In this document: in pieces, positions 1 to 40,399 of the stretch
Numbering within the stretch: the first letter of the stretch is position 1
Layout of the letters: the number at the start of each line of letters is the position of its first letter
Source of the DNA: Phycisphaerales bacterium
GTDB taxonomy: Bacteria; Planctomycetota; Phycisphaerae; Phycisphaerales; UBA1924
Assembly: GCA_022843565.1 (NCBI GenBank)
Contig: JALHNK010000012.1
Span: 1 to 40,399 of the forward strand
DNA: 40,399 nt
Reading direction: 5' to 3'
The notes under the pieces: model-generated
What the model was told of the DNA's origin: nothing
The model's database searches: none
What the model saw: only the letters and a program-made list of their open reading frames with translations
Position numbers and translations under genes: made by a program

Positions 1-794
1 CGGGCTTGGCTTCGGGTGCTGGCGCGGCGGCTGGTGCCGGGGTGTCGCCGATCGGGCGCATCTGCGGCAGGGGCTCGCCGGACGGATTCGACGGCTGGCT
101 CGAGGGCTCGCTGGGCTTGGCCGGCTGGTCGCGCTTCACGGTGCCGGGCTGCAGCAGAGCGATGTCGCGATCCAGCAGCTTCACCTGAAGCTCATCGGCG
201 GAGCGCCGATCAGCACCGGACAGCTCAACACCCCAGCGCCGTACCTGCGCGAGCGTCGTCCGCGACGCGTCGATGTCGCCCTTGGCGTACAGCTCGGTCG
301 CCTTGGCGATCGTCGTCGAGACGCGCGGCATCAGTTCGTTGCGCTGGGCGTTGATCGTCTCCAGCGATTGGGCGGCGCGGGCCTTCTCCGTGCTGGTCGC
401 ATCGGTGCGGTTCTGCACGCCCTCGGCGTAGCGCTGGGCCATCCGCAGGTCGCCCTCATCGCGGAGCAGGTCGCTCTTCTGGAGCGAGACCTCGCACTCT
501 GAGAGCTGGCTGATCTTCGAGTCAAGCTCGTCGAGGCGAGCGACCATCGCTGAGCGCTGGGCGTCGGTCAGTTGGGCGGTGCCGGGCTTGATGGCCGAGA
601 GCAGAGCCGCGCGAGCGGCGACGAGTCGCTTCTCGCTGACCAAGCGGTCAATGGCGTCCATCGACTGAGTGGTCTGATTCGGCAGCAGACTCTGCGCCAG
701 CACCATCGGTGCGGCGGCGCCAACGCTGAGCGCGGCGAGGGTGATCGTGTTGGACATCACGGACGCGGTGGACTCACGGTTCTTGACCGACATG
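1..794 (-). CDS. Secreted protein, C-terminus cut by the left edge, function unknown
   Basis: An open frame runs from an ATG at 794 leftwards to base 1 with no stop, so at least 264 residues are present and the C-terminus is outside the window. The N-terminus is a basic stretch followed by a hydrophobic segment ending in PMVLAQ, which reads as a Sec signal peptide of about 35 residues. The mature part (roughly residues 40-220) is helical and charged with evenly spaced Ala/Leu, suggesting TPR-like or coiled-coil helices. It then becomes a Pro/Ala/Ser linker with PAKPSEPSSQP-type sequence at the edge. A GGAG lies 8 bases before the ATG. A second in-frame ATG twelve codons on is possible. The layout resembles the N-terminal part of planctomycete secretin-like proteins, but the domain that would prove this is missing, so no function is assigned. 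Confidence 0.7.
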
Positions 795-1266
795 CAGCAG
801 CTCCGATTGCACGCCGCGCGCAGCCCCCCGAGGGGTCCTGACGCGGACAGAGGGGACAAGCCTAACGCCTCCGGTTCGCAAACGCAAACCCGCAGTTGCC
901 GACTTTTGTCGCAAACCTTTTCCACATCAGGACTTGCGACGCGAGATTCTTTCACAAGTTCCGGGGTGTTCGGGTTCTAGAAGTAGAATGCGGCGGGTTT
1001 CTACTGGTTCGAAACGCTGGTCCCACACACTGACCCGCAACGCCAGCGACTTTGACCAAAATACCCGTTCTTCCTGCGTGTGAACCCGATTTCTTACGAA
1101 CGGTTCACGAGCTCGTGCGAGGGGGCAGGCGGGTGGCGGAGCCCGCAACGCGAGATCGCGGCGGCTCGGACATGGACGTTGAAGGGAACTCGGTTGACCG
1201 GTGCTCCGGACAGCAGCAGTGCGCGTCACGTGGCTCGGCCGGTGCGGCAGATATCAGGTCAAGCAC
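795..1266. other. Intergenic region between alr and the left-edge gene
   Basis: No convincing gene is seen in this 472-base gap. It is less GC-rich than its surroundings, particularly at 880-1000, consistent with promoter DNA. An imperfect inverted repeat, GTTGCCGAC-TTTT-GTCGCAAAC, lies at 895-916 just upstream of the candidate promoter and might be an operator. A TTCGAAA at 1008-1014 recalls a tRNA T-loop, but no stem can be formed around it. Confidence 0.5.
859..887 (-). promoter_or_regulatory. Candidate promoter for the left-edge secreted gene
   Basis: On the minus strand TTGCGT (887-882) and TAGGCT (864-859) are separated by 17 bases. Transcription would start near 852, about 58 bases before the ATG at 794. 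Each hexamer matches three of six consensus bases, so this is a weak sigma-70-type prediction. Confidence 0.3.
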
Positions 1267-2595
1267 TTAGACGCGGATGGCGGATTGCGCGCGGGCAGCC
1301 ACTCGCGTGACCGTTTCTGCGCTCTCGCCCTCATTGGAAAAAAGGTACGTGCGCTCCGGCACGGCGCTCAGGCGGCAGAGGAACTCGTGGGTGATCGTGC
1401 CCGCGCTGGCGGCGAGCGTCGGCAGGTGGTTGGGCATTCCCGGCACCGAGCCGACGATTTCGACCTCGCGCCCGACCTCGCACAACTCGGGCGGCGCGTC
1501 CGTGACGTCGATGGTGATCTGATCCATGCTCACGCGTCCGACGATCGGGGCCCAGACCGAGCGGGTCGGATCAAGCTCGAAGCTCGCGGTGGGCTCGACC
1601 GTTCGCGGGCGATCCCAGTTCAGGCCGGTCAAGCGGACTTTGGCCCGGTTGCCAAGAGTCAGCGGGTAGCCGTCGGCATATCCGACGGGCACGATCGCGA
1701 TTTTCGACGGGCGTTCGCTGTGCCACGTCCGCCCGTAGCCGACGGGCCAGCCACTCGGGATCTCCTGCGTGTGGACGATGCGGCTGACCCAGCGCACCGC
1801 GGGGCGCAGGCCGGTTGCGATCTCGCCGAACTCGGGCAGGTGCTCGCCGGTCATCTCGTCGGCGTAGCCGAGGAGGCCGAGGCCCACGCGGACCATCGTG
1901 GCGTGGTAGGACGCGGAGCGAAACGTCGCGGCGGTGTTGGCGGCGTGAACGACACAGGGCGGCTGGCCGCGGGCAATGGCGGCGCTGAGCTTGGGCTTGA
2001 TGCGTTCGATCCAGTTGCGGAAGAAGCGGGCCTGCTCGCGTGTGAAGGGTTCGTCACTTGCGGGGCTGGAGAAGTGCGTCATGAGCCCGGCGAGGCGGAG
2101 GCGCGGGCTGGTGGTGGCGAGGTTGACGAGACGCTCGCCCTCATCGGGAAGGCAGCCGCCGCGGGACATGCCGGTGTCGATCTGGATGTGGACGGGGATA
2201 GTGATGCCGAGGCTGTTGGCGCAGGCGATGAGGGCGTGGGCCTGTCGCTCGCTGTGGAGAGCGACGTGAAGGCGACCGGTGACGGCGAGGCGGTAGAGCG
2301 AATCCTGACGATCGAAGCCATCGACGGGCATGAGCAGGAGGATGGGGGTGCGGATGGGCGCGTCGGCGAGTTGTCGTGCCTCGGCGAGGCAGTAGACCGC
2401 GAGCAGATCGACGCCGAGCGAGGCCAGACGTTTGGCGATCCGGGCGGCGCCGAGCGCGTAGGCGTCCTGCTTGATGATCGCGCAGAGCTGGACCTTTGAC
2501 GGGTGGCCTTCGGCGCCCGCGGCGATGGTCGAGCGGATGACGCCAACGTTCGAATCGATGGCCGCCAGATCAATCTCCAGACGCGATGTGGTCAC
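1267..2595 (-). CDS. alr: Alanine racemase
   Basis: A PLP-dependent racemase that interconverts L- and D-alanine in the cytoplasm to supply D-Ala for peptidoglycan. The 442-residue protein has the N-terminal TIM-barrel signature with the PLP lysine at K42 (AIIKQDAYALG), the phosphate-binding HIQIDTGMSRGG segment (residues 137-147), and the second catalytic base Y306 in VPVGYADGY. The C-terminal beta domain follows, with GRVSMDQITIDVT. It is longer than the usual 360-390 residues because of short insertions, for example about residues 333-348. The start is a GTG preceded by CGGAG at a 7-base spacing. The gene is divergent from the helicase at 2687, with about 90 bases between them. The assignment is secure. 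Whether this is the biosynthetic or a catabolic enzyme cannot be told from the sequence. Confidence 0.95.
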   Translation of the reverse strand: MTTSRLEIDLAAIDSNVGVIRSTIAAGAEGHPSKVQLCAIIKQDAYALGAARIAKRLASLGVDLLAVYCLAEARQLADAPIRTPILLLMPVDGFDRQDSLYRLAVTGRLHVALHSERQAHALIACANSLGITIPVHIQIDTGMSRGGCLPDEGERLVNLATTSPRLRLAGLMTHFSSPASDEPFTREQARFFRNWIERIKPKLSAAIARGQPPCVVHAANTAATFRSASYHATMVRVGLGLLGYADEMTGEHLPEFGEIATGLRPAVRWVSRIVHTQEIPSGWPVGYGRTWHSERPSKIAIVPVGYADGYPLTLGNRAKVRLTGLNWDRPRTVEPTASFELDPTRSVWAPIVGRVSMDQITIDVTDAPPELCEVGREVEIVGSVPGMPNHLPTLAASAGTITHEFLCRLSAVPERTYLFSNEGESAETVTRVAARAQSAIRV

Positions 2596-2686
2596 AAGCG
2601 GCTCCGTTCAAGGCGTGCGCAGGGCGCACCGTGATGATGAGGGTTCTATGATGGTCATCGGACTTGTGACAGGATTGACTGCGAAA

Positions 2687-4177
2687 ATGGCCATGAACAC
2701 ATCCAACGACTCTCTTTCCGCACCTTCATCGGCTTCCGCTGCCTCTCCGGCCCCGGATGACTCGACGCACACGAGCGAACTGCCGCAGGCGAACGTGAAC
2801 GCTCCGACGCTGCAATCGGTGGACGACGTCTTCACCGAGGTCGCGAACTTTGATGCTCTGGGCCTGCGGAACAGCGTGCTCAAAGGGCTGAAGGCCGCTG
2901 GCTTTGAGCGCCCGACGCGGATTCAGGCGATGCTGATTCCTCGCATCATGGCGGGCAAAGACGTCATGGGGCAGGCCAAGACCGGCACCGGCAAGACGGC
3001 GGCGTTTGCCCTGCCGCTGTTGAACAACCTGCAGAAGGATGTGCCGAGTCAGGCGCTGATTCTGGTGCCGACGCGCGAGCTTGCGATGCAGGTGGCCCGT
3101 GAGATCAACGAACTGGGAGCACTGACGCCGATTCGCGCTGTTGCGGTCATCGGTGGCGAGCGAATTCAGACGCAACTCCAGGTGCTGCAGACTGGGCCGC
3201 AGATCATTGTCTCGACCCCCGGGCGTCTGATGGACATGGTCCAACGCGGGCATATCTCGCTGAGCAGCGTCAAGCACGCGGTGCTGGACGAAGTGGACCG
3301 GATGCTGGATATTGGCTTCCGCGAGGACATCAAAAAGATCCTGGGCATGTGCCCGCAGCCGCCGGAACGCCAGACGATTTTTGTGAGCGCGACGTTCTCA
3401 CCGGATATCGAGCGGCTGATCCAGCGTCATAGCAGCAACCCGGAGAAGATTGTCGCGGTGACGGCCGGCGCGCTGACCACCAAGCTGGTGCGCCAGCACT
3501 ACCTGGCGGTGCAGCCCTGGGACAAGAAGAAGCTGCTGGCGCATCTGCTGACGCACGAGGACCCGGCGTTGACGCTGGTCTTCTGCCGCATGAAGCGGAC
3601 GGTGGACGAGCTGACGAAGTATCTGAACGAGAAGAAGATCGACGCGCACGCGATGCACGGCGACATGTACCAGACCAAGCGCAACAAGATCATCGAGCGG
3701 CTGCACAAGGGCGATCTGAGCGTGCTGGTGGCCAGCGATCTGGCCAGCCGCGGCTTGGACGTTGACGGCATCACGCACGTGATCAACTACGACATGCCGG
3801 AGGATCCGGAGATCTACGTGCACCGCATCGGGCGCACGGCGCGAATCGGTCGCGAGGGTGTGGCGTGGAGCTTCGTGACGCCGGAGCAGGGCGAGCTGCT
3901 GACGCAGGTCGAGTTCCTGATCAACATGGAGATCCCGAAGCTGGATTACCCGGACTTTGTGGCCAGCGCTCCGCCCGGTGGCGTGGCGCGGTACGCGGTG
4001 CCCAACTCGCAAGAGCCCAAGCCGGTGGTGGAGAACGCGGTGAGCCGCTACGCCGCGGCGATGCCCCCGGCACCGGTGCGGAGCAAGGCCGAGATCGACG
4101 CGCAGAAGTTCCCGGGCGGGATCGTGCCGACGAAGTTGCCAGCCAAGCGGATGTTCGGGAAGGTCAAAGGGCGGTGA
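2687..4177 (+). CDS. DEAD-box family ATP-dependent RNA helicase with DEVD in motif II
   Basis: An SF2 RNA helicase, probably acting in ribosome assembly or RNA decay. Motifs appear in order: Q motif (FDALGLRNSVLKGLKAAGFE, then PTRIQ), motif I AKTGTGKT, Ia PTRELA, GG, Ib TPGRLMD, motif II DEVD in place of DEAD, motif III SAT, motif V ASRGLDVDGITHV and motif VI HRIGRTARIGREG. After the RecA2 domain a tail of about 90 residues ends in a basic MFGKVKGR. The length is about 496 residues. The start is uncertain: in-frame ATGs lie at 2648, 2651, 2687 and 2693. I prefer 2687 because TATGAT at 2647-2652 could be the -10 box, which would exclude the two upstream ATGs. If it is not, 2651 has a GAGGG seven bases upstream. 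Which RhlE/RhlB/DbpA-type subfamily it belongs to is not clear. Confidence 0.92.
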   Translation: MAMNTSNDSLSAPSSASAASPAPDDSTHTSELPQANVNAPTLQSVDDVFTEVANFDALGLRNSVLKGLKAAGFERPTRIQAMLIPRIMAGKDVMGQAKTGTGKTAAFALPLLNNLQKDVPSQALILVPTRELAMQVAREINELGALTPIRAVAVIGGERIQTQLQVLQTGPQIIVSTPGRLMDMVQRGHISLSSVKHAVLDEVDRMLDIGFREDIKKILGMCPQPPERQTIFVSATFSPDIERLIQRHSSNPEKIVAVTAGALTTKLVRQHYLAVQPWDKKKLLAHLLTHEDPALTLVFCRMKRTVDELTKYLNEKKIDAHAMHGDMYQTKRNKIIERLHKGDLSVLVASDLASRGLDVDGITHVINYDMPEDPEIYVHRIGRTARIGREGVAWSFVTPEQGELLTQVEFLINMEIPKLDYPDFVASAPPGGVARYAVPNSQEPKPVVENAVSRYAAAMPPAPVRSKAEIDAQKFPGGIVPTKLPAKRMFGKVKGR

Positions 4178-4194
4178 GGCGAGGGCGGGGAAGC

Positions 4195-4229
4195 GTGCTG
4201 AGCGATGAGTGCTGAGTGCTGGGCGTTGC
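4195..4229. repeat. Degenerate heptamer tandem repeat
   Basis: Five adjacent 7-base units follow the helicase stop: GTGCTGA, GCGATGA, GTGCTGA, GTGCTGG, GCGTTGC. Two are identical and one differs by a single base. The array is intergenic and lies about 100 bases before the next gene. It resembles the short tandemly repeated heptamers described in cyanobacterial intergenic DNA. Confidence 0.6.
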
Positions 4230-4332
4230 GAGTCGCACGTTCACTGGATGGAATTGTTGACACGAGGCGATGCTTGGTGCATTCTTCGTCGTCGTGGCTG
4301 CCGGAGGGCAATGCGACGCGGAGGCCCGTTGC

Positions 4333-5469
4333 ATGATGCGATCACTGAGGACGCGTGTGGCTCGATCGCTGGCGTTGGTCGCTGGCGGTGTGTGCGTTGC
4401 TGGCGCCGCGTCGCCAGCGATGGCGGCGCCGCGTGAGCTGGTGATCATGGTGACGGGATACTGGCCGCCGACGAACAACATGCTCCGCCCGTGGAGCCCG
4501 AACAGCGCGCAGAACGGCGGCACATGGACGGGGCAGAACTGGGAGGGGCGGGGCTACACGATCAAGGCGTACTTCCCGGAGTTCCCGGGCCTGACCGGGC
4601 CGAACTGGGGCAAGGGGACGGGCGATTTCGAGGTGGACTATCAGGACACTGATGCGGACTTCGCGCGGATTGTTGCGGAGCTGAAGCCGGTGGCGATCGT
4701 GTCATTCAGCCGCGCGAGCACGACGATTGGCTGGGAGATGGAGCCGGCGTACCAGCGATTCCGGATTACGTCGAGCGAGACGGCGCCGCCGGGCCGCACG
4801 ATCTCGCTGTACAGCGCGGACTATTCTGGCGCGACGCGCCCGACGGGCACGTCGATCGTCGGTGATGCGGTGGGCACGGTGTACCCGGCGACGCTGCCGA
4901 TGCAGGCGATTGTCGATGGCGTGCAGGCGCTGAACACGATCGGCCAGCCGGAGATCATCGATCCGTTCATCCCGAGCTACAACCCGGCGACACCGAACAG
5001 CTACGACTACAGCGGGTCGTTCTTGTCGGGTTTCATGCCGTATCTGGCGGCCCGCTATCGCAGCCTGAACAGCGACCCGGCATCGCCGATGTTCTGTGCG
5101 ATGTCCGGGCACGTCCACGTGGGCACTTCGCTGGTGAATGCGAACGCTCTGTGCGTAGCGGCGTCGGAGATCACGCTGCGCGAAGTGATCAACGCGTTGA
5201 ACACGGCGCTGCCGATCTACGTCTGCCAGCCGGCGGACATCGCGGCGGATAACGGCGAGCCGCTGACGCAGACCAACCGCGGGCTCACGAACAACGGCGT
5301 GACCGAGGCGGACTACAACGCGTTTTTCGTCGGGTTCTTTGACGCGCTGGCGTATTGCGACATCGCCGACGACGCGGGTCAGGCGCCGCCGGTGGGCACG
5401 AACAACGGCGTGACCGAGGGCGACTACAACGCGTTCTTCAGCACGTTCTTCGACGGCTGCCCCGTGTAG
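4333..5469 (+). CDS. Secreted pyroglutamyl-peptidase-like (C15 fold) protein with C-terminal GC-type dockerin
   Basis: A 378-residue exported protein. Residues 1-31 are a signal peptide ending AMA. Residues 35-300 resemble peptidase C15: an N-terminal strand ELVIMVTGYWPPTNN (compare VTGFEPFGG), VAIVSFSRAS followed by GWEME (E135/E137, near the family's catalytic Glu), YPATLPMQAIVDGV, then SGSFLSGFMPYLAARY and MSGHVHVG. When the last two segments are laid on GTYVCNHVMY and the C15 HV segment, His (H260 or H262) is retained but the nucleophile is S232 instead of Cys. The C-terminus holds two dockerin-like repeats, NNGVTEADYNAFFVGFFD and NNGVTEGDYNAFFSTFFD, with paired cysteines, as in the GC-type dockerin tails of planctomycete surface proteins. 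The ATG at 4333 has GGAGG 8 bases upstream. The C15 relation is inferred from motif order. The dockerin repeat is directly visible. Confidence 0.75.
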   Translation: MMRSLRTRVARSLALVAGGVCVAGAASPAMAAPRELVIMVTGYWPPTNNMLRPWSPNSAQNGGTWTGQNWEGRGYTIKAYFPEFPGLTGPNWGKGTGDFEVDYQDTDADFARIVAELKPVAIVSFSRASTTIGWEMEPAYQRFRITSSETAPPGRTISLYSADYSGATRPTGTSIVGDAVGTVYPATLPMQAIVDGVQALNTIGQPEIIDPFIPSYNPATPNSYDYSGSFLSGFMPYLAARYRSLNSDPASPMFCAMSGHVHVGTSLVNANALCVAASEITLREVINALNTALPIYVCQPADIAADNGEPLTQTNRGLTNNGVTEADYNAFFVGFFDALAYCDIADDAGQAPPVGTNNGVTEGDYNAFFSTFFDGCPV

Positions 5470-5520
5470 GGCCGGGTGGTGGGGGGGCGGCGCTGCGTGG
5501 TCCGAGAACCGATGTGGGAC

Positions 5521-5549
5521 TTGTGCCCGCCTGCGGATGAGGGTCTAAT
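5521..5549 (+). promoter_or_regulatory. Candidate promoter for the GT2-deacetylase-GT87 cassette
   Basis: TTGTGC (5521-5526) and TCTAAT (5544-5549) are exactly 17 bases apart. The -10 box matches five of six consensus bases. Transcription would start near 5556, compatible with the glycosyltransferase ATG at 5600. Confidence 0.4.
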
Positions 5550-5599
5550 GTTGGCTGATCGAGCCGTCGAATCGCGACGGGCTGTGTGATCTCAACAGG

Positions 5600-6505
5600 A
5601 TGCCGGACCACGCTTCAGCACGCTCGGACGCCGCCACCGGAGCACGGGCTCTGGCGGAGCATGTGCGCTCTCCGGTGAGGCTTGAAGCGCCGGCGGCTGG
5701 CGGCAGCGCCGGAAGCCGGGGCGGGGCAGCGGCGATCGCGATGACCGTGGTCATGCCGGTGTACAACGAGAGCGCGACGCTCCCGGCGACGCTGGATTCG
5801 ATCAGCGCGTACGCGCGGGCGAACCCCGGCGTGCGGTTTGTGCTCGTCGATGACGGCTCGCGGGATGACTCGGTGCGGATCGTGCGGACTCGATTGGGCG
5901 TGATCGGCGGTGTCGAGCTGGCACCGGGCGACACGATCGAGTCACTCGGCGATGCGCCGGTCGTGCTGATCGCAAACGCGCAGAACCAGGGCAAGGGCGG
6001 GGCGGTGCGCGGGGCGATGATGACGCTCCAAAGCGAGATGATCTGCTTCATGGATGGCGATCTGGCCTACGCGCCCGAGGACCATCTGCCGGCGATGATC
6101 GCGGCTTTGCAGTCGGCCGATGTCGTCATCGGCTCGCGGCGCGAGAGCCCCGAGGAGCGGCGGAACACCAAACGCCTCCGGCGATTGATGGGCTGGACGT
6201 TCAACCGCATCGTGCGCGTCGGCCTGAACCTGCCGATGGATGACACGCAGGCGGGTGTGAAGGGCTTCAGGATGGACGCGGCGCGCACGATCTTCAGCCG
6301 GTCGCGGCTGTCGGGTTTCTCGTTCGATGTCGAGCTGCTCTTCATCGCGCGTCAGCATGGGCTGCGCATCGCCGAGATCCCGGCACGCGTGGCGCGGGCC
6401 CATCGCAAGAAGCCGACCAACGTGAACCTGGCGACCGAGCCTCTGCGTATGCTCGGCGACCTGGTGAAGGTCCGATGGAACTGGCTGCGTGGGCGATACC
6501 GCTGA
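5600..6505 (+). CDS. Family 2 glycosyltransferase (dolichyl/polyprenyl-phosphate sugar synthase type)
   Basis: A GT-A enzyme that probably transfers a sugar from a nucleotide donor to a polyprenyl phosphate at the cytoplasmic membrane. From about residue 48 the GT2 signature is clear: MTVVMPVYNESATLPATLDS, FVLVDDGSRDDS, NQGKGGAVRGAM, the metal-binding DGD at 152-154 (FMDGDLAY), IGSRRESPE, DTQAGVKGFR and GFSFDVELLFIA. These are typical of DPM1-like soluble enzymes. No membrane segments are seen. Residues 1-47 are an Ala/Gly-rich extension unlike the family, so translation might instead begin at the ATG at 5741. The gene's 3' end overlaps the polysaccharide deacetylase by 17 bases, indicating an operon. 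The neighbouring GT87 enzyme would be a natural user of a polyprenyl-linked sugar. Confidence 0.88.
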   Translation: MPDHASARSDAATGARALAEHVRSPVRLEAPAAGGSAGSRGGAAAIAMTVVMPVYNESATLPATLDSISAYARANPGVRFVLVDDGSRDDSVRIVRTRLGVIGGVELAPGDTIESLGDAPVVLIANAQNQGKGGAVRGAMMTLQSEMICFMDGDLAYAPEDHLPAMIAALQSADVVIGSRRESPEERRNTKRLRRLMGWTFNRIVRVGLNLPMDDTQAGVKGFRMDAARTIFSRSRLSGFSFDVELLFIARQHGLRIAEIPARVARAHRKKPTNVNLATEPLRMLGDLVKVRWNWLRGRYR

Positions 6506-7355
6506 GCGAATCCTGCTGTCGTTTGATGCGGAGGAGTTTGACATCCCGCATGAGTTCGGTCGCGCGATCAGCGAGGACGAGCAGATGCGTATCGGGCGCG
6601 AGGGTGTGCAGCGGGTGCTGGATCTGCTGGATGAGGTGGGCTGCCGCGCGACGTTCTTTTCGACAGCGAGGATTGTCCTGCACGCGCCGGACCTGTTCCG
6701 CCGAGCGGTGAACGCCGGGCACGAGATCGCGAGCCACGGGTACGCGCACTCGACCTTTGAGAACGCCGACCTCAAACGCTCGCGCGAGGCGATCCTGAGC
6801 GTGCTGCCGGCAGGGAGCAGCGTCGTTGGATTCCGTCGCCCTCGCATGGCACCGACGGACGCCGGCGAGGTGCTGCGAGCCGGGTACACCTATCACTCAT
6901 CAGAGAATCCGATCTGGCTGCCCGGGCGGTACAACAAGTTCTTCTCGCCGAGGCGGTGGTCGTTTGAAGCGGTCGGTCTCGGAGAGAGCGACCCACCACG
7001 AGCCGAGCCACTCAGACTGCTCAAGATTCCCGCCGCGGCGACGCCGCTGATTCGCTGGCCGCTGTTTTGGTTGAGCTTCAAGAACACGCCGCGCGTGTGG
7101 ACGCAGGCGATGACGGCGTGGTGCCTGCGGACCGATGGCTACGCGGCGTTGTACTTTCACCCGTGGGAGCTGTGCGAGCTGAACGCGATGGGGGGCTTCG
7201 GGCTGCCGCGATGCGTGCGGCGGATCGATGGCGATGCGCTGACGGATCGGCTGCGCCGGTACCTTCGGTGGTGCAAGGCGCGCGGTGAGGTCTGCACGTA
7301 CGCGGAGTTTGCCGACGGCGTGCGCCGGGCCAATGGGTCGGCGGCGCGGGCGTGA
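6489..7355 (+). CDS. Polysaccharide deacetylase family protein
   Basis: A NodB-homology carbohydrate esterase that likely removes N-acetyl groups from an envelope or exported polysaccharide. Motif 1 is SFDAEEFD with the catalytic Asp at D13. Motif 2 is the metal-binding GHEIASHGYAHSTF, with H83 and H87 in the H-x3-H pattern. GFRRPRMAPT (the Arg motif) and a late YFHPWEL segment follow. The 288-residue length and the FHPWE ending are like the deacetylases found in exosortase/PEP-CTERM polysaccharide loci. No signal peptide or membrane anchor is seen, so it is probably cytoplasmic and may act on lipid-linked intermediates. It starts at GTG 6489 inside the end of the glycosyltransferase gene (17-base overlap), so the two are translationally linked. 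The substrate cannot be deduced. Confidence 0.88.
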   Translation: MGDTAERILLSFDAEEFDIPHEFGRAISEDEQMRIGREGVQRVLDLLDEVGCRATFFSTARIVLHAPDLFRRAVNAGHEIASHGYAHSTFENADLKRSREAILSVLPAGSSVVGFRRPRMAPTDAGEVLRAGYTYHSSENPIWLPGRYNKFFSPRRWSFEAVGLGESDPPRAEPLRLLKIPAAATPLIRWPLFWLSFKNTPRVWTQAMTAWCLRTDGYAALYFHPWELCELNAMGGFGLPRCVRRIDGDALTDRLRRYLRWCKARGEVCTYAEFADGVRRANGSAARA

Positions 7356-7422
7356 ACGTGGTCGTAGACGGGCCCGATCGCGTGGCGGAGCGGCATCGCT
7401 TCCGGTAGAGTGATCGGCATCG

Positions 7423-8745
7423 ATGCTCAAGCACCTCACGACACTTCGCAACTGGATCGAGCCGGGAACCGCGAGCGCCGGTTGGATTGCGTGGCTTGTC
7501 GTTGCGATCGGCGCGTTTGCTGTCGGCGCGACGAGCAAGACGAACTCGGTGACGGACAACTATCGCAGCGCGGCCCACGCGTGGCTGCACGCCGAGCCGA
7601 TGTACTTTCCCGGTGGCGATGGCTGGCTGTACCCGCCGCAGAGCGCGCTGTTGTTTGTACCGGTGGAGTTGATGCCCCGGTGGCTTGGCGAGGGGCTGTG
7701 GCGCTGCGCGTGGGTGATGCTGATGGCCTGGGGTGTCTGGCGGCTGACGCGATTGGCAAATGGGCTGGCGTGGCGAGACGCGGCGGCTGACATGGTGAGC
7801 GTGTTCCGGCGCGATCTGACCTCGCCGGGAGCGCTGGAGGCGGAGCGGGCCGGGCGTGCGAGTTCCGTGGATTTGTACTTTCTCGTGACGTTGCTCACGA
7901 TCCCGGCGTGCCTCGGGAGCATTCAGAACGGCCAGACGAACATGCCGCTGGGCGCTGCGATCGTGCTTGCGTGCGTGAGCGTGGCGGAGCGGCGGTGGTG
8001 GTGGTGCGTGGGGTGGTGCATGTTCGGGCTGGTGTGCAAGCCGCTGATGGTGGTGCCGATGTTGCTTGTGGTGGCGTGCTGGCCACGGGCGTTGGTTGGG
8101 CGGATGGCGGGGGGGCTGATTGTGTTCGCGTTGCTGCCGCTCATTCACCTTGACCCTGGCTACGCGATCGGGCAGTACGAGGCCGGCGTGAAAAAGGTCT
8201 TGGAAGCCGGCGAGCTGCGCACGCGGCTGTTTGCCAACCTGCCGGGGATGCTCGCGGAGTTTGGCGTCGCGGTCCCCGAGGGCGTGATGACCGCGGTGCG
8301 CGTCGGGAGCGCGGGGATTGTGCTGGGGCTGTGCTGGCTCAGTGCCCGCCGGGATGGCGTCGGGCGGGCGGCGCTGGTGACGCTGGCGCTGTCGGCGGCG
8401 TACTTGATGCTGATGAACCCGCGGACCGAGGGGAACTCGTATTGCGTGCTGGGGCCCGCGCTCGCGGCGTGGGCGGGGCTCTGGTTGGCGGGGCCGCGGC
8501 GCGGTGCGATCGACTCGGTGATCGCGGGGCTGCTCGTCGTCGGGTGTGTGCAGCTGGGCGTGGCGCACCTGATCTCCGGGCCGGTGTTCGGGCGGGGCAA
8601 TGACCTGACGCTGCGGCCGTTGGTGGCGCTCGTGTTTGGCGCGCTGGTGGCTTGGCAGGTGGCCTCGGAGCGCGTGTTCCTCACGAAATGCGGGGGATTG
8701 CGCGGGTCAGGCGATGGCGAGCGAGGAAATACACTCCAGAGTTAG
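7423..8745 (+). CDS. GT87-type polytopic membrane glycosyltransferase
   Basis: A 440-residue integral membrane protein with about ten hydrophobic segments, starting with GWIAWLVVAIGAFAVGA. It has the features of the GT87 (DUF2029) family of polyprenyl-phosphate-sugar-dependent transferases: a first periplasmic loop with DNYRSAAHAWLHAEPMY and WLYPPQSALLF, then GSIQNGQTNMPLGAAIVLAC, a VCKPLMVVPMLLVVA segment, and a late MNPRTEGNSYCVLGPALAAW. The enzyme would add a sugar, often mannose, to a lipid-linked or periplasmic glycan. It follows the deacetylase by 67 bases on the same strand, so the three genes probably form one glycan-building cassette. The family call rests on loop motifs and topology. 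The donor and acceptor are unknown. Confidence 0.8.
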   Translation: MLKHLTTLRNWIEPGTASAGWIAWLVVAIGAFAVGATSKTNSVTDNYRSAAHAWLHAEPMYFPGGDGWLYPPQSALLFVPVELMPRWLGEGLWRCAWVMLMAWGVWRLTRLANGLAWRDAAADMVSVFRRDLTSPGALEAERAGRASSVDLYFLVTLLTIPACLGSIQNGQTNMPLGAAIVLACVSVAERRWWWCVGWCMFGLVCKPLMVVPMLLVVACWPRALVGRMAGGLIVFALLPLIHLDPGYAIGQYEAGVKKVLEAGELRTRLFANLPGMLAEFGVAVPEGVMTAVRVGSAGIVLGLCWLSARRDGVGRAALVTLALSAAYLMLMNPRTEGNSYCVLGPALAAWAGLWLAGPRRGAIDSVIAGLLVVGCVQLGVAHLISGPVFGRGNDLTLRPLVALVFGALVAWQVASERVFLTKCGGLRGSGDGERGNTLQS

Positions 8746-8916
8746 ACGTTGACTCTCTGTCTGGCCGATGCTTCAATTACGTGCTCGGGCTGATAGGCCG
8801 GGCCGCACCGGACGCGCCGCCTTGTATCCTGTCGTTGCCCACGCTGATTCGCGAGATGATCTCCGGCCCTGCTCGCGGCGTATCACTCATGTCTTCCTGC
8901 CCGCACGGAGCCGCCA

Positions 8917-9348
8917 ATGCCCGCCTTTCCCTCCGCATCCCCCAGTTTCACTGTTCAGACGCTCGGTTTCATCCAGAACATCGGGCCGTTCGAGTGGATG
9001 ATCATCCTGGTCGTGATGCTGCTGCTCTTCGGGCGGCGGTTGCCTGAGGTTGGCAAGTCCTTGGGCAAGGGCATCATCGAGTTCAAGAAGGGCATCAAGG
9101 GCGTGGAGGATGACGTCGAATCGCAGTCCTCAGCGCGACCGGCCCAGGCGGCACCGCAGCAGCTTCCGCCCGGTCAGCCCCAGCAGGCTCCGTGGCCGCA
9201 GCAGAACCAGCACGCACAGCAGTACCCGGCCCAGCCGTACCCCGCGCAGCAGGGACCGGCCGGCACGTACCCGGCTCAGCAGCCGTACCCGCCTCAGGGT
9301 TATCCGATGGGCGGCCCGGGCATGGCACCGCCTGCGGCGCCGCAGTGA
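8917..9348 (+). CDS. tatA: Sec-independent protein translocase component TatA/E with long PQ-rich tail
   Basis: A 143-residue TatA-type protein of the twin-arginine translocase, which exports folded proteins across the inner membrane. After about 20 N-terminal residues comes the single membrane helix, EWMIILVVMLLLFG, then the FG hinge and the amphipathic helix RRLPEVGKSLGKGIIEFKKG. These match TatA closely. Residues about 70-143 are a low-complexity tail of Pro, Gln, Ala, Gly and Tyr with repeats such as YPAQPYPAQQ, absent from typical TatA proteins of 60-90 residues. A GGAG lies 6 bases before the ATG at 8917. No tatC is seen in this window. TatA rather than TatB is favoured by the short amphipathic helix. 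Confidence 0.9.
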   Translation: MPAFPSASPSFTVQTLGFIQNIGPFEWMIILVVMLLLFGRRLPEVGKSLGKGIIEFKKGIKGVEDDVESQSSARPAQAAPQQLPPGQPQQAPWPQQNQHAQQYPAQPYPAQQGPAGTYPAQQPYPPQGYPMGGPGMAPPAAPQ

Positions 9349-9349
9349 T

Positions 9350-9403
9350 CGGGCGTTCAATTTATTGCCGCGGAGTTGATCGAACGCCCGGATGACGGGC
9401 GTT
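9350..9403 (+). promoter_or_regulatory. Two overlapping, mutually exclusive hairpins after tatA
   Basis: The segment 9382-9390 (GAACGCCCG) can pair perfectly with 9350-9358 (CGGGCGTTC), leaving a 23-base loop. Alternatively AACGCCCG (9383-9390) pairs with 9396-9403 (CGGGCGTT) around a 5-base loop. The two stems share the middle segment and cannot form together. The first begins right after the tatA stop codon. No U tract follows, so a simple intrinsic terminator is not proven. Confidence 0.45.
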
Positions 9404-9578
9404 TGGTGGCGTTTGCGTCCGCCGCGTGGCTGAGCCTTCGGCAGCTACTGGGCCGGTGCTTCGATCGCGGGCGAGTACCGCACGGACACGACGGCATCGT
9501 GGCGCGGGGCGTGCCAAAGAGATCGTCGCAGACCGGCGCACGTCGCCGACCTCGTGTACATGGAACTACGCTTGCGGC

Positions 9579-12095
9579 ATGGCGACGCGAGCGAGCTTCG
9601 GACGTGGACTGTGCGTGGTGTTGTCAATGGTGTGTGCGTGGGTGCTGATGCCGGCGCGTGCGTCGGCGGAGGCGAACCCGACGCCGCCGAACGCGAACCC
9701 AAGCGAGGGGAGAAAGCCGCCGACGCGCCCGAAGCCGAAGCTCACGGCGCCGGAACGGCGCGACCCGGCAATGGCCGAGCCGCCCGAAGCGCCGCCGGTG
9801 AAGCCGCGCGTCGGGCCGGCGCTGCCTGTTGTTCTGGTTGACCGAGACAACGTGCGGATCGAGTCCTCGTGCGTCATCAAGATCCCGGCGGACACGATCA
9901 TCGTCGATAGCGACGGCGACGGCGTGATCCAGGTCGTCAAGCCCGATGTTATCGTCGAGTTCGAGCGGGGCTCCGTCCTGCGCGGAGCGATGGCGCAGGC
10001 CGACCCCGAGATGCGCCGCGGCGTCGGCGTGCGGGTGCAGGGTGTCAGTGGCGTGGTGCTGCGCAACGTGCAGGCCGAGGGGTATCTCGCCGGGGTCTTC
10101 GCGACGCGGACCGACGGGCTGGTGGTGGAGAGCTCGTCGTTCCGCGAGCTGCGCCGGGATGTGCTGAAATCCACGCCGCAGGGCGAGGATGCCAGAGACT
10201 GGCTGTGGCCGCATCGCAACGACATCAACGAGTGGCTGACGAACTACGGGGCGGCGGTGTATATCGAAGACTCGCAGGGCGTGACTGTTCGCGACGTCAC
10301 GGTGCGCAGCAACCAGAACGGCATCGTGCTGGATCGCGTGACAAAGTCCAAGGTCTACGACAACGACTGCTCGTTCCTCACTGGCTGGGGTATCGCGATG
10401 TGGCGGTCCAGCGACAACCTCATCGCCCGGAACTCATTGGATTTCTGCGTGCGGGGCTACTCGCACCAGATCTACAACCGCGGGCAGGATTCCGCCGGGC
10501 TGCTCATGTTCGAGCAATGCTCGCGCAACATCATCGCCGAGAACTCCGCGACGCACTGCGGCGACGGGCTGTTTGTCTTCGCAGGGAACGAGGCGCTCGG
10601 CGAGAACGCGCCGCCCGGTATGACTGTCGATTCCGCCGGCAAGGGCTGCAACGAGAACCTGATCATCGGCAATGACTTCTCGTACAACGCGGCGCACGGC
10701 GTCGAGCTCACGTTCTCGTTCAACAACCGCATCGTGAGCAACCGCCTGGTCGGCAACGCGATCTGCGGCATCTGGGGCGGCTACAGCCAGAACACGCTGA
10801 TCCTGGCCAACACGATCACGCACAACGGCATCGAAGGTGCCCGAGAGGGCGGCGGCATCAACATCGAGCACGGGCACGCCAACACGATCGCGCAGAACAT
10901 CATGGGCAACAACACCGTCGCGATCTCGCTGTGGTGGGACGACGACGCGAAGCTCCTGCAATCTCCGTGGGCCAAGGCGAATCACAAGGGCTCCAGCGAC
11001 AACCGCGTGCTTGCGAACTCGTTTGCCAACGAGTTGGTGCCGCTTCGGCTGCGCGTGTCAACGGCCACGCGCGTTGGCGCGAACACCTATGAAGAATCAC
11101 CCGAAGCGGTGGACCGCGACGAACGTTCCGACGTGATCGCGCCGGAGCCCGGTGAGGCCGCTCCGGAGTTTGATGTGCCCGTGGCCAAGGACCTGCCCGG
11201 CGAGCGAGCCGCGGTCGGCGGTCGGCGGGCGCTCGAAGGACGCGAGAACATCATCCTGACGCGCGACGGCCCGTGGGACCACGTGCGCACGCTTGTGCGG
11301 CTGTTCAAGAGCACGCCCGACAGCGACGAGTATGAGGTCTACCGGCTCGCCGATCGTGCGGTGGTGAACATCATCGGCATGAGCGATGACACGCCCGCGG
11401 AGCTGGTCCCCGAGGCGAACCTGGACTATCCGCTGGCGGGTGAGCGTTTCCGCCGTCTGTTGGTCACGGCGCCGGGGCCGGGCATCTATCCGTATCGCCT
11501 GACGTTCGACGGGCGCGGTTTCAAGGCGTCGATTCCCGGTGTGCTCAACGCCGTGAAGTGGGACGCGACGTTCTTCGTGCTGGATGACACCTTCGCAAAG
11601 GCGGTGGGGCCGGACGAACGCCGGGCCGCGTTTGACGCACTCGCGGCGGCTGCGAGTGGCAAGCTCAAGTCGAGCCAGAAGCCGTTCATCGCCGGCTCAT
11701 GCGCGCAAGCGGAGCTTCGGACGCTGGACTTGCCGTTTGGTGTCGGCGGGCCCGGCGAGCTCAAGCTCGATCCGGGCGTGACCGAGGCGGCACTGCCCGC
11801 GGACAACTTCGCCATGGTCGCGACGACGAAGCTGAAACTGCCGCCGGGCTCGTATCGCGCGACGTTCGCGTTCGACGATGGCCTGGAGCTGACGATCACC
11901 GTCGGTGAAGGGGCGGACGCCAAGACGATGGTCTTCGGCGGCGAGTGGGGTCGGAGCGAGCCGGTGAACAACGTCGCGGACTTCGATGTTCAGGGGGCGG
12001 CCAAGCAGGGGGTGCCGGTGACGATGAGCATCAAGTACTATGACGTGGACGGACCGGGGGTGCTGCAACTGCGATTCCTGCCGAACTGGCGGTGA
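9579..12095 (+). CDS. Secreted right-handed parallel beta-helix protein
   Basis: A large exported protein (about 838 residues). The ATG at 9579 gives a clear signal peptide, with a VVLSMVCAWVLMPARASA core. A Pro/Lys-rich linker (residues about 30-75) follows. Residues about 100-500 are a series of short repeats typical of parallel beta-helices of the NosD/pectate-lyase type, with Asn-rich turns such as VRSNQNGIVLDRVTKSKVYD, NLIARNSLDFC and NTLILANTITHNGIEG. The C-terminal 300 residues form two further beta-rich regions, ending in a possible jelly-roll-like domain (SYRATFAFDDGLELTITVGE). Such folds usually bind or cleave polysaccharides at the cell surface, but no catalytic set is recognisable. 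It is a single-gene unit flanked by gaps of 230 and 100 bases. An upstream GTG at 9426 would bury the signal peptide and is rejected. Confidence 0.8.
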   Translation: MATRASFGRGLCVVLSMVCAWVLMPARASAEANPTPPNANPSEGRKPPTRPKPKLTAPERRDPAMAEPPEAPPVKPRVGPALPVVLVDRDNVRIESSCVIKIPADTIIVDSDGDGVIQVVKPDVIVEFERGSVLRGAMAQADPEMRRGVGVRVQGVSGVVLRNVQAEGYLAGVFATRTDGLVVESSSFRELRRDVLKSTPQGEDARDWLWPHRNDINEWLTNYGAAVYIEDSQGVTVRDVTVRSNQNGIVLDRVTKSKVYDNDCSFLTGWGIAMWRSSDNLIARNSLDFCVRGYSHQIYNRGQDSAGLLMFEQCSRNIIAENSATHCGDGLFVFAGNEALGENAPPGMTVDSAGKGCNENLIIGNDFSYNAAHGVELTFSFNNRIVSNRLVGNAICGIWGGYSQNTLILANTITHNGIEGAREGGGINIEHGHANTIAQNIMGNNTVAISLWWDDDAKLLQSPWAKANHKGSSDNRVLANSFANELVPLRLRVSTATRVGANTYEESPEAVDRDERSDVIAPEPGEAAPEFDVPVAKDLPGERAAVGGRRALEGRENIILTRDGPWDHVRTLVRLFKSTPDSDEYEVYRLADRAVVNIIGMSDDTPAELVPEANLDYPLAGERFRRLLVTAPGPGIYPYRLTFDGRGFKASIPGVLNAVKWDATFFVLDDTFAKAVGPDERRAAFDALAAAASGKLKSSQKPFIAGSCAQAELRTLDLPFGVGGPGELKLDPGVTEAALPADNFAMVATTKLKLPPGSYRATFAFDDGLELTITVGEGADAKTMVFGGEWGRSEPVNNVADFDVQGAAKQGVPVTMSIKYYDVDGPGVLQLRFLPNWR

Positions 12096-12195
12096 GTTTC
12101 GAGATTTGAGGAGGATTCGCCGGTGCGAATGCTCACGCCGACCCGTCGTTTGAACCGATACCGTTCGATGTTCGGACGGCACTCAAGGAACGCTC

Positions 12196-13611
12196 ATGCG
12201 ATACTGTGACCTGTGTGTGATCGGCTCGGGCCCCGGCGGACAGAAAGCGGCAATTCAAGCCGCGAAGCTCGGCAAGGACGTGGTGATCGTCGAGAAGATG
12301 GACGTGGTCGGCGGCGTTGCGATCAACACCGGCACGATCCCCAGCAAGGCCCTGCGCGAGGCGGTGCTGGCGGTCAATCAGGTCGAAAACGTGATGGCGT
12401 ACGCCAAGGACCAGTTCCTGACGCGCGAGAACAAACTCGAGCGTCTCACCTCCGCGACCAATCGCGTCGTGCGTGCCGAGGTTGATCTCACGCGTCAGCA
12501 ACTGGTCGCCAACCAGATCGAGATCATCAAGGGGCATGGGAGCTTCGTCGATTCCAAGACCGTGAACGTGGACGGCCCGCGCGGCGTTGAGCAGGTCCAC
12601 GCCGAGCACATTCTGATCGGCGTCGGCACGACGCCCGCCAAGTCGCCCGGCGTTGAGTTCGACGGCGTGAACATCATCACCAGCGATGAGGTGCTGAAGC
12701 TGCCGGCGCTGCCGCGCAGCATGATCATCGTCGGCGGCGGTGTGATCGGCACGGAATACGCGTCGATGCTCGCGGCCCTGGGCGTGCGCATCACGCTCAT
12801 CGAGGGCCGCCCTCGATTGCTCGAGTTCATCGATGCCGAGATCAGCGAGGCCCTGCAGTATCACCTGCGACAGATGGATTGCACGCTGCGCCTCGGCGAG
12901 AAGGTCGTCAGCATCAAGAAGGTCGCGGCGCCCGCGGGCTCACGCAGCGATGACGGCGTCCTGGTGCAGGCGACGCTCGAATCGGGCAAGGTCATCACGG
13001 CCGACTCGCTTCTCTACGCGATCGGCCGTCAGGGCGCAACCGCGGGGCTGGCGCTGGAAAAGGCCGGCCTGGACGCGGACAACCGCGGCCGCATCAAGGT
13101 CGATGCGAACTACCGCACGAAGGTCCCGCACATCTACGCCGTCGGTGATGTCATCGGCTTCCCGGCCCTGGCCTCGACGAGCATGGAGCAGGGGCGCGCC
13201 GCGGCCCAGGACATGTACGGGATCAAGCACGAGAGCGCAGCGGAACTGATCCCCTATGGCATCTACTCGATCCCTGAGATCTCCATGGTCGGCTGGACCG
13301 AAGAGGCGCTGACCAAGGACAACGTGCCGTACGAAGCGGGCATTGCGCAATACAAAGAGATCGCCCGCGGGCAGCTCTTGAATGATCAGGTTGGCATGCT
13401 CAAGCTGCTGATCCATCAGGAGACGCACGCGCTGCTGGGCGTTCACGCCATCGGCACCAACGCGACCGAGCTGATCCACATCGGTCAGGCGGTCATGGCC
13501 TTCAAGGGCACGGTCGAATACCTCGTTAACGCGGTGTTCAACTATCCCACGCTCGCCGAGTGCTACAAGGTCGCGGCGTTGAACGGGCTGAACAAGCTCC
13601 GCCGGTCGTAG
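12196..13611 (+). CDS. sthA: Soluble (Si-specific) NAD(P)+ transhydrogenase
   Basis: A flavoprotein that moves hydride between NADPH and NAD+ in the cytoplasm, balancing the two pools. The 471-residue protein has the FAD-binding Rossmann motif VIGSGPGG (residues 8-15), then GGVAINTGTIPSKALREAV. This is the position of the redox-active CxxxxC in dihydrolipoamide dehydrogenases, but both cysteines are absent, which is diagnostic for SthA/UdhA. The NAD(P)-binding fold is SMIIVGGGVIGTEYASMLAA, followed by the second FAD contact HIYAVGDVIGFPALAS and the dimerisation domain (LLGVHAIGTNATELIHIGQAV). AAGGAA lies 6-7 bases before the ATG. The gene stands alone and converges with smc, 128 bases away. 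Confidence 0.93.
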   Translation: MRYCDLCVIGSGPGGQKAAIQAAKLGKDVVIVEKMDVVGGVAINTGTIPSKALREAVLAVNQVENVMAYAKDQFLTRENKLERLTSATNRVVRAEVDLTRQQLVANQIEIIKGHGSFVDSKTVNVDGPRGVEQVHAEHILIGVGTTPAKSPGVEFDGVNIITSDEVLKLPALPRSMIIVGGGVIGTEYASMLAALGVRITLIEGRPRLLEFIDAEISEALQYHLRQMDCTLRLGEKVVSIKKVAAPAGSRSDDGVLVQATLESGKVITADSLLYAIGRQGATAGLALEKAGLDADNRGRIKVDANYRTKVPHIYAVGDVIGFPALASTSMEQGRAAAQDMYGIKHESAAELIPYGIYSIPEISMVGWTEEALTKDNVPYEAGIAQYKEIARGQLLNDQVGMLKLLIHQETHALLGVHAIGTNATELIHIGQAVMAFKGTVEYLVNAVFNYPTLAECYKVAALNGLNKLRRS

Positions 13612-13739
13612 TTCGCTTCGCGGTCACGCGGCGAGTGGCCCGTCCGCCACACCTGCGATCGCGCCACCGCGCACCCGCTCCCCCGCAGACATCACACAGG
13701 CCTGGCAGCCTCGCGACACGCGACGCCGAATCGCGGACT

Positions 13740-16700
13740 TCACTCGCCATTGAGTGCCGGACTCTGCGCGTCGCGGCTTTCTTCCAGCAATCCCGCGAGC
13801 CCGCGGCGCAACGCGCCCGGCTTGGCCTTGCGCGGCTGCTCGATCGTCTGCGTCGCAGCGCCGGTTGGTGACGAGCCGATGGCCAGCTCGCCCGCTTCGG
13901 CGCTAACGGTGGCGCGTGATCGCGTGGGTCGCTCGCCGGGCGTGTCGGTGGTCTCGCGGATGCGGCCGTCGGGACCGACCTGGTCGATCTTGACGGCGAC
14001 GCGCTTGGAGACGCCCCGTTCCTGCATGGTGACACCGTAGAGCTGATCGCCCTCGTGCATGGTGCGTTTGTGGTGGGTGATCACGATGAAGTGCGAGAGG
14101 TCCGTGAACTGACGCACGACTTTGCAGAAGCGATCGACGTTGGCGTCGTCCAGGGCGGCGTCCACTTCGTCCAGCACGCAGAAGCACGCGGGCTTGCTGC
14201 GGAAGATGGACATCAGCAGTGCCACGGCGGTCATGGACTTTTCACCGCCGGAGAGCTGGCTGATGCTGCGGGGCTCCTTGCCCGGTGGCTTGGCGATGAT
14301 CTCGATGCCGGATTCGAGCCAGTCGGTCTCGTTCGTTTCGACGCCGTCGCGGACGACGGGCATGAGCTTGACCTCGGCCTTTCCGCCGCCGAACAGACGG
14401 CGGAACATGCCCGACTCGCCGGCGAAGTGCTCGCACACCTGCTCGAACGTGCTCTTGAAACGCTCGCGGCTGGCGGTGTTCAGCTGCTCGATGAGCGAGC
14501 GCAGATCCTTCCCGGCGCGATCCAGATCGCCGACCTGGGCCGCGAGGGCTTCGTTACGACCGGCGAGCTGAGTCTCTTCCTCGATCGAGTCGAGGTTGAC
14601 GTTGCCGAGCTTCTTGATCTCGCCCTTGAGCTCGTCGACACGCTTGGTGCCGAACTGGCCGTCGATGCGCGAGATGACAAATCGGGGCTGCTGCTCGGTG
14701 CTGTCGGTCTCGGCGTCGCTGGCGTCCGGCGCGTCGTCGCTGAGCATGGCCTCGTATTCCGCGTGCAGGGCCGCGATGTTCTCGCCGAGCTCCTCGCCGG
14801 CGCGATCTTCCAGCGCCTCGCGCTTGACCTCGGCCTCGCGTTTGGCGACTTCAAGGCTGTGCCAATCACGCTCGATATGCTGCGACGCCTCGCGAGCGCC
14901 GACGAGCTGCTCCGAGAGCGCCGCGCCCTCGCGAGAGAGCTGAGCGACCAGTTCGCTCGCCGCGGCTTCCTGCGCCGACGCGACCACGAGCGCCGCCTGG
15001 GCGGCCTGCTGGTCCTTCAGCGCCTCGCTGGCGGTGGCATTGTGCTCGACGAGTGCCCCCTCTCGTGCACGCACGGACTGTTCGAGGTTCCCGATCCGGC
15101 GGCGCTGCTCGTCGCACGCCTGCTCCAACCGCTGGCGTTCTCGACGAGCGCTGGAGAGCTGCTCGGCGAGCCGGCCGGCGGAAACCTTCGCCTGCGTCAT
15201 GCGCTCCGAGCCGGTGTCGAGCTGAGCCTGCACGCCGGACATCTGCCGCTCGATCTCGTGGCACACGCTGGTCTGCTCGATGTACAGCCGCTGCAACCGC
15301 TCGGCCTTGGCGCTCAGCTCCGCCCGCTCCTGATCCAGCGCACGCGACCGCTCGGTGAGCTGCTCGATCTCGTCGCTCAGCACCGTCTGCTCGCGGGCCA
15401 GTCGCTCGGTCTCGCGGGTCAACTGATCGAGCTTGGATTCGTCCTGATCCAGCGCGCGACGCTCGGCCACGAGCTGCGCCCGCGCGCCGGTCAGTGCTTC
15501 GGTGATCGCAGAGGCCTCAGCATCCACACCGGCGAGCTGCGCACGCTCGGATTCGACAGCCTCGCGCAGTGATTCAAGCTGGGTGCCGAGGGCCTCAAGC
15601 TCGCTGCGGCGTTGCAGCACGCCCGGGGCCGCGACGGTGCTGCTGGAGTCCTCGCTCTCGCCTGCGACATCGACCGGCCCGGCCATGACGCGACCGTCGG
15701 GCTCGATGATGCTGCCGTCTTCGCAGACGAAGCGGCAGGCGCTGGCGTCAGCGGCAAGCAGCGCAGCGACCATCATCGCCGATTCGAGATCCCGCACGCG
15801 GAACGTCCGGCCAAGCAGCCGATCCAGCAGCGACGAAAGCTGCGAATTGTCCTGTGCATCATCAATCTGGCGAACCCTTGCCAGGTCACGCACGCGTTGG
15901 ACGTTCGGCACGTTGCTCAGTCGCTCGGCGATCCGGGCATCGGCGTCGGCGTCGATCGGTGCCAGCGGTGCGATCGTGACGAATCCGACGCGCCCGGGGA
16001 GCTTTGCAATGTCGCCGGGGTTGGGCATCGTTCCGAGCGTGTCAACCACGAGCGACTGGAGGCTGCTGCCCAGCGCCTGTTCGACGATCGAGGCGTGCTC
16101 GGCCTGGGCATCGATCAGGTCGCTGAGTACGCCGCGAACGCTGGCGAATCCTTCGGAGGCCTGGCGCATCTCCAGCACCCGGCGCACCGCCTGCCCAAGG
16201 CCCGCGCGGCTCTGCACCATCTCCTGCAGCGTGGCCCGCCTGGAATCAAGACGAGCGAAGGACTGATCAAGCTCACCGAGGTGGTTGGCCCGCGCGCGAC
16301 GATCGGTCGCCAGACGCCCTGCGTTCTCGGTGAGTTCGGCGACGCGGGCTTCGAGGGCGGCGTGGGCGGCGCGCCGTGCGTCGCGAGATCGCGTGGTTGC
16401 GTCGCGCTGCTCGGCGATGCGGGCTCGCTCGCTCTGATTGCCGGTGGCTCGGGAACCGAGCCGCCCGAGCTGATCAGACAGCACCGCGGCCCGGCGCTGG
16501 TCCTGATCCACCGCGGCGAGCAAGCCCGCCCGCTCGCGATCGATGTTGCCGGCGCTGGCACGTTCCTGCGTCAGCTTGCCTCGCAAGGCGCTGATGGACT
16601 CGTTGAGCGTGTTGCGCTCGGTGCCGAGTTGAGTGAGCGCCCGCTCGGCTTCGCTGAGTTGCTCGCCCAGCGCCGCGATCTGGTCGCGCGTGTCGATCTC

Positions 16701-17903
16701 GCTCTGGGCGAGAGCTTCGAGCTGGCGTTGAACGTCCGCCAAGGTTTGCCGGTCGCGTTCCAAGCCCGAGCGCGTTGCATCGCTCGCGGCCTGGCTTGAC
16801 CGTTGGCGCTGGATCGCGGATGACTCGGCGTGGCGGGCGTTCTGGCAGGCGCCCTCGGCGCGACGCAGCTCATCGGCGGCGTCGTGGCGACGCTGGTCGG
16901 CGATGTGCTTGCTGCTTTCGAGTTCGGCCAATCGCTCGCTGGCCTTGTTCCGCTGGTCGCTCAACTCGGTCAGCCGGCTGGTGAGCCCGACAAGCCGTTG
17001 GTGCAGGTCGTCAAACTGATCCAGTGCCAGCACGAGGCGTAGGGCCCGGAGCTCTTCGTCGAGTACCTTGAACAGCCGCGCACGCTGAGCCTGACCCTTC
17101 ACAACTTTCAGGCGACGATCGGTGGACTCGAGCTGCTCGCGGCAGACCACGAGGTTCGATTCGGTCCGCTCCAGCTTCCGCTCAGCCTCGATCTTGCGCT
17201 GGCGATACTTCGCGACGCCGGCCGCCTCTTCGAAGACCGTGCGCCGCTCCTGCGGCGAGGCCAGCAGCATCGCATCGACCTTGCCCTGTTCGATGATCGA
17301 GTACGCGTCTGCGCCGACGCCGGTATCAAGGAACAGCTCGCGGATGTCCTTGAGTCGGGCTTTGCGACCGTTGACGAGGTACTCACTGGCGCCGTCGCGA
17401 TAGAGCCGGCGTTCGACTTCGACCGTGTCGGTATCGATCGGCAGGGCCCGACGCCCGCGCACGTTGAAGTTCAGCACGCTGGACTCGATATCGGCCAAGT
17501 GCCCGTCGGCGATCTCCGCCGCACGTTCGACGTCCGCGGCGGATGCGGGCATTGAAACAGCTTCCGTACCTGCGATGTCTGCCAGGGCGGTGGTCTCGCT
17601 CGGGGCGAGCGCGACTTCCGCGATCGAGTCTCGCGTGATGATCGGATTGGCGAAGGTGAGCGCGACCGCCGCCATGCCCAGGGGCTTGCGCCCAGCGGAG
17701 CCGGCGAAGATGCAGTCGATCATCTCGGTGCCGCGCAGCGACTTGCTGGACCGCTCGCCAAGGACCCACTTGAGGGCGTCAACAACGTTGCTCTTGCCGC
17801 AGCCGTTGGGCCCGACGATGCACGTGATCGCGTCATCGAAGTGGAACTCGGTCTTGTCGGCGAAGCTCTTGAAGCCGGAGAGCGTGAGCTTGAGCAATCG
17901 CAT
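13740..17903 (-). CDS. smc: Chromosome segregation SMC ATPase with insertion in the ATPase head
   Basis: The condensin ATPase that loops and organises the chromosome, here 1387 residues against about 1180 for typical bacterial SMC. Domains in order: Walker [17 protein letters not shown] (31-46); an extra segment of about 65 residues (about 87-152) between VALTFAN and [16 protein letters not shown]; the Q-loop/[15 protein letters not shown] region; coiled coil; hinge (about 585-745, [13 protein letters not shown]); coiled coil; signature [10 protein letters not shown] (about 1214); Walker [18 protein letters not shown] (about 1243); D-loop; and ITHHKRTM. A tail of about 95 residues (Thr/Pro/Arg-rich) follows. 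The ATG at 17903 has AGGAGG 10 bases upstream and begins exactly at the [14 protein letters not shown] core, so the longer upstream reading is rejected. No scpA or scpB is nearby. Confidence 0.95.
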
Positions 17904-18017
17904 GGGCAGCCAACCTCCTGTCGCGCCGCGCAGAGCGCGGCCCGTCCGTGAGCCGTGAAACCGTGCGCCGCGGTCTGTCAAAGCAGCGCCATCGGCACGG
18001 GCGGCGTCGAATCAGCA

Positions 18018-18046
18018 AGTATGGGGATAGCGTGGGGAGAAATCAA
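18018..18046 (-). promoter_or_regulatory. Candidate smc promoter
   Basis: On the minus strand TTGATT (18046-18041) and CATACT (18023-18018) are 17 bases apart, each matching four of six sigma-70 consensus bases. Transcription would start near 18011, giving a leader of about 108 bases before the smc ATG at 17903. Confidence 0.45.
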
Positions 18047-18237
18047 CCTGTGGGGCTGTCGGTTGTGGGGGAAGAGCGCGTGGCACCCAAGATCTTGCGA
18101 GTGCAGTCCGACGGCGAATAGACTCCCTCAATCTTGGTGTTGAAGCGTACGACAACCAATCAAAAAACGAACACACGGGCCGAGAAGCGGACGCTCCGGC
18201 CCGGAACATCCAGAACTGCACGCACAGGCGGCTCAAA

Positions 18238-18266
18238 TTGTGGCGTTTGCGAATTCTTGGTGTATC
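18238..18266 (+). promoter_or_regulatory. Candidate promoter for the PEP-CTERM-like gene
   Basis: TTGTGG (18238-18243) and TGTATC (18261-18266) are 17 bases apart. TATCGT at 18263-18268 is an alternative -10 box. The leader would be about 60 bases and ends in a strong purine-rich ribosome binding site, AGGAGAGAGAGA, just before the ATG at 18335. Confidence 0.35.
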
Positions 18267-18334
18267 GTCGATTGGTGTCCTGCTGCCCGTGCCGGTGTGC
18301 ATAGGGCAGGACAGATTTTTTTAGGAGAGAGAGA

Positions 18335-18868
18335 ATGAAGAAGTTTGCTATTGCTGCTGTTGCGCTTGCCACCCTCGCGGGTACGGCCAACGCCGACTTT
18401 GTCACCGTTGACCTCACCGGCTGGCAGAGCGACGGCGGATACTTGGCCGCCGGAAACACGTCCGCCACGATCACCATCCCGGCCGGCTCGCAGATCACCG
18501 CCATCAGCTACGAGGACCTCGAGTTCACCACGCAGAACGGCAGCTGGCTGCGCGAGTTCATCATCTCCGTGAACGACGGAACCGCTGGCGACTTCTGGGA
18601 CTTTGCTTTGTCGAATGTGGGGGCGCCCGGCACCTTCGGCCCGGCAAGCGGCGCAGCGGCCGTCGCCGGCCCGCTCACTGCGGGTGGCCCGTTCACCACG
18701 ACGACTGACCTCTTCGTCACGGTGTATGAGACTTTCAATGACGATGGCATCGACGCGGTCGTTGCTTCCGGCGTCCTGACCATCACGTACACCGCCATCC
18801 CCACCCCCGGCGCGATGGCGCTCCTGGGCCTCGGTGGTCTGGCCGCGGCGCGTCGTCGTCGCTCGTGA
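18335..18868 (+). CDS. Secreted PEP-CTERM-like (PTPG-type) protein
   Basis: A 177-residue exported protein. A signal peptide of about 20 residues (MKKFAIAAVALATLAGTANA) leads into a Thr/Gly-rich beta-sheet domain (residues 21-150) with no recognised family. The C-terminus is a sorting signal: PTPGAMALLGLGGLAAARRRRS, made of a PTPG motif, a hydrophobic stretch and an Arg cluster. This is the planctomycete version of PEP-CTERM, which is processed by an exosortase-like membrane enzyme. No exosortase gene is in the window. The gene has its own strong Shine-Dalgarno, a candidate promoter, and a perfect terminator 41 bases after its stop codon. It is therefore a monocistronic unit and possibly highly expressed. 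Its role, surface or extracellular-matrix, is inferred only from the tail. Confidence 0.85.
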   Translation: MKKFAIAAVALATLAGTANADFVTVDLTGWQSDGGYLAAGNTSATITIPAGSQITAISYEDLEFTTQNGSWLREFIISVNDGTAGDFWDFALSNVGAPGTFGPASGAAAVAGPLTAGGPFTTTTDLFVTVYETFNDDGIDAVVASGVLTITYTAIPTPGAMALLGLGGLAAARRRRS

Positions 18869-18909
18869 TTGTGAAGCCGATTTGATCGGCATGATTTCAA
18901 ACTCAAGAA

Positions 18910-18938
18910 GGCCGCGGGCGAATGCTCGCGGCCTTTTT
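18910..18938 (+). terminator. Intrinsic terminator after the PEP-CTERM-like gene
   Basis: GGCCGCGGGC (18910-18919) pairs with GCTCGCGGCC (18924-18933) over ten positions (one G-U) around a GAAT loop, directly followed by TTTTT. This is a textbook Rho-independent terminator, and the clearest one in the window. Confidence 0.9.
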
Positions 18939-18985
18939 CGTGCGCGGATGACTATGCCTCGGCAGAAACTCCGGTGCGCGCCCGC

Positions 18986-19735
18986 TCATTCCGGCGGTGG
19001 CGATGGCGATGCCACGACGATCGGGCGGCCGGCTTCAGCAAGTCGCTCGCCTCGAACGCACTGCATCACAACCTCCGCGATCGCGTCCGGCGGGAGCGTC
19101 TGGCTCGTTGGCAGCGCGTCGCTGGAGACGATCGCGCGGAGCATCGGCGTCTCGACCGCGCCCGGACAGATCGCGTAGCACCGCACGCCGTGCGGGCTGC
19201 CCTCGCGATCGGCCACGAGCGTCAGGAGGTTGAGCGCCGCCTTGCTCGCGGCGTATGCAAAGAAGCCATCGAACGGGTCGATCGACGCGAGGCTCGAGAT
19301 GTTGACCACGACGGCCCGCCCCTGACGTGTCATGATCGGCCACGCAAAGTGCAGCAGATTTGCGGGTGCCTCCGTGTTGAGCGCCAGCACGCTTCGCGTG
19401 AGATCGGGTGTGGACTCGCCGACCGAGCGGACTGGCGCAACTCCCGCAGAGTTGACCAGCACATCGACGCGGCCGAGTTCCGCGATCACGCGATCGATCA
19501 GCCGGCGCGCCGCGATCGGGTCCGCCACGTCGCACGGGTGGACCACATGTCCGCCGCCCGGGAGCGTCGCGAGCACTGCGTCGAGCGATTCGCGCCGGCG
19601 CGACACGAGCACGACACGATGGCCCGCCTCGGCAAGCCGGACGGCGCACGCACGCCCGATACCGGACGACGCGCCGGTGACGATCGCCACCGGCCGAGAG
19701 CCTGGGGAGGTCGATGAATGGGGTTGGGTGCTCAC
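18986..19735 (-). CDS. SDR family NAD(P)-dependent oxidoreductase
   Basis: A classical short-chain dehydrogenase/reductase of 249 residues. Cofactor-binding TGASSGIG lies at 20-27. SRRR after the second strand suggests NADPH preference. CDVAD (68-72), NSAG (95-98), the catalytic serine S148 (NISSLAS) and the YAASK active site (Y161, K165) follow, with a PGAVETPM loop after them. The substrate is not identifiable. The gene begins with a GTG at 19735 with no Shine-Dalgarno. A GATAAT lies only 5 bases upstream, so the transcript could be leaderless. It lies alone on the minus strand between plus-strand genes, 166 bases from the divergent solute-binding-protein gene. Confidence 0.9.
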   Translation of the reverse strand: MSTQPHSSTSPGSRPVAIVTGASSGIGRACAVRLAEAGHRVVLVSRRRESLDAVLATLPGGGHVVHPCDVADPIAARRLIDRVIAELGRVDVLVNSAGVAPVRSVGESTPDLTRSVLALNTEAPANLLHFAWPIMTRQGRAVVVNISSLASIDPFDGFFAYAASKAALNLLTLVADREGSPHGVRCYAICPGAVETPMLRAIVSSDALPTSQTLPPDAIAEVVMQCVRGERLAEAGRPIVVASPSPPPE

Positions 19736-19740
19736 GCGTG

Positions 19741-19746
19741 ATTATC
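19741..19746 (-). promoter_or_regulatory. -10-like hexamer abutting the SDR start codon
   Basis: GATAAT on the minus strand (19746-19741) matches five of six -10 consensus bases and ends five bases before the GTG. No clear -35 is visible at the proper spacing. Transcription would begin at or next to the start codon. Confidence 0.3.
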
Positions 19747-19889
19747 CGCTGTTCGCGGCCTCGGCGGAGCGGCGCCCGGATTCACTTCTGAGCGTCACTG
19801 GCGACCAATCGCGACGGGCGGGACGCGGGGCAGAGTTCGCGAGGCTCGGCGGTGCGAAGGGCTGTTCGCGTCGGAAGTGCCATGTGCGT

Positions 19890-19895
19890 TACACT
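19890..19895 (+). promoter_or_regulatory. -10-like hexamer abutting the solute-binding-protein start
   Basis: TACACT (19890-19895) matches four of six -10 consensus bases. Seven bases downstream is the A of the ATG at 19902, which has no Shine-Dalgarno. No good -35 is visible, so the prediction is weak. Confidence 0.3.
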
Positions 19896-19901
19896 TCCTG
19901 C

Positions 19902-21962
19902 ATGAAGGGCCCGCAGATTCTCATCCTTGTGCTGTTTGCCGTGATCCTCGGGGTGCCGTTTTTCGCACATCGCGCGAGCAATCGCAACGCGGCGGCGGCT
20001 GACGAATCGTCGGCGCCCGGAGCCAAGCAGGAACGCGGCCGGCTGATCGTCGTCACGCCGCACATCGAGCAGATCCGCGTCGAGTTTGCCAAGGCGTTTG
20101 ATCGCTGGCACCAGCGAACCCACGGCCAAGGCGTCGAGATCGACTACCGCACGCCCGGCGGCACCACCGAGATTCTCAAACTGCTAGAAGCGACGTATGG
20201 GTCGGCGATGCAGCGGCGGATCGCCGACGCTCGCGGCAGCAACCCGGCGATGCTCGTGGATCCGACGTTTTCGATGGATCAGATGAAGCCGGGCGAGGCG
20301 GACTTTGACATCATGTTCGGCGGCGGCACGTTCGATCACGATCGCTTGCGCAGCCGCGGGGCGACGGTGAGTGCGTTGATCGGTGCTGCTGGCGCGCGCA
20401 GCCTGCCCAGCGAAACGACGAGTCGGAAGGTCTCGCTCGCGAAGCCTCGCGACGCGATCAACGCCACAACGATCGACCAGCTCACGACCATCGAGACGAA
20501 GGCGACGATCGAGGGCGCGGCGCTCACTCTTCGCGTGCCGACGAGCGCGATCGTCGGCGGGGCCAAGTCGCTCTTGCCGCTGGCGGAGGGAAAGGCCACG
20601 GTCGATGTTGAGCTTGACCTTGCCAGATGCGAGCGGGTCTTCAACGTGCGCATCAGCACACCGCCGGACCCGGTGTTTACCGACGCGGAGATGGCGGCGA
20701 TCTTTGGCGAGAACAAGATCGGCGTCGGCCAGCTCTATCAGGACGATCGGGCCAAGGGCGGGCCGAAGGACCAGCAGCACTGGGTGGGCGCTGCGCTCTC
20801 GGGCTTCGGCATCGTCTTCAATCGCCCGCTGCACAAGCAGATGGGGCTGAGCGAGCCGACGAGCTGGAACGATCTGCGACGCCCGGAGTACGCCGGCTTG
20901 CTCGCGATGGCCGACCCGCGGCTCAGCGGCAGCGTCGCGACGCTCTACGACTCGATCTTGAACGCGCAGGGGTTTGATGAGGGCTTCAGGACGTTGCGAG
21001 ACGCATCGGCCAACGCACGGAGCTTCGCCGCGGCGAGTACGCAGCCGCCGATGGATGTGAGCCAGGGCGATGGCCTCGCGGGCGTGGCGATCGATTTCTA
21101 CGGGCGATTCCAAGCCCAGGCGGTGCTCGCGCCGGGTGAGACGAGTGAGACAGGGCGGCTTGGCTACATCGATCCGCCAGGCGCGGTCTACGTCGATGCC
21201 GATCCGGTCTCGATCCTTCGCGGCGGGCCGAACCCGACGCTCGCGCGGCGCTTCGTCGAGTTCTGCATGACCGAAGAGGCCCAGGCTTTGTGGCAGTTCC
21301 CGGCTCACAACGCAAGCTCAAAGGCCCCGCCCGCCGCGGGCCCGCCGGTGCCGGTGATCGCGGGCGATCCGGCTGGTCGCAAGCTCGGGCCGGAGCAGTT
21401 CGTCCTGCGGCGGATGCCGATCCGGCGGAGTGTTTACCGCCCGGAGCTTTTCGCGCATTTCACCGACAAGACCAACCTCTTTGAGATCGCCTCGACCGTG
21501 CCCACCAAGGGCTGGCGCGACGGCATGATCACGATGATGGGGTGCTTCGGGATCGACTCGGCTGCGCAGATCCAGGAGGCGTGGCGGGCGCTACGGAGCG
21601 CGCGGGCCGACGCGTCCTTCCCCAAAGACGTGCTGGCGAAGATGGAGCTTGCGTTCTATGCACTCCCGCCGCACGAGATGGCCGATGGCTCGATGCTCGA
21701 GTTCAACGAGAAGAACTACGGGGCGATCTCGCGAGATATCGGGCGATGGAGGGATCCGATCCGCGGGCCGGCCGCAAGAGTGAAGTACACGAAGTTCTTT
21801 CGGACGAAGTACGCCGAGGTGGTGTCACTCTTCCGTGAGGCTTCGCGAGGCCGGGGCGTGAGCATGAACGAGCAGGATCGAGACGACGCGACCGGACAGT
21901 TGCGAGTCCAGCACGATTCCGCGGCCCTGGCGACGACGGTGACGACGACTTCAGCGAGGTGA
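19902..21962 (+). CDS. Oversized extracellular solute-binding protein (Fe3+/polyamine ABC type)
   Basis: A 686-residue protein with one N-terminal hydrophobic segment (ILILVLFAVILGVPFFA), a signal peptide or membrane anchor. The start of the binding fold is RLIVVTPHIEQIRVEFAKAF. The second half has VGAALSGFGIVFNRPL, PTSWNDLRRPEYAGLLAMADPR, LAGVAIDFYGRFQAQ and LARRFVEFCMTEEAQALW, all characteristic of family 1 iron(III)-type periplasmic binding proteins. These are normally about 340 residues. Here about 130 residues are inserted between the two lobes (roughly 140-275), and the C-terminus is extended by about 200 residues. No permease or ATPase gene is adjacent. The next gene begins at its stop codon. 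The ligand is unknown. The long reading that begins upstream at 19332 overlaps the SDR gene and is rejected in favour of the ATG at 19902. Confidence 0.82.
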   Translation: MKGPQILILVLFAVILGVPFFAHRASNRNAAAADESSAPGAKQERGRLIVVTPHIEQIRVEFAKAFDRWHQRTHGQGVEIDYRTPGGTTEILKLLEATYGSAMQRRIADARGSNPAMLVDPTFSMDQMKPGEADFDIMFGGGTFDHDRLRSRGATVSALIGAAGARSLPSETTSRKVSLAKPRDAINATTIDQLTTIETKATIEGAALTLRVPTSAIVGGAKSLLPLAEGKATVDVELDLARCERVFNVRISTPPDPVFTDAEMAAIFGENKIGVGQLYQDDRAKGGPKDQQHWVGAALSGFGIVFNRPLHKQMGLSEPTSWNDLRRPEYAGLLAMADPRLSGSVATLYDSILNAQGFDEGFRTLRDASANARSFAAASTQPPMDVSQGDGLAGVAIDFYGRFQAQAVLAPGETSETGRLGYIDPPGAVYVDADPVSILRGGPNPTLARRFVEFCMTEEAQALWQFPAHNASSKAPPAAGPPVPVIAGDPAGRKLGPEQFVLRRMPIRRSVYRPELFAHFTDKTNLFEIASTVPTKGWRDGMITMMGCFGIDSAAQIQEAWRALRSARADASFPKDVLAKMELAFYALPPHEMADGSMLEFNEKNYGAISRDIGRWRDPIRGPAARVKYTKFFRTKYAEVVSLFREASRGRGVSMNEQDRDDATGQLRVQHDSAALATTVTTTSAR

Positions 21963-21967
21963 CTGCC

Positions 21968-22738
21968 ATGCGACGCTACCAGGTGCAATGTGTGGATCGC
22001 GCGACCGGCGCCGAGACGCCCGTACTCGTCGATGCGACAAGCGAAGACGCCGCGCGCGGCTGGGCGATCGACGAGGGACATCTTGTCGGACGCGTGCTTG
22101 ACACAGGCCCGGCGAACGTCGCGTACTCGAACTCCCCGCCAACACGCACGCCTGCCCCGTCGAGCGATGCCGACGAGCAACGGCGGCAGGAGATGATCGA
22201 GGCGGCGCGACAGTGGCAACAGCAGCGGGCGTCCACCGGCACAAGCGTGTCGAGCTTCGGCGCGGGTGTTGGCGGAAGTGGGGGGGGTGGCAGCGGCGGT
22301 GAACTCGCGGAGATCAGCCGCGCGCTCAAGGCGATCGCTGAGTCGCGGCTGGTCGCCAAGCCGCGCCGGACGTTGCTGGTGTGCGTGGTCGGCGGGCTCT
22401 TCATCGGCAGCACGATCACGACGGTGCTCACGACGATGGTTCAGCTCGCGATGACCGGCTCTGCCTTGAATCGCACGATCGCCACGGTCGCGGCGCCGGC
22501 GTCCACGCCTTCGACGCCCGGCACCGGTACGCCGCAAACCGGCACGAACATCGACCCGCAGATGCTCGCGATGGTCCAGCAGATGATGGCTCAACAGAAC
22601 GCCGGCGGTGCCGGCCCGCTGCCCGGCACGCCGGGCACCGGCGTCTCGCCGGCGCAGTTGAAATCGATCACCGACCAACTCGATGCGATCAAGAAGCTCT
22701 ACGAGGACACCGCGAACAACCCGATGGGGGACAAGTGA
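21968..22738 (+). CDS. Single-span membrane protein of unknown function
   Basis: A 256-residue protein. Residues 1-40 form a small domain (RYQVQCVDRATGAETPVLVDA) of the kind found at the N-terminus of planctomycete proteins that pair a short interaction domain with a membrane segment. A Gln-rich and Gly-rich linker (GAGVGGSGGGGSGG) comes next. One membrane helix (LLVCVVGGLFIGSTITTVLTT) lies at about 138-158, then a Thr/Pro/Gly and Met/Gln-rich tail with a final short helix (LKSITDQLDAIKKLYED). The ATG at 21968 has GAGGTGA 5 bases upstream, overlapping the previous stop. A GTG at 21959 overlapping the TGA is also possible. In either case translation is coupled to the solute-binding protein, suggesting the two act together. 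Confidence 0.75.
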   Translation: MRRYQVQCVDRATGAETPVLVDATSEDAARGWAIDEGHLVGRVLDTGPANVAYSNSPPTRTPAPSSDADEQRRQEMIEAARQWQQQRASTGTSVSSFGAGVGGSGGGGSGGELAEISRALKAIAESRLVAKPRRTLLVCVVGGLFIGSTITTVLTTMVQLAMTGSALNRTIATVAAPASTPSTPGTGTPQTGTNIDPQMLAMVQQMMAQQNAGGAGPLPGTPGTGVSPAQLKSITDQLDAIKKLYEDTANNPMGDK

Positions 22739-22885
22739 CTTTCGGATATCGCGCCGTAAGGGGTCGTCGTCCGGCGTCAGTCGGTGCTCGCCCACGGTGT
22801 GCGGGGCAGTCGCCCGCACAGCATCTGCGGCGCCGATCCGAGGTTCGCTGAAGTCGAGATTCAGCTTCCGTGCGGCGTCGCTACC

Positions 22886-22891
22886 TACGAT
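22886..22891 (+). promoter_or_regulatory. -10-like hexamer close to the hflX start
   Basis: TACGAT (22886-22891) matches four of six -10 consensus bases and ends nine bases before the hflX ATG. The ATG has no Shine-Dalgarno. A very short or absent leader would follow. Weak evidence. Confidence 0.25.
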
Positions 22892-22900
22892 CCCGCACGA

Positions 22901-24313
22901 ATGCCGATCTCCAATGAACGTACATCAATCAAGGTCCAGGCGGAGCGAGCGGTGTTGGCCGCGGTGCGACTGCCGGATTCGAGTTACGATCCGCGCGACC
23001 CGCTGGGCGAGTTGGCGGCGCTCGCCGAGCAGGCGGGGGCGGTCATCGTCGGAACGATGGAGCAGCGGATGGAGCGCCCGGTGGCCGGGACGTACATGGG
23101 TACGGGCAAGGTCCGCGAGCTGAAGGAACTCTGCGACAAGCTCGAAGCGACGCTGGTGATTTTCGATCACGACCTGTCGCCCCGACAGCTCTCGAATATT
23201 GAGGAGATCGTCGGGCGCAAGATCGTCGATCGATCGGAGCTGATTCTGGACATCTTTGCGAGCCGCGCGACGACGACGGAGGCGAAGCTGCAGGTCGAGC
23301 TTGCGCAGCTTGAGTACACGTACCCGCGTTTGCGTGCGATGTGGGACCATCTTGAGCGCATCGTCGGTTCCGGCGGCATGACGGGCATCGGCACGCGAGG
23401 GCCGGGCGAGCAGCAGCTTGAAATCGACCGGCGACTGGCCCAGAAGAAGCGGCTGAACCTGCGGCGCAGGCTCGACGAGATCGAGGGCCGCAAGCGCCGG
23501 AGTGTCGCGCAGCGGAATGTCGATCACTTCACCGTTGGCATTGTCGGTTACACCAATGCGGGCAAGAGCACGCTGTTCAACGCGCTGACCGCCGGTGGCG
23601 CGTACGCCGACGACCGCTTGTTCGCCACACTCGTGACGCGAACACGTGAGTGGGATGTCGGCGGCGGATCGCAGGTGATGCTCTCGGACACCGTCGGATT
23701 TGTGCGCGAGTTGCCGCACAACCTGGTCGCGAGCTTCCGCGCGACGCTCGAAGAGGCGACGCACGCGCACCTGCTGCTGATCGTCCTGGACGTCAGCGAT
23801 CCGTCGGCCCAGATGCAGTTCGAGACGGTCAACGCAACGCTGGACGAGCTCTTCGGCGGCATCGAGGAACGCGAGGAGCGCGAGGCGGCCAAATCGGGTG
23901 AGACGCATCCGGTTCGCTGGCAACAGCCTCGCCGGTTGCTGCTGCTGAACAAGGTTGACAAGCTGCCGGACAACTCGGTGCTGTTGCAGTGGCAGAGCAA
24001 GAACCCCGACGCGATCGCGATCGTGGCGAAAGACGAGCGCGACGCGGGCCTCGCGCAGCTCCGCGAGCTGGTCAAGGACGCGGCCCTCGGTGGCGAGCGA
24101 GAGGTTGATCTGGTGATCGATCTGAAGGACTCTCGCACCGTGGACACCGTGGAGAAGCGGGCCAAGGTGATCAGCCGCGGGTACGAGGGCGGCTCGGTGC
24201 GGCTGCGCGTGAAGATCGGCCAGCGGACGCTGGATCAACTGCGGTCACTCGGGGCGCGGATGCAGATCGTCGGCGCGCAGGGGCCGACGCGGGCGGCGTG
24301 GAAGAAGGTCTAG
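22901..24313 (+). CDS. hflX: GTPase HflX
   Basis: A ribosome-associated GTPase that splits stalled or heat-damaged 70S ribosomes. The 470-residue protein has the HflX N-terminal domain (AGTYMGTGKVRELK; FDHDLSPRQLSNIEEI; DRSELILDIFASRATTTEAKLQVELAQL), the glycine-rich linker GGMTGIGTRGPGEQQLEIDRR, and a coiled helix. The G domain follows with G1 GYTNAGKSTLFN, G2 RLFATL, G3 DTVGFVRELPH and G4 NKVDK. A C-terminal domain of about 80 residues ends in RAAWKKV. The ATG at 22901 matches the family N-terminus. An upstream start at 22784 adds 39 residues unlike the family. It forms a single-gene unit with gaps of about 160-170 bases on each side. Confidence 0.93.
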   Translation: MPISNERTSIKVQAERAVLAAVRLPDSSYDPRDPLGELAALAEQAGAVIVGTMEQRMERPVAGTYMGTGKVRELKELCDKLEATLVIFDHDLSPRQLSNIEEIVGRKIVDRSELILDIFASRATTTEAKLQVELAQLEYTYPRLRAMWDHLERIVGSGGMTGIGTRGPGEQQLEIDRRLAQKKRLNLRRRLDEIEGRKRRSVAQRNVDHFTVGIVGYTNAGKSTLFNALTAGGAYADDRLFATLVTRTREWDVGGGSQVMLSDTVGFVRELPHNLVASFRATLEEATHAHLLLIVLDVSDPSAQMQFETVNATLDELFGGIEEREEREAAKSGETHPVRWQQPRRLLLLNKVDKLPDNSVLLQWQSKNPDAIAIVAKDERDAGLAQLRELVKDAALGGEREVDLVIDLKDSRTVDTVEKRAKVISRGYEGGSVRLRVKIGQRTLDQLRSLGARMQIVGAQGPTRAAWKKV

Positions 24314-24482
24314 GACGGGGTGCGAGGGAGCGTGAAGTCTGGATCGCGCGTTGGAATTGGCCGTCGGCCACGTGCGCGTCGAGCCGCTGCCCGGGTGTTC
24401 CCTGGGCATTCGAGGGCTTCTGGGCGTGATCGTGGAGCGATGGCGTCGCCGGGACCGATACACTGTCGGCTCGTGGGTTCCA

Positions 24483-25499
24483 ATGGAGTGCCTGCCCATG
24501 CGATCGAACTCTGTGGTGTGTGGTCGTTTTTCTGGCGCTGGCCGCCGGCGCGTTTCGTTGACGATCGCGGGGATGGCCGCGGTGCTGGCGCTTTGCGCCG
24601 GGGTGCTGCCGGTGTCCGTCGCGCGCGCTGACACGCCCGCGAAGAAGCCCGACACGAGCCCGATCACCGGCCTCGTTGATCTGCGTCCCAAGTTCGAGCG
24701 CGGCGTCGTGACGCGCTACAGCATGGTCGTGGAGTCCAAGACGAAGAACGCGGTGCCGGGCGATCCGAAGAAGTTCGTCGAGAGCTCGACAGCCCAGACC
24801 ATCGGCCTGCGGATGAAAGTCCTCGACGTGAAGGACGGCGAGTCGACGGTTGAGCTGGTCTACGAATCGATGAAGATCAAGGCGGTGACTGACGGCGAAA
24901 CGTTCGAGTTTGACTCTAACGCGAAGCCGGACCCGAAGAAGAAGCCCGACCCGCTGGACCCGCAGGCCTTGCTCAAGCCGATCTTCGACCAGATCGTCGG
25001 CCAGACAATGACGATGACCGTCGACAGCGACGGGAAGATCAAAGAGATCAAAGGTGGCGAAGCGCTCGGACTTCTGGGCCAGATTCCTGGTGGCGGCGGA
25101 GCCGTGGATGCCAAGTCGCTGGGCCAGCTCTTTGGCCCCATTTCCAGCAGCGGGCAGGCGGGCGGCAAGCGGCGAGTGGGCGAGAAGTGGACCAGCACCG
25201 ATGACCTCAGCGTCTCGGCGCTCGGCGACTTCCGCATGGTGACGGATCATACGCTGCAATCGCACAGCGCCGGGCGGGCGGAGGTGCTCGTCAACGGGCG
25301 GGCCGAGGCCAAGAGCGAGGGCGACGCCGCGATGTCGCCAAATGCGCTGAAGCTCAGGGCGTCGAGATACGCCGGCAAGTACGTGTGGGACACGATTCGC
25401 GGCAAGCTCTCAAGCATGGAGATCGAGCAGTCTGTCTCGGTCGGCGGCGCGGTTGATGCGACGACGTCATCGACGATGAAGGTCACTGAGAAGAAGTGA
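24483..25499 (+). CDS. Secreted DUF6263-like protein
   Basis: A 338-residue exported protein. A signal peptide (hydrophobic core LTIAGMAAVLALCAGVLPV, cleavage after ARA) leads into a domain matching the layout of DUF6263 proteins seen in planctomycetes: RPKFERGVVTRYSM near the start, a VLDVKDGESTVELVYESM segment, the MTVDSDGKIKEIKG turn, RRVGEKWTS, and a C-terminal YVWDTIRGKLSSMEIEQS part. The function of the family is not known. The start could be 24483 or 24498; both give the same signal peptide core. TACACT at 24459-24464 may be the -10 box. The gene converges with the minus-strand cluster, with 57 bases between stops. Confidence 0.75.
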   Translation: MECLPMRSNSVVCGRFSGAGRRRVSLTIAGMAAVLALCAGVLPVSVARADTPAKKPDTSPITGLVDLRPKFERGVVTRYSMVVESKTKNAVPGDPKKFVESSTAQTIGLRMKVLDVKDGESTVELVYESMKIKAVTDGETFEFDSNAKPDPKKKPDPLDPQALLKPIFDQIVGQTMTMTVDSDGKIKEIKGGEALGLLGQIPGGGGAVDAKSLGQLFGPISSSGQAGGKRRVGEKWTSTDDLSVSALGDFRMVTDHTLQSHSAGRAEVLVNGRAEAKSEGDAAMSPNALKLRASRYAGKYVWDTIRGKLSSMEIEQSVSVGGAVDATTSSTMKVTEKK

Positions 25500-25555
25500 G
25501 CCTCGCGGCAAGTCAAAGCCACGCCTCGTCACCATGACACCACGATCGAAGGCGA

Positions 25556-26260
25556 TCATCGCGCTGGCGCGCCGGCGGGTGCCGTCGCGTTCACGCGCTT
25601 GAGCACCGCTCGCTGGAGCGATGTCGGCGAGGACGATCGGACCGGCGGCACGCCGTCTTTGCCGCCGGACTCCCGCGCGGTGCTGGTGTCGTGGCTCACG
25701 AGTTCGACGATGATCCGATCGCCATCGGGCCCGGCGCGATCGAGGCGATAGACGGCGTTGATGGTCGTGCCCTGGATCTCGAAGGTTGAGTAGAGTCCGC
25801 CGTCGAGGTCCACGGCGTCGATGAGGATGGAGTTCTTCTCGTCGATGATGAACGCGCCGGGCTTGCCAGCGACGCTGGCGATCGTGTATGGGCGGACCTG
25901 CGTGCCGGCGTCACCGGCGTATGTGATTGTCCAGGTGTGCGTGCCGGGCGTCGGCGTGGGCATGATCGTGAGCCCCATCGTGAACTCGATGGCCGGGCCG
26001 GTGGCGCCAGAGACCTTTGCGGGGCCACGCCAGTCGCCGATCCAGTCGGCGGGGAACTTCGGTGGCATGGGCGCAGCGGGTGCAGCGTTCGTTGCGGGCG
26101 TCGCCATTGGTAGCGTCGCGGGTTCGCCGCCGCGCTTTGGTCCCGCGCAGCCGCTCATCGACGCGGACGCGCCGGCGATGACGATCGCGAGCCACACGCG
26201 CGCGAAGCGTTGGGAATCACGCAGGGCGACGCACGCACGCTCCGAGGTGAATCGTGGCAT
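25556..26260 (-). CDS. Lipoprotein of unknown function, last gene of the minus-strand cluster
   Basis: A 234-residue lipoprotein. The signal peptide ends in SMSGC, with the lipidated cysteine at C38. A Pro/Ala linker follows. Residues about 70-200 form a beta-rich domain (DWIGDWRGPAKVSG, FTMGLTIMPTPTPGTHTWTI, FIIDEKNSILIDAVDLDGGLYSTFEI) with the look of a lipocalin-like barrel: alternating strands and a GDWRG opening. This fold is only suggested. The ATG at 26260 shares one base with the TGA of the prepilin-like gene (TGATG), so the two are translationally coupled. A longer reading from 26395 overlaps the prepilin gene and would bury the lipobox, so it is rejected. Confidence 0.8.
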   Translation of the reverse strand: MPRFTSERACVALRDSQRFARVWLAIVIAGASASMSGCAGPKRGGEPATLPMATPATNAAPAAPMPPKFPADWIGDWRGPAKVSGATGPAIEFTMGLTIMPTPTPGTHTWTITYAGDAGTQVRPYTIASVAGKPGAFIIDEKNSILIDAVDLDGGLYSTFEIQGTTINAVYRLDRAGPDGDRIIVELVSHDTSTARESGGKDGVPPVRSSSPTSLQRAVLKRVNATAPAGAPAR

Positions 26261-27045
26261 CACGGCCAGTTCTCCCGCGGCAGAAACCTGTAATCCGGCG
26301 TTGTGTTCACGATGCCGGGCGCGACCGTGAACGGCCCGCCAACGTGGAAGTCCGCGAAGAGCAGGTTCGCACGCACGGTTCGCGGCCCGTACCAATCGGC
26401 CAAGCCGCGGTCCTCGCCGGTCTGGTAGTTGTAGATCGGGTGCGAGCCCAGGACCCAGGTCTTGGACGGGTTGTCGATCTGCGGCATCTTGCCGCCGCCG
26501 GATGGCACGAGCGTGGCGCGAGATTCAGAATCGAGCGCATGGTCGTTGAGCGTGTACGACGCGCAGAGCAGGTCGTAGAACGACGGCACGCGCCCGAAGC
26601 CCGGGACGACGCCGCCTCGATCGGCGGGGGAGCGGAAGGCTTCGAGTTCGAAATCGCCGGGCTCGTAGTCATCGGGCACGGCGCCGAGCGAGAGGTAGCG
26701 GTTGAGCGGGCGGCGCTCGGCGCCGTAGACATTGATGCCGAAGGCGGGGAGGGTGCCGCGCTTGCCGCCGAAGAGCGCGCCGATGATGGCGGCCTTGCCA
26801 CCGAGATCGATCGCGAGCTGCGGCAAACAGCCCTTGTTCTCATCGAGGTACATGCTGACACCGATGCCCAGTTGCTGCAGTCGGGACATGCAGGCGACGT
26901 TTCGGGCCGCCTGGCGTGAACTCGCCAGCGATGGCAACAAGATGCCGATCAGCAGCGCGATGATCGCGATCACGACCAGCAGTTCGATGAGTGTGAAGGC
27001 TCGCTCGGCTCGCGCGCGTGGGTCGGCCTTGGGCGCTGCGATCAT
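26260..27045 (-). CDS. Type IV prepilin-like (pseudopilin) protein
   Basis: A 261-residue protein with a prepilin N-terminal cleavage/methylation signal: a basic leader (PRARAER), then A|FTLIELLVVIAIIALLIG at about residues 16-34. Alanine rather than glycine precedes the cleavage point, as is common in planctomycetes. The globular part has SRLQQLGIGVSMYLDENKG and a late LLFADFHVGG, a variant of the ADGHV ending of the planctomycete DUF1559-like pseudopilins. It would be processed by a prepilin peptidase and assemble in a type II/IV-like fibre or act as a minor surface protein. Its ATG (27045) overlaps the phosphatase stop codon by four bases (ATGA), and its own stop overlaps the next gene. 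No pilus assembly genes are in the window. Confidence 0.88.
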   Translation of the reverse strand: MIAAPKADPRARAERAFTLIELLVVIAIIALLIGILLPSLASSRQAARNVACMSRLQQLGIGVSMYLDENKGCLPQLAIDLGGKAAIIGALFGGKRGTLPAFGINVYGAERRPLNRYLSLGAVPDDYEPGDFELEAFRSPADRGGVVPGFGRVPSFYDLLCASYTLNDHALDSESRATLVPSGGGKMPQIDNPSKTWVLGSHPIYNYQTGEDRGLADWYGPRTVRANLLFADFHVGGPFTVAPGIVNTTPDYRFLPRENWP

Positions 27046-27554
27046 GAGCGGGCTCCTGTGGTGGCACTCGCGTTTGCGAGCAGCTCGTCGATCATCGCGT
27101 CGCACGCATCGCCGAGCATGTCGTAGACCGCGCCGAAGTCCTCCATCGTTCCCTCATAGGGATCCGGGACCGCCGGTGCCTGTTCCGCAAGCCCGCGATA
27201 CGCGGGGACGAACGACATCGCCATGCGGACTTTCTCACGCGGCACGCCCGCCGCGAGCACGTTCCGATAGTTCATCGAGTCCATCACCACGAAGAGATCC
27301 CACTCATTTGCGTCGGCGCGGGCGTTGAGCTGGCGGGCGACGTGGTCGATCTTCACGCTGCGGTCTTGCAGCGTGCGGATGGTGCGTTCGTCCGCGGGGC
27401 CGCCGACGTGCCAGTGGCCGGTGCCGCAGGAATCGACGACGAACCGATCGCTCAGGGACCGCTTGTTCAGGCGATCGACGAAGATCGCCTCGGCCATCGG
27501 GCTGCGGCAGATATTGCCGAGGCACACAAACATCACACGGAGAGGCTGCGGCAT
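27042..27554 (-). CDS. Low molecular weight protein-tyrosine phosphatase
   Basis: A 170-residue cytoplasmic phosphatase of the LMW-PTP (Wzb/Etp/YwlE/arsenate-reductase-like) family. The P-loop C11-LGNIC-R17-S matches CX5RS. The general acid is D131 in DPYEGT. Other family marks are SCGTGHWHVGGPADERT (about 42-58) and DLFVVMDSMNYRNV (86-99). In bacteria such enzymes commonly reverse tyrosine or arginine phosphorylation of kinases controlling exopolysaccharide. No tyrosine kinase lies nearby. The second family tyrosine after DP (Y133) is present. It starts 4 bases after the GT-B-like gene stop, preceded by AGGG, and its stop overlaps the prepilin start (ATGA), so it sits in the middle of a coupled operon. 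Confidence 0.92.
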   Translation of the reverse strand: MPQPLRVMFVCLGNICRSPMAEAIFVDRLNKRSLSDRFVVDSCGTGHWHVGGPADERTIRTLQDRSVKIDHVARQLNARADANEWDLFVVMDSMNYRNVLAAGVPREKVRMAMSFVPAYRGLAEQAPAVPDPYEGTMEDFGAVYDMLGDACDAMIDELLANASATTGARS

Positions 27555-27558
27555 CCTG

Positions 27559-28878
27559 TCATCCCTTTGCGTGCACATCAGATTCTCGCTGCGACTTCGC
27601 GTCGTGCGGAGGTGAACCGATCGCGCCGGAGTCCGACCCGCCGCCGGGCTCGGCCGATCGCCGGGCACGCATTGTTCCCTCGCGGAACAGGGACTCAAGT
27701 GCATCGGCAAAGGCGAGATTCCTCGCCGGCGCATCCACCGCTCCGGCGAGGCTCGCGCCGACCGATGCGCGGAGCGCCGGATCATCGGCCAGCGGCAGCA
27801 CCCCGGCACCGAGCGACGGCATCGACGCGTTTCCGACGCGGCACCATCCCGGCGCACCGACGAGCGTCCGGCGCGTGAGACCCGAAGCGACCGTCACAAT
27901 CGGGATGCCCATCGACGCGACGCTCAGCGCGCTGAGCTGGCCCGAGGGGGGCTGGGCGATCTGAACGCCGGCGCGAGCCGGGTCCGTATCCCAGATCACG
28001 ATGTCCGCGGCTCGCATCGCCAGCGCTCCGGGCCCGCGGAATGACACAATCTCCCAGTGGCGATGGTGAAGGCGAAGGTACCGGGCGGCGCGGCGCATCG
28101 AGCTTGCACCCTCCGGCGCGACGCCGACGCACGTGCGCCCGGAGATCGCCAGCACACCCATGATCCACGCGAAGAGCCTCGCCTCACCGAAGGTCGCAGG
28201 ATCGCACAGCAGTCCGACCGCGATCTCGTCAGGCCGGATCGAAAGCTCGGCCCGCAGCCGCTGGCGATGCGCTTCCTGCGTGCCGCGGGTGTTCTCGCCA
28301 CCGCCATCGAGCCGAACGACCGGCGCGACAAAGACTTCCGCACGCTGCACGCCGGCGGCTCGCCATGCGCTGGCGATGTCGTCATCCATGCACGCGACGC
28401 GCACGCGCCCGCTGCCGGTGCCGACATGCGGCCACAGCGCATCGCGATCCGATTCGCGCGGGCCGCGCGTGAGCATCGCGATCACGGGTGTCCGTGGACC
28501 GCACACCTCGCTGACGATGTCGGCGATCGGCCCGGCGCGACCCGCCGCCCAGCACACGACGCCATCGATGCCGCCGACCTGGCTTTGGCGAGCCCGCACG
28601 ATCCGCGCGATCGAGCGCTGCTGGCGAAACTGGGTGAGTGTCCAATCGATCGCCGGCGCACCGGCGGCGTTCGAGGTTTGGGTCGTCACCCGGTCGGTCA
28701 GTGTCAGCCCGAGGGCGTGGGCGTCAAGCTCGTCATCGCGCGAGCCGAGCAGGATCGCCATGTGGCGAACGCGAGGCCCGCCGAGATTCTGCGCGCACGC
28801 CATAACACCGAGCACCGCGTCGTGCCCGTCAACACTCGGCTCTAGCACATGCAGAATATTCAGTGGCGAGGTCAACAT
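27559..28878 (-). CDS. GT-B-fold glycosyltransferase-like protein with degenerate active site
   Basis: A 439-residue protein with the two-domain layout of GT4 glycosyltransferases. The N-terminal half carries NILHVLEPSVDGHDAVLGVM and ACAQNLGGPRVRHMAILLG; the C-terminal half has VGLLCDPATFGEARLFAWIM, VSFRGPGALAMRAADIVIW and PPSGQLSALSVASMGIPIVT. That last segment is at the place of the donor-binding E-x7-E motif, but both glutamates are absent. GT4 activity is therefore doubtful, and the protein may be a sugar-binding or scaffold relative. No membrane segment is seen. A TTG at 28905 overlapping the upstream stop is an alternative start. The ATG at 28878 has AAGG 4 bases upstream and is preferred. 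It precedes the tyrosine phosphatase by 4 bases. Confidence 0.65.
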   Translation of the reverse strand: MLTSPLNILHVLEPSVDGHDAVLGVMACAQNLGGPRVRHMAILLGSRDDELDAHALGLTLTDRVTTQTSNAAGAPAIDWTLTQFRQQRSIARIVRARQSQVGGIDGVVCWAAGRAGPIADIVSEVCGPRTPVIAMLTRGPRESDRDALWPHVGTGSGRVRVACMDDDIASAWRAAGVQRAEVFVAPVVRLDGGGENTRGTQEAHRQRLRAELSIRPDEIAVGLLCDPATFGEARLFAWIMGVLAISGRTCVGVAPEGASSMRRAARYLRLHHRHWEIVSFRGPGALAMRAADIVIWDTDPARAGVQIAQPPSGQLSALSVASMGIPIVTVASGLTRRTLVGAPGWCRVGNASMPSLGAGVLPLADDPALRASVGASLAGAVDAPARNLAFADALESLFREGTMRARRSAEPGGGSDSGAIGSPPHDAKSQRESDVHAKG

Positions 28879-28901
28879 TGGGCCTTGGATGCGGACCTCG
28901 A

Positions 28902-29597
28902 TCAACGCTCGGTCTCTTCTCGCCGCGACGCGGTGCTGTCGCGCTCCCAGTCGAAGAACACGCGTGCGAGCGCCAGCCCCGCCCGCTCCGCGGCGCCGAC
29001 TTCGGCGATTGTGCGTTGCGAGCGCGTGGTCGGCACGCCGCTCTGGATCAGCGGCTCCTTCATCGTCACGCGATACGACCCGGGTTCCTCGCCCTCGGCC
29101 GGGAAGAGGCGTTTACCGGTGGAGCTCTCGATGACCTTGACCTCGAGCACCGCCTCGGGGATGAACTGCGCCCCGTCGCTGCTGATGGTGAACTGCCGAA
29201 CAAGCGCGTAGATCACGATGTCGGCGCGAAGGGCCTTGCCCACGCTGGCAACGGTGGTGAGCTCGGCTCGCTTTTCGCCGCGGGTGATCGCGATGACTTC
29301 GCGAGATTGGATCATGTCGGTGACGAGCTTGCGAGAGAGGATCTCCTCTTCGGCGCGCCTGCCCATCGCCAGGCGTGCCTCGCGCCCGGGGAGCTGCGAG
29401 GACGGGTCGTCGATGAAGATCACCGTGGTGCGTTTGGGGTCGAGCGTGAACGCCGCGGGGACTTTCTCGGGACCGGAGATCAGATACGTCGCCGGGCCGA
29501 CGATGTTGCAGCCGGCGTTGATCGGCAGCACCGCCAGCGTTCCGATGGTCAGGAGCACGGGCAAGTGGCGGAGTCGGTTGTTCGGGCGGCTGCGCAT
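28902..29597 (-). CDS. Lipoprotein, second of a related tandem pair
   Basis: A 231-residue lipoprotein: signal peptide, lipobox NAGC with C30, then a mixed alpha/beta domain. Matching segments can be laid on the upstream neighbour: GCNIVGP here and GCNLLAP there, a helix with RRAEEEILSRKLVTDM, GKALRADIVIYALVRQFTI against AKKLGVERIIFVDLDEYRL, and LEVKVIESSTGKRLF against VRVSETDGRMGDD. The order helix, then LGA-D-hydrophobic strand, then a strand ending in -TGK-, recalls outer-membrane lipoproteins of the LpoB/CsgG/TolB-N fold group. That is only a fold-level guess. The ATG at 29597 has GAAGGAAG 6 bases upstream and gives a proper signal peptide. A TTG at 29636 would add 13 residues. Confidence 0.78.
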   Translation of the reverse strand: MRSRPNNRLRHLPVLLTIGTLAVLPINAGCNIVGPATYLISGPEKVPAAFTLDPKRTTVIFIDDPSSQLPGREARLAMGRRAEEEILSRKLVTDMIQSREVIAITRGEKRAELTTVASVGKALRADIVIYALVRQFTISSDGAQFIPEAVLEVKVIESSTGKRLFPAEGEEPGSYRVTMKEPLIQSGVPTTRSQRTIAEVGAAERAGLALARVFFDWERDSTASRREETER

Positions 29598-29637
29598 CGA
29601 GTGGCTTCCTTCGGGCGAGACGGAGCGGTCGCTCAAC

Positions 29638-30339
29638 TCAGTATGTGATCACGTTCTTCTCTTCGTGCGTGTAGAACAGCCAGCTCACACGGTCAATGAG
29701 ACGGTTCGACAGCGCCGTCGTCACCAGCTCCTCGGCCATGTCCTGCGGCGTGAAGCCGTCCTTGTCCGGGAAGCGCACCAGCAGCGTCTTGCGATACACG
29801 AAGTCATCGCCCATGCGCCCATCAGTCTCAGAGACCCGCACGCTCGCGGCGGCCACGCCCTTCCAGATGTACCGGTTGCCGGGGTCCTTGAGTCGGTACT
29901 CGTCAAGATCGACGAAGATGATCCGCTCGACGCCGAGCTTCTTGGCCAGCTCGGTCGGCGTCCATGTTGACCAGCGCGGGTTCTCGAACTGGAAGTTCAG
30001 CATCCGCTTGCCGGGCACGTACTTCGTCGCGCGCGTCTCCTTCGCTACGCGCTCGGAGATCTCGGTCGTCAGACGCGCGATGACCGCGGGGTACTCCGCC
30101 TGGATCACGCGATCCGCGGAGACGACGACGGCGAAGCTCTTGTTGTCCAGGCCTGTGTACTCGGCCTCGACCTCTGTGGAGCCCTCACGGCGCGCGTTCT
30201 CCATCATGCCCCCGACGGGCGCCAGCAGGTTGCAGCCACCCAGGAGCGCGAGGCAGGCCAGCGCCGCCAGCACTGCGCCGCGACCGCTCCGGCGGCTCGC
30301 CGAGGGCGTGCGCCCGATCTGCGTTTCTGTTGTGCTCAT
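29638..30339 (-). CDS. Lipoprotein, first of a related tandem pair
   Basis: A 233-residue lipoprotein: basic N-terminus, hydrophobic stretch and lipobox LLGGC with C36. The mature part has KSFAVVVSADRVIQAEYPAV, a long amphipathic helix (ARLTTEISERVAKETRATKY), AKKLGVERIIFVDLDEYRL and ASVRVSETDGRMGDD, and ends in a DRVSWLFYTHEEKNVITY tail. It is similar in layout to the following gene and probably arose by duplication. The ATG at 30339 overlaps the DUF2752 stop codon by four bases (ATGA), so the two are translationally coupled. A longer reading from 30849 runs through DUF2752 in another frame and is rejected. Function unknown; an outer-membrane location is likely from the lipobox. Confidence 0.8.
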   Translation of the reverse strand: MSTTETQIGRTPSASRRSGRGAVLAALACLALLGGCNLLAPVGGMMENARREGSTEVEAEYTGLDNKSFAVVVSADRVIQAEYPAVIARLTTEISERVAKETRATKYVPGKRMLNFQFENPRWSTWTPTELAKKLGVERIIFVDLDEYRLKDPGNRYIWKGVAAASVRVSETDGRMGDDFVYRKTLLVRFPDKDGFTPQDMAEELVTTALSNRLIDRVSWLFYTHEEKNVITY

Positions 30340-30824
30340 GACGACTTCCATGTGATCAACGTGTAGATCCAGCTCACCAGCCACGCGGCTCCGATGATCC
30401 ACAGCGCCCGCGGCTGCAACAGTGTACCCAGAGGCTTCGTCAGTCGAGATCCCGTCAACGCGATATGCCCAAAGAGCCAGAACGCGGCACTCACCCCGAT
30501 CGCGAACATCGCCCCGCCCGGCTGCGTCAGGAGTCCCCGCGCAAACTCGCCGTTGCACACACACGCGAACGCCGTCGTCATGCCGCACGTCGGACAAGGC
30601 AGCCCAGTGGCCAGCAGCCAGCCGCATGCTGGCAGCCCCAGTTGCGTGTGCGTGCCGTGGCCCTGCGCTTCGGGGTGCAGCGACGCGCCGATGATCAGCA
30701 GCGACAGACACCCGGCGCTCACGATCGCGGCCCCCGCCCGCTCGGCGGCTGTTGCACGCGCAGGCGCTATCGCCGGCAGAGAAATCGTCGTTGTATGCAT
30801 CGGTGCGACCATGGCAGCTCTCAT
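30336..30824 (-). CDS. DUF2752 membrane protein
   Basis: A 162-residue integral membrane protein with about three hydrophobic segments (AGAAIVSAGCLSLLIIGA, GAMFAIGVSAAFWLFGHIAL, ALWIIGAAWLVSWIYTLITW). The family mark is LPCPTCGMTTAF at about residues 75-86, a CPxCG motif followed by TTAF between the first two segments, with a further Cys pair ACVC. DUF2752 proteins are widespread in Bacteroidetes and planctomycetes, and their function is unknown. This is the first gene of the minus-strand cluster and is joined to the next lipoprotein by an ATGA overlap. Starts at 30824, 30809 or 30800 are all possible. Confidence 0.88.
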   Translation of the reverse strand: MRAAMVAPMHTTTISLPAIAPARATAAERAGAAIVSAGCLSLLIIGASLHPEAQGHGTHTQLGLPACGWLLATGLPCPTCGMTTAFACVCNGEFARGLLTQPGGAMFAIGVSAAFWLFGHIALTGSRLTKPLGTLLQPRALWIIGAAWLVSWIYTLITWKSS

Positions 30825-30890
30825 CTCGCGGCGCAGCGCCCGCGATCAACCCGCCCCACGAGCCGCACGCTCCGAAACCCGAGGACGCGG

Positions 30891-30928
30891 CCCCCCCCGC
30901 GCCCGCCCCCCGCCCCCCCGACCCGCCC
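30891..30928 (-). other. Potential G-quadruplex in the nuoA-DUF2752 gap
   Basis: The plus strand has C runs at 30891-30898 (8), 30902-30904 (3), 30906-30911 (6), 30913-30919 (7), 30922-30924 (3) and 30926-30928 (3), separated by 1-3 bases. The minus strand, which is the sense strand of both flanking genes, therefore holds six G tracts in 38 bases. It fits the standard G3+N1-7 pattern for a quadruplex in DNA or in the leader of the downstream mRNA. Confidence 0.65.
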
Positions 30929-30966
30929 TCGCCACAAAAGTCGCGCCCCCGGGCGAGCGTGCCGCA

Positions 30967-31383
30967 TCAATCGAACTTGAAGACACCCTTCTTATACCCG
31001 TAGATGTACGCGACGACACTGGTCAGCATGAAAAAGCCGATGCGCCCGAGCCACACGCCGCCGTCGGCCAGGCCTTGGTCGAGGTTGGGAAACGTGACCG
31101 CCCACGGATACAGGAAGATGATCTCGATGTCGAAGACGAGGAAAACCATCGCGATCAGGTAGAATCGCACGTTGAACCGCTTGCGGGCGGTGCCGATCGG
31201 TGCCATGCCCGACTCGTACGTCGCGTTCTTCACGGCGCCCTGACGGGCCGGGCCAAGGAGCGCCGAGGCCAGAAGGTTTGTGACCGCGAATCCGATCGCC
31301 ATGATGATGATCAGCACCAGCGGCAGATACGAGCTGAGGTCCGTCTTGGCGAGCGTCACAAGGCTTTGCGTCATGGGGTTCAT
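30967..31383 (-). CDS. nuoA: NADH-quinone oxidoreductase subunit A
   Basis: A small membrane subunit of respiratory complex I (138 residues, usual length 120-150). It has three membrane helices, the first about SYLPLVLIIIMAIGFAVTNL. The conserved loop and second helix read YESGMAPIGTARKRFNVRFY then LIAMVFLVFDIEIIFLYPWA, which is diagnostic for NuoA/NdhC/ND3. The third helix is GFFMLTSVVAYIYGYKKG. The ATG at 31383 (or 31374) begins at the family N-terminus. The longer reading to 31620 has unrelated low-complexity sequence. No nuoB, C or D follows, although in most bacteria nuoA opens the nuo operon. The next gene on this strand, 143 bases on, is DUF2752. Confidence 0.93.
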   Translation of the reverse strand: MNPMTQSLVTLAKTDLSSYLPLVLIIIMAIGFAVTNLLASALLGPARQGAVKNATYESGMAPIGTARKRFNVRFYLIAMVFLVFDIEIIFLYPWAVTFPNLDQGLADGGVWLGRIGFFMLTSVVAYIYGYKKGVFKFD

Positions 31384-33574
<2,191 letters not shown>

Positions 33575-33575
33575 G

Positions 33576-33646
33576 CGAGCGATCGCTCGGTGGCTACTCG
33601 CTGGCAACGGCTGGCGACCGCCGCGCCTCGCGAACGCGCGAGGCGC
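33576..33646 (+). terminator. Palindrome and 10-bp hairpin after groEL1
   Basis: A perfect 14-base palindrome (CGAGCGATCGCTCG, 33576-33589) follows the stop codon. Further on, GCGCCTCGCG (33623-33632) pairs perfectly with CGCGAGGCGC (33637-33646) around AACG. No U tract follows, so this may be a Rho-assisted terminator or an mRNA 3' end stabiliser. Confidence 0.4.
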
Positions 33647-33741
33647 CCCGCAGCTTCCGCGAGCGTCTCATCAATCGCTCGCGCCGTTCATCAACACGTT
33701 CCTTCCCGTGAACCGTCACGGGTCATCGACTCGGAGTTCTC

Positions 33742-34272
33742 ATGAACACTCGACCACGCCTCAGATTCCCGCTCGCCGCGGCGATGCTCGCCGCGATGAC
33801 AATCACCGGCGCCGGCCTGACCGGGTGCCAGTCGTCATCGCTCATCACCGAGCCCCGCGCCGAGGATGAGCGGGGGATCGCGCTGGCAGACATGCCGCCC
33901 CCAGCCCGTCAGTCGATCGAAAAGCTCGCCTCGGGCGCACAGATCGAAGAGTGCCGCACGATGATCGAAGAGGGCTCGCGGATGTTCGTCGCGGAGTTTG
34001 AACGCGACGGGCGAGATGTCGAGGTCGAGGTGTACGCAGATGGTCGCGTCTGCTGCGTCGAGACCGAGACCAAGCTCGAGGAGTTGCCGCGCGATGTTCG
34101 CGCGTCGGCGTCGAGCCATCTCAACGGCCTGAACGTGACCGAGTGCGTGACGAAGGAATCCAAGGGAACAACGACCTATGTCGTCGAAGGCAAGAAAACG
34201 GGCCAGAAGGTGAGCGTCGAGCTGGACCGGACCGGCAAAGTGATCACCAAGGAAGTCACGTCGGGCAAGTGA
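33742..34272 (+). CDS. PepSY-like lipoprotein
   Basis: A 176-residue lipoprotein: signal peptide and lipobox LTGC with C29. Two similar units follow, each a short helix with a PxxxR/xxS pattern and a beta hairpin: MPPPARQSIEKLASGAQIEE with FVAEFERDGRDVEVEVYADG, and LPRDVRASASSHLNGLNVTE with TYVVEGKKTGQKVSVELDRT. This is the layout of periplasmic PepSY-like (BLIP-like) domains, which often bind proteases or envelope components. GGAG lies 6 bases before the ATG. The next gene (dedA) begins 12 bases after its stop, so they are likely cotranscribed. An envelope-stress role next to chaperone genes is only an inference. Confidence 0.75.
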   Translation: MNTRPRLRFPLAAAMLAAMTITGAGLTGCQSSSLITEPRAEDERGIALADMPPPARQSIEKLASGAQIEECRTMIEEGSRMFVAEFERDGRDVEVEVYADGRVCCVETETKLEELPRDVRASASSHLNGLNVTECVTKESKGTTTYVVEGKKTGQKVSVELDRTGKVITKEVTSGK

Positions 34273-34284
34273 CTCAGCAGCACC

Positions 34285-35010
34285 ATGCAGCAGATCCTCG
34301 ACATGTTCCTGCACCTGGACACCCACCTCAGCGGCTTCATCGCCGATCATGGGGCGTGGGTGTACGTGCTGACATTCGGGATCATCTTCGCCGAGACCGG
34401 TCTGATCATCCTGCCGTTCCTCCCCGGTGATTCTCTGTTGTTCACTCTCGGCATGATCAGCGTTTCGGCACCGCTGGATCAGTTCATTGTCTCGACCGTC
34501 GGCACCGGCGCGGCGCTCACGACAAAGCTCAACGTCTGGTGGATCATCGGTCTGCTGGTGATCGCCGCGGTCATCGGCGATGCCGTCAACTACCACATCG
34601 GCCGCTTCATCGGCCCGCGCGTGTTCCGCGGCGAGGGCCTGGGCTTCTGGGGCAAGCTCCTGAATCGCAAGCACCTTGATCGCGCTCACGAGTTCTACGA
34701 GAAGTACGGCGGCAAGGCGGTGGTCCTTGGCCGCTTCGTCCCGATCGTTCGCACGTTCGTCCCGTTTGTTGCCGGTGCCGGCGCGATGAACTACCGCACG
34801 TTTTTTTTCTACAACGTCGTCGGCGCCTTTGCGTGGGTCGGCGGCTGTACGCTCGCGGGTTTCTGGCTCGGCGGCTACGAGATCGTCAAGAAGAACTTCT
34901 CCGTCATGATCCTGCTCATCATCGGCGTCTCAGTGTTGCCGATCGTTGTCGAACTCTGGATGTCGCGCCGCCAGCCCGCCAAGGCCGCGGCTCCGACCGT
35001 CCTTCCCTGA
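34285..35010 (+). CDS. DedA family membrane protein
   Basis: A 241-residue polytopic inner membrane protein of the DedA/VTT family, implicated in undecaprenyl-phosphate or phospholipid flipping and in membrane homeostasis. Conserved features: FAETGLIILPFLPGDSLLF near the N-terminus (re-entrant helix with E and D), GDAVNYHIGRFIGPRVF, HEFYEKYGGKAVVLGRFVPI, RTFVPFVAGAGAMNYRTFFF with the family arginine, and GAFAWVGGCTLAGFWLG, followed by a last helix (VMILLIIGVSVLPIVVELW). It lies between the PepSY-like lipoprotein and groES. DedA proteins are often linked to envelope stress and chaperone phenotypes, so the position is suggestive but not proof of shared function. Confidence 0.92.
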   Translation: MQQILDMFLHLDTHLSGFIADHGAWVYVLTFGIIFAETGLIILPFLPGDSLLFTLGMISVSAPLDQFIVSTVGTGAALTTKLNVWWIIGLLVIAAVIGDAVNYHIGRFIGPRVFRGEGLGFWGKLLNRKHLDRAHEFYEKYGGKAVVLGRFVPIVRTFVPFVAGAGAMNYRTFFFYNVVGAFAWVGGCTLAGFWLGGYEIVKKNFSVMILLIIGVSVLPIVVELWMSRRQPAKAAAPTVLP

Positions 35011-35061
35011 TTTTGCATCGTCCATCATCACCATTCATCACCCTCTCAAGGAGAAGCACCC

Positions 35062-35352
35062 ATGGCCATCAAGCCCCTCGAAGACCGCGTCCTTGTCAAG
35101 CCCATCGAGAACGAGTCCAAGACCGCCAGCGGCATCTACCTCCCCGAAGCCGCGAAGGAAAAGCCCGTGCGCGGCAAGGTCGTCGCCACCGGCCCCGGCA
35201 AGCTCCTTGAAAACGGCAAGCGCGCCGACATGTCCGTCCGCATCGGCGCGACGGTCGTCTACGGCAAGTACGCCGGCTCCGAAGTCGAGCTCAAGGGCGA
35301 GAAGCTCCTGATCATCAAGGAGTCAGAACTCCTCGGCGTTGTCGAAGGCTGA
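35062..35352 (+). CDS. groES: Co-chaperonin GroES
   Basis: The 10-kDa lid of the chaperonin chamber, 96 residues, cytoplasmic heptamer. It has the PLEDRVLVKPIENE start, the mobile loop ESKTASGIYLPEAAKEKPVRG whose IYL tripeptide docks on GroEL apical helices, GKVVATGPGK, VVYGKYAGSEVELKGEKLLI and the final ESELLGVV. AAGGAG lies 8 bases before the ATG. It is the only groES in the window and must serve one or both GroELs. The gap to groEL2 (167 bases) carries long complementary octamer arrays, so the two genes may not be expressed in equal amounts. Confidence 0.96.
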   Translation: MAIKPLEDRVLVKPIENESKTASGIYLPEAAKEKPVRGKVVATGPGKLLENGKRADMSVRIGATVVYGKYAGSEVELKGEKLLIIKESELLGVVEG

Positions 35353-35360
35353 TCCCTCGA

Positions 35361-35503
35361 AGTGGCAGAGTGGCAAAGTGGCGAAGTGGCAAAGTGCTGC
35401 TGAGCTGAAGTTTGTCACGGTTGCCACATTCCTGCTCGCTCGCTCCGCGTTCCGTCGCGCGCCTCACGTCTTTGCCAATCTGTCACTTTGCCACTTTGCC
35501 ACT
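35361..35503 (+). repeat. Complementary octamer arrays forming a ~33-bp helix between groES and groEL2
   Basis: Left arm 35361-35396: AGTGGCAG, AGTGGCAA, AGTGGCGA, AGTGGCAA, AGTG. Right arm 35471-35502: TTTGCCAA, TCTGTCAC, TTTGCCAC, TTTGCCAC. Pairing 35361-35393 with 35503-35471 gives 28 Watson-Crick pairs, 3 G-U pairs and 2 mismatches, with a loop of 77 bases. The right arm ends about 5 bases before AAGAGG, the groEL2 ribosome binding site, so the structure could control transcript stability, termination or groEL2 translation. Confidence 0.85.
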
Positions 35504-35519
35504 TCCTCAAGAGGTTCCC

Positions 35520-37136
35520 ATGTCCACCAAGCAGATCATGTTCAACGACGCCGCGCTCCAGGAGATGAAGCGGGGCGTGCAGCGTCTGACCCGAGCCGTG
35601 AAGGTCACGATGGGTCCCACCGCCCGTCACGTCGCGATCCAGAAGTCTTACGGCGCGCCGATGCTCTCCAACGACGGCGTCTCCGTCGCTCGCGAGATCA
35701 CGCTCCCGGAGCCCTTTGAGAGCATGGGCGCCAAGATGGTCGCCGAGGTTGCGAAGAAGACCAACGACGTCGCCGGCGACGGCACCACCGCCGCCACCGT
35801 GCTGACCGAGGCCATCTTCCTCGAAGGCCTGCGCCACATCGCCGCTGGCGCGAACCCCGTGCTGCTCCAGCGCGGCATCAACGCCGGCGCCACCGCCGCT
35901 GCCAAGGCGATTGACGACATGAGCGTCAAGTGCAAGGGCAAGGAAGACTACATCAAGGTCGCCACCGTCTCGGCGTCGCACGATGCCCAGATCGGCAAGA
36001 TCATCGCCGAGGCCATCGCCAAAGTCGGCCCCGAGGGCGTCGTCGAAGTCGAAGAGGGCAAGGCCTCTGAGACCACGCTCGACTACACCGAGGGCATGAG
36101 CTTCGACAAGGGCTACATCAGCCCCTACTTCATGACCGACCCCAAGACCGGCGAGTGCGTGCTCGAAAACTGCCTCGTTCTGCTCTACGAGAAGAAGATC
36201 GCCAACCTCACCGACTTCCTCCCGTTCCTCAACAAGGTCGCTCTCTCAGGCAAGACCCTGCTCATCATCGCTGAGGAAGTCGAGAGCGAGGCCCTGGCGG
36301 CCCTCGTCGTCAACCGCCTCCGCGGCGTGCTCAAGGTTTGCGCCGTCAAAGCCCCCGGCTTTGGCGATCGCCGCAAGGCGATCATGGGTGACCTCGCGGT
36401 CCTCACCGCCGGCACGTTCTTCGCCGAGGACATCGGCCGCAGCCTGGAGTCGATCGAGCGCCACGAGCTCGGCACCGCCAAGCGCGTTGTCATCAACAAG
36501 GACGAGACCATCGTCGTCGAGGGCGGCGGCAAGAAGTCCGAGATCAAGACCCGCGCTGACCAGATCAAGGCCCAGCACGACAAGTCCACGAGCGATTACG
36601 ATCGCGAGAAGCTCATGGAGCGCCTCGCGAAGCTCACCGGCGGCGTCGCGGTCATCAGCGTCGGCGGCACCAGCGAGGTCGCGGTCAAGGAGAAGAAGGA
36701 CGCGGTCGATGACGCGCTGCACTCCACCCGCGCCGCAGCGAAGGAGGGCTACGTCCCCGGCGGCGGCGTCGCGCTGATCCGCACGCAGGACGCGATCCTC
36801 AAGGCCAGCAAGGCCGCGAAGACCGACGACGAGAAGACCGGCTACCAGATCGTCGCGCGAGCCGTCGAGGCCTGCGCGTACCAGATCGCTCAGAACGCCG
36901 GCGTCGATGGCGACATCGTCGTGTCGAAGATCAAGGAGGGTTCGGGCGGTTTCGGCTTCAACGCCTCTACCCACGAGTACGTGGACCTGGTCAAGGCCGG
37001 CATCATCGACGCCGCCCTGGTGCCCAAGACCTCGCTCATCAACGCCGCGAGCGTCGCGGGCCTGATGCTCACGACCGATGTCATGATCGCGGAGCTCAAA
37101 GACGACACGAAGGCGACGACGGGCGCAACGGCCTGA
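35520..37136 (+). CDS. groEL2: Chaperonin GroEL, paralogue 2 (altered ATP pocket, no GGM tail)
   Basis: A second chaperonin subunit of 538 residues, downstream of groES. Its numbering matches E. coli GroEL without gaps through residue 91. The nucleotide pocket departs from canonical: L31 is Met (TMGPTARHV instead of TLGPKGRNV), K51 is Asn (SNDGVSVA) and T91 is Ala (DGTTA). D52 and D87 are kept. The apical contacts with GroES ([15 protein letters not shown]) are like E. coli, and it has VPGGG near D398. The C-terminus ends in [10 protein letters not shown] with no GGM repeats. AAGAGG lies 5 bases before the ATG at 35520. A reading from 35412 passes through the octamer arrays and is rejected. 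It may be a specialised chaperonin or a partner for GroEL1 in mixed rings. Confidence 0.95.
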
Positions 37137-37143
37137 TCGTTCC

Positions 37144-37162
37144 CATCGGCGGATCGCCGATG
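37144..37162 (+). other. 8-bp hairpin after groEL2
   Basis: CATCGGCG (37144-37151) and CGCCGATG (37155-37162) pair perfectly around GAT, just upstream of the larger terminator-like stem. No U tract follows it. Confidence 0.5.
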
Positions 37163-37180
37163 TACGCCCATGTTCAACAT

Positions 37181-37213
37181 CAGGGCGGCGTTCGAAAGAA
37201 CGCCGCCCTGTTT
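37181..37213 (+). terminator. Terminator-like 13-bp hairpin between groEL2 and dnaJ
   Basis: CAGGGCGGCGTTC (37181-37193) and GAACGCCGCCCTG (37198-37210) pair perfectly around a GAAA tetraloop, followed by TTT. The stem is very stable and would end or attenuate the groES-groEL2 transcript before dnaJ at 37276. Confidence 0.75.
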
Positions 37214-37275
37214 CCCGCACCATCGTTCGCCTGTGTTCGTTCTCGTCTCTCTGCGTCACCCGTGCCGAGGTCTCT

Positions 37276-38445
37276 ATGCCGCCAACCCAACGCGACTATT
37301 ACGAGATCCTCGGCATCGAGCGCACCGTTGACGCCGACGAGATCAAGCGAGCCTATCGCCGCTTGGCGATGAAGTATCACCCGGATCGCAACCCCGGCGA
37401 CGCCGAGGCCGAGACGAAGTTCAAGGAAGCCGCCGCGGCGTACGAAGTCCTCGCCGACGAGCAGAAACGCAAGATCTACGACCAGTACGGGCACGAGGGC
37501 CTCCGCTCCTCCGGCGGCGCCGCGACGCACGACTTCAGCCGCATGGACCCCAACGACATCTTCTCGATGTTCGCCGACATCTTCGGCGGCGGGGCCGGGC
37601 CGTTCGGTCAGAGCGGTGGGGGGCGAGGGCGCTCGCGCGGGCCGGCCCGCGGCTACGACCTGGAAACAGAAGTCGCCATCACGCTCGAGGACGTTCACGC
37701 CGGCGTCGAGACCACCGTCGATTTCGCACGCATGGATGTCTGCGAGAAATGCACCGGCTCGGGCGCGAAGGCCGGCAGCAAGCCCGTCCAGTGCCCCACC
37801 TGCGCCGGCCAGGGCAAGGTGCAACAGAGCGGCCTGGGCGGCATGTTCCGCATGGTCACCGCCTGCCCGTCCTGCCGCGGGCGCGGCAGCGTGATCAAGG
37901 AGTTCTGCCCGGGTTGCAAAGGCCGCGGGCGCGTCAGCAAGCAACGCAAGCTGTCGGTCCGCATCCCGCCGGGCATCAACGACGGCCAGGCCGTCCGAGT
38001 CCGCAGCGAGGGCGAGCCACCCCAGCCGGAAGAGTCTCCGTCGGGCGAGGGTGTCCGGGGTGATCTCATGGTCGTCGTCCGTGTTCGCGACCACAAGGTC
38101 TATCAGCGCGACAACAACGACCTGGTCATCGAGATGCCGATCGCTTACACGCAGGCCGCCCTCGGCGCTGAGCTCGAAGTCCCAACGATCGATCACGAAC
38201 GCGAGAAGCTCTCCATCCCGCGCGGCACGCAGTTTGGCGACATCTTCCGCATCCCAAGCCGCGGCTTGCCCGATGTCCGCAACAACGAGGACAAGGGGGA
38301 TCTCGTGGTGATCGTCAAAGTCGTCGTCCCGAAGAAGCTCACATCCCAGCAGGAGAAGATCCTCAGAGAGCTCGCCGCAACCGAGAGCCAGAGCGCCGTC
38401 GCGGACTCGAACGGCGGCTTCTTCAAGAAAATCTTCAAAGGCTGA
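37276..38445 (+). CDS. dnaJ: Molecular chaperone DnaJ (type I Hsp40)
   Basis: The 389-residue DnaK co-chaperone that delivers substrates and stimulates DnaK ATP hydrolysis. The J domain (7-73) contains HPD at 35-37 in [14 protein letters not shown]-rich region (about 100-125, [13 protein letters not shown]) follows. The zinc-binding domain has four CxxCxGxG units starting at C156 (CEKCTGSG), C173 (CPTCAGQG), C197 (CPSCRGRG) and C211 (CPGCKGRG). The C-terminal peptide-binding domains end in FKKIFKG. GAGG lies 5 bases before the ATG. It is followed by grpE, but dnaK is not in the window. The terminator upstream suggests its own promoter or readthrough from groEL2. Confidence 0.97.
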
Positions 38446-38471
38446 CCGACACCCACGAGTTCTGTCCCAAG

Positions 38472-38492
38472 CCTCACGCCTCGCGTCTCACG
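38472..38492. repeat. Heptamer tandem repeat before grpE
   Basis: Three consecutive 7-base units, CCTCACG, CCTCGCG and TCTCACG, lie between dnaJ and grpE. Each pair differs by one or two bases. This is a different unit from the 4195 heptamers but of the same period. Confidence 0.55.
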
Positions 38493-38517
38493 CCCCTTCC
38501 CGCCCCCCGAGTCACCC

Positions 38518-39075
38518 ATGATCGACCCACCACAGAGCAACTCGCCTTCGTCCGACGATGAACCGCAAGACATAGGCCGGCATCGCATCGTCGACGAAAC
38601 CACCGAGCTGATCGACGATCTCCAGTCTCAGCTCGAACTCGCCAAGGTCGCGCGCGACGAGGCCCAGGACGCGCACAAGCGGGCGCTGGCCGATTTCCAG
38701 AACTACCAGCGCCGCGCGTCAAACAGCGAACGCGAGGCCAAGCAGCAGGGCGTCCGCGCCGTGCTCCAGTCGGTCGTCCCGGTGATCGATCACTTCGACA
38801 TGGCCCTGTTGCACGACAGCGAAAAGGTGACCGCCAAGCAAGTCCTCGACGGCGTCCGCCTCATCAAAGAGGAACTCCTCCGCATCCTCTCCACCCACGG
38901 CGTACTGGTCATCAACCCCAAGCCCAACGACCCCTTCGACGCCCATCGGCACGAAGCCATCATGCACCAGCCCAGCGACGGCGTCGAGGCTGGCAATGTC
39001 ACCATGACGCTGCGACCGGGCTTCGAGATCGACGGACGCCTCGTGCGACCGGCCCAGGTCGCCGTCGCGCCGTGA
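38518..39075 (+). CDS. grpE: Nucleotide exchange factor GrpE
   Basis: The DnaK nucleotide exchange factor, 185 residues. A disordered acidic N-terminus is followed by a long coiled coil (residues about 30-75, LIDDLQSQLELAKVARDEAQ) with the family NYQRRASNSEREAKQQG segment. The four-helix part is VLQSVVPVIDHFDMALLHD, and the C-terminal beta wing has PFDAHRHEAIMHQPSDGVEAG and a final IDGRLVRPAQVAVA. These match GrpE from other bacteria. No strong Shine-Dalgarno precedes the ATG at 38518. Lies 72 bases after dnaJ and 30 bases before the FmdB-like gene, probably one transcript. Confidence 0.93.
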   Translation: MIDPPQSNSPSSDDEPQDIGRHRIVDETTELIDDLQSQLELAKVARDEAQDAHKRALADFQNYQRRASNSEREAKQQGVRAVLQSVVPVIDHFDMALLHDSEKVTAKQVLDGVRLIKEELLRILSTHGVLVINPKPNDPFDAHRHEAIMHQPSDGVEAGNVTMTLRPGFEIDGRLVRPAQVAVAP

Positions 39076-39105
39076 ACCGCTTGATCCCCGCTCACTGAGA
39101 CGACC

Positions 39106-39549
39106 ATGCCAACCTACGAGTACAAGTGCAAAGCCTGCGGCCATCTCTTCGAGCAGTATCAATCGATCACGGCCCCCCTGCTGAAGAAGTGCCCGTCTTG
39201 CGGCAAGAGCAAGCTCGAACGCCTCTTCGGCATCGGCGCCGCCGTAGTCTTCAAGGGCGGCGGGTTCTATCAGACAGACTATCGCTCGGAGTCGTACACA
39301 AAGGCCGCGGTGGCTGACAAGAAAGCGGCGAGCGAGTCGACATCTGGCGCGTCATCATCAACCGCGAGTACTTCGGGTTCCGACTCGAAATCTGCGGGAT
39401 CGTCCGTGACGCCAGCAAGCGCCGATTCAGGCAAGCCGGGCACGCCCGCCGGTCATGCGAAGCCTGCGACACCTCCGCCCGCGCCAGTTGGGAAAGCAAA
39501 GACCAGCTCAAGCAAGGCCACAAAGTCGAGCAAGACGAAGCGATCGTGA
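39106..39549 (+). CDS. FmdB family zinc ribbon protein with long low-complexity tail
   Basis: A 147-residue protein. Residues 1-45 are an FmdB-type zinc ribbon: MPTYEYKCKACGHLFE with C8 and C11, then KKCPSCGKSKLERLFG with C29 and C32, matching the family (often called a putative regulatory protein). AVVFKGGGFYQTDYRS is the usual continuation. From about residue 65 the chain becomes Ser/Thr/Lys/Ala-rich with no hydrophobic core, ending in a basic SSKATKSSKTKRS stretch typical of nucleic-acid-binding tails. The precise role is unknown; the family is often found next to stress genes. It follows grpE by 30 bases. A 7-bp hairpin (39553-39578) lies after the stop. Confidence 0.88.
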   Translation: MPTYEYKCKACGHLFEQYQSITAPLLKKCPSCGKSKLERLFGIGAAVVFKGGGFYQTDYRSESYTKAAVADKKAASESTSGASSSTASTSGSDSKSAGSSVTPASADSGKPGTPAGHAKPATPPPAPVGKAKTSSSKATKSSKTKRS

Positions 39550-39552
39550 GCA

Positions 39553-39578
39553 GTCGGCAAGTTCTCGGATCTGCCGAC
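39553..39578 (+). terminator. Possible weak terminator after the fmdB-like gene
   Basis: GTCGGCA (39553-39559) and TGCCGAC (39572-39578) pair perfectly around a 12-base loop, but only a TT follows. It lies 4 bases after the stop codon, where the chaperone transcript would be expected to end. Confidence 0.3.
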
Positions 39579-39679
39579 CTTCAAACACGACTCGGCGCGC
39601 TATAGACGGGATACCGCAGACTCGCCCTGCCCCATCTCGAACGCGTCGTCGAAGACCCACCGCCGACCCGATCAGCGTC

Positions 39680-39703
39680 CGTTTCACGTTCACGTTCGCG
39701 TTC
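39680..39703. repeat. Hexamer tandem repeat in the convergent gap
   Basis: Four 6-base units (CGTTTC, ACGTTC, ACGTTC, GCGTTC) lie between the stops of the FmdB-like and ABC permease genes. The pattern is similar in kind to the other short-period repeats in this window, but with period 6. Confidence 0.5.
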
Positions 39704-39708
39704 TTCCC

Positions 39709-40399
39709 CTACCCCTTCATCGCACCCAGCAACGCCCGCGGCGGCCTTCCGACCAACCGCATCGCCGCGGGGAGCGTCGCCAGCAGCGTGATCAGCAGCA
39801 CCGCGATGCAGCCGACGCCGATCGCGATCCAGGGCGGGCGCAGTTGCACGATGATGCCGATGGTGATCTGGTAGAGCTTCTGCCCGCCCCACGCACCTTG
39901 AATGCCCATCGCGGTGCCGAGTACGCACGCAGCGAGGCCGATCACCAGCGATTCGCCGATGACCAGTCGCCCAAGCAACCAGCGCGGCGCACCCACCGCG
40001 CGCAGCACGCCGAACTCAAACTGACGCGCTTGAATCCCCGCGATGATGAGATTCGCAACGGCGAAGCACGAGATGACCATCGCACCGATCGCAACCACGC
40101 TGGCCACCAGCAGCGTGCCGCTGATGACCTCGCGGATCTTGTTCTTGATCTCCAGCGCCGAGCCGATCTCAAGAATGCCCAGCCCGAGTAGCGATCGGAC
40201 ATCCGTCAACACCGCATCCGGCCCGCGCGCCGTGCCGGTCGCGGGAGTGTCGCTGGCCGGTTTCGGGCTCGGCCCGCTCGCCTTGCCGGCACCCGTGAGC
40301 GATGCACGCGGCGTCTCGTCCGCCCGCGCCTTCACCTCATCGGTGAACGCCATTTGGATCAGGTTCCACGCCGTGAAGTTGAAGTGCTTCTTCAGGTCC
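39709..40399 (-). CDS. ABC transporter permease (FtsX/MacB type), N-terminus beyond the right edge
   Basis: The open frame continues past 40353 to the right edge without a stop (reading KKHFNFTAWNLIQ before the Met at 40353), so the gene is cut at its 5' end and the Met at 40353 is not its start. At least 229 residues are present: a Lys/Pro/Ser-rich soluble region, then three membrane segments. The last domain has the FtsX-like permease pattern: SGTLLVASVVAIGAMVISCF, ANLIIAGIQARQFEFGVLRA followed by VGAPRWLLGRLVIGESLVIG, and LLITLLATLPAAMRLVGRPP. FGVLRAVGA is the typical coupling motif to the ATPase. This suggests an efflux or lipoprotein-release type transporter. Partner ATPase genes must lie beyond the edge. 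It converges with the chaperone island. Confidence 0.85.
   Translation of the reverse strand, partial: DLKKHFNFTAWNLIQMAFTDEVKARADETPRASLTGAGKASGPSPKPASDTPATGTARGPDAVLTDVRSLLGLGILEIGSALEIKNKIREVISGTLLVASVVAIGAMVISCFAVANLIIAGIQARQFEFGVLRAVGAPRWLLGRLVIGESLVIGLAACVLGTAMGIQGAWGGQKLYQITIGIIVQLRPPWIAIGVGCIAVLLITLLATLPAAMRLVGRPPRALLGAMKG

What the first reader, a model, noticed from the sequence alone, without database searches (positions are those of the whole stretch)
35361..35503. Complementary octamer arrays between groES and groEL2 form a 33-bp RNA helix
Seen directly: 4.5 copies of AGTGGCAA-like octamers on one side and four reverse-complement octamers on the other, 77 bases apart. They pair with 28 Watson-Crick, 3 G-U and 2 mismatched positions. 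The helix ends about 5 bases before the groEL2 ribosome binding site. In most bacteria the groES-groEL gap is short and the genes are coexpressed. Here a structure could separate their expression, stabilise the groES mRNA, or sense temperature.
Basis: seen in the sequence. Interest (0 to 1): 0.7.

Follow-up and report, generated by a model that had tools for sequence, protein, structure and literature searches.

The report
Hairpin relic of an S23 element
The two facing octamer arrays between groES and groEL2 are one copy of a small dispersed hairpin element; related bacteria carry the same kind of element, with a gene for the unexplained S23 'four-helix bundle' protein inside, in the same gap and across several phyla, so it looks like a widespread and apparently undescribed mobile element rather than a heat-shock switch.

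Summary
In detail: arms 35359-35394 and 35470-35505 pair over 36 bp (31 Watson-Crick, 3 G-U, 2 mismatches; fold z -6.3). It is not a groES-groEL device. The same octamer (AAGTGGCA) forms arrays at about 40 sites in this genome (175 matches against 7 for the reversed control), in every pair with AAGTGGC left and GCCACTT right, outer edge hugging a start or stop codon. The same-genus genome lacks arrays at all five orthologous sites checked but has its own elsewhere. In 7 other genera of the family the same groES-groEL2 gap holds inverted arrays of other 8-mers enclosing an S23 (PF05635) ORF; in 3 more it holds arrays without an ORF, as here. Beyond this gap, 108 of 123 S23 ORFs examined (Planctomycetota, Chloroflexi, Bacteroidetes, Deltaproteobacteria, Parcubacteria) lie between such arms. 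The unit differs from copy to copy, but both arms of one copy match. The elements (about 480 bp) sit in sense between co-directional genes (60 against 6). Best reading: an ORF-less member of an S23 hairpin element, an intercistronic cousin of the S23-encoding 23S rRNA intervening sequences. The architecture is shown; how it moves and RNase III processing are inferred.

The parts
35359..35394 (+). 5' arm: about 4.5 octamers of AAGTGGCA (G-rich strand), starting 6 nt after the groES stop codon
35395..35469 (+). 75-nt loop; no match elsewhere in the genome and no ORF; the position that holds an S23 ORF in relatives
35470..35505 (+). 3' arm: about 4.4 reverse-complement octamers (TGCCACTT)
35355..35358 (+). 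CCTC directly after the groES stop; in the MFE it pairs with GAGG 35511-35514 of the groEL2 ribosome binding site
35510..35514 (+). AGAGG, likely groEL2 ribosome binding site (host)
35062..35352 (+). groES (Cpn10, PF00166), upstream host gene
35520..37136 (+). groEL2 (Cpn60, PF00118), downstream host gene

Best explanation
The feature is an ORF-less (non-autonomous or decayed) copy of a small hairpin mobile element. The full form is: 5' arm of G-rich tandem 7-8-mers, about 330 bp encoding an S23/IVP four-helix-bundle protein, 3' arm of the reverse-complement units. SHOWN: the inverted arms; their dispersal in this genome; presence/absence between same-genus genomes; S23-bearing elements with other units in the same groES-groEL2 gap of relatives; the S23-arm association across phyla; arm matching within each copy although units differ between copies; sense orientation between co-directional genes. 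INFERRED: the element lives at the transcript level, like the S23-encoding intervening sequences of 23S rRNA. Transcribed with its host operon, it folds into a ~30-bp stem that RNase III can cut, so an insertion between a stop codon and the next ribosome binding site is nearly harmless. S23 is translated from the host transcript and acts on the element's hairpin. Complementarity of the arms is kept by copying one arm from the other or by selection. In the window the ORF is gone and only the hairpin remains, with at most a side effect on groES/groEL2 mRNA.
For: Dispersal: 90 forward and 85 reverse matches against 6 and 1 for the reversed control; all pairs in + then - order, also in G001. Outer edge within 25 nt of a start or stop codon in 29 of 44 scorable arrays, inner edge in about 1. 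At groES plus four other sites the same-genus G001 has no array. Same groES-groEL2 gap: S23 plus inverted arrays in G002, G009, G010, G013, G014, G022, G034; ORF-less arrays in G000, G007, G019 and apparently G030. S23-arm link: 21/29, 38/40 with 0/20 for divergent IVP paralogues in G061 and G072, 22/30, 27/30 in other phyla; pooled 108/123. Swap test: own arms median 40, same-genome swapped arms 19, p 3e-23. 5' arm G-rich 93 against 12. S23 in sense with co-directional neighbours 60 against 6, p 3e-12; upstream stop to 5' arm median 1 nt, 3' arm to start median 10 nt. Arms pair in the sense-RNA MFE in 98 of 102. One S23 copy carries the window's own unit: L365, Flavobacterium MAG, AAGTGGCA arms. 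S23-encoding rRNA IVS of Coxiella has a 28-bp terminal stem cut by RNase III (PMC4990558).
Against: No S23 remnant is recognisable in the 75-nt window loop. The two S23 elements of this genome carry other units, so the link to S23 rests on relatives. No precise empty site or target duplication was resolved. No mobility enzyme was identified: no RVT_1 in G000, G001, G011 or G071, only a weak partial Y1 hit in G000. Most arrays of this genome are single, not paired. No expression or processing data exist.
Confidence: 0.62

Rival explanations
1. Self-spreading tandem satellites: octamer arrays arise by slippage and spread by recombination or fold-back copying; S23 genes merely land between them and have no part in their movement.
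For: In this genome arrays far outnumber S23 genes, and its two S23 copies have other units. Many arrays are single. Short 5-11-mer repeats, heptamers above all, are known in many genomes and slippage was proposed (discussed in PMC4679880).
Against: 108 of 123 S23 ORFs are framed by arms that match each other and not those of neighbours, against 0 of 20 for divergent paralogues. Constant ~480-bp size and sense orientation. L365 has S23 with the AAGTGGCA unit.
Confidence: 0.2
2. A cis-regulatory RNA helix for groES-groEL2 (uncoupling, mRNA stabiliser, or thermosensor masking the groEL2 ribosome binding site).
For: Stable helix (z -6.3) whose MFE pairs the likely groEL2 ribosome binding site with CCTC after the groES stop.
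Against: Same arrays at about 40 unrelated sites; absent in the same-genus gap and many others; no conserved sequence at the gap; no Rfam match.
Confidence: 0.08
3. A DNA-level miniature transposon (MITE/REPIN-like) moved by a HUH (Y1) or other transposase recognising the hairpin; S23 is cargo.
For: Inverted repeats, dispersal, ORF-less copies; Y1 transposases occur in some of these genomes.
Against: Units differ copy by copy, so a sequence-specific transposase is hard to see; the strong sense bias (60 against 6) is unexpected for DNA transposition; G071 with 14 S23 copies has one partial Y1 hit and G000 a weak partial one.
Confidence: 0.1

Closest known systems
S23-encoding intervening sequence (IVS) of 23S rRNA, e.g. 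Coxiella burnetii (PMC4990558)
   Same: S23/IVP ORF inside a ~430-480-bp element with complementary ends forming a ~30-bp stem; sense orientation to the host transcript
   Different: Lies between (sometimes inside) protein-coding genes, not in rRNA; stem made of tandem 7-8-mers with a copy-specific unit; ORF-less copies are dispersed; RNase III excision not shown
TAACTGA direct repeats of Beggiatoaceae and cyanobacteria (PMC4679880) and STRR heptamers of cyanobacteria
   Same: Short tandem 7-mers in intergenic regions, ending just upstream of start codons
   Different: That paper reports direct arrays (one inverted case) and no S23 link; here arrays come as inverted complementary pairs
Bacterial MITEs such as ERIC and Correia/NEMIS (reviews PMC2229807, PMC10969869; details from general knowledge)
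   Same: Small, dispersed, intergenic hairpins without ORF, possibly cut by RNase III in mRNA
   Different: No conserved terminal sequence, no known parent transposase, arms are tandem arrays whose unit changes between copies
Avd protein of diversity-generating retroelements
   Same: Four-helix-bundle relative of PF05635 (PMC10053308)
   Different: No reverse transcriptase in G000, G001, G011 or G071

Membership tests
S23-encoding 23S rRNA IVS | Inserted in the 23S rRNA gene | tested here: not met
   Lies between groES and groEL2; no Rfam match in the window
S23-encoding 23S rRNA IVS | Complementary ends forming a ~28-bp stem | tested here: met
   36-bp stem in the window; 98/102 S23 elements pair in MFE
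S23-encoding 23S rRNA IVS | S23 ORF between the ends | tested here: not met
   75-nt loop without ORF in the window; met in the same gap of seven relatives
S23-encoding 23S rRNA IVS | Excision by RNase III | not testable with these tools
   needs RNA work
MITE | Small, ORF-less, inverted repeats, many dispersed copies | tested here: met
MITE | Ends shared with a transposase-encoding parent | tested here: not met
   The ORF found between comparable arms is S23, not a transposase
MITE | Target-site duplication | tested here: inconclusive
   Intergenic DNA too diverged; dnaE empty site differs over 61 nt
REP/REPIN-RAYT | Fixed 20-40-nt palindrome and a RAYT (Y1) transposase in the genome | tested here: not met
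   Tandem octamers, not a fixed palindrome; only one weak partial Y1 hit in G000
Known RNA thermometer, riboswitch or other Rfam RNA | Match to a family model | tested here: not met
   0 matches over the window

The most novel reading that the evidence does not exclude
A new cross-phylum class of transcript-level mobile element: the S23 four-helix-bundle protein recognises and helps spread hairpins whose arms are tandem 7-8-mers of copy-specific sequence, the second arm being written from the first. This would give S23 proteins a role, explain many short tandem arrays in bacterial intergenic DNA, and make the rRNA intervening sequences one branch of a larger class.
Probability: 0.33. Interest if true: 0.92.

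Novelty: new variant of a known kind. Interest (0 to 1): 0.72.

Why it matters
S23/IVP 'four-helix bundle' genes are common in genomes of uncultured bacteria and have no known function outside rRNA intervening sequences. Tying them to paired arrays gives a testable unit (protein plus RNA hairpin), a candidate origin for many intergenic short tandem repeats, and an unusual pattern to explain: arms that differ from copy to copy yet match within each copy. It also warns against reading such helices as gene-specific regulators.

Tried and rejected
A groES-specific regulator: rejected because of genome-wide dispersal and absence in relatives. A conserved mobile core between the arms: a search with the whole region found only the arrays. 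A reverse transcriptase as mover: none in four array-rich genomes. A Y1/RAYT mover: weak. One ancestral insertion at groES-groEL2: the seven gap S23 proteins are not one clade (p-AU 0.017), though G002, G014, G022 and G034 group (94/85); short proteins, low resolution. A precise empty site and target duplication: not resolvable from G001 or from the dnaE case. The second strong inverted repeat of the window (about 12361-12550) lies in ordinary coding-like sequence and was set aside. Literature: no paper linking S23 outside rRNA to paired arrays in the open-access library; preprints and subscription papers were not searchable.

Full report
1. The observation. Arms 35359-35394 and 35470-35505 pair over 36 positions: 31 Watson-Crick, 3 G-U, 2 mismatches, with a 75-nt loop. 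This is the best close inverted repeat in a scan of the whole window. The RNA folds at -76.6 kcal/mol, z -6.3. No Rfam family, sigma-70 promoter or terminator pattern was found there. The flanking genes are Cpn10 and Cpn60.

2. It is not unique. In the window's own genome (3.54 Mb, 237 contigs, 89% complete) the 15-mer AAGTGGCAAAGTGGC with up to two mismatches occurs 90 times forward and 85 reverse, against 6 and 1 for the pattern read backwards. A search with the whole element finds only the arrays elsewhere, never the loop. I read 39 stretches. About ten hold a forward array followed within 250 bp by a reverse one; none has the opposite order. The outer end of an array (AAGTGG... on the left...CCACTT on the right) lies within 25 nt of a predicted start or stop codon in 29 of 44 scorable cases, the inner end in about one (crude gene calls).

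3. It is mobile or at least labile. The same-genus genome G001 has 54 matches of its own, in the same + then - order where pairs were read. But at groES-groEL2 and at four other sites of contig C36 the orthologous place in G001 has no array. Most other genomes of the family have none or few; G011 has 136.

4. The same gap in relatives. In 30 genomes I compared the groES-groEL2 gap. Many have a plain gap of 24-165 nt. In G002, G009, G010, G013, G014, G022 and G034 the gap holds an ORF of the S23 family (PF05635, 23S rRNA-intervening sequence protein; 2.7e-35 for G010; nearest solved structure 2gsc for a related S23). It is frameshifted in G009 and degenerate in G034. In each the ORF is framed by inverted arrays: GGCATCAG/GGCACTAG in G002, GGCAATGG in G010, GGCACTAG in G013, GGCACCGG in G014, GGGGATCG in G022. 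In G007 (AGCAGCAG), G019 (AAATGGCC) and apparently G030 the gap holds inverted arrays without S23, as in the window. Own arms outscore every swapped pairing in most of these, though not in G019 and G009. The gap S23 proteins do not form one clade, so either several insertions hit the same gap or copies moved out of it.

5. The association is general. For S23 ORFs I scored the best local match between the upstream flank and the reverse complement of the downstream flank. Shifted control windows in the same loci have median 19 and 95th percentile 24-27. Scores of 30 or more were reached by 38 of 40 S23 loci from six Planctomycetota genomes, while 20 divergent IVP paralogues from G061 and G072 gave none. 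In the window's family and order, 21 of 29 exceed the control 99th percentile and 22 of 30 reach 30. In other phyla (Anaerolineae/Chloroflexi, Flavobacterium and other Bacteroidetes, two Deltaproteobacteria, Parcubacteria, one unclassified lake bacterium) it is 27 of 30. Pooled without the divergent paralogues: 108 of 123. One Flavobacterium MAG copy (L365) has arms built of the window's own AAGTGGCA unit; G020 and G011 have AAGCGGCA and AAGTGACG.

6. Properties of the full element. Period is usually 7 or 8. The unit differs among copies of one genome, yet the two arms of a copy match: median 40 against 19 for arms swapped within the genome, p 3e-23, own arm best in 33 of 37. The 5' arm is G-rich over C in 93 against 12. 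Outer length is median 481 bp. The upstream stop codon lies a median 1 nt from the 5' arm and the downstream start a median 10 nt from the 3' arm. S23 is in sense with two co-directional neighbours in 60 cases and antisense in 6. In the sense RNA the arms pair in 98 of 102 folds.

7. Reading. S23 ORFs were known from rRNA intervening sequences; in Coxiella the ends form a 28-bp stem cut by RNase III and the element is called selfish (PMC4990558). The elements here share the size, the S23 ORF, the ~30-bp terminal stem and the sense orientation, but sit between protein genes and build the stem from short tandem repeats. The window feature has the stem, the position and the orientation rule, without the ORF. 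The sense bias and the tight fit between stop codon and ribosome binding site suggest a life at the transcript level; this is inference. A reverse transcriptase is not needed in the genome: none was found in G000, G001, G011 or G071. Y1 transposases are weak or absent in some array-rich genomes. What moves the element, and what keeps the arms matched while the unit changes, is unknown; fold-back copying between arms, or selection for pairing, are the two candidates.

8. Novelty. Short tandem heptamers upstream of start codons have been described (TAACTGA, PMC4679880), with the remark that a repeat-binding protein might be the mobile part, but without S23 and almost without inverted pairs. I found no paper that joins S23 outside rRNA to paired arrays; preprints could not be searched. 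I rate it a new variant of a known kind (IVS-like or MITE-like), with a real chance of being a class of its own.

9. Limits.

Noticed in passing
L209, L211, L239 (genomes G009, G004, G093); empty site in L395 (G024): An S23 element with arms lies inside the dnaE (DNA polymerase III alpha) coding sequence at the same place in three genera; the DnaE frame stays open straight through it (1088-1102 codons in the loci) in a frame other than S23's, so S23 is overprinted on a host insertion. Same-genus G024 has the empty site.
   Followed up: partly
L206 and L207 (accB-accC gap); L213 and L231 (pyruvate dehydrogenase beta subunit to acyltransferase gap): S23 elements recur in the same housekeeping gaps of different genera, with different units each time.
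   Followed up: partly
L321 1280-1600 and other own-genome stretches (L117, L120, L140, L143, L148, L154): Several other short tandem families share the same intergenic regions (TCAGTTT, GCAGCAAA, GGGCATC, CCCTCGGC), next to a palindrome GGCAGGCGTCCTCGCCTGCC repeated at many sites.
   Followed up: no
L301-L308 (G072): Divergent IVP paralogues in G072 lack inverted arms but mostly have strong direct repeats on both sides.
   Followed up: no
L002, L043, L080 (Prevotellaceae and Prevotella contigs): The same octamer occurs there in the opposite order (GCCACTTT first, AAAGTGGC second), unlike the Planctomycetota pairs.
   Followed up: no
L183 (G030): The groES-groEL2 gap of about 1.1 kb holds what looks like an ORF-less array pair (GGGCAATG) beside a further gene that resembles a sulfotransferase by eye.
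   Followed up: no
window 31805-33574 and 35520-37136: Two groEL genes: groEL1 with a long GGM-type tail, and groEL2 behind groES without it, followed by dnaJ and grpE.
   Followed up: no
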